NCBI RefSeq assembly: GCF_025999835.1
Contig: NZ_AP025628.1
Location: 496,001 to 560,000 of the forward strand
Length of the DNA stretch: 64,000 nucleotides
From: Caldinitratiruptor microaerophilus
Lineage (GTDB): Bacteria > Bacillota > Sulfobacillia > Symbiobacteriales > ZC4RG38
Reading direction: 5' to 3'
Shown: positions 1 to 64,000 of the stretch, piece by piece
Numbering within the stretch: position 1 is the first letter of the stretch
Layout of the letters: every line of letters starts with the position of its first letter
Made by a program: the position numbers and the translations under genes
The notes under the pieces: model-generated
What the model was told of the DNA's origin: nothing
Seen by the model: the letters and a program-made list of their open reading frames with translations, nothing else
Databases searched by the model: none

Positions 1-55
1 GTTCACCGTGCCCCTCCTGTATTACGCGGCGCTTTTCCTGGGGGTGGGGCGTTGA
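1..55 (+). CDS. cdsA: Phosphatidate cytidylyltransferase, C-terminal end (partial)
   Basis: Only the last 17 codons are inside the window (frame beginning at base 2), reading FTVPLLYYAALFLGVGR and ending in TGA at 53-55. The aromatic and hydrophobic F-x-x-P-L-x-Y-Y ending resembles the last transmembrane segment of CdsA, which makes CDP-diacylglycerol from phosphatidate and CTP. CdsA is the usual gene upstream of dxr-rseP in Firmicutes, which supports the call. The stop overlaps the TTG start of the next gene. The identification rests on a very short tail plus gene order. Confidence 0.6.
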   Translation, partial: FTVPLLYYAALFLGVGR

Positions 56-1125
56 GCGACTCCGTGCGGGTCTGGCTGTGGTCCCTGGCCGCGCTGGCCG
101 GGTTCCTCGTCCTCAGCTACGCGGCGGTGCGCTGGGTGCTCCCGCTCGTGTTGCCGTTCGTGCTGGGGGCGGTCCTGGCCGAGTTCGTCAACCCGGCCGT
201 GGACTTCCTGGTCCGGGGGGCGGGGCGCCTGCGTGTGCCCCGCGCGCTCGCCAGCGCGGTGGTCCTCCTGGCCGGCGCTGGCGTGCTGGGCGGGCTGCTG
301 GTGCTCGGCGTGACCCGGGCGGTGATCGAGATCCAGGCGCTCGTCCAGGCGCTTCCTTACTATTACGCGGCCGTCGTGGACCTGCTCTCCCGCCTCGCCC
401 GCGAGCTGGGCGGAGTCCCGGCCGCCTTGCCGGAGGCCCTGCGGTCGTTTCTCACCCGCAATCCCGAGCAGGTCCAGCGCCTCCTCGGCGAGGTCTCGGG
501 CGCCCTGACCGCCATCCTGCAGGTGTTCGCCGCGCTGCCGGCCATTCTCACGAACCTGCTGATCGCCTTCGTGGCCGCCTTCTTCCTCAGCCGCGACCGG
601 GAGGCGATGGGCCGCTTCTTCCTCGGGCTCCTGCCGCCGGAGGCCCGCTCCAAGGTCCGCCAGGCGAAGGCCGACGTGTGGAACACGGCGATGGGGTTCC
701 TGAAGGGCCTGTTCGTGCTGGTGACCGTCACGACGGTGCTCTCGGTCACGGGGCTGACCCTGATCGGGGCCGATTACGCCCTGCTCATGGGCCTCCTGGT
801 CGGCCTGGCGGACGTGGTGCCGATCGTCGGCCCCGGCGCCGTGTACCTCCCCTGGGCGGCCGTCGAGTTCCTCTCCGGCGACGGGCTCATGGCGCTGAAG
901 CTGGTGGCCCTGTACGCGGGGATCGTCGGGGTGCGGCAGATCCTCGAGCCGAAGGTCCTGGGGGAGCATACGGGCCTGCATCCGCTTGCCATCCTGCTCT
1001 CGATGTACCTCGGCTTCCGGCTGCTGGGGGGATGGGGGTTCATCATGGGGCCGCTGATCGCGGCCCTCCTGAAGTCGGTGGTGGGATCGGGGCTCCTGCC
1101 CCTCTTCCGCTCGCCCGTCGACTAG
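52..1125 (+). CDS. ytvI: AI-2E family / YtvI-like integral membrane protein
   Basis: A 357-residue protein with about eight hydrophobic segments. It has a long N-terminal pair of helices, a charged middle region (about residues 130-225) and a C-terminal cluster containing GLADVVPIVGPG and the LEPKVLGEHTGLHP region typical of the AI-2E exporter/PerM superfamily. YtvI is the sporulation-associated member in Bacillus; the superfamily also includes putative transporters, so the substrate is unknown. The TTG start at 52 overlaps the cdsA stop (TTGA), indicating translational coupling. It is followed after 40 bp by dxr. The family is clear; a sporulation role is inference from the host's biology. 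Confidence 0.75.
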   Translation: MSDSVRVWLWSLAALAGFLVLSYAAVRWVLPLVLPFVLGAVLAEFVNPAVDFLVRGAGRLRVPRALASAVVLLAGAGVLGGLLVLGVTRAVIEIQALVQALPYYYAAVVDLLSRLARELGGVPAALPEALRSFLTRNPEQVQRLLGEVSGALTAILQVFAALPAILTNLLIAFVAAFFLSRDREAMGRFFLGLLPPEARSKVRQAKADVWNTAMGFLKGLFVLVTVTTVLSVTGLTLIGADYALLMGLLVGLADVVPIVGPGAVYLPWAAVEFLSGDGLMALKLVALYAGIVGVRQILEPKVLGEHTGLHPLAILLSMYLGFRLLGGWGFIMGPLIAALLKSVVGSGLLPLFRSPVD

Positions 1126-1165
1126 CCACACGACAAGGACGCGACGCGACAGGAGACGATCCGGG

Positions 1166-2338
1166 TTGCTGGCGGTGTCGATCCTGGGCTCCACCGGGTC
1201 CATCGGGACCCAGGCGCTCGACGTGATCGGACGGTTTCCCGAACGGTACCGGGTGGTGGCGCTGGCAGCGGGAAGCCGCGTGGACCTCCTGGCCGAGCAA
1301 GTACGGCGCTTCCGGCCGGAGCTGGCGGCCGTGGCGACGCCGGCGGCCGCGCGGCGGCTGGCCGACCTGCTCGGCCCCGCGGCGCCGGAGATCGCCGTCG
1401 GGGACGAGGGCCTGGTGGCCGCCGCGACGTGGCCGGCGGCAGGCGCCGTCCTGACGGCCGTGGTGGGGACCCTCGGGCTGCGGCCCACCCTGGCGGCGAT
1501 CCGGGCGGGCAAGCGGATCCTGCTGGCCAACAAGGAGACCCTCGTCGCTGCGGGGGAACTCGTCATGGCGGAGGCGCGCGCCCGCCGGGTCGCCCTCATC
1601 CCGGTCGACAGCGAGCACAGCGCGCTGTTCCAGTGCCTGCAGGGTCATCCGGTCGAGGCGGTCGACCGGCTGATCCTCACCGGCTCGGGCGGGCCCTTTC
1701 GCGGCTGGACCCGGGCGCAGCTCGCCGGGGTGACGCCGGAGCAGGCGCTCCGGCACCCCACCTGGCAGATGGGCCGCAAGATCACGGTGGACTCGGCGAC
1801 CCTCATGAACAAGGCGCTGGAGCTGATCGAGGCCCGCTGGCTGTTCGGGGTGCCGGCGGAGCGGATCGACGTGCTCATCCACCCGCAGAGCATCGTGCAC
1901 TCCCTGGTGCAGTTCCGGGACGGGTCGCTGCTCGCCCAGCTGGGCCCCACCGACATGCGGCTGCCGATCCAGTACGCCCTCTCCTATCCGGAGCGTCTGG
2001 AGGCGCCGGTGCGCCCGCTGGACCTCGCCACCGTGGGCCAGTTGACCTTCGAGGTGCCGGACGCCGCCACCTTCCCTTCCTTGAACTACGCACGGGCGGC
2101 GGTTACAATGGGGGGGACCCTGCCGGCCGTGATGAGCGCAGCGAACGAGGTGGCGGTGGAGCGCTTCCTGGCCGGCGAGCTGTCCTTCACGGGCATCTTC
2201 CGCGTGGTCGAGGGGGTCATGGCACGCCACGAGAATCGCCCCCACCCCGACCTGGAGGAGATTCTGGCGGCGGATGCGTGGGCGCGCCGCACCGCCCGGG
2301 CGTTTCCAGGTGAGGACGGTGAACCGGCGCGATGCTGA
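1166..2338 (+). CDS. dxr: 1-deoxy-D-xylulose 5-phosphate reductoisomerase
   Basis: Converts DXP to 2-C-methyl-D-erythritol 4-phosphate with NADPH, the committed step of the MEP isoprenoid pathway. The 390-residue length is normal. The N-terminal NADPH-binding motif LGSTGSIGTQALDV lies at residues 7-20. The metal/substrate region PVDSEHSALFQCLQG (about residue 150) and the catalytic region SGGPFRGW are intact. The TTG start at 1166 is chosen because an AGGAGA Shine-Dalgarno sits just upstream and the protein begins directly with the Rossmann strand. The 3' end overlaps rseP by 7 bp (ATGCTGA). The MEP enzyme IspG is two genes downstream, so this is a partial isoprenoid operon. Confidence 0.96.
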   Translation: MLAVSILGSTGSIGTQALDVIGRFPERYRVVALAAGSRVDLLAEQVRRFRPELAAVATPAAARRLADLLGPAAPEIAVGDEGLVAAATWPAAGAVLTAVVGTLGLRPTLAAIRAGKRILLANKETLVAAGELVMAEARARRVALIPVDSEHSALFQCLQGHPVEAVDRLILTGSGGPFRGWTRAQLAGVTPEQALRHPTWQMGRKITVDSATLMNKALELIEARWLFGVPAERIDVLIHPQSIVHSLVQFRDGSLLAQLGPTDMRLPIQYALSYPERLEAPVRPLDLATVGQLTFEVPDAATFPSLNYARAAVTMGGTLPAVMSAANEVAVERFLAGELSFTGIFRVVEGVMARHENRPHPDLEEILAADAWARRTARAFPGEDGEPARC

Positions 2339-3354
2339 CCCTGACCGACTGGCTTTGGGCGATCCCGGTATTCGGGGCCATCATCCTGGTCCACGAGCTG
2401 GGCCACTTCGCCGCGGCGAAAGCCTTCGGGATCCGGGTCGAGGAGTTTGCGATCGGCTTCGGTCCCTCGCTCGCGTCGGTTCGGTTCGGGGAGACCCGCT
2501 ACAGCCTGCGGGCTCTTCTCGTGCTCGGGGGCTTTGTCCGCATGTCGGGCATGGAGGACGGGAGCCTTGGGGATCCGCGGGGGTTCTCGGCCAAGCCCAC
2601 CTGGCAGCGGATGATCACCATCGCCGCCGGGCCTGCCATGAACTTCGTCCTGGCGACGCTCCTGTTCGCCACCCTGGTCGGCCTGAAGGGGCACATGGAA
2701 ATCACGAACCGGGTGGCCGGCGTCGTCCCCGGGTCCCCGGCCGAGGCGGCCGGGATCGTGGCCGGCGACCGCATCGTGGCCATCGACGGCCAGCCGGTCC
2801 AGTACTTCTCGCAGCTCGCCCGGATCATCCGCGAGAGCGGGGGGCGGCGCCTCCAGCTGACGGTGGAGGGACCCGGCGGCGCGCGCACGGTCGAGGTTGC
2901 CCCCATGCTCGAGGGCGGCCGGTGGATCGTCGGGGTGGAACCGGACCCGAACCCGGTGTTCATCCGCGTCGGTCCGCTCGGTGCCCTGCGGGACGGCGTG
3001 CAGCTGACCTGGCTGGTCACCGAGGGCATGTTCAGCGCCGTCGGCCGCTGGCTGACGGGGCAGGAACAGCCGCAGGTGCTGGGTCCCGTGGGCATCACGC
3101 GCACGGTGGCGCAGGCCAGCCAGGAGGGCCTCGACATCCTGGTCGGCCTGGCCGGCCAGCTATCGATCAACATCGGGATCATCAATCTCTTTCCGTTTCC
3201 GGCGCTTGACGGTTCCCGGCTCCTCTTCCTGGGGGTCGAGGCCGCTCGCGGGCGCCGCATCAATCCCCACCGGGAGAACATGATCCACTTCGTCGGCTTC
3301 ATGCTGCTGCTCGGGCTCATGTTCGCCCTCACGTGGGCGGAGCTCACCCACTGA
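2332..3354 (+). CDS. rseP: Site-2 protease family zinc metalloprotease RseP/RasP
   Basis: An intramembrane protease that cleaves transmembrane anti-sigma factors and signal-peptide remnants. The zinc motif HELGH is at residues 21-25 in the first membrane segment. A PDZ domain (about residues 110-190, GVVPGSPAEAAGIVAGDRIVAIDG) follows, and the third zinc ligand region ALDGSRLLF is near residue 291. Length 340 is typical for Firmicute RasP, which has one PDZ domain where E. coli RseP has two. The ATG overlaps the dxr stop, so translation is coupled. The substrate cannot be read from the sequence. Confidence 0.94.
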   Translation: MLTLTDWLWAIPVFGAIILVHELGHFAAAKAFGIRVEEFAIGFGPSLASVRFGETRYSLRALLVLGGFVRMSGMEDGSLGDPRGFSAKPTWQRMITIAAGPAMNFVLATLLFATLVGLKGHMEITNRVAGVVPGSPAEAAGIVAGDRIVAIDGQPVQYFSQLARIIRESGGRRLQLTVEGPGGARTVEVAPMLEGGRWIVGVEPDPNPVFIRVGPLGALRDGVQLTWLVTEGMFSAVGRWLTGQEQPQVLGPVGITRTVAQASQEGLDILVGLAGQLSINIGIINLFPFPALDGSRLLFLGVEAARGRRINPHRENMIHFVGFMLLLGLMFALTWAELTH

Positions 3355-3434
3355 GCTCCGGCGAGGCGCGCGCCTGCCCCGGCCGGGTTCTTGCCGGCCG
3401 TGCACGCGCCGGGAGGGAAGCGGGGGAAGAGCCG

Positions 3435-4646
3435 ATGCGGAAGAAGACCCGCCGGGTCCGGGTGGGTCGGGTGGAGATCGGGGGCGACGCGCCGATCTCC
3501 GTCCAGTCCATGACCAAGTGCGACACCCGGGACGTCCCCGAGGTGTTGCGCCAGATCCGGGCCCTGGCCGAGGCGGGCTGCGATATCGTCCGGGTGGCGG
3601 TCCCGAACGAGGAGGCGGCCGCCGCGCTCCGGGACATCTGCCGGGAGTCGGCGCTGCCGGTCGTGGCGGACATCCACTTCGATTACCGCCTCGCCCTCAA
3701 GGCCCTCGAGGCCGGCGTGGACAAGCTCCGGCTGAACCCGGGGAACATCGGCGCCCGGTGGAAGATCGAAACGGTGGTGCGGGAGGCGAAGGCCCGCGGG
3801 GTGCCGATCCGGATCGGCGTCAACGCCGGGTCGCTCGAGAAGGACATCCTGGAGAAGTACGGCTATCCCACCCCGGAGGGCATGGTGGAGTCGGCCCTCC
3901 GCCACGCCGCGATCCTGGAGGACCTGGACTTCCGGGACATCGTCATCTCGGTGAAGGCCTCGAACGTGCCGACCATGATCCGGGCGTACCGGCTCCTCAG
4001 CGAGAAGGTGGACTACCCGCTGCACCTGGGAGTGACGGAGGCGGGGACCACCTTCTCGGGCACCGTGAAGTCCGCGGTGGGGATCGGGAGCCTCCTGGCC
4101 GACGGCATCGGCGACACGATCCGGGTCAGCCTCGCGACCGATCCCGTGGAGGAGGTCCGGGTGGGCTGGGAGATCCTCCGCAGCCTGGGCCTGCGGACCC
4201 GCGGCGTGAACATCGTCGCCTGCCCGTCCTGCGGCCGGGTGCAGATCGACCTGGTGAAGGTCGCCGAGGAGGTGGAGAAGCGCCTCGGCCACATCGACGT
4301 GCCCCTGAACGTCGCGGTCATGGGCTGCGTCGTCAACGGACCCGGCGAGGCGCGCGAGGCAGACGTGGCGCTCTTCGGCGGCAAGGGCGTGGGCATGCTG
4401 GTCGTGGACGGCGAACCGGTGCGGCGGACCACCGAGGAGGAGATGGTGGACGCGCTGGTACAGAAGGTCGAGGAGATGGCCGCCGAGCTCAGGGCCGCCG
4501 GCGATCCGGAGAAGGTGCTTCGCCAGCGCCGGGCGCGCCGGCACGAGCGCGCCGACGGCGACGCGGCTGCCGCCGCCCCGCCCGTCGCCGGCGGGTCCAC
4601 GGCGGCGGACTCCCGCCTGCCGCCGGCCGGCCCGCGGGGCAGCTGA
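3435..4646 (+). CDS. ispG: (E)-4-hydroxy-3-methylbut-2-enyl-diphosphate synthase
   Basis: Penultimate MEP-pathway enzyme, reducing MEcPP to HMBPP with a [4Fe-4S] cluster. The start chosen is ATG 3435, preceded by a G-rich Shine-Dalgarno; it removes about 34 non-conserved residues from the longer open frame. The TIM-barrel N-terminal half begins TRRVRVGRVEIGG. Cluster cysteines are visible in ACPSCGRV (about residues 263 and 266) and MGCVVNGPGEA (about 298). The last 35 or so residues are an Ala/Pro/Arg-rich tail not seen in the usual 350-370-residue enzyme. It ends the cdsA-ytvI-dxr-rseP-ispG run. Confidence 0.95.
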   Translation: MRKKTRRVRVGRVEIGGDAPISVQSMTKCDTRDVPEVLRQIRALAEAGCDIVRVAVPNEEAAAALRDICRESALPVVADIHFDYRLALKALEAGVDKLRLNPGNIGARWKIETVVREAKARGVPIRIGVNAGSLEKDILEKYGYPTPEGMVESALRHAAILEDLDFRDIVISVKASNVPTMIRAYRLLSEKVDYPLHLGVTEAGTTFSGTVKSAVGIGSLLADGIGDTIRVSLATDPVEEVRVGWEILRSLGLRTRGVNIVACPSCGRVQIDLVKVAEEVEKRLGHIDVPLNVAVMGCVVNGPGEAREADVALFGGKGVGMLVVDGEPVRRTTEEEMVDALVQKVEEMAAELRAAGDPEKVLRQRRARRHERADGDAAAAAPPVAGGSTAADSRLPPAGPRGS

Positions 4647-5016
4647 CGCCGAGGGCGCGGCCGCCGACCGGCCGACCGTCAGCGCACCGAACGCCCGGCC
4701 CGCCACTCGGTGGCGGCGACGGCACCGCGGCCGGGGACAAGCCGCCAGTGGCCGAGGGCCCGTGACAGGTGGGGCCTGTTGCGGGCCGGTGGCGGTCTGC
4801 CGGTGGCCTCCGTCCCCTCTTCCCCCGGGTCCCCGGATGTGCCGCCGCAGCAGCAGGAGCACGGGAAGGCCATCGAGATCCGGACGTGTGGTTTCATGGG
4901 CAGGATCCTCCTGCGGGAGGCTTCCGTGCCCATCTTATGTTTTCCCTGCGCGCCGTTCGCGGGGCTGCGGCCGGGAAGCGGAACAGGGACGCCGGGGCCG
5001 TGATCGAAGTCCCACC
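4647..5016. other. Intergenic region between convergent ispG and ATPase genes
   Basis: This 370-bp stretch has no convincing gene. Short open frames here lack Shine-Dalgarno sequences and family resemblance. Its only clear structure is the hairpin at 4896-4945, annotated separately. Both neighbours read towards it, so it should contain termination signals rather than promoters. Confidence 0.6.
4896..4945 (+). terminator. Probable intrinsic terminator after ispG
   Basis: ATGGGCA (4896-4902) pairs with TGCCCAT (4927-4933), enclosing GGA/TCC and CCTCC/GGAGG pairs around a small loop. CTTATGTTTT follows. The T-rich tail lies on the + strand, so it best fits termination of the isoprenoid operon. 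It is 250 bp past ispG, so another role for the RNA hairpin cannot be excluded. Confidence 0.5.
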
Positions 5017-6138
5017 TCACGTGTGACGTCGCACCCAGTCACCGAACATGGGTTCCACCAGTTCATACTGTCCGCGCTGCGTGCCCTTGTGCAGGATCGA
5101 GATGCGCATCAGGTAACGCAGGGCTTTGCTGACCGCGGAAGGGTACAGTGGCAAGGCGTACGGCTGTCCACCCTCGACCACGGCCCGCAGGACGGCATCC
5201 GCGTGCTGGATACGGCGGATCTCCGCCCACTGCACCGTGTAGAACTCATCGAGGTGGTCCATGGTCTGCTCGTACGCGAAGTGAACCATGTCGCTGGTGA
5301 TCTCGCGAACCCCCTCGAGCTTGGCGGATAAGTACGCGTTGTAGGCGACCGCCATGACGCAGTAGGGATGGCCACCCGTCTTGCTGAGAAGCGTGTCAAG
5401 GGCCGGTCCCGAAATGGTCAGATCGTGATCGGCCAACCGCCTGCGGATGTACTCCTCCCACGCATGCTCGGGAACCGGTGGCAACTGCAGCAGGGTCGCG
5501 AAGCGATAGAACGCCTGGCGGCGGTCGCCGAAGATCGTCCGAAGCAGCGTTGTCTGGCTGCCCAGAAAGAGGTAGGCGACGCGGGACTGCTGCTGGAATA
5601 GTGCCCGGAGACGCTTCAGGAGGGGTTCGCCTCCGATCCGGTCCACCTCCTGGAATTCGTCCAGGAGGACGACCATCTGACGGCCATCGCGCGTCGCGAG
5701 CTGCTCGGCGGTATTCACCGCCGTCTCCAGGACCTCCTCGGGGTCCGGGCTCCCTGTGCTGAAGGTGAGGCCCAGTTCCAGGTCATGCACCTTGGCCTTG
5801 AGTTCTGCCCTGGAGAGCCACTCCCGCAGACCCCGTAGTGCCCGCACCGCGTGGTGGTACGGCCCGGTGCGGTTTTCGAGGACGGCGCGCAGCAGCTTGA
5901 CCCCGAATTCCTCTGTGCTCGTGACATGGAAGAGGTCGAGCTGCGCCGTGTACGCCCCGCGCTCCCGCAGGCGCCTGAGCACTTCCCCCGCGACACTCGA
6001 CTTGCCGATCCGGCGCGGACCGGCGAGGATCACGCTATGGCCATCGGAAAGGCGTTCGACCAGCTCGGCGATGAACTCCTCACGGTCAACGATGTCTTCC
6101 GGCCCCGCCGGCTTTCCGAAGGGGAACACAGCGGCCAT
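5017..6138 (-). CDS. AAA+ ATPase, archaeal-ATPase-like, function unknown
   Basis: A 373-residue P-loop ATPase. The Walker A motif GPRRIGKSS is at about residues 39-47 and the Walker B motif VVLLDEFQEV at about 160. A sensor region FLGSQTTLLRTIFGD follows, then a C-terminal winged-helix-like region ending LRYLMRISILHKG. The order matches the Arch_ATPase group of STAND-like ATPases. The gene stands alone on the minus strand between conserved + strand genes, is visibly less GC-rich, and has its own AT-rich promoter. These are signs of lateral gain. Partners and function cannot be deduced; such ATPases are often mobile or defence/regulatory genes. Confidence 0.8.
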   Translation of the reverse strand: MAAVFPFGKPAGPEDIVDREEFIAELVERLSDGHSVILAGPRRIGKSSVAGEVLRRLRERGAYTAQLDLFHVTSTEEFGVKLLRAVLENRTGPYHHAVRALRGLREWLSRAELKAKVHDLELGLTFSTGSPDPEEVLETAVNTAEQLATRDGRQMVVLLDEFQEVDRIGGEPLLKRLRALFQQQSRVAYLFLGSQTTLLRTIFGDRRQAFYRFATLLQLPPVPEHAWEEYIRRRLADHDLTISGPALDTLLSKTGGHPYCVMAVAYNAYLSAKLEGVREITSDMVHFAYEQTMDHLDEFYTVQWAEIRRIQHADAVLRAVVEGGQPYALPLYPSAVSKALRYLMRISILHKGTQRGQYELVEPMFGDWVRRHT

Positions 6139-6180
6139 CGAACCACATCCCCGAGTCGAATCTATAATACACCCTGTTTA

Positions 6181-6210
6181 AGTATATCATAGCGACAACG
6201 CGTGTATCCA
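6181..6210 (-). promoter_or_regulatory. Promoter of the minus-strand AAA ATPase
   Basis: On the minus strand TGGATA (6210-6205) is followed by 18 bp and TATACT (6186-6181), about 42 bp before the ATG at 6138. The region 6160-6192 is an isolated AT-rich patch. A second -10-like TATTAT lies at 6169-6164, and the + strand reads TATAAT at 6163-6168, so the exact start is uncertain. Confidence 0.45.
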
Positions 6211-6293
6211 GCGCATCGGGGTAATCCACTCGACACGGAGCTGGTTCTATGGGGCCATCCCTGGAGGTCAGGCACCCCTTGGACTGGACCGAC

Positions 6294-6333
6294 GTGCAGA
6301 TTCTGCCCCCCACCTGGGGGGCAGAATCTGCAC
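6294..6333. repeat. Perfect inverted repeat, 19-bp arms
   Basis: The left arm GTGCAGATTCTGCCCCCCA (6294-6312) and the right arm (6315-6333) are exact reverse complements separated by only CC. A U-tract is absent, so a simple intrinsic terminator is unlikely. The perfect match of long arms suggests recently abutted transposon ends, a miniature element, or a strong operator/hairpin upstream of proS. Confidence 0.85.
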
Positions 6334-6374
6334 AGTGTCCCGCCGGGCGCCGCCAGTGCCGCCTGGCCCTTCGG

Positions 6375-6403
6375 TTGACAGCGTTTGGGGCCTTTGCTAC
6401 CTT
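6375..6403 (+). promoter_or_regulatory. Sigma-A-type promoter of proS
   Basis: TTGACA (6375-6380), 17 bp, TACCTT (6398-6403). It lies about 80 bp before the GTG start chosen for proS and downstream of earlier in-frame starts, which argues that those earlier starts are not used. Confidence 0.65.
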
Positions 6404-6481
6404 GGTACCACAGAACCGGCCTTCCGTCCCGGTCCGGGCGGGGGGCCCAAAACGTGTGCGGTCCGGAGGAGGGTGTCGGGA

Positions 6482-7930
6482 GTGGCGGAGGGGCAGGCGG
6501 TGGTCAAGGAGATCACGCCGCAGTCCGAGGACTTCTCCCGCTGGTACCTGGACGTGATCCGCAAGGCAGACCTGATGGACTACTCGCCCGTGCGGGGCTG
6601 CATCGTGTTCAAGCCCGACGGCTACGAGCTCTGGGAGGCGTGCCAGGCGGGGCTCGACCGGCGGTTCAAGGAGACGGGCCACCGCAATGCCTACTTCCCC
6701 ACGCTCATCCCCGAGAGCTTCTTCCAGCGTGAGAAGGAGCACGTGGAAGGGTTCAACCCCGAGCTGCCCTGGGTGACCGAGGCGGGGGGCGAGAAGCTTG
6801 AAGAGCGGCTCGGGCTCCGGCCCACGTCGGAGACCATCATCGGCTTCATGTACAGCAAGTGGATCCAGTCCTACCGGGATCTGCCCGTCCTGATCAACCA
6901 GTGGGCGAACGTGTTCCGCTGGGAGAAGCGCACCCTGCCGTTCCTTCGTACCACGGAGTTCCTCTGGCAGGAAGGGCACACGGCGCACGCCACCGAGGAG
7001 GAGGCGCGTGAGGAGACCCTCCGGATGCTCGAGGTCTACCGCGACTTCGTCGAGAACGACCTCGCCATCCCGGTGATCAAGGGGCAGAAGACGCCGTCGG
7101 AGCGGTTCGCCGGGGCGGTGGACACGTACTCGATCGAGGCCATGATGAAGGACGGCAAGGCCGTCCAGGCGGGAACCTCGCACTACCTGGGCACGAAGTT
7201 CGCCGAGGGCTTCGACATCAAGTTCCTCGACCGGGACAACCAGTTGAAGTACGTCCACACCACCTCCTGGGGTGCCTCCACCCGGCTCCTGGGGTGCATC
7301 ATCATGGTCCACGGCGACGACCGGGGTCTGGCGCTGCCGCCCCGGATCGCGCCGACGCAGGTCATCCTCATCCCGATCGGCCCGGCGAAGGTGCGGGACC
7401 AGGTGGTCGGCCGGGCCCGCGAGATCCTGGCGGCCCTGCGGGCTGCCGGCGTGCGGGCTCGCCTCGACGACCGGGAGGAGTACACCCCCGGCTGGAAGTT
7501 CAACGAGTACGAGATGCGGGGGATCCCGCTGCGCCTGGAGCTGGGTCCCCGGGACCTCGCACAAGGCGTGGTCACCGCGGTGCGCCGCGACACGGGGGAG
7601 AAGCAGGCGCTTCCCCAGGAGGGCCTCCCCCAGCGCGTGCAGGCGCTCCTGGACGAGATCCAGGTGAACATGTTCCGCAAGGCCCTGGCGTTCCGGGAGG
7701 CCCACAGCCACCGTGCGGAGACGCTGGCCGACCTGGCCCGCGTGATGGAGGGGGAGGGCGGGTTCGTCCTCGCCGGGTGGTGCGGCGACGACGCCTGCGA
7801 GCGGCGGGTCAAGGAGGAGACGAAGGCGACGGCGCGCAACATCCCGTTCGATCCGCCGGAGCGCATGAAGCGGTGCCTGGTCTGCGGGAAAGAGGCGGCG
7901 CACACGGTATGGTTCGCCCGGGCCTACTAG
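6482..7930 (+). CDS. proS: Prolyl-tRNA synthetase, archaeal/eukaryote-like type
   Basis: Charges tRNA-Pro. This is the short (482-residue) form without the bacterial editing insertion. The class II core includes RPTSETIIGFMYSKWIQSYRDLPVLINQW and FLRTTEFLWQEGHTAH. The C-terminal zinc-binding-like region has cysteines in WCGDDACE and RCLVCGKEA, and the protein ends near a Tyr (ARAY), as in Thermus-type enzymes. The start GTG 6482 is preferred: GGAGGAGG at 6465-6472 is 9 nt upstream, and the promoter lies inside the longer frame. Transcribed from its own TTGACA-type promoter. Confidence 0.95.
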   Translation: MAEGQAVVKEITPQSEDFSRWYLDVIRKADLMDYSPVRGCIVFKPDGYELWEACQAGLDRRFKETGHRNAYFPTLIPESFFQREKEHVEGFNPELPWVTEAGGEKLEERLGLRPTSETIIGFMYSKWIQSYRDLPVLINQWANVFRWEKRTLPFLRTTEFLWQEGHTAHATEEEAREETLRMLEVYRDFVENDLAIPVIKGQKTPSERFAGAVDTYSIEAMMKDGKAVQAGTSHYLGTKFAEGFDIKFLDRDNQLKYVHTTSWGASTRLLGCIIMVHGDDRGLALPPRIAPTQVILIPIGPAKVRDQVVGRAREILAALRAAGVRARLDDREEYTPGWKFNEYEMRGIPLRLELGPRDLAQGVVTAVRRDTGEKQALPQEGLPQRVQALLDEIQVNMFRKALAFREAHSHRAETLADLARVMEGEGGFVLAGWCGDDACERRVKEETKATARNIPFDPPERMKRCLVCGKEAAHTVWFARAY

Positions 7931-7973
7931 GCGGCGCCTGCGGACCCGGGCCGGCTGGTTGGGGGGCCTCGAG

Positions 7974-8615
7974 TTGCGCGTGGCAGCGGTGATCCCCGCG
8001 TACAACGAGGAAGCGACCATCGCCGATGTCGTGGCCGCCGTGCGGCAGGCCGGCGGCATCGACCCGATCGTGGTCGTGGCCGACGGCTGTACGGACCGGA
8101 CCGCCGAGCGGGCCCGGGATGCGGGGGCGCTGGTGGTGGAGCACCCCGAGAACCGCGGCAAGGCGGCCGCCATGAAAACCGGGATCTCGGCTACCGATTC
8201 GGATGTCGTCGTGTTCCTGGACGCCGACCTGGTGGGACTGACCCGGGAGCACGTGCGCGCGCTGGTGGCCCCGGTGCTGGCCGGCGAGGCCGACATGGCC
8301 ATCGGCCTCTTCGACGACGGCCGGCTCGCCACCGACCTGGCGCAGGTGCTGGCGCCGTACCTGTCCGGGCAGCGGGCGGTGCGGCGGCGGCTGATCGAGC
8401 GGATGTTCGCGGAGGAGCCCGAGGCGGACGTCAGCCGTTTCGGCATCGAGGTGGCGCTGACCCGCTTCGCCGAGCGGGCCGGGCTCCGGGTGAAGGAGGT
8501 CCCGCTGGAGGCGCTCACCCACCGGACGAAGGAAGAGAAGCTCGGTCTGGTGAAGGGGCTGGCGGCACGCGTGAAGATGTACTGGGAGATCCTCAAGTAC
8601 GCCCAGAAGGGGTAA
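7974..8615 (+). CDS. Family 2 glycosyltransferase
   Basis: A GT-A-fold sugar transferase of about 213 residues. It opens with AAVIPAYNEEATIADVV and contains VVADGCTDRT, the ENRGKAAAMKTG substrate loop and a metal-binding DxD-like site LDADLVG. The later half ends in a membrane-associating amphipathic region. Donor and acceptor are unknown; short GT2 proteins of this type resemble glucosyl-3-phosphoglycerate or dolichyl-phosphate glycosyltransferases. A GGGGGG stretch 7 nt before TTG 7974 favours that start over TTG 7959. It lies 2 bp upstream of mgtC. Confidence 0.8.
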   Translation: MRVAAVIPAYNEEATIADVVAAVRQAGGIDPIVVVADGCTDRTAERARDAGALVVEHPENRGKAAAMKTGISATDSDVVVFLDADLVGLTREHVRALVAPVLAGEADMAIGLFDDGRLATDLAQVLAPYLSGQRAVRRRLIERMFAEEPEADVSRFGIEVALTRFAERAGLRVKEVPLEALTHRTKEEKLGLVKGLAARVKMYWEILKYAQKG

Positions 8616-8617
8616 GG

Positions 8618-9301
8618 ATGGCGGATTTCGCCGAGTTCGGCCGCACGCTCCTGCCGCTCGGGCTCGCCGGCCTCCTCGGGGGGCTGGTGGGGTTCGAGCG
8701 CGAGGTCGCCGGCCGGCCCGCCGGGCTGCGGACCCACGTGCTGGTGGCGATCGGCTCGGCCCTGGTGATGCAGGTCTCGCTGCTCATGTTCGACCTGGTG
8801 CTCGCCCGGGGGCAGGGTCAGGCCGACCCGGGCCGGATCGCCGCCCAGGTCGTCTCGGGCATCGGCTTCCTGGGCGCCGGAACGATCCTCCGGGAGGGGC
8901 TGACCATCCGGGGGCTGACCACGGCCGCCAGCCTGTGGGTGGTCGCCGGCATCGGGCTGGCGGTCGGCACCGGCCGCATGTACCTTCAGGCGACGGCCGC
9001 CTCCCTCCTCATCCTCGCCACGCTGTACGGCCTGTCCCGCCTGGAGAAGCGTTTCATCCGGACGGGCGAGGAGTCGCTGGTCGTCCACGTCACCGACACC
9101 CCGGGGCGCCTGGGCGCCGTGGCCTCGGCGGTGGGCCAGGTCGGGGCGAACATCCGCAGCGTCCGCCTGGAGGAAGGGGAGACGCCGGGCACCGTCGCCA
9201 TCCGCCTGCGCGTCCACCTCCCCTGGGGCCGGCGTCCGGAGGAACTGGTGGCGCGCCTCATGGACATCGAGGGCGTGCGGCAGGTCTCCGAAGAGGAGTG
9301 A
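8618..9301 (+). CDS. MgtC/SapB family membrane protein with C-terminal ACT-like domain
   Basis: A 227-residue protein. Residues 1-145 carry four or five membrane segments with the family signatures LGGLVGFEREVAGRPAGLRTH and GIGFLGAGTILREG. Residues 150-225 form a soluble ACT-like domain (VVHVTDTPGRLGAVASAVGQVGANI). MgtC proteins are linked to magnesium limitation and inhibition of F-type ATPase in other bacteria; the biochemical role is unsettled. The ATG is preceded by AAGGGG. It sits between a glycosyltransferase and polC with only 4 bp to polC. Confidence 0.88.
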   Translation: MADFAEFGRTLLPLGLAGLLGGLVGFEREVAGRPAGLRTHVLVAIGSALVMQVSLLMFDLVLARGQGQADPGRIAAQVVSGIGFLGAGTILREGLTIRGLTTAASLWVVAGIGLAVGTGRMYLQATAASLLILATLYGLSRLEKRFIRTGEESLVVHVTDTPGRLGAVASAVGQVGANIRSVRLEEGETPGTVAIRLRVHLPWGRRPEELVARLMDIEGVRQVSEEE

Positions 9302-9305
9302 CGGG

Positions 9306-12300
9306 ATGAAAGAGGGTTCGCCGTCTTTCTTGCCCGGCGACCTCGACGGGGCCCTGGGCGGCGCGCGGCCGCTGCGGGTGGAGGTCCGGCGCGATCCCCT
9401 GCAGGTCGCCGTGTACGTCGAGACCGGCCGGCGGGTGCCCCTGGGAGAGCGCCCCCGCCTGGCGGCCGCCCTGCGGGAGGTGCTCCTCCCGGAGTACCCG
9501 GACGCGTCCGTCAAGCTGGTGCCCGTGCTGCGGCGGCCCCCCTTCGGGGCGCCGGCCGAGGAGCTCGTCCTGGAGGCGTGGGAAGACGTCAAGGTCCTGG
9601 CGCGCGAAGAGCGCCCGGGGCTGGGCGGGGTGTTGGAACACGCCCGGGTCCGGGTGGTCGACGACCGCCTGGAGCTGGAGTTCCCGTCCGACGCCCTGCG
9701 GGACGTGGCCCGGCAGGCCGGCGGCGAGGCGCTCCTGGGGGAGCTGGTGCGGCGGGAGACGGGCCTCGGGCTGCGGGTGCTCCTGACGGTGACGCCGCGG
9801 CCGGAACCCGGGCCGGACCGGCCGGCGCCGCAGGACGGCGCCTTCGACCCCTTCGCCGCCGAGATCGCGCGGGAGGACGAGGTCCTCGACGAGCCGGAGG
9901 GGCTGCCGGAGCCCGAGCACCTCCTCGCATACTACGAGGAGCACCGGGCCCGTGCCGAGGAGGTGGCCGCGGCGGCGGAGAGCCGCGGCGCCCTCCCGTC
10001 CGGCGTGATCCGGGGCCGGCCCATCCCTCCGGACGAGCCCGCGCGACCTCTCGAGACGGTCCGCGAGGAGGAGCCCGGCCGTCTCGTCATCGAGGGCGAG
10101 GTCGTTCACGTGGAGACCCGGGAGACCCGGGCCGGCAAGGTGATGGTCACCTTCGCGGTGACCGACCACTCCGACACGCTGGTCTGCAAGTTCTTCCGCG
10201 ACCCGGACGGGGAGCCGGCCGAGGAGCACCTCGCCCCCGGCACCTTCGTGCGCGTCCGCGGCCGCCTCGTCTACGACAGCTGGAGCCGCGACGTGAACCT
10301 GATGGCGGAGGACATCGTGCGGGCGGAGAGGCCCGTCCGCACCGACGACGCCCCGGAGAAGCGGGTGGAACTGCACCTGCACACGACCATGTCCGCGATG
10401 GACGGCCTCGTCGACCCGGAAGAGGCGGTCCGCCGGGCAGCGGCGTGGGGCCACGAGGCCGTGGCGATCACGGACCACGGCGTGACCCAGGCCTTCCCCG
10501 CCGCCTTCCACGTGAAGGGCCTGCCGCCGGGGTTCAAGGTCATCTACGGCATGGAGGCGTACGTGGTCGACGACGCCACCCCCATCGTCATCCGCCCCCC
10601 GTCCGTCCCGCTGGCGGACGCCGAGTGGGTGGCCGTCGACATCGAGACCACGGGCTTCTCGGCCATCGGGGACGACATCATCGAGATCGGCGCCGTCCGC
10701 ATCCGCGGCGGTGAGGTGCAGGACGCCTTCCAGACCTTCGTCCGCCCGACCCGGGAGATCTCCCGGCAGGTCCAGGAGCTGACCCACATCACCCCGGACA
10801 TGGTCCGTGACGCCCCGGAGCCTGCCGAGGCGCTGGCCCGCTTCCTCGACTTCGCCGGCGGTGCGGTGCTGGTGGCCCACAACGCCACCTTCGACTACAG
10901 CTTCCTGCGCTACCACACGGAGCGGCAGCTGGGGCGCAGCCTCGACTGCCCGGTGCTCGACACCCTGGTCCTCGCCCGGTCGCTGCTCCCGGACCTGAAA
11001 CGCCACGGCCTCGCCGACCTGTGCCGGGAACTGAGCATCCCCCTCGAGAACCATCACCGGGCCGACGCCGATGCCCGCACCGCCGCCCTCCTGTTCCTGA
11101 GGCTGCTCGGCATGGTGCGGGAGCGCCACCCGGACGTCGACACGGTCGCTGCCCTCAACCGCCTGACCCGCCACATGAACGCCGAGCAGCTGAAGCCCCA
11201 CCACGCCACCCTCCTCGTCCAGCGCCAGCACGGCATGAAGAACCTCTACCGCCTGGTCTCCAAGAGCCACCTCGACTTCTTCCACCGCACCCCCCGCATC
11301 CCCCGCACGCTCCTGGAGGAACTGCGCGACGGCCTCCTGGTGGGTTCGGCCTGCCACAACGGGGCGCTGTTCCAGGCCCTGCTCCGGGGTGCCCCGGACA
11401 GCGAGCTGGAGGAGCTGGCCGCCTGGTACGACTTCCTGGAGGTGCAGCCGCCGTCGAACTTCCGGCGGCTCATCGCCGAGGGCCAGGTACAGGACGAGGA
11501 GCACCTGCGCTCGCTCCTGCGGCGGATCGTGGAGCTGGGGCGCCGGCTCGGCAAGCCGGTCGTGGCCACGGGCGACGTTCACTTCCTCGACCCGCACCAG
11601 GAGCAGCTGCGCACGATCCTCAAGCACGGGGTGGGCTGGCGGGAGGACCTGGACGGCCCCTGCTACTTCCGCACCACCGCCGAGATGCTCAGGGAGTTCG
11701 AGTTCCTGGGCGCCGAGGAGGCCCACGAGATCGTGGTCGCGGCCCCGCGCCGGGTGGCCGCGAGCATCGACCGGGTCGTGCCCGTGCCGGACAGGCTCTT
11801 CGCCCCCGTGGTGGAGGGGGCCGAGGAGGCGGTGCGGGACATCACCTGGGCGCGGGCCCGGGAGGTGTACGGCGATCCGCTCCCGGAGCGCGTGCGCGAG
11901 CGCATCGACCGGGAGCTGCAGGCGATCATCGGCAACGGGTTCGCCGTCGTGTACTACATCTCGCACCTCCTGGTGAAGAAGTCGCACGAGCTGGGGTACC
12001 TGGTGGGGTCCCGGGGTTCGGTCGGCTCGTCCCTCGTGGCCTGGTGCATGGGCATCACCGAGGTGAACGCCCTGCCGCCCCACTACGTGTGCCCGGACTG
12101 CCACCACGTCGAGTGGTTCGCGGACGGCTCGGTGGGCTCCGGCTTCGACCTGCCGGACAAGCCCTGTCCCCGGTGCGGCCGGGCGAAGATGCGGAAGGAC
12201 GGCCAGGACATCCCCTTCGAGACCTTCATGGGGTTCAAGGGGGACAAGGTCCCGGACATCGACCTCAACTTCTCCGGCGAGATCCAGTCCCGCATCCAGC

Positions 12301-13700
12301 AGTACTCGATCGACCTCCTGGGCGGGCCCCAGCAGGTCTTCAAGGCGGGTACCGTCGGCACCATCGCCGAGAAGACGGCCTACGGCATGGTCCGGGCCTG
12401 GCTCGAGGAGACCGGCCAGACCCGGCGGGAGGCGGAGATCGAGCGGCTGGCCCGGGGTCTCACCGGGGTCCGGCGGACCACCGGCCAGCACCCGGGCGGC
12501 ATGGTCGTGGTGCCGGTGGGCGTGGAGGTCGAGGAGGTCACCCCGGTCCAGTACCCCGCCGACGACCGGGAGAGCGGCTGGCGGACCACCCACTACGACT
12601 ACCACAGCTTCGAGAGCTGCCTGCTGAAGCTGGACATCCTGGGTCACGACGATCCGACGATGCTCCGCCTGCTCCAGGACATGACGGGCATCGACGTGAC
12701 CACCCTGCCCATGGACGACCCGCAGGTGCTGGCGCTCTTCCGCAACGGCCCCGGCGAGGGGGTCGACGTGCTCGGGGTGCCCCGGGGGGTGTTCGAGCTC
12801 GACCTGGGCAGCATCGCCGTGCCCGAGATGGGGACGGGCTTTGTCCGGCGGATGCTGGCGGAGACCCAGCCCCGCACCTTCTCGGACCTCGTCCGCATCT
12901 CCGGCCTGTCGCACGGCACGGACGTGTGGACGGGCAACGCCCAGAAGCTCATCCAGGACGGCGTCTGCACCCTGCAGACGGTCATCCCGACGCGGGACGA
13001 CATCATGCTGCGCCTCATGTACTGGGGGCTGGACCCGGCGATGGCCTTCAAGATCATGGAGTCCGTGCGCAAGGGCAAAGGCCTGACGCCGGAGATGGAG
13101 GAGGCCATGGAGAAGGCCGGGGTGCCCGAGTGGTACCGCTGGTCGTGCCGGCGGATCAAGTACATGTTCCCGAAGGCGCACGCGGCGGCCTACGTGCTCT
13201 CCGCCCTGCGCATCGCCTGGTTCAAGGTGCACCGGCCCCGGGAATTCTACGCCGCGTACTTCACCGTGCGGGCGGCGGGCGCCGTCGACGCCGAGATCCT
13301 GGTCCGCGGGGAGGCCGCCATCCGGCAGCACATGGAGGCCATCCGGGCGAAGGGCAAGGACGCCTCGCCGAAGGAGAAGGAGTCCCTCGTCGAGTACGAG
13401 GTGGCCCTGGAGGCGACGCTGCGGGGGATCCGCTTCGCCCGGGTCGACCTGTGGCGCTCCCACGCGGTCCGGTTCGAGGTGCAGGCGGATGGCTCGCTGC
13501 TCTGCCCGTTCAGCGCGCTCCCCGGCATCGGCGAGAGCGCGGCCCGCGCGATCACCGAGGCCCGCGACCAGGCGCCGTTCCAGTCGGTCGAGGACCTGCG
13601 CGTGCGGGCGCGGCTCGGCAAGAACGTGATCGACCTGCTGCAGGCCCACGGCTGCCTGCGCGGGCTGCCCGAGGGCAACCAGCTGGTCTTCTCCTTCTGA
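9306..13700 (+). CDS. polC: DNA polymerase III alpha subunit, PolC type
   Basis: The 1464-residue Gram-positive replicative polymerase. An OB-fold region lies at about residues 245-345. A PHP domain starts near 355 (ELHLHTTMSAMDG) and is interrupted by a DnaQ-type proofreading exonuclease at about 440-610 (DIETTGFSAIGDDIIEIG). A zinc motif CPDCHHVEW...CPRCG follows, with the catalytic region VPDIDLNFSGE near 980, then the C-terminal fingers and helix-hairpin-helix (LPGIGESAARAI). PolC is diagnostic of Firmicutes and relatives. All exonuclease and polymerase signatures I looked for are intact. ATG 9306 lies 4 bp after mgtC. Confidence 0.97.
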   Translation: MKEGSPSFLPGDLDGALGGARPLRVEVRRDPLQVAVYVETGRRVPLGERPRLAAALREVLLPEYPDASVKLVPVLRRPPFGAPAEELVLEAWEDVKVLAREERPGLGGVLEHARVRVVDDRLELEFPSDALRDVARQAGGEALLGELVRRETGLGLRVLLTVTPRPEPGPDRPAPQDGAFDPFAAEIAREDEVLDEPEGLPEPEHLLAYYEEHRARAEEVAAAAESRGALPSGVIRGRPIPPDEPARPLETVREEEPGRLVIEGEVVHVETRETRAGKVMVTFAVTDHSDTLVCKFFRDPDGEPAEEHLAPGTFVRVRGRLVYDSWSRDVNLMAEDIVRAERPVRTDDAPEKRVELHLHTTMSAMDGLVDPEEAVRRAAAWGHEAVAITDHGVTQAFPAAFHVKGLPPGFKVIYGMEAYVVDDATPIVIRPPSVPLADAEWVAVDIETTGFSAIGDDIIEIGAVRIRGGEVQDAFQTFVRPTREISRQVQELTHITPDMVRDAPEPAEALARFLDFAGGAVLVAHNATFDYSFLRYHTERQLGRSLDCPVLDTLVLARSLLPDLKRHGLADLCRELSIPLENHHRADADARTAALLFLRLLGMVRERHPDVDTVAALNRLTRHMNAEQLKPHHATLLVQRQHGMKNLYRLVSKSHLDFFHRTPRIPRTLLEELRDGLLVGSACHNGALFQALLRGAPDSELEELAAWYDFLEVQPPSNFRRLIAEGQVQDEEHLRSLLRRIVELGRRLGKPVVATGDVHFLDPHQEQLRTILKHGVGWREDLDGPCYFRTTAEMLREFEFLGAEEAHEIVVAAPRRVAASIDRVVPVPDRLFAPVVEGAEEAVRDITWARAREVYGDPLPERVRERIDRELQAIIGNGFAVVYYISHLLVKKSHELGYLVGSRGSVGSSLVAWCMGITEVNALPPHYVCPDCHHVEWFADGSVGSGFDLPDKPCPRCGRAKMRKDGQDIPFETFMGFKGDKVPDIDLNFSGEIQSRIQQYSIDLLGGPQQVFKAGTVGTIAEKTAYGMVRAWLEETGQTRREAEIERLARGLTGVRRTTGQHPGGMVVVPVGVEVEEVTPVQYPADDRESGWRTTHYDYHSFESCLLKLDILGHDDPTMLRLLQDMTGIDVTTLPMDDPQVLALFRNGPGEGVDVLGVPRGVFELDLGSIAVPEMGTGFVRRMLAETQPRTFSDLVRISGLSHGTDVWTGNAQKLIQDGVCTLQTVIPTRDDIMLRLMYWGLDPAMAFKIMESVRKGKGLTPEMEEAMEKAGVPEWYRWSCRRIKYMFPKAHAAAYVLSALRIAWFKVHRPREFYAAYFTVRAAGAVDAEILVRGEAAIRQHMEAIRAKGKDASPKEKESLVEYEVALEATLRGIRFARVDLWRSHAVRFEVQADGSLLCPFSALPGIGESAARAITEARDQAPFQSVEDLRVRARLGKNVIDLLQAHGCLRGLPEGNQLVFSF

Positions 13701-13719
13701 ACCTCCTGAAGGGGTGGTC

Positions 13720-14685
13720 ATGATCTTCCGGCTGCTGGGGCTCGACCTGGACGGCACCCTGCTCGGACCCGACGGGCGCGTGGCGGCGCCCACCGTGGCG
13801 GCGCTCCGCGAGGCCGCCCGCCGGGGCGTCCGGGTGGCGCTCGTGACCGGACGGTCGGCGGGTTCGGCCGGGCACCACGCCGGGCTCCTGGCGCGCAGGA
13901 TCGGACACCCGGTAGCCTATGCCGCCTGCAACGGCGCCGGGATCTACGGCCCGTCGGGCGAGCCCCTCCGCCTGCGGCCGATCCCGCGGGGGCTGCTGGC
14001 GGAGGCGCTGGAGGCGCTCAGGGGCCTTGGCCTCCTCGTCTCCGTGTACGGACGGGAACACGTCTTCGTGCAGGAGCCGTGGCGCCACGTCCGGGCCTTC
14101 TGGCTGCCCCGCCGGCCGCCGCCCTGGCGCTGGCCCGCGGCCCTCCTGGCCACCCTGCGCTTCGGGCTCCAGAACCGGGTCCGCTGGGTGGGCGACATCC
14201 GGGACATGGCGCGCGAGGGCGCCGAGCCGGCGCTCAAGCTCTTCGTCACCACCCCGGGCGGAGCGCCCGCCGAGGGCGGGGGCGCGCTGGCGGGCCCGAT
14301 CCGGGGCTGGGGGTTCGGCACTCCGGTCCTCCCCGGGCGCGCAGGTGCGCGCCTCCTGGAGGCCGCCGTCCGGGTGCTGGCCCGCCTGGCCCCGGCGCTG
14401 CACGTCACCCGGTCGGGCGCGGACAACATCGAGGTCACCGCCCCGGGCGTCCACAAGGGGTGGGCCCTCGAGGCGCTGGCGGCGATGTACGGGATCCGGC
14501 GCGAAGAGGTCCTGGCGATCGGGGACGGGCCCAACGACGTGGAGATGCTGGAGTTCGCCGGGATGGGGGTCGCCATGGGCAACGCCCCTCCCGAGGTACA
14601 GGCCCGGGCCGACCGCGTGGCCCCGCCCGTCTGGGAGCACGGGGCGGCGGCGGCCCTGCGGCGATACGTTCTGGGGGAAGGGTGA
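13720..14685 (+). CDS. Cof-type HAD-superfamily phosphatase
   Basis: A 321-residue Cof/IIB hydrolase. The nucleophile motif GLDLDGTLLG is at residues 5-14. Motif II is ALVTGRS and motifs III/IV are HKGWALEALAAMYG and AIGDGPNDVEML. The large cap domain between them sets specificity for small phosphorylated metabolites (sugar phosphates, FMN, pyridoxal phosphate in relatives). ATG 13720 is chosen over GTG 13714 because AAGGGG ends 5 nt before it. It stands 19 bp after polC and 5 bp before the DUF4149 gene. Confidence 0.88.
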   Translation: MIFRLLGLDLDGTLLGPDGRVAAPTVAALREAARRGVRVALVTGRSAGSAGHHAGLLARRIGHPVAYAACNGAGIYGPSGEPLRLRPIPRGLLAEALEALRGLGLLVSVYGREHVFVQEPWRHVRAFWLPRRPPPWRWPAALLATLRFGLQNRVRWVGDIRDMAREGAEPALKLFVTTPGGAPAEGGGALAGPIRGWGFGTPVLPGRAGARLLEAAVRVLARLAPALHVTRSGADNIEVTAPGVHKGWALEALAAMYGIRREEVLAIGDGPNDVEMLEFAGMGVAMGNAPPEVQARADRVAPPVWEHGAAAALRRYVLGEG

Positions 14686-14690
14686 GGGGC

Positions 14691-15281
14691 ATGCGCTTGT
14701 GGCGGGCGGTGGAGGCCGTGGCGCTCGGGCTGTGGCTCGGGGCGATGGTGGGCTTCGGGGCCCTGGTGGCGCCGCTCCTGTTCCAGATGGTGCCGTCCCG
14801 CAGCCTGGCGGGCGACATCGCGGGAGCGGCCATCCGCCGGATCGACTGGCTTGGCGCCGGGCTCGGCGTGCTGGCCGTGGTGGCGCTGGTCCGGACGGCT
14901 CCGGCGCGTCCCCTGCGCTGGCTGCGGCTGGTCCTTGTCCTGGGCATGATCGGGATCGCGGTGGCGAACGAGACCTACGTCCGGGGCCGGATCGACGCGA
15001 TCGACGCGCAGCGCACCCGGCCCCTCGAGGAGTACGCCCCGGAAGACCCGCTGCGGCGGGAGTTCGACCGCTGGCACCGGACGTCGGTGAACCTCTGGGG
15101 GATCAACATGGCCATCGGCGCCGTCGCCCTCGGGTGGGCGGCGGCCGAGGGCGGGGAGGCACGCGGACGTGAAGGACGGCGCGAAGCACGGCGCGGAGAA
15201 GCCCGAGAGCCCGAACCCACCGGCGAGGGACTGGGACCGGGCGGTCCTGAAGGCCCTGCACCAGGCGGGAGCGGGGTTTGA
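14691..15281 (+). CDS. DUF4149-like integral membrane protein
   Basis: A 196-residue protein. Residues 1-150 contain four hydrophobic segments with the pattern LGLWLGAMVGFGALVAPLLF, then a polar loop with ETYVRGRID and FDRWHRTSVNLWGIN, and a last helix GAVALGWAAAEGG. This matches small DUF4149 proteins of unknown function. The final 45 or so residues are Glu/Arg/Gly-rich, and their DNA is read in another frame as the start of the next gene (113-bp overlap). The true C-terminus may therefore be a by-product of that overlap. Start ATG 14691. Confidence 0.65.
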   Translation: MRLWRAVEAVALGLWLGAMVGFGALVAPLLFQMVPSRSLAGDIAGAAIRRIDWLGAGLGVLAVVALVRTAPARPLRWLRLVLVLGMIGIAVANETYVRGRIDAIDAQRTRPLEEYAPEDPLRREFDRWHRTSVNLWGINMAIGAVALGWAAAEGGEARGREGRREARRGEAREPEPTGEGLGPGGPEGPAPGGSGV

Positions 15282-15648
15282 GGCAGGGCTGGTGCCGTGG
15301 GAGGCCGTGGTCGACCTGTGGCGGGCGGCCGGCCCGGAAGACCGCCGGGCGCTGGAGCAGAAGCTCCTCGAGATGCTCGACCTCGACTACCGCAACCCCC
15401 ATGCCGACTTCGTCCCCGCCGAGGAGGGCATCCCGGGGCTGCCGGCCGGCATGCAGCCGGACGACCTCCTGTGCCTGGAGGCGGCGGCGTTCGCCGCGAC
15501 CCACCTCGGCCTGCCGGGGGTGCAGGACCGGTTGCGGGCGCTCCTGCGCGAGCCCCGCTTCCACGCGGTCTACCCCCGCCTGCGGCGGCTGCACCTCGAA
15601 CTTCCGTCCCTTCTGGCAGGCCGGACGGGGGAGGCTGGATCTGGCTGA
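15169..15648 (+). CDS. Conserved-looking hypothetical protein
   Basis: A 159-residue soluble, mostly helical acidic protein. I do not recognise the family. The core runs from RDWDRAVLKALHQAG through LEQKLLEMLDLDYRNPHADFVP to LRALLREPRFHAVYPRL. The GTG start at 15169 has a GGGGAGG about 10 nt upstream, and the pattern of third-position GC supports coding in this frame. It overlaps the end of the DUF4149 gene by 113 bp, so the two are translationally linked or one annotated end is wrong. Confidence 0.55.
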   Translation: MKDGAKHGAEKPESPNPPARDWDRAVLKALHQAGAGFEAGLVPWEAVVDLWRAAGPEDRRALEQKLLEMLDLDYRNPHADFVPAEEGIPGLPAGMQPDDLLCLEAAAFAATHLGLPGVQDRLRALLREPRFHAVYPRLRRLHLELPSLLAGRTGEAGSG

Positions 15649-15660
15649 TTGAAAGTTAGA

Positions 15661-15689
15661 TTGACAGTTAGCCGGATGCCGGCTATGCT
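15661..15689 (+). promoter_or_regulatory. Promoter of the DUF4143 ATPase gene, probably leaderless
   Basis: TTGACA (15661-15666), exactly 17 bp, TATGCT (15684-15689). The ATG of the gene is at 15696, six bases after the -10 hexamer, so the predicted transcript starts at or next to the initiation codon. No Shine-Dalgarno is present. Confidence 0.65.
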
Positions 15690-15695
15690 GGACTC

Positions 15696-16895
15696 ATGAT
15701 CATCCCGAGAATGGCGGAAGAGACGCTTCGCAGGCTGGCGAAGGGCTACCCGATCGTGGCGATCACGGGCCCCAGGCAGTCCGGCAAGACGACGCTGGCC
15801 CGGAAGGTCTTCGCGGAGAAGCCCTACGTTTCTCTGGAGGACCTGGACCAGCGGGAGTTCGCCGCGGAGGATCCCCGCGGGTTCCTGGCGCAGTTCCCGG
15901 ATGGCGCCGTGCTGGACGAGGCGCAGCGGTGTCCCGGCTTGTTCTCGTATCTGCAGACACGCGTGGATCGAGATGGCCGCGCCGGTCTGTTCGTTCTCAC
16001 CGGATCGCAGCAGTTCCACCTGCTCGACGGTGTGACACAGACGCTGGCGGGACGCGTGGCCCTGGTGCCGCTGTTGCCCTTCTCGCTCGCCGAGTTGCAG
16101 GCGGTGAATCGCGCTCCCGGCAGCCTGGAGGAGCTCCTTCACAGCGGTTTGTACCCGCCGATCCACGACCGGCGACTCGATCCCGGGATATGGTACGGAA
16201 ACTATGTGGCAACCTACGTCGAACGGGACGTGCGGCAGATGATCAACGTTCGTGATCTGGGCACGTTCCAGCGGTTCGTCCGGATGTGCGCCGCGCGGAC
16301 GGGGCAGCTGCTGAATCTCTCGGGGCTGGCCAACGACTGCGGGATCTCCCATACCACCGCGCGGGCCTGGCTCTCGGTGCTCGAGGCGAGCTACATCGTT
16401 CACCTGATGCCGCCGCACCACAGGAATTTCAGCAAGCGCCTGGTCAAGACGCCCAAGCTCTACTTCCTCGATCCCGGTCTTGCGGCCTGGCTCCTGGGCA
16501 TCCAGCACGCGGGCCAGCTCTTGATCCATCCGCAGCGCGGGGCTCTCTTCGAGACCTGGGTCGTCAGCGAACTGTTGAAGGCGCGCTATAGCCGCGGCCT
16601 GGCGTCGAACCTCTACTTCTGGCGAGACCGGTCCGGACACGAGGTCGACGTGCTCATCGAGCAGGGGGATACCCTCGTCCCTGTCGAGATCAAGGCGGGA
16701 CAGACCGTGACCCGGGACTACTTCCGCGGGCTCGAGAAGTGGCTCCAGATCGCAGGGAACAGTGCCGGACGGCCCTGGGTCGTGTACGCGGGCGATCAGC
16801 GCCAGACCCGTCAGGGGTACCATGTCGTACCCTGGAAAGAGCTCCCCCGATCCGATCTTCTGGGCCCTGGACCTGGCGCCACCGACGAGGCGTGA
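15696..16895 (+). CDS. ATP-binding protein, AAA_14 plus DUF4143 domains
   Basis: A 399-residue protein. The N-terminal P-loop domain has Walker A ITGPRQSGKTT (about residues 23-33) and Walker B AVLDEAQRCP (about 77). A winged-helix segment (NLSGLANDCGISHTTARAWLSVLE) and a C-terminal DUF4143 nuclease-like fold follow, with CHEVDVLIEQGDTLVPVEIKAG-type residues seen as GHEVDVLIEQGD and VEIKAG. Such proteins are widespread, patchy and often laterally transferred; the role is unknown. The gene is less GC-rich than its neighbours and appears to be expressed from a leaderless promoter. It splits the polC region from the rimP operon. Confidence 0.85.
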   Translation: MIIPRMAEETLRRLAKGYPIVAITGPRQSGKTTLARKVFAEKPYVSLEDLDQREFAAEDPRGFLAQFPDGAVLDEAQRCPGLFSYLQTRVDRDGRAGLFVLTGSQQFHLLDGVTQTLAGRVALVPLLPFSLAELQAVNRAPGSLEELLHSGLYPPIHDRRLDPGIWYGNYVATYVERDVRQMINVRDLGTFQRFVRMCAARTGQLLNLSGLANDCGISHTTARAWLSVLEASYIVHLMPPHHRNFSKRLVKTPKLYFLDPGLAAWLLGIQHAGQLLIHPQRGALFETWVVSELLKARYSRGLASNLYFWRDRSGHEVDVLIEQGDTLVPVEIKAGQTVTRDYFRGLEKWLQIAGNSAGRPWVVYAGDQRQTRQGYHVVPWKELPRSDLLGPGPGATDEA

Positions 16896-16959
16896 CGTCC
16901 GAAGGAGGTGCTTCGGGCATGCACTGCAGGGCCGGGCCACACAGCGTGGCGGACGGAGG

Positions 16960-16988
16960 TTGTCACGGGCGGGGGCGCGTGCTATTCT
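16960..16988 (+). promoter_or_regulatory. Promoter of the rimP-nusA-infB operon
   Basis: TTGTCA (16960-16965), 17 bp, TATTCT (16983-16988). It is the only sigma-A-like pair in the gap before the long translation operon and leaves a leader of roughly 230 nt. Confidence 0.7.
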
Positions 16989-17113
16989 ATATGAAGGTGT
17001 GAAGGCTGTGGCCTTTTCGCAGCCTGCGTCGTAGTGTGTTAGCGGGATTCCCGCAGGCCGGCGCCTCCGGCGGCGGCCCGGGTACCCGGGCACAGGTAGC
17101 GTGGGTATCGGCG

Positions 17114-17138
17114 GAGTGGGTCTTACACCCACTCTTTT
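17114..17138 (+). terminator. Leader hairpin with T-tract, likely rimP attenuator
   Basis: GAGTGGGT (17114-17121) pairs with ACCCACTC (17127-17134) around the loop CTTAC, immediately followed by TTTT. It lies within the transcribed leader, 85 bp before rimP, so it is an attenuator-like terminator rather than an end-of-operon signal. Similar leader terminators ahead of rimP are known in Firmicutes. Confidence 0.65.
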
Positions 17139-17222
17139 ACACGTCCGGGGACAGCGCTGCGGGGCCCGCGGGCCGGGGCCGGGGTCCCCTTCCCCGGTCC
17201 GGGCAGGGGAGGTCTTTCCTCT

Positions 17223-17699
17223 TTGTCGAACAAGGTGGAGGTCCTCGTGGAGGACCTCGTCCGCCCGGTCGTCGAGGCCATGGGAATCGAGCTGGTCGCG
17301 GTGGAGTACGTGCGCGAGGCCGGCCGCCGGTTCCTGCGGCTGTACATCGACAAGCCCGGCGGGGTGAACCTGGACGATTGCGAGGCCGTGAGCCGGCGTG
17401 CGGAGGTGCTCCTGGATCAGGAGGACCCGATTCCGGAGTCGTACTACCTGGAGGTCTCCTCGCCCGGCCTGGAGCGTCCCCTGCGGAAGGACGCGGACTT
17501 CGAGCGCTTCGCCGGGCGCCGGGTGCGGATCACGACCTACTCGCCGGTGGGCGGCCGGAGGCGCTTCGAGGGGGAGCTCCTGGGCCTCAGCGAAGGGCGC
17601 GTGCGGCTGCGCGTGGCACCGCAGGGCAAGGGAGAGCCGGAAGAGGTGGCGATCCCCCGGGAGCAGGTGGCCAGCGCCCGCCTCCGCGCCGAGTTCTGA
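17223..17699 (+). CDS. rimP: Ribosome maturation factor RimP
   Basis: A 158-residue 30S assembly factor. The N-terminal alpha/beta domain contains GIELVAVEYVREAGRRFLRLYIDKPGGVNLDDCE and the DPIPESYYLEVSSPGLERPL signature. A C-terminal SH3-like domain follows (about residues 95-158). TTG 17223 is the start, with AGGGGAGG at 17205-17212. It is the first gene of the operon and precedes nusA by 48 bp, the standard bacterial order. Confidence 0.95.
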   Translation: MSNKVEVLVEDLVRPVVEAMGIELVAVEYVREAGRRFLRLYIDKPGGVNLDDCEAVSRRAEVLLDQEDPIPESYYLEVSSPGLERPLRKDADFERFAGRRVRITTYSPVGGRRRFEGELLGLSEGRVRLRVAPQGKGEPEEVAIPREQVASARLRAEF

Positions 17700-17747
17700 C
17701 GCGGGTGAGGCGCAGGCCCGCCCGGCTGCGGCGGAACTGGGGGGTTG

Positions 17748-18833
17748 ATGATGAACGCCGAACTGATCGGCGCGCTGGAGCAACTGGAGCACGAACGCGG
17801 GATCTCCAAGGAGATCCTGCTTCAGGCCATCGAGCAGGCCCTGGTCTCCGCGTACCGCCGCAACTTCGGCTCCGCCCAGAACGTGCGGGTGCACGTGGAC
17901 CGGGAGACGGGCGACATCAAGGTGTACGCGCAGAAGACCGTCGTCGAGACGGTCACCGATCCACGCCTGGAGATCTCCCTCGAGGAGGCCCGGACGAAGG
18001 ATCCGTCGGTGCAACCCGGGGACGTCTTCGAGATCGAGGTGCAGCACCGGGACTTCGGGCGGATCGCGGCGCAGACGGCCAAGCAGGTCGTGGTGCAGCG
18101 CATCCGCGAGGCCGAACGGGGCATCGTGTACGAGGAGTTTTCCAGCCGCGAGGGGGACATCGTCAGCGGCCAGGTCGCGCGCCAGGACCGCGCGACCCGC
18201 ACGGTATTCGTGGATCTCGGCAAGAACGTGGAGGGCATCCTCCTCGCGCAGGAGCAGATCCCGGGCGAGAAGCTCGTGGAGGGCCAGACGATCAAGGCGT
18301 ACGTCATCGACGTGAAGAAGACGAGCAAGGGGCCCACCATCTCCCTGTCCCGGACCCACCCGGGGCTCCTGCGGCGCCTCTTTGAGCTCGAGGTCCCCGA
18401 GATCCACGACGGGATCGTCGAGGTGAAGGCGATCGCCCGGGAGGCGGGGGCCCGGTCGAAGATCGCGGTCTACTCGCGTGTCGAGAACGTGGACCCCATC
18501 GGGTCCTGCGTGGGCCCGCGGGGGATGCGGGTGCAGAACATCGTCAACGAGCTGCAGGGTGAGAAGATCGACATCGTCAAGTGGGACCCGGACCCGGCGG
18601 TGTTCGTGGCGAACGCCCTGTCGCCCGCCCGGGTGGTCTCGGTGGACGTGGACGAGGCGGCACGGATCGCCCGGGTGGTGGTTCCGGACTACCAGCTCTC
18701 GCTCGCGATCGGCAAGGAGGGCCAGAACGCCCGGCTTGCCGCCAAGCTCACGGGCTGGAAGATCGACATCCGGAGCGAGTCGCAGGCCCGGAGCGGGTAC
18801 TGGGGAAGTCCGGAAGGTGAGCGCCAGGTGTGA
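17748..18833 (+). CDS. nusA: Transcription termination/antitermination factor NusA
   Basis: Binds RNA polymerase and nascent RNA to control pausing and termination. The N-terminal domain spans residues 1-125. An S1 domain (about 133-200) starts GDIVSGQVARQDRATRT, and two KH domains follow, with GPRGMRVQNIVNEL and IGKEGQNARLAAKLTGW. Length 361 without C-terminal acidic repeats is normal for Firmicutes. The start region reads TTG-ATG-ATG (17745, 17748, 17751) after a GGGGGG stretch, so the exact codon is uncertain by one or two residues. The stop is followed closely by ylxR. Confidence 0.95.
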   Translation: MMNAELIGALEQLEHERGISKEILLQAIEQALVSAYRRNFGSAQNVRVHVDRETGDIKVYAQKTVVETVTDPRLEISLEEARTKDPSVQPGDVFEIEVQHRDFGRIAAQTAKQVVVQRIREAERGIVYEEFSSREGDIVSGQVARQDRATRTVFVDLGKNVEGILLAQEQIPGEKLVEGQTIKAYVIDVKKTSKGPTISLSRTHPGLLRRLFELEVPEIHDGIVEVKAIAREAGARSKIAVYSRVENVDPIGSCVGPRGMRVQNIVNELQGEKIDIVKWDPDPAVFVANALSPARVVSVDVDEAARIARVVVPDYQLSLAIGKEGQNARLAAKLTGWKIDIRSESQARSGYWGSPEGERQV

Positions 18834-18895
18834 GGGCTACCACCCCGGAGCGGCGACGGTCGGGATGGCACAGGAGGGGCACTGGAGGTGAGGGC

Positions 18896-19162
18896 ATGGC
18901 CAGGGTGAAGAAGATACCGCTTCGCATGTGCGTCGGGTGCCAGGAGATGCACCCGAAGAAGGAGATGCTGCGGGTGGTCCGGACGCCGGACGGCCAGATC
19001 CTGCTGGATCCGACCGGGAAGAAGTCCGGCCGGGGGGCGTACGTCTGCCGGAACGTGACCTGCCTGCAGCAGGCGGTCAAGGCGCGCCGCCTGGAGCGGG
19101 CCCTGGGCCAGCCCGTCTCACCCGAGGTGCTCGCGGCGCTGGAAGCCGGGGTGGTGAGTTGA
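18896..19162 (+). CDS. ylxR: YlxR/RnpM family RNA-binding protein
   Basis: An 88-residue basic protein with MCVGCQEMHPKKEMLRVVR at the start and the GRGAYVCRN...C signature, so four cysteines are available (two in each half). In B. subtilis YlxR (RnpM) binds RNase P RNA and modulates its activity. ATG 18896 has GGAGGTG about 6 nt upstream and removes 22 unsupported residues from the open frame. It sits between nusA and ylxQ as in nearly all Firmicutes. Confidence 0.9.
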   Translation: MARVKKIPLRMCVGCQEMHPKKEMLRVVRTPDGQILLDPTGKKSGRGAYVCRNVTCLQQAVKARRLERALGQPVSPEVLAALEAGVVS

Positions 19163-19165
19163 CAG

Positions 19166-19558
19166 GTGCTGCCCCGGCAGGTAGGGCAGCTCTTGGGCCT
19201 GTGCCGGCGCGCCGGCGTGCTCCTGGCCGGCGAAAGGGCCGTGCGCGCCGCCCTGGGCCGGCGGACGCTGGGCCTCGTGCTCCTGGCGGAGGATGCCGGG
19301 GCCAACGCCACCCGCCGTTACGCGGGGCTCGGCGGCCGGGTGCCGGTGTACGTGGCAGGCACCCGCCAGGAACTGGGCGCTGCCGTCGGCCTCTCGCCCA
19401 GGGCGGTCCTCGGGGTGGCGGCCGGACCGCTCGGCGACCGCCTGGCGGCGGCCCTGTCGGAAGCGGGCCTGGCACCGGCCGGCGTGCCCGGGTCACGCCC
19501 GGCCGGGGCGCAATCGGGTGCGGGACACGCGCCGGGGAGGCGGTGCCCGCTACAGTAA
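19166..19558 (+). CDS. ylxQ: L7Ae/YlxQ family ribosomal-like protein
   Basis: A 130-residue protein. Its first 95 residues show the L7Ae/L30e pattern: LLGLCRRAGVLLAGERAVRAALGR, LVLLAEDAGANATRRY, and a later VPVYVAGTRQELGAAVGL. These domains bind kink-turn RNA. The last 30 residues are Ala/Gly/Pro-rich and not conserved. GTG 19166 lies 4 bp after ylxR with only a weak ribosome-binding site, so coupled translation is likely. Exact RNA target unknown. Confidence 0.85.
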   Translation: MLPRQVGQLLGLCRRAGVLLAGERAVRAALGRRTLGLVLLAEDAGANATRRYAGLGGRVPVYVAGTRQELGAAVGLSPRAVLGVAAGPLGDRLAAALSEAGLAPAGVPGSRPAGAQSGAGHAPGRRCPLQ

Positions 19559-19636
19559 CGACCTAGTCCGACCTACGACCGGATGCGGACCGAGACGGTC
19601 CACCGAAACTCTTATGTCTGGATGTGATCGCCCGAG

Positions 19637-22471
<2,835 letters not shown>

Positions 22472-22547
22472 GCGCCACGACGCGGGGCCGGCCGGCGGGC
22501 CGGCCCCGCAGCGCCCCGGGCCGGGCCTGCCGGGGGGTGCGGGTGCG

Positions 22548-22829
22548 GTGGTGGTCGCCATCATCCGGCTGGAACTGTCGATCCCCCACGCCACGAACCT
22601 GAAGGAGAAGCGCCGGGTGTTGCAGAGCATCATGGAGCGGGTGCGTGCCCGCTACGGCGTGTCGGCGGCCGAGGTCGACGGTCAGGACCTGTGGCAGCGG
22701 GCGGTGGTGGGCATGGCCCTGGTGTCCGGCGAGGAGGCCCACGCCCGGGAGGCGGCGGCCAAGGTCGTCGCCTTCGTGGAGAGCCACTTCGAGGGCGAGG
22801 TCTGCCGGGCAGACGTGGAGATCGTGTGA
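22548..22829 (+). CDS. ylxP: YlxP, DUF503 family protein
   Basis: A 93-residue ferredoxin-like protein. It opens VVAIIRLELSIPHATNLKEKRRVLQSIMERVRARYGVS and ends VESHFEGEVCRADVEIV, a close match to the DUF503 pattern. The family sits between infB and rbfA in Firmicutes and is thought to take part in ribosome or RNA metabolism, but its biochemical role is not firmly known. GTG 22548 starts the first beta strand directly. Confidence 0.88.
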   Translation: MVVAIIRLELSIPHATNLKEKRRVLQSIMERVRARYGVSAAEVDGQDLWQRAVVGMALVSGEEAHAREAAAKVVAFVESHFEGEVCRADVEIV

Positions 22830-22877
22830 CCCCCGGCCCCCGGGCCGGGGCGGCACAGCGCCGGGAGGCTCGTCGGC

Positions 22878-23282
22878 ATGCGGCAGGAGCGGCTTGCGGC
22901 CCAGATCCAGAGCGAGATCGCGGACATGCTCCAGCACGAGGTGAAGGATCCGCGGATCGGCTTCGCCTCGATCGTCAAGGTTGACCTTTCGGGCGACTTG
23001 CGGGTCGCCAAGGTGCACGTCAGCATCCTCGGGGACGAGGCGGCGCGCGAGGCAACCCTGGCCGGCCTGGAGAGCGCCAAGGGCTTCATCCGGACCGAGC
23101 TCGGGCGGCGGCTCCGGCTTCGCTTCACGCCGGAGATCCGGTTCGTGCTGGACCGGGGCATCGAGCACGGGGACCGCATCGCCCGGATCCTTCACCAGCT
23201 GCGCCCGGAGGGCGGCGGCCCCGCGCCGGCGGAGCGCGGCGAGGGACCCGGGGCCGACGGAGGTGGGACGGACCGTGGCTGA
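22878..23282 (+). CDS. rbfA: 30S ribosome-binding factor RbfA
   Basis: A KH-fold 16S rRNA processing and cold-shock factor. RQERLAAQIQSEIADMLQHEVKDPRIGFASIVKVDLSGDL at the start and SAKGFIRTELGRRLRLRFTPEIRFVLD are the family signatures. The core ends near residue 110; the last 25 residues are Gly/Pro-rich. ATG 22878 follows GGGAGG. The stop overlaps the GTG of nrnA (GTGGCTGA). Confidence 0.94.
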   Translation: MRQERLAAQIQSEIADMLQHEVKDPRIGFASIVKVDLSGDLRVAKVHVSILGDEAAREATLAGLESAKGFIRTELGRRLRLRFTPEIRFVLDRGIEHGDRIARILHQLRPEGGGPAPAERGEGPGADGGGTDRG

Positions 23283-24246
23283 CATCGGCGCCCGTGAGGC
23301 GGCCAGGCTCATCCTGGACGCGCGGCGGGTGCTGTTCTTCCTGCACGTGTCGCCGGACGGGGATACCATCGGGTCCTCGCTGGCGGTGTGCCGCGCGGCC
23401 CGGGCGCTGGGCAAGGAGGCCTGGTGCGTCGGGGTCGACCCGGTGCCCCGGATCTACCAGTTCCTGCCGGGCTGGACCGAGCTGTTCCGCCCGTGGCAGG
23501 AGCTCGATGGGGAATGGGACCTCGGGGTGCTCCTGGACTGCGGCGACCGCAGCCGGGTCGGCCCGGCGGAGCCCCTCCTCGGGCGCTGCCGGCGGACCCT
23601 GAACGTCGACCACCACGCCACCAACGGCCGCTACGGCGACTACAACTGGCTCGACTTCCGGGCGGCGGCGGTCGGAGAGATGGCCTACCGCCTGGTCGTG
23701 GAGATGGGCGCGCCCGTCGACCCGCCGACGGCCACCTGCCTCTACACGGCCATCGTGACCGACACGGGCAGCTTCCGGTACGACTCGACCACCCCGGCCA
23801 CGCACGAGATCGCCGCCCGGCTCATCGAGGCCGGCGTGCTGCCGTACCGCGTCGCCGAGGCCGTGTGGGAGAGCGAGACCCCGGAGCGGCTGCGCCTCCT
23901 GTCGGCCTGCCTGGCCACGCTCCAGCTGCACGCCGGCGGGCGGGTGGCGACGCTGAGGGTGACCCGGGACATGCTCGCCGCCACCGGCGCCACCGACGAG
24001 GACGTCGACGGGATGGTGAACTTCGCCCGCTCGATCGCCGGAGTGGAGGTGGGACTCCTGTTCCGCGAGACCGGGAACGGGAAGGTCCGGGTGAACCTCC
24101 GGTCCCGGGGCGGCCTCGACGTGAGCCGGGTCGCGGAGCGATTCGGCGGCGGAGGGCACCCGCGCGCGGCCGGCTGCACGGTGGAGGGGGACATCGCCGC
24201 GGTGGAGGCACAGGTGGTGGCAGCGGCCGCCGAGGCGCTGGGGTGA
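23275..24246 (+). CDS. nrnA: Bifunctional oligoribonuclease / pAp phosphatase NrnA
   Basis: A DHH-DHHA1 phosphoesterase of 323 residues that degrades short oligonucleotides and 3'-phosphoadenosine 5'-phosphate. Metal-binding motifs visible in order are HVSPDGDTIGSS, LDCGDRSR, DHHATNGRYGD and, in the DHHA1 domain, FGGGGHPRAAGCTV. GTG 23275 has GGAGGTGG 8 nt upstream and overlaps rbfA by 8 bp. Downstream it overlaps truB (GTGA). This nrnA position after rbfA is the conserved Firmicute arrangement. Confidence 0.93.
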   Translation: MADIGAREAARLILDARRVLFFLHVSPDGDTIGSSLAVCRAARALGKEAWCVGVDPVPRIYQFLPGWTELFRPWQELDGEWDLGVLLDCGDRSRVGPAEPLLGRCRRTLNVDHHATNGRYGDYNWLDFRAAAVGEMAYRLVVEMGAPVDPPTATCLYTAIVTDTGSFRYDSTTPATHEIAARLIEAGVLPYRVAEAVWESETPERLRLLSACLATLQLHAGGRVATLRVTRDMLAATGATDEDVDGMVNFARSIAGVEVGLLFRETGNGKVRVNLRSRGGLDVSRVAERFGGGGHPRAAGCTVEGDIAAVEAQVVAAAAEALG

Positions 24247-25157
24247 TCGGGGTCCTCAACGTGAACAAGCCGGTCGGCATGACGTCGCACGACGTGGTCG
24301 CCCGCGTACGGCGCCTGGCGGGCGAGCGCCGCGTGGGCCACGCGGGGACCCTGGACCCGGGGGCCACCGGCGTCCTCCCCCTGTGCCTGGGGCCGGCCAC
24401 CCGGCTGGCGGAGTACATCGGCCAGACCGGCAAGGCCTACCGGGCGGCGGTGACCTTCGGCATCGCCACCGACACCCTCGACGCCGGCGGCCGGGAGACC
24501 GCCCGCGTTCCGGTGCCGGGGCTCGGGGCGGAGGCCGTGGCCGCCGTGCTGTCCCGGTTCCGGGGAGAGATCGAGCAGGTGCCGCCCATGGTCTCCGCGC
24601 TCAAGGTGGGCGGGCGGCGCCTGTACGAGCTGGCCCGGCAGGGGGTGGAGGTGGCGCGCGCCCCCCGGCGGGTCACCGTGTACCGCCTGGAGCTGGTCGG
24701 ATACGAGCCGGGCGAGTTCCCCGTGGCCCACCTGGCGGTCGAGTGCTCGGCCGGGTTCTACGTCCGGGCCCTGGCGGCCGACATCGGCGCGGCGCTCGGG
24801 GTACCGGCGCACCTGTCGGGGCTGGTCCGCCACCGCGTCGGGCCGTTTTCGCTGGAAGAGGCCGTGGCCCTGGAGGCGCTGGAGGCCGGCGGGGTCGAGC
24901 GGTACCTCCTGCCGCCGCTGCGGGCGGTGGCGCACCTGCCCGTGGTGCGGCTCGCCCGGGACGAGGTGCGCGCCGTGCGGCAGGGGCGGCCGCCGCGGCG
25001 CCCCGTGGCCGCCGAGCCGCCGGCATGGAGCGGAGCCGGCGCCCGGGAAGCCGCGCGGGACCGGGTGGCGCTGGTCGACCCGGACGGCCAGCTCGTCGCC
25101 GTCGCGCGCCGGGATGGCTCCGGCGGCGCGCTGGCCCTCGAGAAAGTGCTCCCGTGA
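24243..25157 (+). CDS. truB: tRNA pseudouridine-55 synthase
   Basis: Makes pseudouridine 55 in the T-loop of tRNA. The N-terminal catalytic domain contains VNKPVGMTSHDVVARVRR and the catalytic aspartate in GHAGTLDPGATGVLPL (about residue 40). VPPMVSALKVGGRRLYELAR and CSAGFYVRALAADIG also match. A PUA-like C-terminal part (about 245-304) ends the protein. The GTG start overlaps the nrnA stop (GTGA). Length 304 is normal. Confidence 0.95.
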   Translation: MIGVLNVNKPVGMTSHDVVARVRRLAGERRVGHAGTLDPGATGVLPLCLGPATRLAEYIGQTGKAYRAAVTFGIATDTLDAGGRETARVPVPGLGAEAVAAVLSRFRGEIEQVPPMVSALKVGGRRLYELARQGVEVARAPRRVTVYRLELVGYEPGEFPVAHLAVECSAGFYVRALAADIGAALGVPAHLSGLVRHRVGPFSLEEAVALEALEAGGVERYLLPPLRAVAHLPVVRLARDEVRAVRQGRPPRRPVAAEPPAWSGAGAREAARDRVALVDPDGQLVAVARRDGSGGALALEKVLP

Positions 25158-25165
25158 GGAGGGCG

Positions 25166-26167
25166 ATGGGGCCCGAGATGGAACTCGTGCGGAGCGTGGA
25201 GCAGGTGCCCCGCCACCCGGGCGGCAACCGGGTGGCCATCGGCATGTGGGACGGCGTGCACCTGGGGCACCAGTCGATCCTGCGCGCCCTGGTGGACTCG
25301 GCTCGCGCCGCCGGCGGGCAGTCGGTCGTGATGGGGTTCGACCCCCACCCGATGGCGCTGCTCCGCCCGGAGGAGGCGCCCCGCCACCTCCAGAGCGTGG
25401 AGGAGCGCGCCGACGTCCTTGCCGCGCTGGGGGTCGACGTGCACCTGGTCATCCCCTTCACCCGGGAGTTCGCCGACCTCACCGCCGACCAGTTCGTCGA
25501 CCGGATCCTGATCGGCGACCTCTGCGCCCGTCAGGTGATGGTCGGCTTCAACTTCACCTTCGGCCGTGGCGGACGGGGAACCGCCGGGACCCTGGTGGAG
25601 CTCTGCGCCCGGCACGGGGTGGAGGTGCGCGTCTTCGAGCCGGTCCGCCTGGGCGGCGAGACCGTGTCGTCCACCGCCGTCCGTTACCTTCTCGCTGCAG
25701 GCGAAGTGGGCCGGGCAGGCGAACTCCTCGGTAGGCCCTTCGCGCTCTCCGGAGAGGTGATCCCGGGCGACCGGCGGGGCCGCCGCCTCGGCTTCCCGAC
25801 GGCGAACCTGAACACGGCTGCCGGCCGGCAGCTGCCGGCCCCCGGGGTCTACGCCGTACGGGTCACCGTCCTCCCGCCCGGGCGGCACGCCGTGCTGCCC
25901 CACGAGGGGGGCGTCACCCGGTACGGGGGGATGCTGAACCTCGGCACCCGCCCCACGGTGGGGGGCACCGGGCTGCGGGTCGAGGTGCACCTCTTCGGGT
26001 TCCAGGGCGACCTGTATGGGCGGCGCCTGCAGGTCGAGTTCGTGCGCCGGCTCCGGGCCGAGCGCGCCTTCCCCGACCTGGACGCCCTGGCCCGCCAGCT
26101 TCACCAGGACGAGCGCAACGCCCGGGCGGCCCTCGCCGAGTTCGACCCCTCGCTCCTGAGCGCGTGA
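25166..26167 (+). CDS. ribF: Bifunctional riboflavin kinase / FAD synthetase
   Basis: A 333-residue enzyme converting riboflavin to FMN and then FAD. The N-terminal nucleotidyltransferase has IGMWDGVHLGHQSIL, where Met replaces the more usual Phe, then VVMGFDPHP and VGFNFTFGRGGRGT. The C-terminal kinase has GRRLGFPTANL and GMLNLGTRPTVGG. ATG 25166 is close to its GAGGAGG site; ATG 25178 is an alternative. Gene order truB-ribF is standard. Confidence 0.94.
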   Translation: MGPEMELVRSVEQVPRHPGGNRVAIGMWDGVHLGHQSILRALVDSARAAGGQSVVMGFDPHPMALLRPEEAPRHLQSVEERADVLAALGVDVHLVIPFTREFADLTADQFVDRILIGDLCARQVMVGFNFTFGRGGRGTAGTLVELCARHGVEVRVFEPVRLGGETVSSTAVRYLLAAGEVGRAGELLGRPFALSGEVIPGDRRGRRLGFPTANLNTAAGRQLPAPGVYAVRVTVLPPGRHAVLPHEGGVTRYGGMLNLGTRPTVGGTGLRVEVHLFGFQGDLYGRRLQVEFVRRLRAERAFPDLDALARQLHQDERNARAALAEFDPSLLSA

Positions 26168-26202
26168 CCGTCCCGGGCGCCTGACGCAGGGGGTGACAGG
26201 AC

Positions 26203-28722
26203 GTGGTGGAGCGGGTCCGCGACCCGGCTCGTTACAGCGAGCACGTGGTGCTGCGCGACGGGACCGTCGTCCTCCTGCGGGTGGCCCGGGAAGAGGACGA
26301 GGCGGCCGTGGCCGACCTCTTCCGCCGCGCTTCCCTGCAGAGCCTGCGGTTGCGCTTCTTCGCCGCCGTGTCCCAGGTGAGCCCGGCCCTCATCCGGGAG
26401 TTCGTCACGGTCGACTTCGAGAACCGGGCCGGCCTGGTGGCGGTGCACGGCGACGAGTCGGGCGAGAAGGTCATCGGCATCGGGACCTACGTCCGCCTGC
26501 CCCGGCGCAGCTCCGCCGAGGTGGCGTTCATGGTCGACGACGCCTTCCACGGCCGGGGCCTCGGCAGCCTGCTCCTGGAACGGCTGGCCCGCATCGCCGT
26601 CCTGCACGGCATCTACACGTTCGAGGCAGACGTCCTGGCGGAGAACCGGCCGATGATGCAGGTCTTCGCCGAGAGCGGCTTCGAGCTCACCCGGGCCTAC
26701 GAGGGCGGCACGATCCACGTGCACTTCCCCATGGCCGGAGTGCAGGCCGCCCGGGCCCGGGCCGAGCTGCGCGAGCGGGTGGCGGTGGCCGCCTCGCTCG
26801 TCCCGTTCTTCCGGCCCCGGTCTGTGGCGGTGGTGGGGGCCTCCCGGGACCCGGAGACGATCAGCGGGCTCCTCTTCCGCAACCTGATCCACGCCGGCTT
26901 CCAGGGTCCCGTCTACCCGGTCAACCGGAGCGCGACGTCGATCTCCGGGGTGCGGGCCTACCCTTCGGTCGCCGAGCTCCCCGAGGCGCCTGACCTGGCC
27001 CTCATCGCCGTGCCGGCCGCCGAGGTGCCGGAGGTCGTGCGCGAGTCGATCGCCGCCGGGGTGCGGGCCCTCGTCATCCTCACGGCCGGCTTCGCCGAGC
27101 TGGGCGAGGAGGGGCGGCGGCGCCAGAGGGAGATCGCCGACCTGGCGCGCCTCCACGGCCTGCGCCTGGTGGGCCCCAACTCCATGGGCCTCATCAACAC
27201 GGACCCGGCGGTGAGCCTCAACGCGAGCGTCTCCCGCCTCATGCCCCCGCGGGGCCGGGTCGGCTTCCTGTCCCAGAGCGGCGCGCTGGGCCTCAGCGTG
27301 CTCCGCTACGCCACCGAGCTGGGCCTCGGCTTCTCCACCTTCGTGAGCGTGGGCAACAAGGCGGACGTGTCCGGCAACGACCTGCTGCAGTACTGGGAGG
27401 AGGACGCGGATACCGACCTCATCCTCCTGTACCTCGAGTCCTTCGGCAACCCGCGCAAGTTCGCCCGCATCGCCCGGCGGGTGGGGGCCCGCAAGCCGGT
27501 GCTGGTGGTCAAGAGCGGCCGCACCCCCCAGGGATCCCGGGCGGCGCTGTTTCACACGGCGGCGCGGGAGGCCGGCGAGCGGTACGTGGAGGCGCTCTTC
27601 GAGCAGGCAGGGGTGATCCGGGCCAACACGCTCGAGGAGATGTTCGACGCGGCGCTGCTCCTGGCGTACCAGCCGCTCCCGCGCGGCAGCCGCGTCGGCG
27701 TGGTGACGAACTCCGGAGGTCCGGCCATCCTGTGCGCCGACGCCTGCGCCGGCACGGGACTGGAGATCCCGGAACTCTCGCCCCACGTGCGGGACGAGCT
27801 CATGCCCGTGGTGCCCGCGGGCTCCGAGCCCCGCAACCCGCTCGACCTCGGCCCGGCGGCCGGCCCGGAGGAATACGAGCGGGGGCTGCGGGCCGTGCTC
27901 GCCGACCCGGGGATCGACGCGGCGATCGTCATCTACGTGCCCGTGCTCACCGCGGAGACCGGCTCGGTCGCCGCCGCCATCCGCCGGGCCGTGGCGGCGG
28001 CGGGGCAGGAGAAACCGGTGGCCGCCTGCTTCATGGGGACGAGCGGCGTGGCGCCCCTCACGGGCCCGGACGGCCCGACCATCCCCTCGTACCGGTTTCC
28101 GGAGTCGGCGGCCATCGCCCTGGGGCGTGTGTGCGCCTACGCCCGCTGGCGGTCCCGGCCGGCCGGGCGCTACGTCGACCCGCCCGGCATCCGGCGGGAG
28201 GAGGCCCACGCGGTGGTGCAGGGCGCGGCAAGGGCGCCCCGGGTGACCCTGCGGCCGGCGGAGGCGGCGCGCCTGCTGGACGCCTACGGTATCCCCTGCG
28301 CGGGCGGCCGGCGGGGCCGGCGGCCGCCCGCCCTCACCGCGCGGGTGGTGCAGGACCCGGTGTTCGGGCCGGTGATCGGGGTGCAGGGGGCGGACGGATG
28401 CGGGCGCCCCGCGCCGCCCGTCTTCCGGATCACGCCGCTCACGGACGCCGACGCCGCGGAGCTGGTCGGCCACCTGGGCCCCCTCGCCCCGGGCGGCGCC
28501 GGCGAGGAGCCGGTCCGGGAAGGGCTGGCCGATCTCCTCCTGCGCCTGTCGGCCCTCATCGAGGACCAGCCGTGGGTCGACGAGGTGGAGCTGCCTCTCC
28601 GCACCGATTCGTCCGGCCGCTGGGTGGCGGCCGGGGCGCGGGTGACGCTGGATACCGGCGGGACGGTGCCGCCGGCCGCCGCGCGCCGCCGGCAGCGCCC
28701 CGGCGCGGCCGAGCCCGCCTGA
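26203..28722 (+). CDS. GNAT acetyltransferase fused to degenerate NDP-forming acyl-CoA synthetase (Pat-like)
   Basis: An 839-residue fusion. Residues 10-180 are a GNAT domain (VAFMVDDAFHGRGLGSLLLERL binds acetyl-CoA). About 195-660 is a CoA-binding/succinyl-CoA-synthetase-like region: SVAVVGASRDP, GFLSQSGALG, and KSGRTPQGSRAALFHTAAREAG holding the position of the phospho-histidine. From 680 the ATP-grasp domain is much shortened: after LLDAYGIPCAGG the GYPVALK-HK nucleotide-binding lobe is missing and only the QDPVFGPVIG to DEVELPL tail remains. This suggests a regulatory lysine acetyltransferase of the Pat type that senses acyl-CoA rather than an active ligase. GTG 26203; located between ribF and rpsO. 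Confidence 0.85.
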   Translation: MVERVRDPARYSEHVVLRDGTVVLLRVAREEDEAAVADLFRRASLQSLRLRFFAAVSQVSPALIREFVTVDFENRAGLVAVHGDESGEKVIGIGTYVRLPRRSSAEVAFMVDDAFHGRGLGSLLLERLARIAVLHGIYTFEADVLAENRPMMQVFAESGFELTRAYEGGTIHVHFPMAGVQAARARAELRERVAVAASLVPFFRPRSVAVVGASRDPETISGLLFRNLIHAGFQGPVYPVNRSATSISGVRAYPSVAELPEAPDLALIAVPAAEVPEVVRESIAAGVRALVILTAGFAELGEEGRRRQREIADLARLHGLRLVGPNSMGLINTDPAVSLNASVSRLMPPRGRVGFLSQSGALGLSVLRYATELGLGFSTFVSVGNKADVSGNDLLQYWEEDADTDLILLYLESFGNPRKFARIARRVGARKPVLVVKSGRTPQGSRAALFHTAAREAGERYVEALFEQAGVIRANTLEEMFDAALLLAYQPLPRGSRVGVVTNSGGPAILCADACAGTGLEIPELSPHVRDELMPVVPAGSEPRNPLDLGPAAGPEEYERGLRAVLADPGIDAAIVIYVPVLTAETGSVAAAIRRAVAAAGQEKPVAACFMGTSGVAPLTGPDGPTIPSYRFPESAAIALGRVCAYARWRSRPAGRYVDPPGIRREEAHAVVQGAARAPRVTLRPAEAARLLDAYGIPCAGGRRGRRPPALTARVVQDPVFGPVIGVQGADGCGRPAPPVFRITPLTDADAAELVGHLGPLAPGGAGEEPVREGLADLLLRLSALIEDQPWVDEVELPLRTDSSGRWVAAGARVTLDTGGTVPPAAARRRQRPGAAEPA

Positions 28723-28744
28723 GCCCCGGCGGCCCCCGCGGCCA

Positions 28745-28773
28745 TTTACACGGGACCACGGGTGTGTTACACT
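28745..28773 (+). promoter_or_regulatory. Promoter of rpsO
   Basis: TTTACA (28745-28750), 17 bp, TACACT (28768-28773). It lies 110 bp before the rpsO start. The leader between contains a repetitive GTGAG tract (28838-28865) just before the ribosome-binding site. Confidence 0.6.
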
Positions 28774-28882
28774 CGCTCTGGCCCGGATCTCGGCCGGCAC
28801 GCCTCCTTCCGGCGGCAGGCTGGGACCGCGGAGGTCGTTGCGAGTCGTGAGCCGTGAGTTGTGAGTCAGGAGGAAGGAGCCC

Positions 28883-29152
28883 GTGGCGCTGACGCAGGAA
28901 GCCAAGAAAGGCATCATCGAGAAGTACCGCATCCACGACACCGACACCGGTTCCCCCGAGGTGCAGGTGGCCATCCTGACCGAGCGGATCAACCAGCTGA
29001 CCGAGCACCTGCGCGTCCACCACAAGGACCACCACAGCCGGCGGGGGCTGTTCAAGATGATCGGCCAGCGCCGGCGCCTGCTGAACTACCTGCAGCGGGT
29101 GGACGTGGAGCGGTACAAGCAGCTCATCGAAGCGCTCAACCTGCGGAAGTAG
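28883..29152 (+). CDS. rpsO: Small ribosomal subunit protein uS15
   Basis: An 89-residue ribosomal protein, full length and canonical: [54 protein letters not shown] 28883 follows AGGAGGAAGGAG. S15 commonly represses its own mRNA by binding the leader, and a repetitive leader is present here, but no specific S15-binding fold can be assigned by eye. Followed by a strong terminator and then pnp, the usual pairing. Confidence 0.97.
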
Positions 29153-29157
29153 GCGAG

Positions 29158-29190
29158 GACCAGGCCCGGAGGGCCTGGTCTTTCTTCTGT
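29158..29190 (+). terminator. Intrinsic terminator between rpsO and pnp
   Basis: GACCAGGCCC (29158-29167) pairs perfectly with GGGCCTGGTC (29171-29180) around a GGA loop, followed by TTTCTTCTGT. It begins 6 bp after the rpsO stop. Confidence 0.85.
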
Positions 29191-29322
29191 TCAGGAAGTG
29201 GCCGCAAAGGAAATACTACACCAGATGTGGAATCCTTTCTGGCCCTCGATCGGGTCCTCGACGAAGCCCAGATGAGGCGGGCGGGCCCGGCCCGCCCGGA
29301 CGCGCACCAAGGGAGGAATTCC

Positions 29323-31578
29323 GTGGAGCCCCGAGAGTTTCGCATGACGCTGGGCGGCCGGGAACTGGTCCTCGAGACCGGCCGTCTGGCGAAACAGGCG
29401 GGGGGATCGGTGCTCGTGCGCTACGGCGACACCGTCGTGCTGGTCACGGCCACCGCGTCCGCCCAGCCCCGGGAAGGGGTCGACTTCTTCCCGCTCACCG
29501 TCGACTACGAGGAACGCCTGTACGCGGTGGGCAAGATCCCCGGCAACTGGTTCCGGCGGGAGGGCAAGCCCACCACCAAGGCGATCCTGAACGCCCGGCT
29601 CACCGACCGCCCGATCCGCCCGCTGTTCCCGGACGGCTTCCGGAACGACGTCCAGGTGATCTGCACGGTGCTGAGCGTCGACCCCGACTGCGCGCCGGAG
29701 TTCTGCGCGATGGTCGGCGCCTCCGCGGCCCTCCACATCTCGGACATCCCGTGGGAGGGCCCGATCGGCGCGTGCATCGTGGGGCGGGTGGACGGCGAGT
29801 TCGTGGTGAACCCCACCGCCGAACAGGCCGAGCGCAGCGAGATGCACCTCGTCGTGGCGGCGACCGACAAGGCCGTGCTCATGGTGGAGGCCGGCGCCAG
29901 GGAAGTGCCCGAGGAGATCATGCTCGAGGGCATCCTCTTCGGCCACGAGGTGTCCCGCCAGGTCATCCGGCTGATCGAGGAGATGCGCCAGGCCGTCGGC
30001 AAGCCCAAGCGCGACGTGCCCCTGTACCGGCCGCCGGCCGAGCTGGAGCAGGCCGTGCGTGAGCTGGCCACGGAGCCCCTGCGCCGGGCGCTGGTGGAGA
30101 ACCCGGGCAAGCAGGCCCGGGAGGAGGCCATCGCCCAGGTCGGCGCGGACGTGCACGCCGCCCTGGCGGAGCGGTTCCCGGACCAGGAGAAGGACATCTC
30201 GGCGCTGCTCAAGACGATCCTGAAAGAGGAGGTCCGCCGGGCGATCCTCCGGCACGGCATCCGCCCCGACGGCCGGCGGCTGGACGAGATCCGGCCCCTG
30301 CACATCGAGGTCGGGGTGCTGCCCCGCACCCACGGCTCCGGGCTGTTCCAGCGCGGCCAGACCCAGGTCCTGAGCGTGTGCACCCTGGGCACGGTCTCCG
30401 ACGTGCAGCGCCTGGACGACCTCACCCTCGAGGAGTTCAAGCGGTACATGCACCACTACAACTTCCCCCCGTTCTCGGTCGGCGAGACCCGGCCGATGCG
30501 CGGCCCGGGGCGCCGGGAGATCGGCCACGGGGCGCTGGCCGAGCGGGCGCTGGAGCCGGTGCTGCCGTCGGAGGACGAGTTCCCGTACACGATCCGGGTC
30601 GTCTCCGAGGTGCTCGAGTCGAACGGCTCGACCTCCATGGCGTCCACGTGCGGGTCGACGCTCGCCCTGATGGACGCCGGGGTGCCCATCAAGGCGCCGG
30701 TGGCCGGCATCGCCATGGGCCTCGTGGAGGGCGAGCCGGGGGAGTTCGCCGTGCTGACGGACATCCAGGGCATCGAGGACGCCCTGGGGGACATGGACTT
30801 CAAGGTGGCGGGCACCCGCAAGGGCGTGACCGCCCTGCAGATGGACATGAAGATCTCCGGCACCACCCGGGAGGTCTTCGAGAAGGCCCTCACGCAAGCC
30901 CGCCAGGCCCGCCTGTTCATCCTGGACGAGATGCTCAAGGTCCTCCCCGCCCCGCGGCCGGAACTCTCCCCGTGGGCCCCGCGGATCATCACGATGAAGG
31001 TGCACCCGGACAAGATCCGCGAGGTGATCGGCCCCGGCGGGAAGATGATCAACAAGATCATCGCCGAGTGCGCGGTGAACGGGCGCAAGCCGGAGATCGA
31101 CATCGAGGACGACGGCACCGTGCACATCGCCGCCGTGAACGTCGAGGCCGGCGAGAAGGCCCGCCGCATGATCGAGGCGCTCGTCAAGGACCCCGAACCC
31201 GGGAGCATCTACACCGGCAAGGTGGTCCGGCTCATGAACTTCGGCGCCTTCGTGGAGATCCTCCCGGGGAAGGAAGGGCTCGTGCACATCAGCGAGCTGG
31301 CCGAGGGGCGCGTCGAGCGGGTCGAGGACGTGGTGAACATCGGCGACGAGCTCACCGTCATGGTGACGGAGATCGACAAGCTCGGGCGCATCAACCTCTC
31401 CCGGAAGGCGGTGCTCCGGGCCGAGCGGGAGAAGCGCGGCGAACCGCTGCCCGCCGGCGCCGTGCGCCGGGACCGGGACGGCCGGCCGGGCCGGCCCGCA
31501 GCGCCCCCGCCGCCGGCCCGGGGCGACCGGCCGCCCGGAAGGCACGGGGACCGAAGGCCGGACAGGGGGCGGCGCTAG
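29323..31578 (+). CDS. pnp: Polynucleotide phosphorylase
   Basis: A 3'-to-5' exoribonuclease using phosphate; 751 residues. The order is RNase PH domain 1 ([21 protein letters not shown]), the all-helical linker, RNase PH domain 2 ([41 protein letters not shown]), KH ([16 protein letters not shown]) and S1 ([15 protein letters not shown]). The last 45 residues are Arg/Pro/Gly-rich, a common tail in high-GC species. GTG 29323 has GGGAGG 6 nt upstream. A terminator separates it from rpsO, so it needs readthrough or its own weak promoter in 29190-29310. Confidence 0.96.
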
Positions 31579-31660
31579 GGTGAATCCCGTCGGACAGCGA
31601 GGCCGCGGCACGGTAGCCGGCGGCCGTTTCGCGTGCAGGCGCCGGAGGAGGTGATCGCCG

Positions 31661-32101
31661 TTGCGCCGCTTCGAGGTGGTGCGGGCGTACCGGGGAAAGG
31701 GGATCGAGATCCCGCAGCGGAAGACCGCCGCTTCGGCCGGGTACGACCTGGCCGCCGCGGAGGACGTCGAGGTGCCCCCGGGCGGGGTGGCGCTGGTGCC
31801 CACCGGGCTCAAGGCCTACATGCCGCCGGGCGAGTTCCTGGCCCTCTACATCCGCAGCAGCCTGGCGGTGAGCCGCGGGCTGATGCTGGCCAACGGGGTG
31901 GCCGTGATCGACGCCGACTACGCGGACAACCCCGAGAACGAGGGGCACATCCTCATCGCCGTCTACAACCGGACGGACCGGCCGGTGCGCATCGCGCGCG
32001 GGGAGCGGGTCGCCCAGGGCATCTTCCACCCCTACCAGGTCACGGACGACGACCGGCCGGGCGGACCCCGCCGCGGCGGGTTCGGCAGCACCGGCGCGTG
32101 A
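31661..32101 (+). CDS. dut: dUTP diphosphatase
   Basis: Hydrolyses dUTP to dUMP, keeping uracil out of DNA. A 146-residue trimeric-type dUTPase with the five motifs in order: SAGYDLAAAED, YIRSSLAVSRGL, NGVAVIDADYADN (Asp/Tyr of the active site), RIARGERVAQGIF, and the C-terminal P-loop-like GGFGSTG. TTG 31661 is preceded by GGAGGAGGTG. In some Firmicutes dut follows pnp in the same way. Confidence 0.93.
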   Translation: MRRFEVVRAYRGKGIEIPQRKTAASAGYDLAAAEDVEVPPGGVALVPTGLKAYMPPGEFLALYIRSSLAVSRGLMLANGVAVIDADYADNPENEGHILIAVYNRTDRPVRIARGERVAQGIFHPYQVTDDDRPGGPRRGGFGSTGA

Positions 32102-32247
32102 CGCCCGCCGGCACGCCGGGTCGGAAATCCTTCACCGGGTGCGTGTTCTGGCAGAAGGACTTCTGGAACCGGCCGTGGAACGATACTGGCAGATTTTCTC
32201 TAGAATGGATGGTTCACTTCTGGCGGCGGCGGAGGTGTGAGCGGGCG

Positions 32248-32718
32248 TTGGCGGAACAGGTGGTCGTCTTCGGGGTGGCAGGGAAGTCGTACGCGCTGCC
32301 CATCGACCACGTGCGGGAAGTGGTGGCGTGGTCTTCCCCCACGCCGCTGCCGGGTGCCCCCCCGCTGGTGGAGGGAGTGGTACGCCTACGTGACGAGGTG
32401 ATCCCGGTCGTCGACCTGGGGCGCCGCTTCGGCACCGGCCGGGTTCGGCCGGACGCGGAGGCGCGGATCCTCGTCGTCGAGTGGGACGGCCAGGTCGCGG
32501 GGCTCATCGTCGACGAGGTGACCGAGGTGATGCAGCTCGCCCCGGACCAGGTGAGCCCGCCGGCACCCATCGCCGTGGACCCGGTGGAGCGCGTGGTCTC
32601 GGGGATCGCCCGGGTCGGCGAGCGGCTCGTGCTGATCCTCGACCTGCACAAGGTGGTCCACCGGGCGGCGGAGGCCGTGGCCACCGCGTCCGAGGCGGGA
32701 GGTGATCCCGTTGCCTGA
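32248..32718 (+). CDS. cheW: Chemotaxis coupling protein CheW (first copy)
   Basis: A 156-residue CheW domain that bridges receptors and CheA. VVFGVAGKSYALPIDHVREVVAW opens the fold; EGVVRLRDEVIPVVDLGRRFG and ILDLHKVVH are the usual later strands. TTG 32248 is preferred, with GGAGGTG at 32231-32237; earlier in-frame codons are not conserved. It is the first gene of the nine-gene chemotaxis operon. A TAGAAT (32201-32206) in an AT-richer patch could be its -10, but no matching -35 is evident. It overlaps the next cheW by 8 bp. Confidence 0.88.
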   Translation: MAEQVVVFGVAGKSYALPIDHVREVVAWSSPTPLPGAPPLVEGVVRLRDEVIPVVDLGRRFGTGRVRPDAEARILVVEWDGQVAGLIVDEVTEVMQLAPDQVSPPAPIAVDPVERVVSGIARVGERLVLILDLHKVVHRAAEAVATASEAGGDPVA

Positions 32719-33211
32719 CCCGACCGCCGCCGGCGGGGAGATCCAGATCGTGGTGCTCCAGGTCGGGCACGAACTCTACGGAGCCCCGATCCGGGACGTG
32801 CGGGAGGTGGTGCCGGCCGAGAGCTACCGCATCACCCCCATCCCCCGCATCCCGCGCTACATCCGGGGGGTGACGAACCTCCGGGGCCGGGTCATCCCGG
32901 TGATGGACCTGCGGATGCGGCTGGGGTTCACGCCCGGGCCGGTCACCCGCAAGACCCGCATCGCCGTCGTGGAGACCGAGGCGAGCGGGACCGTGGGCAT
33001 GATCGTCGACGGCGTCTCCGAGGTCGTCCGCCTGCCCGTGCGGACGATCGAGCCCCCGCCCGAGGACCGGACGGACGGCAGCCTCGCCTTCGTCCAGGGC
33101 GTGGCCCGCCTGGGCGACCGGCTGGTCGCACTCCTGGACCTGCACCGGGTCCTCACGCGTGAGGACCGGCGGCCCGCGATCGAGGGGGGACGGCACGGTG
33201 CTGCAGTTTGA
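32711..33211 (+). CDS. cheW: Chemotaxis coupling protein CheW (second copy)
   Basis: A 166-residue CheW, diverged from the upstream copy: QIVVLQVGHELYGAPIRDVREVV, PRYIRGVTNLRGRVIPVMDLRMRLG, VALLDLHRVLT. The RGVTNLRG motif is the classical one, while the first copy has EGVVRLRD, suggesting different binding partners. TTG 32711 is chosen because GGAGGTG lies 6 nt upstream and it gives the TTGCCTGA overlap with the first cheW. The end overlaps cheA by 14 bp. Confidence 0.9.
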   Translation: MPDPTAAGGEIQIVVLQVGHELYGAPIRDVREVVPAESYRITPIPRIPRYIRGVTNLRGRVIPVMDLRMRLGFTPGPVTRKTRIAVVETEASGTVGMIVDGVSEVVRLPVRTIEPPPEDRTDGSLAFVQGVARLGDRLVALLDLHRVLTREDRRPAIEGGRHGAAV

Positions 33212-35303
33212 CGCGACCGAGGAGGACATCAAGGTCTTCCTCGACGAGGCGGAGGAGCTCCTCCAGGTGATGGAGGAGAACGTCCTCGCACTCGAGGGCG
33301 GGCAGGGGGGCGCCGAGGCTCTCCAGGAGATCTTCCGGGCCGCCCACACCCTCAAGGGCTCGTCGGCCACCCTCGGGCACCGCAAGATGGCCGAGGTGAC
33401 CCACGCCATGGAGGGCCTGCTGGACCGCCTCCGCAAGGGGGCCGTGCGGCCCACCCCGCGCGTGGTGGACACGCTCTTCGCCTGCCTCGACGTGCTCAAG
33501 ACATTCAAGGAGGAGATCGCCTCCGGGGAGGAGGCCGGCATCGAGACGGAGGAGGTCCTGGCCCGGCTGGCCCTCGTCGAGCGGGAGGCAGCGGTGGAGG
33601 CGCCGGCGGCGCCCCCGGGCGCCCCGGACGCGCCCGGCGGGCCCGGCCCGGCTCCGGATCCCGCCGACGCCCAGTACCTGCGGCAGGCGCAGGCGCGCGG
33701 CCTCACCCCCTGGTGGATCGAGGTGACCGTCAGCCCGGACGCGCCCATGCCGTCCGTACGTTACTTCCAGGCCCTGCTGGCCCTGGGCGAGCGAGGCGAG
33801 GTCGTGCGCTCCTGGCCGACCCAGGACGAGATCGAGCAGGACCGGGTCGGCGAGAACCTGCGGGTGCTCTACGCCTCCGCGCAGAGCGAGGCCGATCTGC
33901 GCGCCGCCCTGGCGTCCGTGCCGGAACTGCGCGTCACGTCGGTGCGACAAGTGAGCCTCCCGCCGGTGGCCGCGGACGACCTCGCTGCGGTGACCCTGGA
34001 GGAGCAGGACGAGGAGGGCGAGGCCGAGCCGGTCCGTCCGGCCGGCGACGGTTCACCGCCGGCAGGGAGCCCCGGGAGCCTCCGGATCAAGGGGGCCCGC
34101 ACGGTCCGGGTCGACGTCGAGGTCCTCGACAACTTGATGAACCTCGTCGGCGAGCTCGTGATCGACCGCACGCGCCTCGTCCAGGTGTTGACCACCATGG
34201 AGGTGCAGCGGGGAGAGGACGAGCACGTGCGGGACCTCCTCGGCGCGGTGAGCCACATCGGACGGGTGACCGCCGACCTGCAGGAGCTGATCATGCGGGC
34301 CCGGATGCTGCCGGTGCAGAGCCTGTTCCGCAAGTTCCCCCGCATGGTCCGCGACCTGGCGCACGCCGCCGGCAAGGAGATCCAGTTCATCGTGCGGGGC
34401 GAGGAGACCGAGCTGGACCGGTCGGTCATCGAGGAGATCGGCGACCCGCTCATGCACATCCTCCGCAACGCCATCGACCACGGCATCGAGCCGCCCGACG
34501 AGCGGGTGCGCCTCGGCAAGCCGCGGGCCGGCACGGTGATCCTGGAGGCCAGGCACGAGGAGAACCACATCATCATCACGGTGAAGGACGACGGGCGCGG
34601 CATCGACCCGGCGAGGGTCCGGGCTGCCGCCGTCCGCAAGGGCCTCCTGAGCGAGGAGGCGGCCCGCCGGCTCTCGGACGAGGAGGCCGTCCGGCTGATC
34701 TTCGCCCCCGGGTTCTCGACGGCCGAGAAGGTCAGCGAGGTCTCGGGCCGGGGCGTGGGCCTCGACGTGGTGCACAAGAACATCGAGAAGCTGAGCGGGA
34801 CCGTGGAGATCCAGTCCGAGGTCGGGCGGGGCACCGAGTTCCGCATCAAGCTGCCGCTCACCCTCGCCATCATCCGGGCCCTCCTGGTCGAGCACGCCGG
34901 CACCGTCTACGCGATCCCCCTGGGCGCCGTGACCGAGACCGTCCACCTCACGCCCGCCGAGATCCAGACCGTGAAGGGGCGGGAGGTCATCGTCAGCCGG
35001 GGGACGGTCGTGCCCCTCGTCCGGCTGGAGCGCGCCTTCGAGGTCGACCTCCCGGCCGGGGAGGAGCCCGGGGAGCTCTTCGCCGTCATCGTCAACGTGT
35101 TCGGGCGCCAGGTGGGCATCGTCGTCCACGGGCTGGTGGGCGAGGGCGACGTGGTCATCAAGTCGCTGGGGCAGTACATCGGCGAGGTGCCGGGCATCTC
35201 CGGCGCCACCCTCCTCGGCGACGGCAGCGTCGCCATCATCCTCGACGTCGCCGGCCTGATCTCCATCAGCTCCGGTCTCCTGGCCCGTCCGAGGAGCGCC
35301 TAG
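33198..35303 (+). CDS. cheA: Chemotaxis histidine kinase CheA
   Basis: A 701-residue kinase with all five CheA domains. P1 Hpt carries the phospho-accepting His50 in AAHTLKGSSATLGH. A Pro/Ala linker and a P2-like region (about 165-265) follow. P3 dimerisation starts near 300 (VDVEVLDNLMNLVGELVIDRTRL). The P4 kinase has HILRNAIDHGIE, DDGRGID, GFSTAEKVSEVSGRGVGLDVV. P5 is CheW-like (about 560-701). GTG 33198 is supported by a GGGGGAC site and removes 13 unsupported residues. It should phosphorylate the CheY and CheB encoded downstream. Confidence 0.95.
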   Translation: MLQFDATEEDIKVFLDEAEELLQVMEENVLALEGGQGGAEALQEIFRAAHTLKGSSATLGHRKMAEVTHAMEGLLDRLRKGAVRPTPRVVDTLFACLDVLKTFKEEIASGEEAGIETEEVLARLALVEREAAVEAPAAPPGAPDAPGGPGPAPDPADAQYLRQAQARGLTPWWIEVTVSPDAPMPSVRYFQALLALGERGEVVRSWPTQDEIEQDRVGENLRVLYASAQSEADLRAALASVPELRVTSVRQVSLPPVAADDLAAVTLEEQDEEGEAEPVRPAGDGSPPAGSPGSLRIKGARTVRVDVEVLDNLMNLVGELVIDRTRLVQVLTTMEVQRGEDEHVRDLLGAVSHIGRVTADLQELIMRARMLPVQSLFRKFPRMVRDLAHAAGKEIQFIVRGEETELDRSVIEEIGDPLMHILRNAIDHGIEPPDERVRLGKPRAGTVILEARHEENHIIITVKDDGRGIDPARVRAAAVRKGLLSEEAARRLSDEEAVRLIFAPGFSTAEKVSEVSGRGVGLDVVHKNIEKLSGTVEIQSEVGRGTEFRIKLPLTLAIIRALLVEHAGTVYAIPLGAVTETVHLTPAEIQTVKGREVIVSRGTVVPLVRLERAFEVDLPAGEEPGELFAVIVNVFGRQVGIVVHGLVGEGDVVIKSLGQYIGEVPGISGATLLGDGSVAIILDVAGLISISSGLLARPRSA

Positions 35304-35306
35304 CCG

Positions 35307-35906
35307 ATGGTCTCCCTCACCGCCCGCCAGTTCAGTAGCCTCGAGGCCATCGTCCGGGACGGCCTGGCGAACGCCTCGGCAGGGCTGTCCGCCATGTCCG
35401 GCGGGCAACTTCGCCTCGAGTCGCCCGTCGTGCGGATGATCCCTCTCACCGAGGTTCCCGAGGTGGCGGGGGGACCGGCGGCGGTGGTCGTGGCGGTCTA
35501 CCTGGCGATCGGCGGTGACCTCCGCGGGCACCTGGTGCTCCTGTTCACGGAGGCGGGTGCCCGGCGGGCGGCCGACTTCCTTTTCGGGGCCCCGCCCGGG
35601 ACCACGGCCGAACTGGGCGAGCTCGAGCTCTCCGCCCTGGCGGAGGCCGGGAACGTCGCCGGCTCGCACCTCCTCAACGTCCTCGCCAACCGTACGGGGC
35701 TCGCCATCGTGCCCAGCGCACCCGCGGTCGTGACCGACATGGCGGGCGCGATCCTGCAGCAGGTGGTGCTGGACCTCCTCCTGCAGGCGGACGAGGTGCT
35801 CCTCGTCGAGACCGCCATCAACGGGACCGTGCAAGGGTACTTCCTGCTCCTGCCCGACCAGGACTCCATGAGCCGGCTGGTCGCGGCGCTCGAGGATCTT
35901 GCATGA
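35307..35906 (+). CDS. cheC: CheY-P phosphatase CheC
   Basis: A 199-residue member of the CheC/CheX/FliY family that dephosphorylates CheY-P. The second active-site helix is intact: LSALAEAGNVAGSHLLNVLANRTG with the E-x-x-N pair. The first helix, LEAIVRDGLANASAGLSAMSG, aligns with the usual E-I-G-N site but has R-D-G-L, so one of the two sites looks lost. Starts ATG 35307, 3 bp after cheA, and overlaps cheD by ATGA. CheC normally binds CheD, which is the next gene. Confidence 0.87.
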   Translation: MVSLTARQFSSLEAIVRDGLANASAGLSAMSGGQLRLESPVVRMIPLTEVPEVAGGPAAVVVAVYLAIGGDLRGHLVLLFTEAGARRAADFLFGAPPGTTAELGELELSALAEAGNVAGSHLLNVLANRTGLAIVPSAPAVVTDMAGAILQQVVLDLLLQADEVLLVETAINGTVQGYFLLLPDQDSMSRLVAALEDLA

Positions 35907-36391
35907 CGCGAATCACGCCCCTGGGGCTGGGCGAGATGGCGGCGAGTCGCGATCCCGAAGAGGTGCTCGTGTGTTACGGACTGGGCTCCTGCATGGGCGT
36001 GGCCCTGATCGATCCCGTCGCCGGGGTGGGAGGGATGGCCCACGTGGTGCTGCCGTCGTCGGAGCTCGCCCGGGGCCCGGTTCAGCCCGGCCGCTTCGCC
36101 GACACCGCGATCCCTGCTCTCATCGATTCGATCCTCGCCCTCGGGGGCAGCCGCGGGCGGCTCGTGGCCAAGATCGCGGGCGGCGCCCGGGTCCTGGACG
36201 CGATCGCGCCGGGTTCCCGGCTGGACATCGGCACCCGGAACGTGGAGGCGGTCCGCCAGGTCCTGGCGGCGGCCCGGATCCCCCTGACGGCCGAGGATAC
36301 CGGGGGCAACTACGGACGGACCGTGCAGCTCGTCGTCGCCACCGGCCAGGTACGGGTGTCCACGGTCGGTCGGGGCGAGAAAGTTCTCTAG
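35903..36391 (+). CDS. cheD: Chemoreceptor glutamine deamidase CheD
   Basis: A 162-residue deamidase that activates receptors and is regulated by CheC. The catalytic cysteine lies in YGLGSCMGVALID and the histidine in GGMAHVVLPSS; the following Thr/Ser region is FADTAIPALID. It closes with GGNYGRTVQL and STVGRGEKVL. The ATG overlaps the cheC stop, consistent with making the CheC-CheD pair together. No receptor gene is in the window, so its substrates are elsewhere. Confidence 0.92.
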   Translation: MTRITPLGLGEMAASRDPEEVLVCYGLGSCMGVALIDPVAGVGGMAHVVLPSSELARGPVQPGRFADTAIPALIDSILALGGSRGRLVAKIAGGARVLDAIAPGSRLDIGTRNVEAVRQVLAAARIPLTAEDTGGNYGRTVQLVVATGQVRVSTVGRGEKVL

Positions 36392-36404
36392 GGAGGGAGA
36401 CCCG

Positions 36405-36761
36405 TTGCCGAAGATCCTCCTGGTGGATGACGCCGCCTTCATGCGCATGCGCTCCGCCAAGCTCCTGACGGAGCACGGCTACGAGGTCGCGGAGGCGGAG
36501 AACGGTCAGGAGGCGGTGGCCAAGTACCAGTCCTGGAACCCCGATCTGGTGCTCATGGACATCACCATGCCGGTCATGGACGGCATCACGGCCACCCGGC
36601 AGATCAAGAGCATCGATCCCGACGCGAAGGTGGTCATGGTCAGCGCCCTGGGGCAGCAGACCATGGTGATCGAGGCGATCAAGGCGGGGGCGCGCGACTT
36701 CGTGGTCAAGCCCTTCGAGCCCGAGAAGATCCTGGCGACCGTGCGCAAGTTCGTCGGCTAG
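36405..36761 (+). CDS. cheY: Chemotaxis response regulator CheY
   Basis: A stand-alone 118-residue receiver domain. Acidic pocket residues are in ILLVDDAAFMR and the phospho-acceptor in LVLMDITMPVMDG (about Asp52). The switch Ser is in VVMVSALGQQ and the Lys in FVVKPFEPEK. TTG 36405 has GGGAGGGA 6 nt upstream. Placed between cheD and cheB; when phosphorylated it presumably acts on the flagellar switch, but flagellar genes are not nearby. Confidence 0.92.
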   Translation: MPKILLVDDAAFMRMRSAKLLTEHGYEVAEAENGQEAVAKYQSWNPDLVLMDITMPVMDGITATRQIKSIDPDAKVVMVSALGQQTMVIEAIKAGARDFVVKPFEPEKILATVRKFVG

Positions 36762-36772
36762 GAGGCCGGCAC

Positions 36773-37879
36773 ATGGAGACGCGCCCCATCCGCGTCCTCG
36801 TCGTGGACGACTCTGCCTTCATGCGCCGGATCATCTCCCAGCTCCTCGGTTCCGAACCGGATATCGAGGTGGTGGGCACGGCCCGCGACGGCCTCGATGG
36901 CGTGGAGAAGGCGCTGGCGCTCGCACCCGACGTGATCACCCTGGACATCGAGATGCCGCGGCTGGACGGCTACGGCGCCCTGCGCGAGATCATGCGGCAG
37001 AGGCCCACCCCCGTGGTCATGGTGTCCAGTCACACCCGGGAGGGGGCGGAGGCCACGATCCGGGCCCTGGCCATGGGGGCCGTGGACGTCCTCGCCAAGC
37101 CCTCCGGGCCGATCTCGCTCGACATGGCCACGGTCCGCGCCGACCTCGTCCGCAAGGTCCGGGCCGCTGCCGGCGCAAAGGTGAGGTACCGGCGTGCCCT
37201 GGCGGAGCTGCCGAGGCTGGCCCGGCCCAAGGACCCCCCGGCGCCGGGGCTGGCACCGGTCGCGGAGGCGGCCGGGCAGGTCGTGGTGATCGCCTGCTCG
37301 ACGGGCGGCCCCGGCGCCCTGCATCAGGTCGTGCCCCGTCTGCCGGCGGACCTGGGCGCCGGCGTGCTGGTGGTCCAGCACATGCCCCCCGGATTCACCC
37401 GTTCCCTGGCGAACCGGCTCGACGAGATCTCACCGATCGCCGTGCGGGAGGCCGAGGAGGGCGACCCCGTGCTGCCGGGTCAGGTCCTGATCGCCCCCGG
37501 CGGCCTGCACATGACGGTGACCCCCGGGCGCCGGGTGCACCTCACGGACGACCCGCCCGTGCACGGGGTGCGGCCGGCGGCGGACCCCCTTCTGGAGAGC
37601 GCGGCCCAGGTGTTCGGTTCCCGGGTGCTGGCAGTGGTGCTTACCGGCATGGGCTACGACGGGGCCCGGGGCGCGTACGCCGTGAAGCGGGCCGGCGGGC
37701 GGTGCGTGGCGGAGCACGAGTCGACCTGCGTGGTCTATGGCATGCCCCGGGCCGTGGTGGAGATGGGGCTGGCCGACGAGGTGCTGCCGGTCCACGAGAT
37801 CGCGGGCGCGATCGCCCGCCTGGTGGCAGCGCCGCCCGGCGGCGGCGCGGTCGCGGAGGCAGGCGGGGCGGCGCCATGA
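36773..37879 (+). CDS. cheB: Protein-glutamate methylesterase CheB
   Basis: A 368-residue response regulator and methylesterase that demethylates and deamidates receptors. The receiver domain covers residues 1-125 (VLVVDDSAFMRR; ITLDIEMPRLDG). The esterase domain covers about 160-355, with catalytic Ser in ACSTGGPGAL, His in VVQHMPPGFT and Asp in GMGYDGARG. The end is Ala/Gly-rich. ATG 36773 follows GGAGG; the stop overlaps cheR (ATGA), pairing the opposing enzymes. Confidence 0.95.
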   Translation: METRPIRVLVVDDSAFMRRIISQLLGSEPDIEVVGTARDGLDGVEKALALAPDVITLDIEMPRLDGYGALREIMRQRPTPVVMVSSHTREGAEATIRALAMGAVDVLAKPSGPISLDMATVRADLVRKVRAAAGAKVRYRRALAELPRLARPKDPPAPGLAPVAEAAGQVVVIACSTGGPGALHQVVPRLPADLGAGVLVVQHMPPGFTRSLANRLDEISPIAVREAEEGDPVLPGQVLIAPGGLHMTVTPGRRVHLTDDPPVHGVRPAADPLLESAAQVFGSRVLAVVLTGMGYDGARGAYAVKRAGGRCVAEHESTCVVYGMPRAVVEMGLADEVLPVHEIAGAIARLVAAPPGGGAVAEAGGAAP

Positions 37880-38709
37880 ACCTGGAGGGCTATCCGGTCT
37901 TCCGGCGCACGGTGAAGACCCTGACCGGGATCGACCTGGACGCGTACAAGGGGAACCAGCTGGAGCGGCGCCTGCAGGGGATCCTCCGCCGGGTCGGCGT
38001 TCCCGACCTGATCCAGTACAGCCGCCTCCTCCAGAGCGACTCCAGGCGCCTGCAGGAGTTCCGCGATTTCCTCACCATCAACGTGACGGAGTTCTTCCGC
38101 AACCCGGACCGCTTCGAGGACCTCAAGCACAAGGTGCTGCCGGCTCTCCTGCGGGAGCGGCGCCCGCTCCGGATCTGGAGCGCCGGGTGCTCGACGGGGG
38201 CGGAGCCCTACTCGATCGCCATCATCCTCGACGAGATCGACCCGGGCGGGCGGCACGACATCCTGGCCACCGACGTCGACGCCACCGCCCTGGCACAGGC
38301 CCGGGAAGCCGTGTACCAGGAGCGGGAGATGAAGGAGGTCTCCCCCGCGCGGCGGCGCCGCTACTTCACGGAGACGCCGTCCGGCTGGCAGGTGGTGCCC
38401 CACATCCGCAGCGCCGTCCGGTTCGTCCAGCACAACCTCCTGTCCGACCCGTTCCCGGGAGACCTGGACCTGATCGTGTGCCGGAACGTCGTGATCTACT
38501 TCGCCGAGGAAGCGAAGACGGCCCTGTACGAGCGGTTCCGGCGCTCGCTGCGCCCCGGCGGGGTCCTCTTCGTGGGGGGGACGGAGAGCCTTCTCCGGGC
38601 CAGAGAGCTCGGATTCACCCCACTCTTGCCGTTCTTCTACACCACGCTTCCGGCCTCCCGGCCGGAGGCCGAGACACGCCAAGGAAGGCAGGGGACGGAT
38701 CACCCGTGA
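37876..38709 (+). CDS. cheR: Chemotaxis protein methyltransferase CheR
   Basis: A 277-residue S-adenosylmethionine-dependent receptor glutamate methyltransferase. The N-terminal helical domain begins VFRRTVKTLTGIDLDAYKGNQLERRL. The SAM site is IWSAGCSTGAEPYSIA with ATDVDATAL, and the family signature DLIVCRNVVIYFAEEAK is present. The ATG overlaps cheB and the stop overlaps cheX (GTGA). Confidence 0.94.
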   Translation: MNLEGYPVFRRTVKTLTGIDLDAYKGNQLERRLQGILRRVGVPDLIQYSRLLQSDSRRLQEFRDFLTINVTEFFRNPDRFEDLKHKVLPALLRERRPLRIWSAGCSTGAEPYSIAIILDEIDPGGRHDILATDVDATALAQAREAVYQEREMKEVSPARRRRYFTETPSGWQVVPHIRSAVRFVQHNLLSDPFPGDLDLIVCRNVVIYFAEEAKTALYERFRRSLRPGGVLFVGGTESLLRARELGFTPLLPFFYTTLPASRPEAETRQGRQGTDHP

Positions 38710-39182
38710 AAGCCGAGTTCATCAACCCGTTCGTCAGCGCCGCCTACCGGGTCCTTCAGACGGAGGCCCGGTGCGAGGTCAAGCGGGGCACCGTGACCAT
38801 CGAGGACTCTCCGCTGATCTCCGACGAGGTCACGGTCCTGATCGGGGTCGTGGGGCGGGCGCAGGGGCTCGTTCTCTACGCCATGTCGGAGAAGACGGCG
38901 AAGAACCTCGTGAGCGCCATGACGGGCGAGATCATGCCTGTCTTCGACAGCATGGTGGAGAGCGCCGTCGCCGAGATGGGCAACGTGATCACGGGCCTGG
39001 CCAGCGGCGAGCTCGAGAAGGCCGGCTACCCGGTCAAGATCGCTCCGCCTTCGGTGGTGGTGGGGAAGGGGACGGCGATCTCCACCCTGAGCCTGCGCCG
39101 CCTCGTCATCCCGCTCGAGACCCCGCTCGGGGACATCACGGTGCACGTCGCGCTGCGGGAGTCCAACCACGCCCTCTCCTGA
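38706..39182 (+). CDS. cheX: CheX-type chemotaxis phosphatase
   Basis: A 158-residue protein: INPFVSAAYRVLQTEARCEVKRG, then VESAVAEMGNVITGLASGELEKAG carrying one E-x-x-N active site, and a C-terminal strand region LVIPLETPLGDITVHVAL. This is the CheX pattern (dimeric CheY-P phosphatase). With CheC upstream the operon has two phosphatases of one superfamily. The GTG start overlaps the cheR stop. It is the last gene of the operon; no clear terminator follows. Confidence 0.88.
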   Translation: MKAEFINPFVSAAYRVLQTEARCEVKRGTVTIEDSPLISDEVTVLIGVVGRAQGLVLYAMSEKTAKNLVSAMTGEIMPVFDSMVESAVAEMGNVITGLASGELEKAGYPVKIAPPSVVVGKGTAISTLSLRRLVIPLETPLGDITVHVALRESNHALS

Positions 39183-39247
39183 CGCGCCCCGGTCTCCGGC
39201 GCGCGCGGGCTGCCCTGCCCCGTAGCATCCAATGGGGAGCGGGGGGT

Positions 39248-40264
39248 GTGCCCGTGCGCTGTCTCGTCCTGGGCGGGACCGGGTTCATCGGCCGGGCCGT
39301 GGTGGCGGAACTCGTCCGGCGGGGCCACCGCGTCGCCGTCCTGCACCGGGGGGTGACGCCGTGGGAGCCCATCCCGGGCGTGGAGTACGTGCGGGGCGAC
39401 CGCACCCGGCTGGGAGACCTGCGGGATCGCCTCCTGGCGCTCAGGCCGGACGCGGTGGTCGACGCGGCGCCGCGAGGCCCGGACTCGGCCCCGGTGGTCG
39501 CGCTCTTCCGGGACCGCATCCGGGCGTCGGTGCACATCTCCAGCCAGGCCGTCTACCGGGCCTGGCAGGTGGCGTGGACGGGGCGCGGCAACCCCGACCC
39601 GGTGCCCCTGACCGAGGACTCGCCCCTGCGGAGCCGGCCGGGGCTCGGCGAGGACGGTTACGAGCCGCTCCTGACGGAGCAGGCGGTGCGCGGCCAGCCG
39701 GGCTTTCCGGCGACGGTGCTCCGCCTGCCGCCCGTGTACGGCCCCGGCGACCACCATGGCCGGGAGTGGCTCGTCATCCGGCGGCTCCTCGACGGCCGGA
39801 CGATCCTGCCCGTCGGCGGCGGGGCGGCCTGGCTGTGGACCCGGGCCCACGTGGCCGACGTGGCGCGGGCGGTGGCCCTGGCGGCCGCATCGTCGCGGGC
39901 GGCCGGCGAGGTGTACAACGTGGGCGAGCCGCGGGCGCTCACCCTGGCGGCCTGGGCCCGGGCCGTCGCCCGCGCCATGGGGCGGGAGATCCGCCTCGTC
40001 CGCATCCCGGACCGCCTCCTGCCGCCGCACCTCCAGCTGTTCGCCTACCGGCCCCAGCACATGCTCAGCTCGAGCGAGCGCATCCGGGCGCACCTCGGCT
40101 ACCGGGAAGGCCGGCCCCCGGAGGAGTCGCTGGCCGAGACGGTGCGCTGGCATCTCGAGCATCCGCCGCCGGGGGGCGGGCCGGCCCCGGACTACGCGGC
40201 CGAGGACGCCGCGCTGGCCCGGGCCCGGGAGCTCGGGCTGGCGGCGGAGGACCCCGACGAGTGA
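39248..40264 (+). CDS. NAD(P)-dependent epimerase/dehydratase family protein
   Basis: A 338-residue extended-SDR Rossmann protein. The cofactor motif GGTGFIGRAVVAELVRRGH is at the N-terminus, and VVDAAPRGPDSAPVV and SSQAVYRAW follow. PPVYGPGDHHG and RAHVADVARAVALAA are typical of sugar-nucleotide epimerase relatives such as CSP41. The usual Tyr-x3-Lys is not obvious: the corresponding Tyr is in GYEPLLTE without the Lys. The substrate is unknown. GTG 39248 has GGGGAG 8 nt upstream; GTG 39254 is an alternative. Stands between the che and dap genes. Confidence 0.75.
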   Translation: MPVRCLVLGGTGFIGRAVVAELVRRGHRVAVLHRGVTPWEPIPGVEYVRGDRTRLGDLRDRLLALRPDAVVDAAPRGPDSAPVVALFRDRIRASVHISSQAVYRAWQVAWTGRGNPDPVPLTEDSPLRSRPGLGEDGYEPLLTEQAVRGQPGFPATVLRLPPVYGPGDHHGREWLVIRRLLDGRTILPVGGGAAWLWTRAHVADVARAVALAAASSRAAGEVYNVGEPRALTLAAWARAVARAMGREIRLVRIPDRLLPPHLQLFAYRPQHMLSSSERIRAHLGYREGRPPEESLAETVRWHLEHPPPGGGPAPDYAAEDAALARARELGLAAEDPDE

Positions 40265-40270
40265 GGCCCA

Positions 40271-40288
40271 CCCGCCGGCGCCGGCGGG
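40271..40288. repeat. 18-bp perfect palindrome before dapB
   Basis: CCCGCCGGCGCCGGCGGG is fully self-complementary and starts 6 bp after the epimerase stop, just before the dapB promoter. It can fold into a GC-rich hairpin without a U-tract, so a terminator is possible but weak. Confidence 0.5.
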
Positions 40289-40291
40289 CCG

Positions 40292-40322
40292 TTGACAAGC
40301 CGTGCCGGACTGTGCGTATTCT
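40292..40322 (+). promoter_or_regulatory. Probable dapB promoter
   Basis: TTGACA (40292-40297) is perfect; TATTCT (40317-40322) is 19 bp further on, a longer than ideal spacer. It lies 32 bp before the TTG start of dapB. Confidence 0.5.
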
Positions 40323-40354
40323 AGTGCCAACCGGTCCGCAGCCGAGGTGTCGCA

Positions 40355-41116
40355 GTGTTGGAGCCGATTCGGGTCGTGGTGGCGGGTGCCACGGGCAAGG
40401 TGGGGCGGGAAGTCTGTCGGGCTCTCCTGCGGGAGCCCGGCTTCCGGCTCGCCGGGGCCGTGGCCCGCTCGGGCGCGGGGCGGGACGTCGGCGAGCTGCT
40501 GGGGAGCGAGCCCGTCGGCGTGCCGGTGAGCCGGTCGCTCGACGAAGCCCTGGCCCGCTGTACGGGGGACCCCCCCCAGGTCCTGGTCGATTTCACGACG
40601 GCCGAGGCCGCACGGGAGACGCTCCCGGCCGCGATCCGAAAACAGATGGCGCCGGTGGTCGGCACCACCGGCCTGTCCCGCGCCGAGCTCGCGGCGCTGG
40701 CGGCGGCCTGCCGCGAGGCCGGCGTGGGCGGGGCCTTCGTGGCGAACTTCGCCATCGGCGCCATGTTGATGATGCGCTTCGCCGCGGAGGCGCGGCGCTT
40801 CTTCCCCCACGTGGAGATCATCGAGATGCACCACCACACGAAGCTCGACGCCCCGTCGGGCACCGCCATCCGCACCCGGGAGCGGCTCGAGGCGGCCCGG
40901 GGCGACCTGCAGGGGCCCTCGGTCCCGGTCCACTCGGTGCGTCTCCCCGGGCTGGTGGCCCACCAGGAGGTCATCTTCGGGGGCCCCGGCCAGACCCTCA
41001 CCATCCGCCACGACGCCACCTCGCGCGAGTCGTACGTCCCCGGCGTCCTCCTCGCCTGCCGCTGGGTGCTGGCGCACCCTGGCGAGGTTGCCTTCGACCT
41101 GGAAGAGATGGTGTAA
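40355..41116 (+). CDS. dapB: 4-hydroxy-tetrahydrodipicolinate reductase
   Basis: Second step of the diaminopimelate branch, reducing HTPA with NAD(P)H. 253 residues. The nucleotide motif VVVAGATGKVGREV is at the start; VVGTTGLS and the substrate/catalytic motif EMHHHTKLDAPSGTA match the family. TTG 40355 is taken from the position of the first beta strand; GAGGTGT upstream is a modest ribosome-binding site. Its product lies at the branch point used by the dpaA/dpaB dipicolinate synthase just downstream. Confidence 0.95.
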   Translation: MLEPIRVVVAGATGKVGREVCRALLREPGFRLAGAVARSGAGRDVGELLGSEPVGVPVSRSLDEALARCTGDPPQVLVDFTTAEAARETLPAAIRKQMAPVVGTTGLSRAELAALAAACREAGVGGAFVANFAIGAMLMMRFAAEARRFFPHVEIIEMHHHTKLDAPSGTAIRTRERLEAARGDLQGPSVPVHSVRLPGLVAHQEVIFGGPGQTLTIRHDATSRESYVPGVLLACRWVLAHPGEVAFDLEEMV

Positions 41117-41161
41117 ACGTCCGGCGCCGCCCGTCCGTCCGGGGCATGGCCTCCGCCCCCT

Positions 41162-41169
41162 CATACACT
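41162..41169 (+). promoter_or_regulatory. Possible sporulation-sigma -10 element before dpaA
   Basis: CATACACT matches the mother-cell sigma-E -10 form (CATACAHT) and most of the sigma-K form. It lies 34 bp before the dpaA ATG. No convincing -35 partner was found, so this is a weak call supported mainly by the function of dpaA. Confidence 0.35.
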
Positions 41170-41202
41170 GGGGGTGAGGTCGGACCCAGAGGAGGGTCGG
41201 CG

Positions 41203-42117
41203 ATGAGCGTGGCCGGACGGTCGGTGGCGGTGCTGGGTGGCGACCGGCGCATGGCGGCCGCGGCGGCCGAGCTCGCCGCCCGGGGGGCCTGGGTGCGGGT
41301 GACGCATCTGCCGGGGGACGCGGCGCCGCCGGGCACGACCCGCACGAGCGGCCCCGACGAGGCGCTGAGGGGCTGCGAGGTCGTGCTCCTGCCGGTCCAG
41401 CCGGTGGGGGAGGACGGCCGCATCTACACGGAGTCGCCCGCACGCCCGCTGTACATCCGCCCTGCCGCGCTGGACCGCCTGGCGCCGGGCGCCGTGATCC
41501 TGGTCGGGGTGGCGCCGGATTTCCTGCGGCAGGCCGCCCGGGAGCGGGGCCTGCGCCTGGTCGAGTACCGGGACCGGGACGACTTCGCGGTGGCGAACTC
41601 CGTGCCGTCGGCCGAGGGCGCGATCCAGATGGCCATGGAAGCCTCGCCGCTGTGCCTCTCGGGCAGCGAGGCGCTGGTCCTCGGCTACGGGCGCACGGGC
41701 ATGACCCTGGCCCACATGCTGAGGGGCCTCGGCGCCCGGGTCACCGTGGTGGCCCGGGGCCGGATGGACCGCCTCCGCGCCCACGCCCTGGGGCACCGGG
41801 CCGTCGACTTCGGGGCGCTGCCGGACGCAGCCGAGCACGCGGACTTCGTGTTCAACACGGTTCCTGCCTGCGTGCTGACCCGGGACGTGCTCGCCCGGAT
41901 GCCCGGGCACGCCGTGATCGTGGACCTGGCCTCCGCGCCGGGGGGAACGGACTTCGCCGCTGCCGAGGAGCTGGGCCTGCGGGCCTTCCTGGCGCCGGGC
42001 CTGCCCGGCAGGGTGGCGCCGGTGACCGCCGGGCGGATCATCGCCGACCTCGTGACCGCCGACCTCGCCGAAGAGCACCCTGACCCCGCCGGCTCGCCGC
42101 CGCAGGGAGCGGGGTGA
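41203..42117 (+). CDS. dpaA: Dipicolinate synthase subunit A
   Basis: Oxidoreductase subunit that makes pyridine-2,6-dicarboxylate for the spore core (SpoVFA). 304 residues. A small N-terminal domain (VAVLGGDRRMAAAAAELAARG) and ANSVPSAEGAIQMAME precede the NAD-binding Rossmann domain EALVLGYGRTGMTLAHMLRGLGARVTVVAR. ATG 41203 is preceded by AGGAGGG. Directly followed by dpaB. In Bacillus the pair is expressed in the mother cell late in sporulation; a sporulation-type -10 is visible upstream. Confidence 0.93.
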   Translation: MSVAGRSVAVLGGDRRMAAAAAELAARGAWVRVTHLPGDAAPPGTTRTSGPDEALRGCEVVLLPVQPVGEDGRIYTESPARPLYIRPAALDRLAPGAVILVGVAPDFLRQAARERGLRLVEYRDRDDFAVANSVPSAEGAIQMAMEASPLCLSGSEALVLGYGRTGMTLAHMLRGLGARVTVVARGRMDRLRAHALGHRAVDFGALPDAAEHADFVFNTVPACVLTRDVLARMPGHAVIVDLASAPGGTDFAAAEELGLRAFLAPGLPGRVAPVTAGRIIADLVTADLAEEHPDPAGSPPQGAG

Positions 42118-42142
42118 CCACCCGCACGGGGGAGCGATCACG

Positions 42143-42739
42143 ATGGGCATCCTGGCGGGGAGGCGAATCGGCTTCGCGATGGCGGCCTCGCACTGCAACC
42201 TCGCCCGCGCCGTGAAGGCGATGGAGCAGGTGGTGGCCGAGGGCGCCGAGGTGATCCCGATCTTCTCCCACAACGTCCAGACCACCGAGACCCGCTTCGG
42301 TGCGCCCGAGGACTGGCTGCGCGAGGTCGAGCGCATCACCGGCCGCCGGCCCCTGACCACGATTCCGGAGGTCGAGCCCTTCGGCCCCCGCAAGGAAGTG
42401 GACTGCACGGTCGTGTGCCCGTGCACGGGCAACACGCTGGCCAAGCTGGCGAACGCCATCAACGACACGCCGGTGTGCATGGCCGTGAAGGCCACCCTCC
42501 GCAACCAGCGTCCTGTCGTGCTGGCCATCACCTCGAACGACATCCTGGGCATCAACGCCCGCAACCTGGGCTTCCTCCTGGCCGCGAAGGGATTCTACTT
42601 CGTGCCGTTCGGCCAGGACAACCCGCACGCCAAGCCCACCTCCGTGGACGCCCGGATCGAGGAGTTCCTGGTGCCCACGATCGCCGCCGCCCTGGAGGGG
42701 AGGCAGCTGCAGCCCCTCCTGCTCGGGCCGGCCGGTTAG
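42143..42739 (+). CDS. dpaB: Dipicolinate synthase subunit B
   Basis: A 198-residue flavoprotein-like (HFCD fold) partner of DpaA (SpoVFB). The opening RRIGFAMAASHCNLARAVKAMEQ, the region VEPFGPRKEVDCTVVCPCTGNTLAKLANAINDTPV and FVPFGQDNPHAKPTSVDA are characteristic. ATG 42143 is 25 bp after dpaA, with GGGGGAG upstream. Presence of both subunits is strong evidence for endospore formation. Confidence 0.94.
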   Translation: MGILAGRRIGFAMAASHCNLARAVKAMEQVVAEGAEVIPIFSHNVQTTETRFGAPEDWLREVERITGRRPLTTIPEVEPFGPRKEVDCTVVCPCTGNTLAKLANAINDTPVCMAVKATLRNQRPVVLAITSNDILGINARNLGFLLAAKGFYFVPFGQDNPHAKPTSVDARIEEFLVPTIAAALEGRQLQPLLLGPAG

Positions 42740-42795
42740 CCCGACCCCGGGCCCGGGCGGCGCCACGTGTGCAGAGAAGGAGGAAGTCCGAACCC

Positions 42796-43806
42796 GTGAA
42801 GAACGTTGCCATCCTCGGCGCCTCCGGGCTCGTCGGCCAGGAGCTGCTGCGCATCCTGGCCGAACGCCGGTTTCCCGTCCGACAGCTGAAGGTGCTGGCC
42901 ACCTCCCGAAGCGCCGGGCAGACCATCGAGTACATGGGAGAGGAACTGACCATCGAGGAAGCCCGCCCGGAGGCCTTCGAGGGGGTCGACATCGCCTTCT
43001 TCGCCGCCTCCAACGACGCCAGCCGGGAGCTGGCCCCGGAGGCAGTCCGGCGGGGCTGCGTGGTGATCGACAAGTCCAGCTACTGGCGCATGGACCCCGA
43101 GGTGCCGCTGGCCGTGCCCGAGGTGAACCCGGAGGCCATCCGGCGCCACAAGGGGATCCTGGCGAGCCCCAACTGCTCGACGATCCAACTCGTCATGGCC
43201 CTCCACCCCCTGAAGGCGGCTGCCGGCCTCAGGCGCGTCGTGGTGTCGACGTACCAGTCCGTCTCCGGCACCGGCAAGGACGCCGTGGAGGAACTGCGGC
43301 AGCAGGCCCCCCGGGTCCTGCAGGGCGACGGGGTGGGCCCCGGCCGCGTCTACGAGAAGCCCATCGCCTTCAACGTGCTCGCCCGGTGCGACGCGTTCGA
43401 GGCCAACGGCTACACGAAGGAAGAGATGAAGCTCACCCGGGAGACGCGCAAGATCCTCGAGATGCCGGACCTCCCGATCTCGGCCACGGCGGTCCGCGTG
43501 CCGGTGTTCGTTGGCCACTCGGAGTCCGTGCTGGTGGAGACCGGGCGGCCCCTCAGCGTGGAGGAGGCCCGGGAGGCGCTCCGCCGGCAGCCCGGCGTGG
43601 TGGTGGTCGACGACCCGGAGCGTCTCGAGTACCCCGACGCGCTCTCCGCCGCCGGGCGGGACGAGGTGTTCGTCGGCCGGATCCGGGAAGACCTCTCGGC
43701 ACCCGGGAGCCTGTGGATGTGGGTGGTCAGCGACAACCTCCGCAAGGGGGCGGCGCTGAACGCCGTGCAGATCGCCGAGTTCCTGGTGCAGGAGGGCCTC
43801 GCGTAG
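42796..43806 (+). CDS. asd: Aspartate-semialdehyde dehydrogenase
   Basis: Reduces aspartyl phosphate to the semialdehyde for lysine, DAP, threonine and methionine synthesis. 336 residues. The NADP motif VAILGASGLVGQELL starts the protein. The catalytic cysteine is in ASPNCSTIQLVMAL (about residue 130), and the later PVFVGHSESV region holds the catalytic-side His. GTG 42796 follows AAGGAGG at 12 nt. Its position dpaB-asd-dapG-dapA is the conserved Bacillus order. Confidence 0.95.
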   Translation: MKNVAILGASGLVGQELLRILAERRFPVRQLKVLATSRSAGQTIEYMGEELTIEEARPEAFEGVDIAFFAASNDASRELAPEAVRRGCVVIDKSSYWRMDPEVPLAVPEVNPEAIRRHKGILASPNCSTIQLVMALHPLKAAAGLRRVVVSTYQSVSGTGKDAVEELRQQAPRVLQGDGVGPGRVYEKPIAFNVLARCDAFEANGYTKEEMKLTRETRKILEMPDLPISATAVRVPVFVGHSESVLVETGRPLSVEEAREALRRQPGVVVVDDPERLEYPDALSAAGRDEVFVGRIREDLSAPGSLWMWVVSDNLRKGAALNAVQIAEFLVQEGLA

Positions 43807-43819
43807 GGAGGCCTTCGGC

Positions 43820-45046
43820 TTGCGCATCATCGTGCAGAAGTTCGGCGGCACCTCCGTTGCCTCGCGGGAGGGCCGCCAGCGTGCGTGCAGCCACGTCGAG
43901 GAGGCGCGCCGCGAGGGGCTGTGCCCCGTGGTCGTCGTGTCGGCCATGGGGCGCAGCGGCGATCCGTACGCCACCGACACGCTCCTCTCCGTGGCCACGG
44001 CGGAGAACCCCGAGGTCCCGCCCCGGGACCAGGATCTGCTTCTTTCCTGCGGCGAGATCATCGCCGCCGTGGTGCTGTCCGGCACCCTGCGCGCCCGGGG
44101 GGTGCCGGCCGTGCCGCTCACCGGCGCCCAGGCGGGCATCGTCACGGACGGCCACCACGGGGACGCCGCCATCGTGCAGGTACGGACGCAGCGGCTCCTC
44201 GAGCACCTGCGCCGCGGCGAGGTGCCGGTCGTCTGCGGCTTCCAGGGCGTCACGGAGGACGGCGAGGTGACCACCCTGGGGCGCGGCGGGTCCGACACCA
44301 CGGCGGCCGCCCTGGGTGGAGCCCTGCGGGCCGAGGTGGTGGAGATCTACACCGACGTCGACGGGGTGAAGACGGCGGACCCGCGCCTCGTGCCCGATGC
44401 CCGCACCCTGCCGGTCACCACGTACGACGAGGTCGCCCAGATGGCGCACCACGGCGCCAAGGTGATCCATCCGCGGGCCGTGGAGATCGCCATGCAGTCC
44501 AACGTGCCGCTGCGGGTGCGGTCGACCTTCTCCGACAGCCCGGGTACCCTCGTGACGTTCTCCGTGGAGGCCGCGGGCACGGCGGTCTCGCCGCTGCGCC
44601 CCATGGGGGCAGTGACCGCCGTCACCCACGTCTCGGGGCTGGCGCAGGTGGCCGTCGAGGTGGAGCCCGGGGATCCCCGGGGCCTGGAGATGCTCCGGCA
44701 CCTCGCCGATGCCGGGATCTCCATCGACCTGATCAACCTGTACCCGGACCGCAAGGTCTTCTGCATCGACGAGCGGCGGGCCCCCCGGGCACGGGCGGTC
44801 CTGACCGGCCTGGGCCTGGCGCCCCGGGTCCGCACCGGGCTCGTGAAGGTGTCGGTGGTCGGAGCCGGCATGCGGGGCCGGCCGGGGGTCATGGCCACGA
44901 TCGCGGAGGCCCTGGCGGGGGCGGGGGTAGAGATCCTCCAGACCGCCGACTCCCACGTGACCATCTCGTGCCTCATCCAGCAGGAAGACCTGGAGCGGGC
45001 CGTGCGGGCCTTGCACCGTGCGTTCGGGCTCGGGAGCGGGAACTGA
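43820..45046 (+). CDS. dapG: Aspartate kinase (DapG type)
   Basis: First step of the aspartate pathway. 408 residues. The kinase domain has IVQKFGGTSVASREGR, TTLGRGGSDTTAAALG and YTDVDGVKTADPR. Two C-terminal ACT domains lie at about 262-405 (VTHVSGLAQVAVEVEPGDPRG; VGAGMRGRPGVMATIAEALAGAG). TTG 43820 has GGGAGG upstream. In Bacillus DapG is the DAP-inhibited isozyme linked to sporulation and the cell wall; feedback specificity here is inference from gene order. Confidence 0.93.
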   Translation: MRIIVQKFGGTSVASREGRQRACSHVEEARREGLCPVVVVSAMGRSGDPYATDTLLSVATAENPEVPPRDQDLLLSCGEIIAAVVLSGTLRARGVPAVPLTGAQAGIVTDGHHGDAAIVQVRTQRLLEHLRRGEVPVVCGFQGVTEDGEVTTLGRGGSDTTAAALGGALRAEVVEIYTDVDGVKTADPRLVPDARTLPVTTYDEVAQMAHHGAKVIHPRAVEIAMQSNVPLRVRSTFSDSPGTLVTFSVEAAGTAVSPLRPMGAVTAVTHVSGLAQVAVEVEPGDPRGLEMLRHLADAGISIDLINLYPDRKVFCIDERRAPRARAVLTGLGLAPRVRTGLVKVSVVGAGMRGRPGVMATIAEALAGAGVEILQTADSHVTISCLIQQEDLERAVRALHRAFGLGSGN

Positions 45047-45109
45047 CCGCTGCCCCGGCTGCCGCTCCGGCCCGCACCGCCACACGCTCCCTGAGGAGGG
45101 AAACCGCGC

Positions 45110-46000
45110 ATGCCCCCCTTTGGCCGGCTGGTCACCGCCATGGTGACCCCCATGCAGGCCGACGGCTCGGTGGACTACGAACGGGCGGCGCTTCTCGCCC
45201 GCCGGCTGGCGGACGAGGGGAGCGACGCGATCGTGGTCGCGGGTACCACGGGCGAGTCGCCGACGCTGTCCAGGGACGAGAAGCTTCGCCTGTTCGAGAC
45301 CGTGGCCCGTGCCGTGGGCGCCCGGGTGAAGGTCCTGGCCGGAACGGGCTCGTACAACACGGCGGAGTCGGTCCAGCTCTCCCGCCAGGCGGAGGGGACC
45401 GGCGTCCACGGCCTCCTGCTCGTGACGCCCTACTACAACAAGCCGCCGCAGGAGGGCCTGTTCCGCCACTTCGGCGCGATCGCCGAGGCGACCCGGCTGC
45501 CGATCATGCTGTACAACGTGCCCAGCCGGACCTCGGTCAACCTGCTCCCGGCGACCGTGGCGCGCCTCGTGCGCGCCTTCCCCAACATCGTCGCCCTGAA
45601 GGAGTGCGTGCCCGAGCAGGCGGGCGCCGTGCTGCGGGAAGCGCCGGAGGGATTCGCCGTGTACTCCGGTGACGACGCGGCCACCTTGCCGATCATGGCC
45701 CAGGGGGGCGTGGGGGTCGTGAGCGTCGCCAGCCACGTGGTGGGACCCCGGATGCGGGAGATGATCGACGCCTACGTGGCCGGTGACGTGGCCCGGGCCG
45801 CCCGGATCCACCAGGAGCTCCTGCCGGTGTTCAAGGCGCTCTTCGCCACCACGAACCCGATCCTGGTCAAGGCCGCCCTGGAGATGGTGGGCTTCCCGGT
45901 CGGGGGCCTGCGCCTGCCGCTCGTCGAGGCCACGGAGAAGGAGCGGGAGCTGCTGCGTGAGGCACTGGCCGGGGCGGGGGTGTTGGTGTCCGGAAGCTAG
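45110..46000 (+). CDS. dapA: 4-hydroxy-tetrahydrodipicolinate synthase
   Basis: Condenses pyruvate with aspartate semialdehyde. A 296-residue TIM barrel. TTGESPTLS holds the catalytic Thr pair, the Tyr is in LYNVPSRT and the Schiff-base Lys in IVALKECV (about residue 163). ATG 45110 follows GAGGAGGG. Completes the dpaA-dpaB-asd-dapG-dapA set; the next gene in Bacillus would be an RNase J gene, but here a c-di-GMP-regulated module is inserted first. Confidence 0.95.
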   Translation: MPPFGRLVTAMVTPMQADGSVDYERAALLARRLADEGSDAIVVAGTTGESPTLSRDEKLRLFETVARAVGARVKVLAGTGSYNTAESVQLSRQAEGTGVHGLLLVTPYYNKPPQEGLFRHFGAIAEATRLPIMLYNVPSRTSVNLLPATVARLVRAFPNIVALKECVPEQAGAVLREAPEGFAVYSGDDAATLPIMAQGGVGVVSVASHVVGPRMREMIDAYVAGDVARAARIHQELLPVFKALFATTNPILVKAALEMVGFPVGGLRLPLVEATEKERELLREALAGAGVLVSGS

Positions 46001-46165
46001 GAGGGCTGAGGCGGCGATAGACAGCCGCAGGCGACGCGAGGACGATGCCAGCGGCCGCGATGCGCTCGTAGGTGCCGCCAGACGGCCCGTCCGCTGTTGC
46101 AGCAAGTACACACTGCCTCTTCAATGGCAGTAGTGGATTCGGACTTGGAAGACTTGCCAGGGCTA
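46001..46165 (+). other. Region upstream of the c-di-GMP riboswitch
   Basis: No gene is apparent in these 165 bp after dapA. A possible promoter is TTGCAG (46097-46102) with TTCAAT (46120-46125) at a 17-bp spacer; the -10 is poor. The base composition becomes less GC-rich from about 46090, as expected around a promoter. Confidence 0.4.
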
Positions 46166-46266
46166 ACCCGCTTCAGGGCAAACCCAGCGAAAGCTGGGGG
46201 CGCAAAGCCAGGAGCCTACAGCCGGGGGCGTTCTCGCCCCCGGCCAGGGTCGTCCGGTTGCCGGGT
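46166..46266 (+). promoter_or_regulatory. c-di-GMP-I (GEMM) riboswitch aptamer
   Basis: The core reads CAGGGCAAACC, a CCAGC-GAAA-GCTGG hairpin (46184-46197) with the conserved GNRA tetraloop, then GGCGCAAAGCC and GCCTA. A second stem is capped by a 10-bp hairpin (46221-46244). The distal strand CAGGGTCGTCCGGTTGCC corresponds to the tetraloop-receptor side of the family. The closing stem pairs ACCCG (46166-46170) with CGGGT (46262-46266). This order matches the GEMM-I consensus. It lies 114 bp before an HD-GYP gene, so the RNA senses the nucleotide that the enzyme should degrade. Confidence 0.9.
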
Positions 46267-46275
46267 CGCCTCTGA

Positions 46276-46328
46276 GCAGGTGCACGTGGGCACCTGCCGC
46301 CCGGAGCGGGCGGCAGGTGCGTCTCGTT
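46276..46328 (+). terminator. Riboswitch expression platform: competing hairpins
   Basis: A 14-bp perfect stem, left arm 46290-46303 and right arm 46307-46320 with a GAG loop, is followed by GTCTCGTTTC and looks like a terminator, though with a poor T-tract. GCAGGTGC (46276-46283) can instead pair with GCACCTGC (46290-46297), which would break the terminator's left arm. The repeated CAGGTGC at 46277 and 46314 competes for the same partner. Confidence 0.7.
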
Positions 46329-46380
46329 TCAGCGGGACCGCAGGAGCGGGGGATGCGGCCGGGGCCGTGGGGGTGACGGG

Positions 46381-47910
46381 ATGCCCGGGTTGCCCGAGAA
46401 GGCGGAGGCGAGACGGTCCCAGGGCGCAGCGCTGTTCGCGCGCGGCCTCTACGTCGCGGCCGCCGCCGCCTTCGAGGAATGGCTGGAGATCGTCGAGCCC
46501 AGCGGCCACCCGAACCTGATCCTGCCGCCTCTGAACGCCCTGGCCAGCGTGGCCCTGCAGCGCAACGAGTACGAGCGGGTGCTCGCCTGGCTGGACCGGG
46601 CCCTGCCGTACGCGGACGACCCCCGGGCCGACCCGCTTCACGTGGCGAAGATGCGCGTGAATCGTCTGGCCGCACTGGTGTGGTGCGCCCGGGACGACGA
46701 GGTGGAGGCCGAGGGACAGGAGGCGCTGGCGGCGGCGGAGAGGGCAGGCGTACCCTACCTGGCCGGCCGTGCGCTGCTCAACCTGAGCAGCTTCCGGGCT
46801 CTGACCGGCGACTGGATCCGCATGCGGCACGAGGCGAGGACCGCTCTGACCCACCTCGATCCCCAAGACGACGAAGCGCTTCTCCTGGCCTACCTGAACC
46901 TTGGAATCGCGCACCTCGAGCTGGGGGCCCTTCGCCTGGCCGAACGAGACTTGCGGGCGTCGCTCCGGCGCACCCAGCGCATCACCGCGCGCACGGGTTA
47001 CGTGCACACTGAGCTCGGCCGTCTGGCCCGCCTGCGCGGTGACTACGCCGAAGCGCTGGCCAGCGGCTCCCGGGCACTTGCTCACTTCCTCGAAGACGTC
47101 GCGGTGGTCGACAAGGCAGAGGTCGCGCGGGTGTCCGAGCTGTTCGGCGACCTCTTCGCGGCGTCGGGCGACCGGAACCTGGCGCTCAAGTACCTGAACC
47201 GGAGCGCCGCGTACTACTCGCAGCTCGGCCATTCCGCCGGCTGGCAGCGGGTGATGACCCGGATCGGCGAGGTGCTGCCGCTCCGGGGACGCGCCCTGGT
47301 GGCGCCCCTCCCCGCCCACGTGGTCCAGCCCCTGAGCCTCCTGACCGCCGTTCTGGACCTCACCGACGACATCGAGTGCGTCGACCCCCACCTGCGCGGC
47401 CACTCCGAGCGGGTGGCGCAGCTGGCGGGCGTCGTGGGCCGGGCGGCCGGGCTGGCGCCCGACGCCCTGCGCACCCTGCTCCTCGCCGCCCGGCTCCACG
47501 ACGTGGGCAAGGTGGCCATCGACGTGGAGATCTTGCGCAAGGCTGGCCCCCTCACCGAGCAGGAGTGGGAACGGGTCCGCCTCCACCCGGCGATCGGCGC
47601 GGAGATGCTCCGGGCGTACGACCTCGACCCGGCCGGCCTCGAGGCGATCCGCCACCACCACGAGCACTGGGACGGGAGCGGCTACCCGGCCGGCCTCCGG
47701 GGCGAGGCCATCCCGCTCCTGGCCCGGATCCTGGCCGTGGCAGACGTCTACGACGCCCTCACCTCGGACCGCGCCTACCGGCCCGCCCACCGGCACGAAG
47801 AGGCGCTGCGCCTCATGGAAGAGATGGCCGGGCGCGAGCTCGATCCCGATCTGGTGGATCTCTTCCTGGGACTCCACCGGTTCTCCAGCACGGGGGGAGA
47901 ATGGAGGTAG
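46381..47910 (+). CDS. TPR-HD-GYP protein, predicted c-di-GMP phosphodiesterase
   Basis: A 509-residue protein. Residues 10-270 are helical TPR-like repeats (paired-helix segments such as ALLNLSSFRALTGDW, LLLAYLNLGIAHLELGALRLAERDL and HTELGRLARLRGDYAEALASG). About 330-500 is a complete HD-GYP domain: HSERVAQLAG, the HD pair in RLHDVGKVAID, HHHEHWDGSGYPAGL with the GYP motif, and DVYDALTSDRAYRP. HD-GYP enzymes hydrolyse c-di-GMP. There is no receiver or membrane domain, so the TPR part is the likely sensor. The gene is downstream of a c-di-GMP riboswitch and 6 bp upstream of a small exported-peptide gene, like Rap with Phr. ATG 46381 follows GGGGGTG. Confidence 0.88.
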   Translation: MPGLPEKAEARRSQGAALFARGLYVAAAAAFEEWLEIVEPSGHPNLILPPLNALASVALQRNEYERVLAWLDRALPYADDPRADPLHVAKMRVNRLAALVWCARDDEVEAEGQEALAAAERAGVPYLAGRALLNLSSFRALTGDWIRMRHEARTALTHLDPQDDEALLLAYLNLGIAHLELGALRLAERDLRASLRRTQRITARTGYVHTELGRLARLRGDYAEALASGSRALAHFLEDVAVVDKAEVARVSELFGDLFAASGDRNLALKYLNRSAAYYSQLGHSAGWQRVMTRIGEVLPLRGRALVAPLPAHVVQPLSLLTAVLDLTDDIECVDPHLRGHSERVAQLAGVVGRAAGLAPDALRTLLLAARLHDVGKVAIDVEILRKAGPLTEQEWERVRLHPAIGAEMLRAYDLDPAGLEAIRHHHEHWDGSGYPAGLRGEAIPLLARILAVADVYDALTSDRAYRPAHRHEEALRLMEEMAGRELDPDLVDLFLGLHRFSSTGGEWR

Positions 47911-47916
47911 AAAGAG

Positions 47917-48045
47917 ATGCGGCGCATCTGGGCAGCGCTCCTGGTCGTCCTGACCCTGGTGGCCCTGTCCACCACCGCAGCCGCCGGGGCCAAGGGCAAG
48001 GTAAGCCGCCCGCAGGGCCCGTTCACGATCGGTGGCGGCTGGTGA
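47917..48045 (+). CDS. Small exported peptide gene (42 aa)
   Basis: ATG 47917 has a strong GGAGGT 8 nt upstream, at the very end of the HD-GYP gene. The product starts MRR, has a 17-residue hydrophobic core (IWAALLVVLTLVALSTT) and an Ala-rich cleavage region (TAAA). The remaining tail is about 19 residues: GAKGKVSRPQGPFTIGGGW. It is a textbook signal-peptide precursor with a short basic, aromatic-ended mature part. A perfect terminator follows within 15 bp, so it is the last gene of the riboswitch-controlled unit. I know no family; a Phr-like signalling peptide or a secreted effector is possible. Confidence 0.7.
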   Translation: MRRIWAALLVVLTLVALSTTAAAGAKGKVSRPQGPFTIGGGW

Positions 48046-48059
48046 GCCGGGACCCGGAG

Positions 48060-48106
48060 GCGAGGCCGGAAAGGCGGAGGGACCTTTCCGGCCTCGCCCG
48101 TTTTCC
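48060..48106 (+). terminator. Intrinsic terminator of the c-di-GMP module
   Basis: GCGAGGCCGGAAAGG (48060-48074) pairs perfectly over 15 bp with 48083-48097 around an 8-nt loop, then CCGTTTTCC. It starts 15 bp after the peptide stop codon. Confidence 0.85.
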
Positions 48107-48135
48107 GGACGTTGCGGGTTCCGTGGGGACATCGC

Positions 48136-48164
48136 TTGTGGACGCTGGCAGCGCATGCTATAAT
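48136..48164 (+). promoter_or_regulatory. Promoter of the RNase J gene
   Basis: TTGTGG (48136-48141), 17 bp, perfect TATAAT (48159-48164). It stands 30 bp after the preceding terminator and makes RNase J an independent transcription unit with a leader of about 285 nt. Confidence 0.75.
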
Positions 48165-48457
48165 TACTTCGAGTTACGTGGTTCGGCACTGGCGGGGCGC
48201 TCCCGCCGGGAGGTTGGGCGCAGGACCTCCCGCACGGCTTCGGCCAGGGGCGCACCCGGACGAGCAGGCACATACCCCGGCGCCGGCAGGTCTGGTCCGG
48301 CCAGGCGGGGCGCGGAGCGTGTGCGCGTCCTTCCGTGGATCACTCCGGCCTGGGCCTGGCTTTTGTCGCGCGGCTGCGGGGTGCTACCTGCTACCTCCCC
48401 CGGTTCGGCCTGGGGCCAGGGGAGTCGTGCTCGGAACGGGACAAAGGAGGCAAGTTC
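48165..48457 (+). other. Long 5' leader of the RNase J mRNA
   Basis: This stretch of about 290 bp lies between the TATAAT promoter and the start codon. It is GC-rich with several possible hairpins (for example around 48190-48230), but no known riboswitch motif. Open frames across it lack ribosome-binding sites. A long leader could allow control by mRNA cleavage. Confidence 0.5.
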
Positions 48458-50137
48458 TTGGCGCGCCAGCAGCGTGAACGCGGACAGCGGGTGCAGGCGA
48501 TCCCGCTGGGCGGATTGGGAGAAATAGGAAAGAATTGCATGGCCATCCAGGAAGGCGACCACATCCTCGTCGTCGACTGCGGGCTCTCCTTCCCGGAAGA
48601 GGAGATGCTCGGCATCGACATCGTGATCCCGGACTTCACGTACTTGCTGGAGAACCGGGACAAGGTGCGGGGCCTGGTGCTGACACACGGGCACGAGGAC
48701 CACATCGGGGCGGTGCCCTACCTGGTGCGGCAGCTCGAGGTGCCGGTCTATGCCACCCGCCTGACCCTCGGCCTGGTGGAGGGGAAGCTCGCGGAAGCAG
48801 GGCTCAAGCTCCCGCCCGGATCGCGGGCGGTGAAGGCCGGGGACACGGTGAAGGTCGGGCCGTTCGCGGTCGAGTTCATCCGGGTGACCCACTCCATCCC
48901 CGACTCCTGCGCGCTGGCCATTCGCACCGGCGCCGGCGTCATCGTCCACACGGGTGACTTCAAGTTCGACCAGACCCCGGTCGACGGGGAGTTCGCCGAC
49001 TACCAGCGCCTGGCCGAACTGGGGCGGGAGGGCGTTCTGGCCCTCCTGGCCGATTCTACCAACGCCGAGCGCCCGGGCTACACCCCCTCCGAGCGGGTGG
49101 TCGGGAAGAACCTCGACGAGATCTTCCGGCTGGCCCGCGGCCGCATCCTCCTGGCCACCTTCGCCTCGAACGTGCACCGCATCCAGCAGGCCATCGACTC
49201 GGCCGCCCGCTGGGACAGGAAGGTCGCCGTGGTGGGCCGCAGCATGGAGAACACGGTGGAGGTCGCCCTGAAGCTCGGGTACCTGCACGTGCCCGACGGG
49301 ATCCTGGTCGACGTGGAGGAACTGCGCCGCTTCCCCGCCCAGAACCAGGTGATCCTGACGACCGGCAGCCAGGGCGAGCCGATGTCCGCGCTCACCCGGA
49401 TGTCGGTGAACGATCACAAGTCGGTCGAGATCATGCCCGGCGACACCGTGGTGTTCGCCGCCACGCCGATCCCGGGCAACGAGAAGGACGTCGCCCGGAC
49501 GATCAACAACCTGTACCGCCGCGGAGCCGAGGTGATCTACGGGCGGGAGGCAGGCGTGCACGTCTCGGGTCACGGGTCCCAGGAGGAGCAGAAGATGATG
49601 ATCAACCTCCTGCGGCCCCGCTTCTTCATGCCCATCCACGGCGAGTACCGCATGCTTGTCCACCACGCCCGGCTGGCCCAGGCGTGCGGCATCCCGGCGG
49701 ACAGCATCCTCCTGGGCGAGAACGGCACGGTGTTCGAGTTCACCCCGCAGACCGCGGCGATCGCCGGCAAGGTGGCGTCGGGACAGGTCCTGGTCGACGG
49801 GCTGGGGGTCGGGGACGTGGGCAACATCGTCCTGCGCGACCGCCGCCAGCTCAGTCAGGACGGGATCCTCATCGTCGTGGTGGCCATCGACCGCGAGACC
49901 GGGGTGATCGTCGGCGGACCGGACATCGTGAGCCGCGGCTTCGTCTACGTGCGCGAGTCGGAGGGGCTCCTCGAAGAAGCCCGGGACCGGGTGAAGGGGA
50001 CGCTCTACGAGACGCTCAGCCGGCGCGTGCCCGAGTGGGCCGTCCTCAAGAGCGCGGTCCGGGACGTGCTGAGCAAGTACCTCTTCGAGAAGACCCGCCG
50101 CCGGCCGATGATCCTTCCGATCATCATGGAGGTCTGA
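48458..50137 (+). CDS. rnj: Ribonuclease J
   Basis: A 559-residue metallo-beta-lactamase/beta-CASP ribonuclease with 5'-to-3' exo- and endonuclease activity in mRNA decay and rRNA maturation. Visible motifs: GGLGEIGKNCM at the start, metal site LTHGHEDHIGAVPYL (about residues 74-88), HTGDFKFDQTP, LADSTNAERPG, beta-CASP ATFASNVHRIQ, VSGHGSQEEQ and MPIHGEYRML. TTG 48458 has AAGGAGG 7 nt upstream. Its place between dapA and tepA corresponds to rnjB of B. subtilis, but J1/J2 identity cannot be settled by eye. Confidence 0.93.
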   Translation: MARQQRERGQRVQAIPLGGLGEIGKNCMAIQEGDHILVVDCGLSFPEEEMLGIDIVIPDFTYLLENRDKVRGLVLTHGHEDHIGAVPYLVRQLEVPVYATRLTLGLVEGKLAEAGLKLPPGSRAVKAGDTVKVGPFAVEFIRVTHSIPDSCALAIRTGAGVIVHTGDFKFDQTPVDGEFADYQRLAELGREGVLALLADSTNAERPGYTPSERVVGKNLDEIFRLARGRILLATFASNVHRIQQAIDSAARWDRKVAVVGRSMENTVEVALKLGYLHVPDGILVDVEELRRFPAQNQVILTTGSQGEPMSALTRMSVNDHKSVEIMPGDTVVFAATPIPGNEKDVARTINNLYRRGAEVIYGREAGVHVSGHGSQEEQKMMINLLRPRFFMPIHGEYRMLVHHARLAQACGIPADSILLGENGTVFEFTPQTAAIAGKVASGQVLVDGLGVGDVGNIVLRDRRQLSQDGILIVVVAIDRETGVIVGGPDIVSRGFVYVRESEGLLEEARDRVKGTLYETLSRRVPEWAVLKSAVRDVLSKYLFEKTRRRPMILPIIMEV

Positions 50138-50170
50138 GCGGTGCAGCACCGGGCCGGCGCCGTGCCGGTG

Positions 50171-50209
50171 ACGCAGAGGCCCCACCCCCACGGGGTGGGG
50201 CCTCTGCGT
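50171..50209. terminator. Hairpin between convergent RNase J and the QX-repeat gene
   Basis: An 18-bp perfect stem (50171-50188 with 50192-50209) around a CAC loop. It sits between convergent genes and may stop transcription from both sides, although neither strand has a good T-run. Confidence 0.6.
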
Positions 50210-50225
50210 GCGCCGGGCACCGGCC

Positions 50226-50768
50226 TCACGGCTCCTGGCCGGCGGACAGGCTACGCATCTCGCGCAGCACGTCCATGAGCTCGCGCAGCACGCCCGTCCG
50301 ATCGCCGTCCTCGTTGGACCCGCCGAGGCATCCCACGACGATGACCACGACCAGGATGATGAACTGGAACTGCCACTGCTGCTGGGCCTGCCACTGCGCC
50401 TGGAGCTGCGCCTGCCACTGGGCCTGCCACTGCCACTGGGCCTGCCACTGTTCCTGCCACTGCTTCTGCAGCTGGGCCTGCAGCTGCGCCTGCCACTGCG
50501 CCTGCTGCTGCCACTGCTGCTGGAGCTGGGCCTGGAGCTGCGCCTGGGCCTGGGTCTGGGCCTGGGCCATCACCTGCGACTCGGACTCCGCCTGGGTCTG
50601 GATGTTCACCTGGACGACCCCGGCGTAGTCGTCGCTGGTGGGCACGATGACCTCGTGCGGGTATCCCTTCGTGGTGGCCCGGCCGTCGCCGTTGCCGTTG
50701 CCGTTGCCGTCGCTCCCGGGGCCGGCTCCGGATCCACGGGCGGTGCTGACCCGGATCTGTTCCGGCAT
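50226..50768 (-). CDS. Gln-X dipeptide-repeat protein with C-terminal membrane segment
   Basis: A 180-residue protein I do not recognise. Residues 1-68 are polar, with a GNGNGNG run and a short beta-like part (HEVIVPTSDDYAGVVQVNIQTQ). Residues 69-136 are 34 uninterrupted Gln-X pairs, X being Ala, Leu, Trp, Gln, Phe, Thr, Lys or Glu, with nine Trp. A 14-residue hydrophobic stretch (IILVVVIVVGCLGG, 137-150) and an acidic/helical tail follow. In an extended strand one face would be all Gln and the other Trp/Leu/Ala, as in amyloid-forming sheets. ATG with GGGGG upstream; a sigma-K-like element lies 54 bp before it. Possibly a spore-surface or envelope protein; function unknown. Confidence 0.7.
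   Translation of the reverse strand: MPEQIRVSTARGSGAGPGSDGNGNGNGDGRATTKGYPHEVIVPTSDDYAGVVQVNIQTQAESESQVMAQAQTQAQAQLQAQLQQQWQQQAQWQAQLQAQLQKQWQEQWQAQWQWQAQWQAQLQAQWQAQQQWQFQFIILVVVIVVGCLGGSNEDGDRTGVLRELMDVLREMRSLSAGQEP
50361..50564 (-). repeat. Degenerate 6-bp tandem repeat encoding (Gln-X)34
   Basis: The codon for Gln (CAG on the coding strand) recurs every six bases without interruption through 204 bp, while the alternating codon varies among GCC, GCG, CTC, TGG and others. The regular spacing is a DNA-level repeat, but variation of the X codon shows it is kept in frame. Confidence 0.85.
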
Positions 50769-50821
50769 GGGGAAACCCCCTTGACTCGGAGTGGGGAGAC
50801 CCGTCGGATGCTCCCGGTCAA

Positions 50822-50847
50822 CATGTTATGTGGACCACGGTCCAGGT
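50822..50847 (-). promoter_or_regulatory. Sigma-K-like promoter element of the QX-repeat gene
   Basis: On the minus strand CACATAACATGTTGAC contains CATA-ACA-T (50830-50822), with AC 15 bp upstream (50847-50846). It is nearly identical to the element before the first gene of the same block (52220-52247), sharing CACATAANNTGYTGAC. Confidence 0.55.
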
Positions 50848-50914
50848 GCGCCTGGCACGGGGACGGGTGACCTGGACGGGCCCACTCTGCCGCCGGCCGT
50901 GACCGCGCGCCCGG

Positions 50915-51385
50915 TCAGTTCGCCCCCCGATCTCCGGTGGGGCGCCCGAGGTCCATCCGGAGATCGGGGATCTCCCGCGCCGTGCGCCCGCCGGGGATGG
51001 ACCGGCCGGCGGACAGGGGAACCCGGACGGTATGGCGCGCCGTCTCGCCCGGACGCACGCGCAGGTTGTAGACCATCGCCACGGGGCGGCCGGGTGTGCG
51101 GATCCGGAGGCTGTAGAAGCCCGCGGGCAGGTCCTCGACGCCGAATTCGCCCTGCGGGTTCGTTCGGGTGGTGGTGACGGGGTAGCCGGCTGCCGTGCCG
51201 AAGTAGACCTCGACCTCGGAACCGCCCAGGGCGCTCTCGTCCTCCTCGGCGAGGACACGCCCGGCGAGCTGCCCCGAGTGCGCCGGTTGCGGAAGGATGT
51301 TGTGCACGTGGACGTGCAGGGTCTGGGCGTTCGTCTGGGTCACGTTGCCGCGCCCAGGGGGGGCAGGGTCGGTCGTGCGCTCCAC
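50915..51385 (-). CDS. CNA-B/carboxypeptidase-regulatory-like domain protein
   Basis: A 156-residue protein with no membrane segment or signal peptide. After a polar start (VTQTNAQTLHVHVHN) residues about 40-125 form a prealbumin-like beta domain: GQLAGRVLAEEDESALGGSEVEVYF, TTRTNPQGEFGVEDLPAGFYSLRIRTPG and VRVRPGETARHTVRVPL-type strands. Such domains are structural modules in surface proteins. GTG 51385 is preferred, with AGAGGAGG about 10 nt upstream; a longer frame starts at 51406, overlapping the previous gene. Middle gene of the minus-strand block, so probably co-transcribed with the Pro-rich gene. Confidence 0.65.
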   Translation of the reverse strand: MERTTDPAPPGRGNVTQTNAQTLHVHVHNILPQPAHSGQLAGRVLAEEDESALGGSEVEVYFGTAAGYPVTTTRTNPQGEFGVEDLPAGFYSLRIRTPGRPVAMVYNLRVRPGETARHTVRVPLSAGRSIPGGRTAREIPDLRMDLGRPTGDRGAN

Positions 51386-51402
51386 CGGTCGCGGCCCTCC
51401 TC

Positions 51403-52179
51403 TCACGCCCGGGTGTCCTCCGGCACCCGGTACACGAGGACGCGGCGCACCCGCATCCGCTTCAACCGGACCCGCTTCCCGGGGCGAACGGGGGGCGTCG
51501 CCGGATCGGGGTCGGGTTTCGGGGGCGGGGCCAGCCGCTGCGCCAGCAGCTCGAGCGTCCGTTCCATCAGCCGGTCCCAGTCCTGCGCCGACGCCGGGTT
51601 CAGGGAACCGAGGTCGCGGAGGACTTCCCGCGCGGCCGGTGGCAGGTTGAGCGTGGCGAGCAGCCGGCTCATCCGGGCCAGCGGCGCCGGAGAAGGCATG
51701 GGCGGCAATGGCGGCAGTGACGGGACCCGGCTCTCCGCGGCCGGCGGCGCCGGGGCAGGTTCCGCTTCCGGGCCGGGCCCGATGCCGGATTCCCCCGTCG
51801 GCTCGGATGCGTCGGCCTCCCCGTCCTCCGTCTCGGTCGTCCCCTCCGGGACCATGTCTCCCGCGACGGGCGGTTCGGCGGCCGCCGGCGAGGGTCCCGC
51901 GGGCGACGGCGGCGTCGGGGCGGTCGCCGGCTGGGCGATCGTGGCCGAGATCGGGATGCTCGGCTGCCCCGGGGCGTGCAGCGATGCGGTGGGCAGGGGC
52001 GTGGGGTGGGTCGACCCGAGGGGGGTGCTCACGACCTGCGGGCGCGCGGTCCCGGCCTTCCCGGCCCGGGCGTTGTCCGGCAGCGGGGCCGGAGGCGTCG
52101 CGGGCGGTTCGCTCCGGGGCTCGGGCGCGCGCCGCGGGGGCACGGGCATGGAATAGATGACGAGGCGCGTTCGGCCCAT
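51403..52179 (-). CDS. Pro/Ala-rich protein of unknown function
   Basis: A 258-residue low-complexity protein. It starts GRTRLVIYSMPVPPRR and runs through about 150 residues of Pro/Ala/Thr/Glu. A predicted helical part (PLARMSRLLATLNLPPAAREVLRDLG...RLMERTLELLAQRL, about 165-220) follows, and it ends in a very basic segment (RPGKRVRLKRMRVRRVLVYRVPED). There is no signal peptide or membrane helix. ATG 52179 has GGAGGGA upstream. First gene of the three-gene minus-strand block, with a good sigma-K-like promoter. I do not recognise a family; composition resembles spore-coat or morphogenetic proteins. Confidence 0.6.
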   Translation of the reverse strand: MGRTRLVIYSMPVPPRRAPEPRSEPPATPPAPLPDNARAGKAGTARPQVVSTPLGSTHPTPLPTASLHAPGQPSIPISATIAQPATAPTPPSPAGPSPAAAEPPVAGDMVPEGTTETEDGEADASEPTGESGIGPGPEAEPAPAPPAAESRVPSLPPLPPMPSPAPLARMSRLLATLNLPPAAREVLRDLGSLNPASAQDWDRLMERTLELLAQRLAPPPKPDPDPATPPVRPGKRVRLKRMRVRRVLVYRVPEDTRA

Positions 52180-52219
52180 GGTTCTCCCTCCACGTGACGG
52201 TTGGCGGGGTACCCGTCAG

Positions 52220-52247
52220 CAGCTTATGTGAACCGCTGAGGGCGGGT
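52220..52247 (-). promoter_or_regulatory. Sigma-K-like promoter of the minus-strand block
   Basis: On the minus strand AC (52247-52246), 17 bp, then CATAAGCTG (52228-52220), close to the sigma-K form AC-N16/17-CATANNNTA. The start would fall about 35 bp before the ATG at 52179. The surrounding bases closely match the element at 50822-50847. Confidence 0.55.
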
Positions 52248-52263
52248 TCCCCGTGAGGCCGCG

Positions 52264-52270
52264 CATACTA
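52264..52270 (+). promoter_or_regulatory. Forespore-type -10 element before tepA
   Basis: CATACTA is identical to the core -10 of sigma-G/sigma-F promoters in Bacillus and lies 60 bp before the chosen tepA start. No good -35 is seen 15-18 bp upstream. The assignment is supported by TepA's known role in spores, not by sequence alone. Confidence 0.4.
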
Positions 52271-52330
52271 AGCCGAGGTCGGGTTGCCGGCTCCGCGAGC
52301 AGGCCGGGACCCCGTGAGGAGCGTGAAGGG

Positions 52331-53371
52331 GTGGACCGTGACCGTCCGTTCCGCATGGAAGGATACGAACCCCCGCTGCGGGTGAGCCCCTCGCCGCCGC
52401 CGGGACCAACGCCGGCCCCGCCCCCTCCACCGGTCACGCACCCGGGCGAACCGGGGAGGCACGGCGCGCCGTCGGCGCCTGCCGGACAGCCTGCGCCCGG
52501 GCGGACCTCGGCGCGGATCGAGGCCATCGAGTCCCTGGGAAGCAGCGCTCCGCCGCCGGCGCCGGCGCAGAACATCCACCTGCTGACGGTCATCGGTCAG
52601 ATCGAGGGCCACCTGGCCCTGCCGCCTCAGAACAAGACCACCAAGTACGAGCACGTGATCCCGCAGCTGGTGGCGGTCGAGCAGAACCCGCAGGTGGAAG
52701 GCCTCCTGGTCATCCTCAACACGGTGGGGGGCGACGTGGAGGCGGGCCTGGCGATCGCCGAGATGATCTCCAGTATGTCCAAGCCTTCCGTGAGCGTCGT
52801 GCTGGGGGGCGGGCACAGCATCGGCCTGCCGATCGCGGTCTCGACCACCTACAGCTTCATCGCCTCCACGGCGACCATGACCATCCACCCGATCCGGCTC
52901 ACGGGTCTGGTCATCGGCGTGCCCCAGACCTACGAGTACCTGGACAAGATGCAGGACCGGGTGATCCGCTTCGTGGTCGCCAACTCCCGGTGCAGCGAGG
53001 AGAAGCTGCGGGAGCTCATGTTCCGGACCGGCGAACTGGCCCGGGACATCGGCACCGTCGTGGTGGGGAGGGACGCGGTGCGGTACGGGCTGATCGACGA
53101 GGTGGGCGGCCTGAAGGAGGCGATGGCGAAGCTGGAGGAACTCATCCGCGAGCGCCGCGCCAGAGTCCCGCACGACCGCCCGCCCGCGGCAGCCCCTCCT
53201 CCGCTCGCCGGCGCGGGGCCGACCGGCATCCCGGGTGCGGCAGCTGCACCCGGACCGGCGCCGGGAGGCGGCTGGGCGGAGCCGGCCGGACCCGGGGTCC
53301 CGCCGGACCCGCCGCCCGGAGCGGGCGACTTCGACGAGTACCCGGCGGACATTCCCCAGGGGGACGCCTAG
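52331..53371 (+). CDS. tepA: ClpP-like serine protease TepA
   Basis: A 346-residue ClpP/crotonase-fold protease of the YmfB/TepA group, which in B. subtilis is a spore protease involved in outgrowth. Residues 1-80 are Pro-rich. The protease domain (about 80-270) begins [28 protein letters not shown] and includes [19 protein letters not shown], the Ser region [14 protein letters not shown] and the His in TMTIHPIRL. The Pro/Gly-rich tail is unusual; Bacillus TepA is about 245 residues. GTG 52331 has GAGGAG upstream; ATG 52355 is an alternative. Followed 2 bp later by ylzJ. Confidence 0.9.
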
Positions 53372-53373
53372 CC

Positions 53374-53649
53374 ATGTGCATCCTGCACACCGTGATGCCG
53401 CTCGACGTGGTCCTGGCCGGGCTCGACCTCCCGTCAGGGACCGGACCCGTGCCGGCCGGCCTCCCGGCGGCGGGAACAGGCCGGACGCAGGTGGTGGCGC
53501 TGGGCGGCGCCCGCTTCGTCGAGGTGGAGGCCGGGCGGCACGGCTTCGTGGTCCGACGGCTGATCTCGCCGCTGCCCCGGGACTACCTCGACCCGGCGCT
53601 GCAGCCTGGCAGCCCGTTCCCCTGCGGTGCGTCGCTCGCCCCGGCCTAG
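53374..53649 (+). CDS. ylzJ: YlzJ-like protein
   Basis: A 91-residue protein whose start CILHTVMPLDVVLAGLD matches the conserved opening of YlzJ proteins. The middle strand TQVVALGGARFVEVEAGRHGFVVRRLISPLPRDYLDP is also family-like. Function is unknown. ATG 53374 follows AGGGGGA inside the end of tepA. The order tepA-ylzJ-spoIIIE is the Bacillus arrangement. Confidence 0.8.
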   Translation: MCILHTVMPLDVVLAGLDLPSGTGPVPAGLPAAGTGRTQVVALGGARFVEVEAGRHGFVVRRLISPLPRDYLDPALQPGSPFPCGASLAPA

Positions 53650-53698
53650 CGCCGGGGCCTGTTCATTCCAGGCACCGCGCGCCTTCCGCGCCAGGATG

Positions 53699-53707
53699 TG
53701 CTATCAT
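53699..53707 (+). promoter_or_regulatory. Extended -10 promoter of spoIIIE
   Basis: TGCTATCAT provides the TG of an extended -10 followed by TATCAT, 50 bp before the spoIIIE start. No -35 match is present, as is common for extended -10 promoters. Confidence 0.45.
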
Positions 53708-53757
53708 GGAAGTAGGTGTCCTGCCATGGATGAAACTGGTTGACGCGGAGGCCTGCG

Positions 53758-56460
53758 ATGGCATCGGGAACGGCAGGAGGTTCGACCGAGTTCCGGACCC
53801 GCCGGGGGGCGGGCCGGCCATCCGGCAGCCGGGGCGGCGCCGGCGAAGCCGTCTCCGCGCGACGGGCAGGTCGGGACGGCGACCGGCTCGAGCGGGAGGT
53901 CGCCGGCGTTGTCCTGGGGGCGGTGGCCGTCTGGCTCTACCTGAGCCTCGCCGGCGGCGGCGGCCTCCTCGGCGGGTACACCGCGGCGGGCCTGCGCGCG
54001 GTGGTCGGACAGACGGTCGCCTGGGGGATGCCGGGGCTCCTGGCCGTCCTGGGCGGGTACACCCTGTACCGGCGCGGGGAGCCGGGGTCGGTGCGCCCGG
54101 CGTGGGGACTGGCGCTCATTCTGATCGTTCTCACCGCGGGCGTGCAGGTGTGGCAATTCCCCGACGCGGGCACCCGGGCGAGTCCTTCCTTTTCGGTGAC
54201 GGACTGGTTGAGCGAGGGTCAGGGCCGGGGGGGCGGCGTGGTCGGGTACGTCCTGGCGTACGGTGCGACGCGCCTCCTGGGGACCGCCGGCCGGTGGGCA
54301 CTCCTGGCGGCGGGCTTCCTCGTCGGCCTGCTGCTGACCTTCCCGCTGTCCCTGGGCGACGTGATCACGGGCACCTGGCACGGGGCCCGGCGGATCGGAA
54401 GCACCGCCGCTGCCGGCGCCGGCCGCCTGGTGGTCCGCCACCGGGCCCGGGCGGCCCCGCCGCGGCCGTCCGGGCTCCGGCCGGACGCGGTGGCGACCGT
54501 GGCGAACGCGGGGGCTGCGGCGCGGGTGGGTGGTTCCGGGGCGGGGGCAGCTGCGGTACTCGGTCCGGCCCGCGACGTGGAGGGCGGTCCGGGCGGGCGC
54601 ACCCGCCGGCGTGGCCGGGGCGGGCCGGCGGGGTCCGACCTCCCCGGCGCGGCGGACGCCGCCGGCCCTGCCCGCCAGGGTCCGGCGGGAACGGCGACCG
54701 GGGCGGAGGGACCCGTCATCCGCTTTCCGACCGGCGCCAGTCCGGGGGCGGAGACGACGGCTGGCCTGCCGGGCGGCGACACGTCCGGCGCGGGGCCGGT
54801 CGGGGCGACTCCGCCCCCCGGCGAGGCGCCCGGCGCGCCGGTGTCCCGGCCGCCGGAGGCAGAGCGCCAGAAAGCGTTGCCGGTCCGGATCACGCGCCAG
54901 GGAGACGCCTGGCAGCTCGCCTTGCGGACCGACGCCCCCGGCGAGTACCGGCTGCCCGGACTGGACCTCCTGCGCCGCGGGCAGACGGCCGCGGCCGACA
55001 GCCACCGGGCGATCCTCGACCGCGCCCGCCTGCTGGAGGAGACCCTGGCGAGCTACGGCGTGCCCGCCAAGGTGGTGGAGGTCCACCCCGGCCCCACCAT
55101 CACCCGGTTCGAGCTGACGGTGGAGCCGGGGGTCCGCATCAGCAAGGTGGCGAGCCTGGCCGACGACCTGGCGTACAACCTGGCCGCGCGGGACATCCGC
55201 ATCGAGGCGCCGATCCCGGGCAAGCGGGCCATCGGCATCGAGGTGCCGAACGCCGAGGTCGTCACGGTCCACCTCCGGGACGTGCTGGAGTCCCCGGAGT
55301 TCCAGCAGAGCGCCTCGCGCCTCGTGGTGGGGTTCGGCAAGGACATCGCCGGCAAGCCGGTGGTCGGGGACCTCGAGCGGATGCCGCACCTCCTGATCGC
55401 CGGGGCGACGGGCTCGGGCAAGAGCGTCTGCATGAACGGGATCATCTGCAGCCTCCTCATGCGCGCCCGGCCCGACGAGGTCAAGATGCTAATGATCGAC
55501 CCCAAGCGGGTCGAGCTCTCCGTCTACGACGGGATCCCGCACCTCGTGGCACCCGTGTGCACGGACGCCCGGAAGGCGGCCGGTTACCTGAAGTGGGCCG
55601 TCAAGGAGATGGAGCGGCGTTACGACCTCCTCGCCAGTTCCGGCACGCGCAACATCACCGGCTACAACCGCTGGGTGCGCGAGCAGCGGGAGAAGGGCGC
55701 CGCGGCCGGCGGGGAGCCGCCGCCCGAGCCGCTCCCGTACATCGTCATCTTCATCGACGAGCTCTCCGACCTCATGATGGTCGCGCCCGTCGAGGTCGAG
55801 GACGCCATCATCCGCCTGGCGCAGATGGCCCGGGCCTGCGGCATCCACCTGGTGGTGGCCACCCAGCGGCCGTCGGTCGACGTCATCACCGGCCTCATCA
55901 AGGCGAACATCCCGAGCCGGATCGCCTTCGCGGTGTCCTCGCAGGTCGACAGCCGCACGATCCTCGACCAGGCGGGCGCCGAGCGGCTCCTGGGCAAGGG
56001 GGACATGCTCTATCACCCGCAGGGCGTTTCCCGGCCGATCCGGGCCCAGGGCGCCTACGTGTCCGACCGGGAAGTCGAGGCCCTGGTCGCCTACGTGAAG
56101 AGCCAGGGCCAGCCCGTCTACCAGGCAGAGGCGATGGAGGTCGAGGGGACGGGCCGGGCCCGGCCGGCGGCGGAGGCGGAGCGAGAGAAGGAGTCGGCGG
56201 TGGAGGCCATCTTCCCTCAGGCCGTGCGGGTGGTCATCGAGCACGGCCAGGCGTCGGTGTCGATCCTCCAGCGCCGCCTGCGCTGCAACTACACGAAGGC
56301 CGTACGCCTCATCGACATGATGGAGGAGCGGGGCTTCATCGGGCCCCACCAGGGCCCCAAGCCCCGGGACGTCCTCATCTCCATGGCCCAGTGGGAGGCG
56401 CTGTTCGGGGCGCGGGAGCAGTCCGCCGCCTCGGCCGAGCGCCCGGAAGCCGGCAAGTGA
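53758..56460 (+). CDS. spoIIIE: DNA translocase FtsK/SpoIIIE
   Basis: A 900-residue septal DNA pump. About four membrane segments lie in residues 45-205, followed by a Gly/Pro/Ala linker to about 365. The motor begins with QKALPVRITRQGD and has Walker A LIAGATGSGKSVCMNG, Walker B IVIFIDELSDLMMV and VVATQRPSVDVITG. A winged-helix gamma domain at the end (RVVIEHGQASVSILQRRLRCNYTKAVRLIDMME) reads orientation sequences. ATG 53758 has GGAGG upstream. The family covers both FtsK and SpoIIIE; the tepA-ylzJ context matches spoIIIE, which pumps the chromosome into the forespore. Confidence 0.94.
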   Translation: MASGTAGGSTEFRTRRGAGRPSGSRGGAGEAVSARRAGRDGDRLEREVAGVVLGAVAVWLYLSLAGGGGLLGGYTAAGLRAVVGQTVAWGMPGLLAVLGGYTLYRRGEPGSVRPAWGLALILIVLTAGVQVWQFPDAGTRASPSFSVTDWLSEGQGRGGGVVGYVLAYGATRLLGTAGRWALLAAGFLVGLLLTFPLSLGDVITGTWHGARRIGSTAAAGAGRLVVRHRARAAPPRPSGLRPDAVATVANAGAAARVGGSGAGAAAVLGPARDVEGGPGGRTRRRGRGGPAGSDLPGAADAAGPARQGPAGTATGAEGPVIRFPTGASPGAETTAGLPGGDTSGAGPVGATPPPGEAPGAPVSRPPEAERQKALPVRITRQGDAWQLALRTDAPGEYRLPGLDLLRRGQTAAADSHRAILDRARLLEETLASYGVPAKVVEVHPGPTITRFELTVEPGVRISKVASLADDLAYNLAARDIRIEAPIPGKRAIGIEVPNAEVVTVHLRDVLESPEFQQSASRLVVGFGKDIAGKPVVGDLERMPHLLIAGATGSGKSVCMNGIICSLLMRARPDEVKMLMIDPKRVELSVYDGIPHLVAPVCTDARKAAGYLKWAVKEMERRYDLLASSGTRNITGYNRWVREQREKGAAAGGEPPPEPLPYIVIFIDELSDLMMVAPVEVEDAIIRLAQMARACGIHLVVATQRPSVDVITGLIKANIPSRIAFAVSSQVDSRTILDQAGAERLLGKGDMLYHPQGVSRPIRAQGAYVSDREVEALVAYVKSQGQPVYQAEAMEVEGTGRARPAAEAEREKESAVEAIFPQAVRVVIEHGQASVSILQRRLRCNYTKAVRLIDMMEERGFIGPHQGPKPRDVLISMAQWEALFGAREQSAASAERPEAGK

Positions 56461-56506
56461 CCCGGGCGGGCCGCCGGGTTCGGAAGCGGCCCGCACGGCG
56501 ATGCCC

Positions 56507-57964
56507 TCAGCCCGTGATCTTGTACCAGCGGTAGCGGCCGGCCAGCACCATCGGGCCCGACGGGCGGCCGGCCGAGCCGGCACGATCTTCCGCCGTGACG
56601 TAGATCGTGTCGAACCGGCGCAGCGGCACCCCTTCCTTCACCTGGAGCCGGTACGTGTCTGACCACACCCGGACCGCCACGCCGGGGCTGGAGAGCTCCC
56701 GGGTACCGCTGGAGTGGAGCCAGACCCGGTAGGCGTTGTAGGGCCGGCCGGTCTGCGGGGAGCGCCCGAGTTCCTCGGGCCGCGGCACCCCCCGCAGGGT
56801 GACGAGCATGGCACCCGCCCGGAAGTCGAGCTGCGCGCTGCCCCGTCCGGTCGTGGCCACCGTGCCCTGGGGATCGAGCGCCACGGTGACGCTGTCCAGC
56901 GGCACGGTGCCGGACGGCAGCGCGGGGGCGTCGGCCTCGACCGGGCGGGAACCGGCGAAGGGGCCCGGTACGGAGGGGCCGGGCGGCGGCGGACCGGCCG
57001 CTTCCGGCACGGGCTGGGCCACCGCGCCGGGGGCCTCCGGCGCGCCCTCCGCCACGGGGGCGCCGGCCTCAGGCAGCCCCGCTGGGGGCAGTTCGGCGGA
57101 CTCCTCCGCGGGCTCCGGGGCCGGCCGGGTCACCGCCGCGGCCGGGCCCGGCCCGTTCACCGCTGCGGGAGGGGCGGGAGGGGCTCCGCCGGCCGGTTCC
57201 GGGGCGAACGGGGCGGCCGGCGGCGCCGGGGGGGCCTCCTGTGCCAGGGAGGGACCGGCCTCCGGAGGTGGGGGTACCATGGGCGGCGGCTCCGGCGGCT
57301 GCGCCGCCAGCGGCAGCGCGGGTCCCGGCGGCATCCCCGGCGCGCCGGCTCCGCCGAGGGGCGGCAGCGGGGCGACCCCGCGGTAGGCCTTCTCGGACAT
57401 CGGGTCGTGGGCGGGGTCCGGCGCGCCCGCCGCACCGGGTTGCTGGACCCTCGCCTCCTCCGCGCCGGCGAAGGCGGGGCCGGGCGCGGCAGCGGGCTCG
57501 GGTGACTCGCCGGGTTCGTCCGGCGCAGCGGCGGCGCCCCCGTGGTCCCCGGGCGGCGCGGGCGCCCCCTCGGCGGTCCTGGCGGGTTCGGCCAGCAGGC
57601 GGCCGGTGAGGACCACCGCGATGGGCCGCTCCTCCTGGCGCGTCCGGACCGTGAGAAGGACGGCGGCCGGGCCCGGGTCCTCCGTCTGGAATGTCGCCAT
57701 GACGGTACCCCCCGGCGCGGGGCCCACCGCGCCCAGGGGCGTGGCATGGCCCTCGCGGGCGGCGACCCACGCCTCGTACGTGTACGGCGCGTCCGGCGAC
57801 CGCGGCTGAAGGGGCTTCAGGCCCACCGCCCACAGCCACACCTGGTCCCCGCTGAGGATGGCCCACCCCCGGGCGGGCACCTCCGGGTCGATCCGGAACG
57901 GCTGCGCGCCGGCCTCCTCGACGAGCGGGGCCAGCGCGGGGACGCTTGCGCGCGCTTCGCTCAC
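56507..57964 (-). CDS. Pro/Ala-rich protein with two beta domains, RskA-like
   Basis: A 485-residue protein of unknown function. An N-terminal domain (about 20-125; GWAILSGDQVWLWAVGLKPL, YTYEAWVAAREG, LLTVRTRQEERPIAVVLTGRL) and a C-terminal domain (about 370-485; SAQLDFRAGAMLVTLRGVPRPEELG, YNAYRVWLHSSG, RRFDTIYVTAED) both resemble the extracytoplasmic domain of RskA-type anti-sigma factors. They are joined by about 240 residues of Pro/Ala/Gly/Glu. No membrane segment or signal peptide is visible. GTG 57964 is chosen because GGGAGGG sits 7 nt upstream; the ATG at 57970 is too close to it. Convergent with spoIIIE. Confidence 0.6.
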   Translation of the reverse strand: MSEARASVPALAPLVEEAGAQPFRIDPEVPARGWAILSGDQVWLWAVGLKPLQPRSPDAPYTYEAWVAAREGHATPLGAVGPAPGGTVMATFQTEDPGPAAVLLTVRTRQEERPIAVVLTGRLLAEPARTAEGAPAPPGDHGGAAAAPDEPGESPEPAAAPGPAFAGAEEARVQQPGAAGAPDPAHDPMSEKAYRGVAPLPPLGGAGAPGMPPGPALPLAAQPPEPPPMVPPPPEAGPSLAQEAPPAPPAAPFAPEPAGGAPPAPPAAVNGPGPAAAVTRPAPEPAEESAELPPAGLPEAGAPVAEGAPEAPGAVAQPVPEAAGPPPPGPSVPGPFAGSRPVEADAPALPSGTVPLDSVTVALDPQGTVATTGRGSAQLDFRAGAMLVTLRGVPRPEELGRSPQTGRPYNAYRVWLHSSGTRELSSPGVAVRVWSDTYRLQVKEGVPLRRFDTIYVTAEDRAGSAGRPSGPMVLAGRYRWYKITG

Positions 57965-58121
57965 GGACATCCCTCCCGGGGATGGATACGCCGCGCGGCG
58001 CCGGACCATGCCAGCCGGGAAGCGCACGGCCGGCGTGGTCCAGGCACGGATAGCAGGATTTCGGAGCGGCGAATCCGAATACGATGTGGGAGTTTTGTCA
58101 GGAGAGAGACGCCGGTTCCTT

Positions 58122-58137
58122 GACCAAACGACTGGTC
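58122..58137. promoter_or_regulatory. Candidate operator, inverted repeat upstream of acyl-CoA operon
   Basis: GACCAAACGACTGGTC has 5-bp arms (GACCA/TGGTC) around AACGAC and lies 21 bp before the acyl-CoA dehydrogenase start. It resembles TetR/FadR-family operators that control acyl-CoA degradation genes. No regulator gene is in the window. Confidence 0.4.
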
Positions 58138-58158
58138 GGAAGGGAGGCGTGCCGGGAC

Positions 58159-59310
58159 GTGAACTTCGACCTGACCGAGGAGCAGGCCGCGATCCGGCGC
58201 ATGGCACGCGAGTTCGCGGAGGCGGAGGTGGCCCCCGGGGCGGCGGAGCGGGACGAGAAGCACCTCTTCCCGCTGGACCTCGTCCGGCGGATGGGGGAAC
58301 TCGGGTTCTTCGGCATCCCCTTCGCCGAGGCGTACGGCGGCCTGGGGGGCGACTACGTCTCCTACGCGCTGGCGGTGGAGGAGATCGCCCGGGCGGACGC
58401 GGGCCTCGGGCTCACCTACGCGGCGCACGTGTCGATCGGGCTGGGCCCGGTGTACTCCTTCGGCACGGAGGAGCAGAAGCAGCGGTGGCTGCCCGGCGGC
58501 ATCCGGGGGGAGTACCTCGCCTCCTTCGGGCTCACGGAGCCCCAGGCGGGGTCGGATGCGGCCGCCACCCGCACCACGGCCGAGCGCGACGGCGACCACT
58601 GGGTCCTGAACGGCCAGAAGCAGTTCATCACCAACGCCGGCTATGCCGGGTACGTGGTGTGCACGGCGGTGACGGAGAAGGGGAAGGGCCACCGCGGGAT
58701 CTCGAACTTCATCGTGCCGACGGACGCGCCCGGCTTCCGCGTCGGCCCTCCCCTCAAGAAGCTCGGCCTCCACTCGTCGGACACCCGGCCGCTCTACTTC
58801 GACGACTGCCGGGTCCCGGCAGAGAACCTCCTCGGCCGCCCGGGCGAGGGGTTCAAGCAGTTCATGGCGACCCTCGACGGCGGCCGGATCTCGATCGGCG
58901 CCTTCTGCGTCGGGATCGCCCGGGCGGCGTACGAGGCCGCCCTGCGCTATGCGAAGGAGCGCGAGCAGTTCGGGCGGCGGATCGGCGAGTTCCAGGCCAT
59001 CCAGTTCAAGCTGGCCGACATGGCCATGGAGATCGAACTGGCCCGCACCCAGGTGCTCAAGGCGGCCTGGCTCAAGGACCAGGGCCGCCCCTACACCCGC
59101 GAGGCGGCGATGGCGAAGCTCTTCGCCTCGGAGATGGCGACGCGGGCGGCCAGCCAGGCCGTGCAGATCCACGGGGGCTACGGCTACGTCCGGGACTACC
59201 CCGTGGAGCGGTACTACCGCGACGTGAAGCTGGGCGAGATCGGCGAGGGCACGTCGGAGATCCAGCGCCTGGTGATCGCCCGGCACATCCTCGGCGAACA
59301 GGAGGGGTGA
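58159..59310 (+). CDS. Acyl-CoA dehydrogenase
   Basis: A 383-residue FAD enzyme introducing an alpha-beta double bond into an acyl-CoA. N-terminal [25 protein letters not shown]-binding [19 protein letters not shown] and [15 protein letters not shown], then [20 protein letters not shown] and [20 protein letters not shown]. The catalytic Glu position is in [13 protein letters not shown]. This is the short/branched-chain type, plausibly isovaleryl- or isobutyryl-CoA dehydrogenase. GTG 58159 follows GGGAGG. First gene of a five-gene operon with a candidate operator upstream. Confidence 0.93.
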
Positions 59311-59317
59311 GGTCCCG

Positions 59318-59530
59318 ATGCGGCAGGTCGTGGCGAGCATGGCCGGGACGGTGTGGAAGGTGCTCGTGAAACCGGGCGACCGGCTGGCGCCGGGGCAGGA
59401 CGTCGTGATCCTCGAGTCGATGAAGATGGAGATCCCCGTCGCCGCCGACGGTGGCGGAGTGGTGCAGGACGTGAAGGTGCGCGAGGGCGACTTCGTCAAC
59501 GACGGCGACGTCCTCGTCGAACTGGAGTAG
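59318..59530 (+). CDS. Biotin carboxyl carrier domain protein
   Basis: A 70-residue stand-alone biotinyl domain: SMAGTVWKVLVKPGDRLAPGQDV, the biotinylation site ILESMKMEIP (Lys in MKM), and VREGDFVNDGDVLVELE. It starts 7 bp after the dehydrogenase. It is the carrier of an acyl-CoA carboxylase whose carboxyltransferase is four genes down; the biotin carboxylase subunit is not in this window, so it must be supplied from elsewhere. Confidence 0.92.
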   Translation: MRQVVASMAGTVWKVLVKPGDRLAPGQDVVILESMKMEIPVAADGGGVVQDVKVREGDFVNDGDVLVELE

Positions 59531-59546
59531 AGAGGGGGCGGGCGCC

Positions 59547-61352
59547 GTGCGATCGGTCCGGATCGGCGCCGGGCAGGGGTTCTACGGGGACTCCCTGCTC
59601 CCTGTCCTGGACGTGGCCCGCTACGGCAACGTGAAGTACATCGCCTTCGACACCCTGGCCGAACTCACCCTGGCGATCCTGCAGAAGGGCCGCAAGAAGG
59701 ACCCGGACGCCGGCTACACCCGGGACGTCGTCCCGATGATGCGCAACCTCCTCCCGATCTGCTACGAGCGGGGGATCAAGCTCATCACCAACGCCGGCGG
59801 CATGAACCCGCCCGGGGCCGCCCGGGCCGTGGCCCAGGTGGCGAGGGAGCTCGGCATCCCCATCCGGATCGCCACCGTGACCGGCGACAACATCGTGGAC
59901 CGGCTGGACGAGCTGGCCGAGAAGGGCTACCGCTTCGAGAACAAGGAGACCGGCGAGGCGCTGGGCGACATCCGGGAGCGGGTCCTCTTCGCCTCGGTGT
60001 ACCTCGGCGCCCGGCCGATCGCCGAGGCGCTGGCCCGCGGCGCCGACGTCGTCATCACCGGCCGGACGACCGACACCGCCCAGTTCCTGGGGCCGGTCCT
60101 GCACGAGTTCGGCTGGGCGCCCGACGACTGGGACCGCCTGGCGCAGGGCATCGTGCTCGGGCACCTCATGGAGTGCTCCGGGCAGGTCACCGGCGGGAAC
60201 TTCACCGGCTGGCGCGAGGTGCCGGACCTGTGGCGGATCGGCTTCCCGGTGGCGGAGGTCTACGAGGACGGCTCCTTCATCCTCACGAAGCCGGAGGGCA
60301 CCGGCGGCGCCGTCACCGAGGCCACGGTGAAGGAACAGTTCCTCTACGAGATCCACGACCCCCGGGAGTACATCACCCCGGACGTGATCTGCGACCTCAC
60401 CACGACCCGGATCGAGCAGGTGGGCCCCGACCGCGTCCGGGTCTGGGGCACCCGGGGCCGCCCGGCGCCCCACACGCTGAAGGCCCTCCTGGGGTACAGC
60501 GACGGCTGGGCCGGCGAGGGCTACGTGAGCTTCAGCTGGCCGGACGCCCTGGACAAGGCCCGCGCCGCCGAGGAGATCGTCCGCCGCCGGCTGGAGATGC
60601 AGGGCGTGCGGCCGGAGGAGATCCACGTCGAGTACATCGGCTACAATTCCCTCTGGGGCGCCCTGGCCCCCGAGCCGCAGGGCGAGCTCAACGAGGTGCG
60701 CCTGCGGATCGCCATCCGCTGCCGCGACCGGGAGGACTGCGAGAAGCTCTCCCGGGAGTTCCCGCCCCTGTACCTCTCCGGGCCGATGAACGCCGCCGCG
60801 ATCCACGGCACCCCGGCGCCGCGGGAGCTGATGGGGCTCTGGTCGACCCTCATCCCGCGGGAGGAGATCGAGCCGTACATCCGGATCGACGTGACCGAGG
60901 TCCAGGTGGAGGGCGCGCCGCCCCGCCCGGCCCCCGCCGCGGCGGCCCCCGCCGCGGACCGTCCCCCGGCCGGGCGCCCGGGCGCCGGCGCGCCGGACCG
61001 GCCCCCGTGGCCGGCCGGCAAGCCGGTCCCGACGAAGGGCCGGGTCCGGCTCATCGACCTTGCCCACGGCCGCGCCGGCGACAAGGGGGACGCCAGCGAC
61101 ATCTCCCTCTTCGCCTACAACGAGGAGGCGTGGCAGATCCTGCGCGAGCACGTCACGGCCGAGCGGGTGGCCGAGTACTTCCGGCCGATCGCCACCGGCC
61201 CGGTCGAGCGGTACGAGGTGCCGAACGTGCGGGCGCTGAAGTTCATCGTGCACGGGGCCCTGGGCGGCGGCGCCCCCCGGTCGCTGCGCAGCGACAACCT
61301 GGGCAAGACGATGGCGGCGGCGCTCCTGCGGATGGAGCTCGACCTGCCGTGA
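59547..61352 (+). CDS. AtuA-family (DUF1446) protein with C-terminal AtuA-like domain
   Basis: A 601-residue protein. The main domain (residues 1-455) has RIGAGQGFYGDSLLPVLD, LITNAGGMNPPGAARAV, DVVITGRTTDTAQFLGPV and GHLMECSGQVTGGNFTGW, the signatures of acyclic terpene utilisation protein AtuA. A Pro/Ala linker (about 455-505) leads to a second domain (VRLIDLAHGRAGDKGDASDISLFAYNEE, about 510-600) that in other genomes is often a separate protein. AtuA proteins occur in citronellol/geraniol and branched acyl-CoA clusters; the exact reaction is unknown. GTG 59547, 16 bp after the biotin carrier. Confidence 0.88.
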   Translation: MRSVRIGAGQGFYGDSLLPVLDVARYGNVKYIAFDTLAELTLAILQKGRKKDPDAGYTRDVVPMMRNLLPICYERGIKLITNAGGMNPPGAARAVAQVARELGIPIRIATVTGDNIVDRLDELAEKGYRFENKETGEALGDIRERVLFASVYLGARPIAEALARGADVVITGRTTDTAQFLGPVLHEFGWAPDDWDRLAQGIVLGHLMECSGQVTGGNFTGWREVPDLWRIGFPVAEVYEDGSFILTKPEGTGGAVTEATVKEQFLYEIHDPREYITPDVICDLTTTRIEQVGPDRVRVWGTRGRPAPHTLKALLGYSDGWAGEGYVSFSWPDALDKARAAEEIVRRRLEMQGVRPEEIHVEYIGYNSLWGALAPEPQGELNEVRLRIAIRCRDREDCEKLSREFPPLYLSGPMNAAAIHGTPAPRELMGLWSTLIPREEIEPYIRIDVTEVQVEGAPPRPAPAAAAPAADRPPAGRPGAGAPDRPPWPAGKPVPTKGRVRLIDLAHGRAGDKGDASDISLFAYNEEAWQILREHVTAERVAEYFRPIATGPVERYEVPNVRALKFIVHGALGGGAPRSLRSDNLGKTMAAALLRMELDLP

Positions 61353-61365
61353 GGAGGGAGCCCCC

Positions 61366-62139
<774 letters not shown>

Positions 62140-62181
62140 CCCCGGGGCCGGGACACCCTGCTGGACGAGAGAGGAGAGTCC

Positions 62182-63711
62182 ATGAGCCTGGACGAGGAAC
62201 TCAGGGCCCGCCGGGCCCGGATCGAGGCCGGCGGGGCGGAGAAGTACCACCGGGCCAACGCGGAGAAGGGGAAGCTCTTCGTCCGCGAGCGGCTGCGCCG
62301 GCTGCTGGACGGCGGCGAGTGGGTCGAGGACGGCCTCTTCGCGAACGCGCTGGCGGAGGACCTCCCCGCCGACGGCGTGGTGACCGGCCTCGGCAAGATC
62401 CACGGGCGGCCGGTGGCCTTCATGGCCAACGACTCCACGGTCAAGGCGGGGTCCTGGGGCGCCCGGACGGTCGAGAAGATCCTCCGCATCCAGGAGACCG
62501 CCGAGCGGCTGCAGATCCCGATGCTGTACCTGGTCGACTCCGCCGGCGCCCGCATCACCGACCAGGTCGAGATGTTCCCCGGCCGTCGCCACGCCGGCCG
62601 CATCTTCGCCAACGAGGTGCGGCTCTCCGGCGTGGTGCCGCAGATCTGCCTGCTCTTCGGCCCGTCGGCGGCAGGGGGCGCCTACATCCCCGCCTTTACG
62701 GACGTCGTGATCATGGTCGAGGGCAACGCCTCCATGTACCTCGGGTCGCCCCGCATGGCCGAGATGGTGATCGGCGAGAAGGTGACCCTGGAGGAGATGG
62801 GCGGGGCCCGCATGCACGCCACCGTCTCCGGGTGCGGCGACATCCTGGTGCAGACGGAGAACGAGGCCATTGCCCTGGCCCGGGCCTACCTGGCCTACAT
62901 GCCGCAGAACTTCCGGGAGTCGCCCCCGGTCTACGCTGCGGCGCCGCCGGCGCCGGGGCGCGACCTGGCCGAGATCGTCCCGGAGAACCAGAACGTCCCC
63001 TTCGACATGTACCAGTTCATCGAGCGGCTGGTCGACGAGGGGTCCTTCTTCGAGATCAAGCGCCTCTTCGCGCCGGAGGTCATCGTCGGCTTCGCCCGCC
63101 TCGGCGGCCGGGTCATCGGCGTCGTGGCCAACCAGCCCCGGGTCAAGGGCGGGGTCCTCTTCGTGGACAGCGCCGACAAGGCCGCCCGCTTCATCTGGCT
63201 CTGCGACGCCTTCAACATCCCGCTGCTGTTCCTGGCCGACGTCCCCGGCTTCATGATCGGGTCGGCCGTCGAGCGGCAGGGCATCATTCGCCACGGGGCG
63301 AAGATGATCTTCGCCGTCGCCGAGGCGACGGTGCCCAAGATCAGCGTGATCGTGCGCAAGGCGTACGGCGCGGGGCTCTACGCGATGTCCGGCCCGGCCT
63401 ACGACGCGGACTGCACCCTCGCCCTGCCGACCGCCTCGATCGCGGTCATGGGTCCGGAGGCGGCGGTGAACGCGGTCTACGCGAACAAGATCGCCGAGCT
63501 GCCGACGGAGGAGGAGCGCCGCCGCTTCGTGATGGAGAAGCGGGCGGAGTACCGGCGGGACATCGACATCTACCGGCTCGCCTCGGAGCTGATCGTCGAC
63601 GAGATCGTGCCGTTCGATCGCCTGCGTGAAGAGCTGATCCGGCGGTTCGAGTTCTACTCGACCAAGCGGGCCCGTCCCGTCGAGCGCAAGCACGGCGTGC
63701 CGCCCGTGTAG
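62182..63711 (+). CDS. Acyl-CoA carboxylase, carboxyltransferase subunit
   Basis: A 509-residue carboxyltransferase (crotonase-like double domain). The N-terminal half has GKLFVRERLRRLLDGG, YLVDSAGARITDQVEMFPG and FGPSAAGGAYIPAFTD. The C-terminal half has VANQPRVKGGVLFVDSADKAARFI, FLADVPGFMIGSAVERQG, RKAYGAGLYAMSGPAYD and the PEAAVNAVYANKI signature. These motifs fit methylcrotonyl-, geranyl- or propionyl-CoA carboxylase beta subunits. With AtuA and the biotin carrier nearby a branched acyl-CoA is likely. ATG 62182 follows GAGAGGAGAG. Last gene of the operon. Confidence 0.93.
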   Translation: MSLDEELRARRARIEAGGAEKYHRANAEKGKLFVRERLRRLLDGGEWVEDGLFANALAEDLPADGVVTGLGKIHGRPVAFMANDSTVKAGSWGARTVEKILRIQETAERLQIPMLYLVDSAGARITDQVEMFPGRRHAGRIFANEVRLSGVVPQICLLFGPSAAGGAYIPAFTDVVIMVEGNASMYLGSPRMAEMVIGEKVTLEEMGGARMHATVSGCGDILVQTENEAIALARAYLAYMPQNFRESPPVYAAAPPAPGRDLAEIVPENQNVPFDMYQFIERLVDEGSFFEIKRLFAPEVIVGFARLGGRVIGVVANQPRVKGGVLFVDSADKAARFIWLCDAFNIPLLFLADVPGFMIGSAVERQGIIRHGAKMIFAVAEATVPKISVIVRKAYGAGLYAMSGPAYDADCTLALPTASIAVMGPEAAVNAVYANKIAELPTEEERRRFVMEKRAEYRRDIDIYRLASELIVDEIVPFDRLREELIRRFEFYSTKRARPVERKHGVPPV

Positions 63712-63857
63712 CGCTCGTGCACCGGCCGCCCCCGGCGCGCCGCCGCGCGATGCGGCCGGCGCGCCCCCCGCGCGTGGTCGCCTGGGCGGGCGTGCACACG
63801 GGGTTCACCGGCAGGCCGGCGGCGGTGCCGGCGCAGCGAGAGGTTGGAGGCGAGGTC

Positions 63858-64000
63858 ATGGCCGAGGTGCGGATCGAGGCGCTTGCCGCCCACGAGGGGC
63901 AGGAGGTCACCCTCCGTGGCTGGGTGTACAACTACCGCTCCAGCGGGAAGATCCAGTTCGTGATCCTCCGGGACGGGACCGGGCTCTGTCAGGTCGTGCT
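63858..64000 (+). CDS. asnS: Asparaginyl-tRNA synthetase, N-terminal part (cut by window end)
   Basis: The first 47 codons read MAEVRIEALAAHEGQEVTLRGWVYN and then YRSSGKIQFVILRDGTGLCQ, the OB-fold anticodon-binding domain of class IIb synthetases. The SSGKIQFVILRDGTG pattern favours AsnS over AspS or LysS. ATG 63858 has GGAGG 8 nt upstream. The preceding 146 bp (63712-63857) are very GC-rich and show no T-box or clear promoter. Confidence 0.85.
   Translation, partial: MAEVRIEALAAHEGQEVTLRGWVYNYRSSGKIQFVILRDGTGLCQVV

Follow-up and report, generated by a model that had tools for sequence, protein, structure and literature searches.

A perfect 40-bp palindrome upstream of proS is the core of one member of a small hairpin-repeat family in Caldinitratiruptor microaerophilus

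What accounts for a perfect 40-bp palindrome between a lone ATPase gene and proS in Caldinitratiruptor microaerophilus? In the 64,000-nucleotide stretch of DNA analyzed here (hereafter the window; contig NZ_AP025628.1, positions 496,001 to 560,000), the palindrome occupies positions 6294-6333, its arms (6294-6312 and 6315-6333) being exact 19-nt reverse complements around a CC centre. It is the longest of the perfect inverted repeats with a loop of at most 6 nt in these 64 kb, and for a 2-nt centre base composition predicts about 7e-6 of these per window of this size, which bears out the statement of an earlier note on this DNA that composition cannot explain it. Within each arm there is a further dyad (GTGCAG-ATT-CTGCCC), the flanks read ACCGAC and AGTGTCCC, and folding gives z = -7.35 for the DNA strand at 6280-6370 and z = -3.79 for RNA at 6240-6400. 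The lack of a T-tract remarked on in the same note is confirmed by direct reading of both strands and, with no T-run in its flanks and a position upstream of two divergent genes, the palindrome does not qualify as an intrinsic terminator. The gene to its left encodes a lone AAA ATPase (PF01637 / PF13191; 5017-6138, minus strand), with ispG (3333-4646, plus strand), the ancestral left neighbour of proS, beyond it; to the right of the palindrome lies proS itself, encoding proline--tRNA ligase (6482-7930, plus strand, from the GTG start used in our searches, within a longer ORF that begins at 6335). A second long perfect inverted repeat, with 18-bp arms, a 3-nt loop and no T-run, is present elsewhere in the window at 50171-50209.

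This palindrome forms the core of a member of a small interspersed hairpin-repeat family in C. microaerophilus JCM16183. A single BLAST query with a hand-made consensus against the whole 3,599,694-base single-contig genome, a search that weaker copies would escape, finds eight loci at E <= 5e-4 (genome positions 2956009, 960310, 929352, 502296, 797403, 298209, 2830954 and 224893); the best hit beyond the family stands at E 0.04. The copy at 502296 is that of the window. Copies are roughly 75-230 bp long, with ends judged by eye, and the most diverged of those found is 74% identical across its match. Fuller copies carry three related 15-nt units with the consensus GTGCAGAANNTGCAC: a unit A with CTTGACCCC after it, an inverted unit B with GGGGTCAAAG before it, and a unit C. 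The A-to-C distance is 86-87 nt in three copies, and another copy has 96. Units B and C together form the palindrome core, downstream of which comes the flank GTCCCGCCCGG. The core is found at seven loci, always with both arms present in a single near-palindromic block of constant length, and the copy at 224893, which retains the right flank alone, was left out of our palindrome tables and alignments, so these cover seven of the eight copies. The window copy (6294-6363, plus strand; BLAST match to the family consensus at 6296-6363) is truncated as well, its unit A not being recognizable and its right tail missing. The copy upstream of rmlD (L047:4700-4870), on the other hand, holds five 15-nt units in about 170 nt, unit B counted by eye, and its extra units look as if they had been multiplied locally.

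Taken exactly, the 19-mer of the arms occurs only twice in the 3.6-Mb genome, both times in this palindrome, and it is as degenerate copies at other loci that the sequence recurs. With up to three mismatches there are six further places, five of them inside four other members of the family; one of these five is a unit A, outside any palindrome core. The 15-nt unit behaves similarly: all four exact matches in the genome lie within elements, and when one mismatch is allowed 12 of 31 matches lie in elements and 19 elsewhere (10 matches for the reversed control), so confinement to the elements holds only for the exact unit. Rfam covariance models gave no match to the window copy or to that at 298209 and a single one to that at 960310, a WT1 antisense lncRNA region at 21.1 of 60 bits, far under its cut-off (E 0.043); at gathering score nothing was found in seven 10-kb regions, a threshold that also misses the T-box of aspS.

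Our reading of the perfect symmetry, which we hold to be probable, is that a truncated copy of this apparently species-restricted family had its core homogenized between the arms by template switching, giving a palindrome with no regulatory role of its own. Of the 20 base pairs of the core, the window copy mismatches one, at the centre, and the other six copies mismatch 4, 7, 7, 7, 9 and 10. The consensus of the seven copies is itself an imperfect palindrome, with mismatches at positions 2/39, 6/35 and 14/27 and a G-U pair at 5/36, and the A at 7 and G at 27 of the window copy occur in none of the other six, T at 2 in one. Since the six other cores are imperfect and 7A and 27G are unique to the window copy, the perfect state looks derived, most simply via replication template switching between the arms. 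Under this scheme the repeat would have multiplied as a small non-autonomous insertion, the mechanism having left no visible trace, and an imperfect B-C inverted repeat would then have been converted to a perfect palindrome during replication (quasipalindrome correction), bases being copied from arm to arm so that T7 became A7, T27 became G27 and, probably, C2 became T2. The resulting palindrome would have no regulatory job of its own, lying as it does upstream of the proS -35 box and outside transcripts that start there. In E. coli, template switching is described as bringing quasipalindromes closer to perfection (PMC7202029), and it is also described as an origin of perfect hairpins (PMC8794818). 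All six differences of the window copy from the majority create pairs, which is automatic for any perfect palindrome and hence no test of the scheme. Changes in both the left and the right arm would take either a pair of templated tracts or a single complex event, and the copies cannot be rooted, so that a perfect ancestor, with the window copy on one side of the root, is also compatible with the alignment.

The covariation score of the seven-copy core is 0.125 against 0.129 in shuffled alignments, and pairs changed on both sides number 3 against 2.7; 77.4% of cells are paired against 75.2%, a level reached by 55 of 500 column shuffles, although the core pairing does exceed that of every slid version of the alignment. 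With covariation no better than in shuffles, the cores give no clear indication that an RNA hairpin is conserved. RNAalifold places 8 weak pairs in the 3' flank with a covariation term of -0.05, and single-strand DNA folds of the other six cores have z from -0.21 to -2.60. We reject conserved RNA structure in the repeat, because the pair counts do not clearly beat shuffles.

It is unlikely, in our judgment, that the palindrome is instead a hairpin or operator kept perfect by selection, with the double dyad between the divergent ATPase and proS promoters serving as the binding site of a protein that might be the ATPase or might regulate proS. The position between two divergent genes, the dyad within each arm, a perfection unusual in the family and the repeat immediately upstream of both ATPases of this genome (see below) would all suit such a role. 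The other copies, however, sit in unrelated positions, all apparently intergenic, between recognized genes: in the 5' leader of aspS behind a T-box and in that of alaS behind a partial T-box match, ahead of rmlD, between PIN and iclR genes, in the gap where opuAC and lysE converge, between uvrA and the second ATPase, and near 224893, with gene names from family models around most copies and from the ORF list only around the last. Positions so varied among genes do not fit one operator class. The weak excess of pairing over column shuffles speaks against selection too, as does the absence of anything similar in about 600 nt upstream of proS in six relatives; an operator conserved at this site, the observation that the earlier note had named as fatal to its own account, is thus not seen.

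These relatives also show what the sites look like when empty. At aspS, where the leader T-box (2955687-2955939, E 2e-18) is followed by the repeat, the distance from terminator arm to aspS match is 241 nt here versus 54 and 74 nt in two relatives from the same taxonomic family (G001 and G002), and it is 100 in G006 and 109 in G007, the aspS match starting up to 7 codons inside the ORF in relatives. At the ispG-proS junction, the entire gap of G003 contains neither repeat nor ATPase, and ispG and proS are neighbours without an ATPase between them in the class members G008, G009 and G010 as well. The repeat is therefore missing at both sites, the aspS leader and the ispG-proS junction, in the relatives read, which makes it look like a lineage-specific insertion. 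Inspection by eye of the alignment and of the aspS empty site showed neither target-site duplications nor terminal inverted repeats, the boundaries not being sharp; with no such duplication, terminal repeat or transposase, it is from copy number and empty sites only that we infer mobility.

The ispG-proS junction (window 4647-6374) is an insertion spot in its own right, holding the ATPase and the repeat here and about 2-2.8 kb of other DNA in G001, G004 and G006. That ispG and proS are adjacent genes in G003 agrees with the earlier suggestion of an insertion point, which can now be placed at an old gene junction. On its right side, a promoter-like TTGACA-17-TACCTT (6375-6403, plus strand), which aligns with the same promoter in G001, begins 12 positions past the end of the repeat match at 6363. 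In G001 to G006 proS has a long leader that ends in TGGTACC..GTCCC. In the window the -10 region is joined directly to TGGTACCACAGAA..GGCCTTCCGTCCC, a remnant T-box-like leader tail (6403-6438, plus strand; TGGTACC...CCGTCCC...), with 245 nt missing relative to G001. We take the TGGTACC leader motif at proS to be that of a T-box; the T-box model has no match at this proS, and Rfam gives no T-box match to the G001 leader at E <= 1, so this label rests on motif and gene. By this comparison, some 245 nt of the T-box-like leader that the six relatives keep seem to be gone from proS here.

The ATPase is the second occupant of this junction. At E <= 1e-20 it is absent from G001-G007, the seven nearest relatives (of which two are under 90% complete), and present in 13 of 101 genomes, our own included, and this absence, together with its insertion between ispG and proS, bears out the lateral gain proposed in the earlier note. 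The genome's only other copy, 44% identical, lies beside the repeat at 2830954 (L051:5156-6307) and is followed by a diverged TnpB-like ORF (L051:6542-8146), the two genes together covering about 2831155-2834145 of the genome. Both ATPases have the same relative orientation, with the repeat immediately upstream of the gene. The window ATPase is nearer to homologs in G024 (57% identity) and G054 (54%) than to its own paralog, which makes separate acquisition of the two probable. With the first taken as given, the second ATPase would adjoin a repeat by chance with a probability of about 0.004 (16 neighbour slots, 3544 genes).

This suggestive association, a post hoc lead, raises the possibility that a single mobile or selfish unit comprises repeat and lone ATPase, with the gene travelling with the repeat or being targeted to it and the copies without an ATPase being solo remains. 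The two ATPases, each adjoining one of eight repeats in the same relative orientation and probably acquired separately, speak for such a unit. But the association test was chosen after the fact, the far side of both ATPases is without a 15-nt unit at up to two mismatches, and the families matched include no integrase or transposase; we regard a joint unit as distinctly doubtful. More specifically, the lone AAA ATPase and a three-dyad hairpin repeat that it recognizes could be the two parts of one element, the ATPase having moved with the repeat or been gained at it repeatedly, with solo repeats elsewhere in the genome, a proposal to which we attach still less weight. Comparison of the flanks of ATPase paralogs in G024, G100, G090 and G097 revealed no clear shared element, only gene matches, three matches of 24-34 nt and one contig overlap; the same comparison also failed to reveal the known repeat shared by the window and L051, and several ATPases there lie at contig ends, so it is evidence neither for nor against an ATPase-repeat association elsewhere. 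Dyads stand directly before two ATPase homologs, in L055 (ATCATGAGTATAC...GAATACTCATGAT) and L054 (GCGTGATAAAGTTATCACGC), and are perhaps candidate autoregulatory sites.

The earlier note was right that the palindrome is no terminator and that it is related to repeated DNA, but its central proposal, arms that are the abutted inverted ends of a transposon, is not borne out. Terminal inverted repeats of an insertion sequence, abutted after excision or at a circle junction, might explain inverted arms around a 2-bp centre, and inserted DNA at the ispG-proS junction and the diverged TnpB-like ORF near the second ATPase could be read the same way. Against this, the same two-armed core of fixed length, with related flanks, is present at six other loci, seven in all, and the TnpB-like ORF is the sole transposon-related gene among the neighbours identified. 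A search for Y1/RAYT transposases (PF01797, E <= 0.01) found none in this genome and was positive in 6 of 14 control genomes, 5 of them over the cut-off. With degenerate two-armed copies at other loci and no Y1 transposase, insertion-sequence ends are unsupported, and we consider them very improbable.

Weaker still is the idea that aminoacyl-tRNA synthetase genes use the repeat as part of their leaders, three of eight copies preceding proS, aspS and alaS (3 of 16 neighbouring genes, P about 1.4e-4 if, as we presume, the genome has 24 synthetases), which we consider hardly credible since of 21 T-box model matches only 2 adjoin a copy (aspS and, as a partial match at E 0.0017, alaS), the proS copy sits ahead of the promoter, no synthetase is among the neighbours identified for five copies, and long leaders are large insertion targets, the count itself being post hoc.

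Beyond this genome, the family apparently remains restricted to its species, known so far from this hot-spring bacterium alone. Among 100 relatives we found no convincing copy: a search at E <= 0.01 gave 16 weak matches in 14 of the 100 genomes, and none of the four that were read has the core. A degenerate 29-base pattern had zero matches in genome_contigs and viral_contigs; searched as one exact degenerate form, it fits only five of the eight copies of this genome, so diverged copies elsewhere would be missed. The plasmid and phage collections contain no match at E 0.01, and on this ground we reject a plasmid or phage origin of the repeat. The titles and abstract openings covered by our literature search describe no such repeat family for C. 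microaerophilus, and the announcement of the JCM16183 genome (3,599,694 bp) does not mention repeats (PMC9933637).

Among known systems, the closest likeness is to REP and BIME sequences, described as short, scattered intergenic palindromes, partly species-specific, whose opposed units can form larger hairpins (PMC3733652). As in REPs, which are recurrent extragenic palindromes of 20-40 bp, the core here is 40 bp long, perfect in one of eight copies and imperfect in six. Unlike REPs, the family has a low copy number (8 loci), forms a longer composite element and is without a GTAG or CGTC tag at the 5' base of its stem on either strand, a downstream CGTC being present in some copies only. It also differs from the GTAG class in that no RAYT or other Y1 transposase was found in this genome, although CGTC REPs, according to the same account (PMC3733652), are likewise without a dedicated transposase. 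With no Y1 transposase in the genome, we reject identity with the REP/RAYT system. MITEs are non-autonomous miniature inverted-repeat transposons, small non-coding insertions, and the repeat resembles them in being small and non-coding, in its internal inverted repeats and in being missing at orthologous sites in relatives, but it differs from them in that we identified neither terminal inverted repeats nor a target duplication nor a parent transposase. The passage from an imperfect to a perfect inverted repeat, with changes predicted by the other arm, recalls the quasipalindrome template switching outlined in two studies (PMC7202029, PMC8794818), whereas here the event is deduced from paralogous copies and not from a parent-offspring or strain comparison.

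The palindrome is thus a tidy case of known event types and no new system. If the loss of its leader is real, proS would have been freed from tRNA-controlled attenuation in this species. The repeated pairing of lone ATPase and repeat is the one loose thread, and the locus as a whole cautions that the entire genome should be searched before a perfect palindrome is called an operator or a pair of transposon ends. What C. microaerophilus offers is a clear, ordinary case of a small lineage-specific hairpin-repeat family, one member of which has apparently been homogenized between its arms.

Follow-up and report, generated by a model that had tools for sequence, protein, structure and literature searches.

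A glutamine-alternating protein family with a putative mother-cell promoter in Caldinitratiruptor microaerophilus and related Bacillota

A minus-strand gene of Caldinitratiruptor microaerophilus encodes a 180-residue protein, here called QX for its Gln ladder, in which 34 Gln-X dipeptides follow one another without a break. Five relatives were found in other genomes of the same class, sequence comparison points to selection for the alternation, and a shared promoter element suggests a link of the family to sporulation. For the protein itself we infer a spore location, self-assembly and β structure, and we propose, at a confidence just short of even, that QX is a structural component of the spore surface, produced late by the mother cell, which would assemble through its Gln ladder as β strands.

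The QX gene and its surroundings

The host genome consists of one contig of 3,599,694 bases, of which we analyzed a stretch of 64,000 nucleotides (C1:496001-560000; hereafter the window) with a G+C content of 72%. C. microaerophilus JCM16183 is a hot-spring relative of Symbiobacterium with genes for endospore formation and a G+C content of 71% (PMC9933637). As judged by its open reading frame and translation, its homologues and dN/dS, 50226..50768 on the minus strand of the window is a real gene; it starts at an ATG with the RBS-like sequence AAGGGGG just upstream. Alignments delineate a start motif, G-V-V-Q-V-N-I-Q-T-Q-A-E-S-E (residues 50–63; 50580..50621, minus strand), which is followed by the ribbon of Gln-X dipeptides (residues 69–136; 50361..50564, minus strand), a hydrophobic block, F-I-I-L-V-V-V-I-V-V-G (residues 136–146; 50331..50363, minus strand), and, from alignments and AlphaFold2, a C-terminal amphipathic helix beginning R-T-G-V-L-R-E-L-M-D-V-L-R-E-M (residues 157–176; 50241..50300, minus strand). 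Translation bears out the 34 unbroken units and nine Trp that a first-pass annotation of the DNA had reported; besides Trp, the X positions hold Ala, Leu, Phe, Gln, Lys, Glu and Thr.

Gln accounts for 43 of the 180 residues, and all 43 codons are CAG. Given this composition, the probability of finding Gln at all 34 prescribed positions is about 1e-21, so the alternation is not a product of chance. Nor is the ribbon a pure DNA repeat, since the best tandem unit matches at just 66–78% and relatives swap CAA and CAG yet keep Gln. Inspected by eye, none of the translated members has a signal-peptide-like N-terminus. A 220-residue (LX)n reading frame on the opposite strand (50208-50870) was rejected: it is to the minus strand that the homologues correspond, and dN/dS in the antisense frame exceeds 1.

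The gene is flanked by an RNase J gene and a ClpP-like/FtsK-SpoIIIE block, both on the plus strand, and a two-gene operon, p3–p2, lies upstream on the same strand as QX. The first gene of the operon, p3 (51403..52179, minus strand), encodes a Pro/Ala-rich protein of 258 residues with a basic C-terminus, which has no Pfam or NCBIfam family above cut-off and one weak match among 41 genomes. The second, p2 (50915..51406, minus strand; 163 residues), shares 4 bp with the end of p3 and encodes a CarboxypepD_reg-like β-sandwich. Ahead of this domain, the N-terminus of p2 alternates (T-Q-T-N-A-Q-T-L-H-V-H-V-H-N) in a way that recalls the QX start motif. No clear orthologues of p2 or p3 were found, so the relatives provide no evidence on operon partners.

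Distribution, parity and selection in the QX family

With the window protein the family spans six genomes, all of one class, in which it is present in only 6 of 154 genomes. The relatives come from a Symbiobacterium-like genome (G006), Sulfobacillus harzensis DSM 109850 (G422) and three Bacillota MAGs; G396 and G399 are two species in one genus of family f162, and G422 and G423 belong to genus g287. The gene was not found in the g3 genomes, taken as Symbiobacterium, nor in two genomes of the host's own family, and the distribution is therefore patchy. In most relatives the gene stands alone and at another location, and the neighborhoods differ across the family.

The members share an order of parts: an unconserved tail, the start motif (aligned as G-[AV]-[IV]-Q-[VL]-N-[IL]-Q-x-Q-A-E-S, and degenerate in G006), a ribbon of 67–83 residues, the hydrophobic block and an amphipathic C-terminus (aligned as D-R-H-K-x-x-R-E-L-Q-E-L-L). 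The first-pass annotation knew of no family with this pattern, which holds for Pfam and NCBIfam, where no model scores above its curated cut-off and QX consequently falls in no named coat family; PHROGs gives one marginal match (PHROG 4287), which was set aside together with weak Pfam matches as compositional. By these sequence searches, the QX proteins are a small family new to Pfam and NCBIfam. A match in G032 (L003) was attributed to chance, as it has an internal stop and an ABC-transporter neighborhood; matches in G427, G180 and G524 were judged compositional, and a search of plasmids gave no match. A scan of 299 phylum genomes for at least 11 consecutive in-frame CAR-NNN units gave mainly linkers rich in Pro, Gly or Ala and Gln-rich CotF-like proteins, and none of the runs has a Trp/Leu-rich X face. 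A Q-A-Q-A-Q linker was also noted in a protein of another phylum genome that is SpoIIIAF-like by eye (L025, G180:C1:414268 region).

The parity count runs from the start motif up to the final Gln ahead of the hydrophobic block. In the window protein, 38 of the 41 Gln residues from Q53 to Q135 fall on one parity, and four relatives are similarly locked (28/28, 29/29, 29/30 and 32/33), while the G006 member is mixed (19/27). Non-Gln residues break the Gln runs of the relatives with the phase unchanged, and in a MAFFT alignment every ribbon indel among the five members of locked parity has an even length. Codon comparison shows strong purifying selection on the sense frame: between L058 and L060, dN/dS is 0.065/0.783 (about 0.08) for the whole gene, 0.035/0.705 (0.05) from the ribbon onwards, and 0.135/0.093 (1.45) in the codon-aligned antisense frame. 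Although dS between L057 and L059 is saturated, this pair retains Gln at 29 of 34 positions through 14 CAA/CAG changes; elsewhere, just 36 of 65 residues agree. Hexanucleotide slippage could create the parity, but its upkeep through saturated synonymous change argues for selection on the protein. The search for (QX)n proteins in related spore formers that the first-pass annotation had suggested yields five relatives, four of them with locked parity, and signs that the alternation is under selection; the region is not frameshifted or random in the relatives.

The same data bear on whether the ribbon might be a neutral expansion of a hexanucleotide repeat, that is, a weakly constrained linker in which the alternation has no structural role. 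Six-base CAG-NNN units slip easily, Q-P, Q-G and Q-A linkers occur elsewhere in the phylum, and human TCERG1 has a (QA)n tract (PMC9445028). However, the ribbon dN/dS of 0.05, the retention of Gln while the X positions diverge, and a parity that outlasts non-Gln interruptions in five members make a neutral origin very unlikely. The X positions of the relatives include H, D, R, E, S and G, and on these alignments the conserved feature of the ribbon is the Gln ladder alone, not a continuous aromatic/aliphatic face. Of the two-faced ladder envisaged in the first-pass annotation, the Gln face is hence retained and the continuous aromatic/aliphatic face is not.

Structure of the ribbon and comparison with known assemblies

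AlphaFold2 models the window protein as a single long helix (residues 49–149, block-mean pLDDT above 90 over residues 71–130) with a separate C-terminal helix at residues 157–176, and the relative L060 with a helix at residues 36–126 (mean pLDDT 68 in the best model and 51–56 in the others). The pTM is 0.29 for both proteins, the alignment has five rows, and a single-chain model does not address cross-β assembly. Five of the six members have their hydrophobic-moment maximum at 180 degrees and G006 has it at 100 degrees, and windows over the ribbon center of the relatives (W-Q-E-L-H-Q-F-M-L-Q-L-V), which has helical periodicity, favor a helix. The models of the two members tried, this helix-like center and the G006 peak are in line with a late-sporulation spore-surface protein in which the ribbon would be a long α-helix associating into helical bundles, and Gln, Ala and Leu all favor helix formation. 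Strict two-residue parity would be useless in such a helix, however, where Gln at i, i+2 and i+4 spreads round the whole circumference; indels of two and four residues would break a coiled-coil register; and an AlphaFold2 model built from a shallow alignment of low-complexity sequence carries little weight, with no match found by Foldseek in the PDB. We consider the helical alternative unlikely, though one to be reckoned with. An extended or β ribbon needs parity and a helix does not, so the conserved parity favors the former; since alternate Gln residues would not line up on any one side of a helix, we gave parity more weight than the AlphaFold2 models. On the evolutionary evidence, we provisionally favor a β ribbon over a helix.

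The hydrophobic block, which the first-pass annotation had described as membrane-like, comprises at least 11 residues in the window protein and 7–8 in the five relatives, and for this reason does not amount to a membrane span; a transmembrane reading was rejected, as there is no conserved span of 15–20 or more hydrophobic residues.

In the β-ribbon model, the mother cell would produce QX late in sporulation, from a sigma-K-type promoter and without a signal peptide, and the protein would end up in the outer spore layers. The ribbon of 67–83 residues would self-associate as extended β strands, with (i) one face forming the Gln ladder, the side chains of which would hydrogen bond between strands, and (ii) the other face carrying variable side chains, and the short hydrophobic block and C-terminal amphipathic helix may help to nucleate or anchor the assembly. 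Designed peptides offer a close parallel: Q11 (QQKFQFQFEQQ), whose design used polar/nonpolar patterning, assembles into β-sheet nanofibres (PMC11163420), and P11-2 (QQRFQWQFEQQ) appears in reviews of self-assembly (PMC2828541, PMC7966729). In both, Gln alternates with Phe/Trp, and QX ribbons end in Q-W-Q-F-Q-[VF] or similar; whereas the peptides are synthetic 11-mers with charged residues, QX is a natural ribbon set between conserved flanks. Tentatively, and with appreciable doubt, we suggest that one continuous β ribbon, rather than a repeat with turns, builds part of the Symbiobacterium/Sulfobacillus-type spore surface as a natural counterpart of Q11/P11.

The proposed assembly can be likened to the supramolecular self-assembly of Bacillus coat proteins (PMC4950064) and to GerQ filaments (PMC11405398), although no sequence relation between QX and Bacillus coat structural proteins was found. 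The Bacillus subtilis coat is described as having transglutaminase cross-links (PMC6490927), and the ribbon Gln, its conserved residue, could be acyl donors for coat cross-linking of this kind, as in the action of Tgl on GerQ in Bacillus. Yet the Tgl family (PF20085) is absent from the six carriers and from Symbiobacterium, with a positive B. subtilis control, and cross-linking does not require exact alternation, which leaves such a role extremely unlikely.

Curli, FapC and TasA are functional amyloids, and curli and Fap have strand-forming units with Gln/Asn ladders; these repeats are about 20 residues or longer, contain turns and are secreted. QX differs in being one continuous dipeptide ribbon with no signal peptide, and shares with functional amyloids a period-2 strand-like pattern with a Gln/Asn ladder, present in five of the six members. 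The alternating pattern is what led the first-pass annotation to propose amyloid-like assembly, and it would suit a vegetative or biofilm amyloid outside the spore; the N-terminus and the sigma-K-like promoter described below argue against that location, which we regard as very improbable. The sole PDB-sequence match to QX at E below 0.001 is TCERG1 (CA150), which likewise has a long in-frame tract encoded by hexanucleotides. There, unlike in QX, X is almost only Ala with no Trp, and the protein is eukaryotic and nuclear; the match is compositional, with a bias score twice the bit score, and we claim no homology.

If the β-ribbon reading is correct, evolution would have arrived at the strand-forming code of peptide designers, and selection would have kept it in a heat-loving spore former. 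The parity maintained across indels and synonymous change would then document a β ribbon in sequence with unusual clarity, and would put an AlphaFold helix prediction on low-complexity sequence directly to the test.

The promoter element and sporulation genes

A sigma-K-like element, AC-N15-CATAACATG (50822..50847, minus strand), lies 62 bp ahead of the QX ATG, and another, AC-N17-CATAAGCTG (52220..52247, minus strand), 49 bp ahead of the p3 ATG; the -35 spacing of 15 in the QX element is short. Sigma-K promoters of C. difficile have AC at -35 and CATATAAT at -10 (PMC3789822), and those of B. subtilis have a gap of 14–16 between the two (PMC517825). As sigma-E and sigma-K have the same -10, "mother-cell sigma" is a safer label than "sigma-K".

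The pattern AC-N15-17-CATANNNTR is found upstream of five of the six QX genes, roughly 48–107 bp ahead of the start, versus 2 of about 114 other genes (Fisher p = 6.5e-7, for a motif chosen after the upstream sequences were viewed). The motif nonetheless agrees with the published type of mother-cell promoter. Upstream of the G399 member the sequence is CGTAGGATG, in which CGTA replaces CATA. Six of the 119 genes called in QX loci have the element, namely p3, a GNAT-like gene and four QX genes; gene calling was crude and missed the QX gene of G006, which was added by hand. Over the whole host genome, ACATARVMTGNNG occurs nine times, versus once for a reversed-pattern control. It precedes the QX gene, p3 and genes for an NP-repeat/DUF6385 protein, a LysM+FG-GAP protein, a subtilase, a Phe/Gly-rich peptide and two family-less proteins; the ninth occurrence, ahead of a fumarase-like gene, is probably due to chance. 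In G006 the QX gene adjoins NP-repeat genes, one with the same element, and a divergent gene also has it. The shared element suggests that the QX family is linked to sporulation, and at the sequence level these sigma-K-like promoters lend support to the sporulation role raised by the first-pass annotation. If this is right, the element also offers candidate spore-surface proteins for bacteria of the Symbiobacterium/Sulfobacillus type.

Among the host products behind the element, the NP-repeat protein (L073, G000:C1:823973 region) is 250 residues long and repeats S-N-P-T-[AP]-A-S-L-L-A-Q-V about ten times in addition to its DUF6385 domain, and proteins like it are encoded beside the QX gene in G006. 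The Phe/Gly-rich peptide (L078, G000:C1:3412212 region) has at most 46 residues and contains M-P-F-G-F-W-P-F-S-F-G-G.

SpoIVA was found in all six QX carriers, but since almost every genome of the class has it, this co-occurrence is not informative. The sigK gene, or pieces of it, was likewise found in all six, intact above cut-off in G396, G422 and G423 and split or partial in the host (G000), G006 and G399. The host gene is apparently split near R-C-I-E-N|E-I-L-M into halves at C1:860430-860798 (plus strand; L079) and C1:1386248-1386694 (minus strand; L080), 525 kb apart on opposite strands, and a gene for a large serine recombinase (861621-863180) adjoins the N-terminal half. Rejoining the halves would need a half-megabase inversion, not excision in the manner of a skin element, and an assembly or strain rearrangement possibly underlies the split. 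In G006, sigK lies in five pieces on contigs C241, C267, C127 and C66 (L081-L084), with internal junctions at I-S-I-G-T|V-G-L, at R-C-I-E-N|E-I-L-M and near T-L-[VI]-D-V|L-G-S-D, so that it possibly holds three intervening elements; the remaining breaks are contig ends. The N-terminal part in G399 (L085, C105:2515-2847) ends in R-C-I-E-N-D followed by a stop, as if cut at the same codon.
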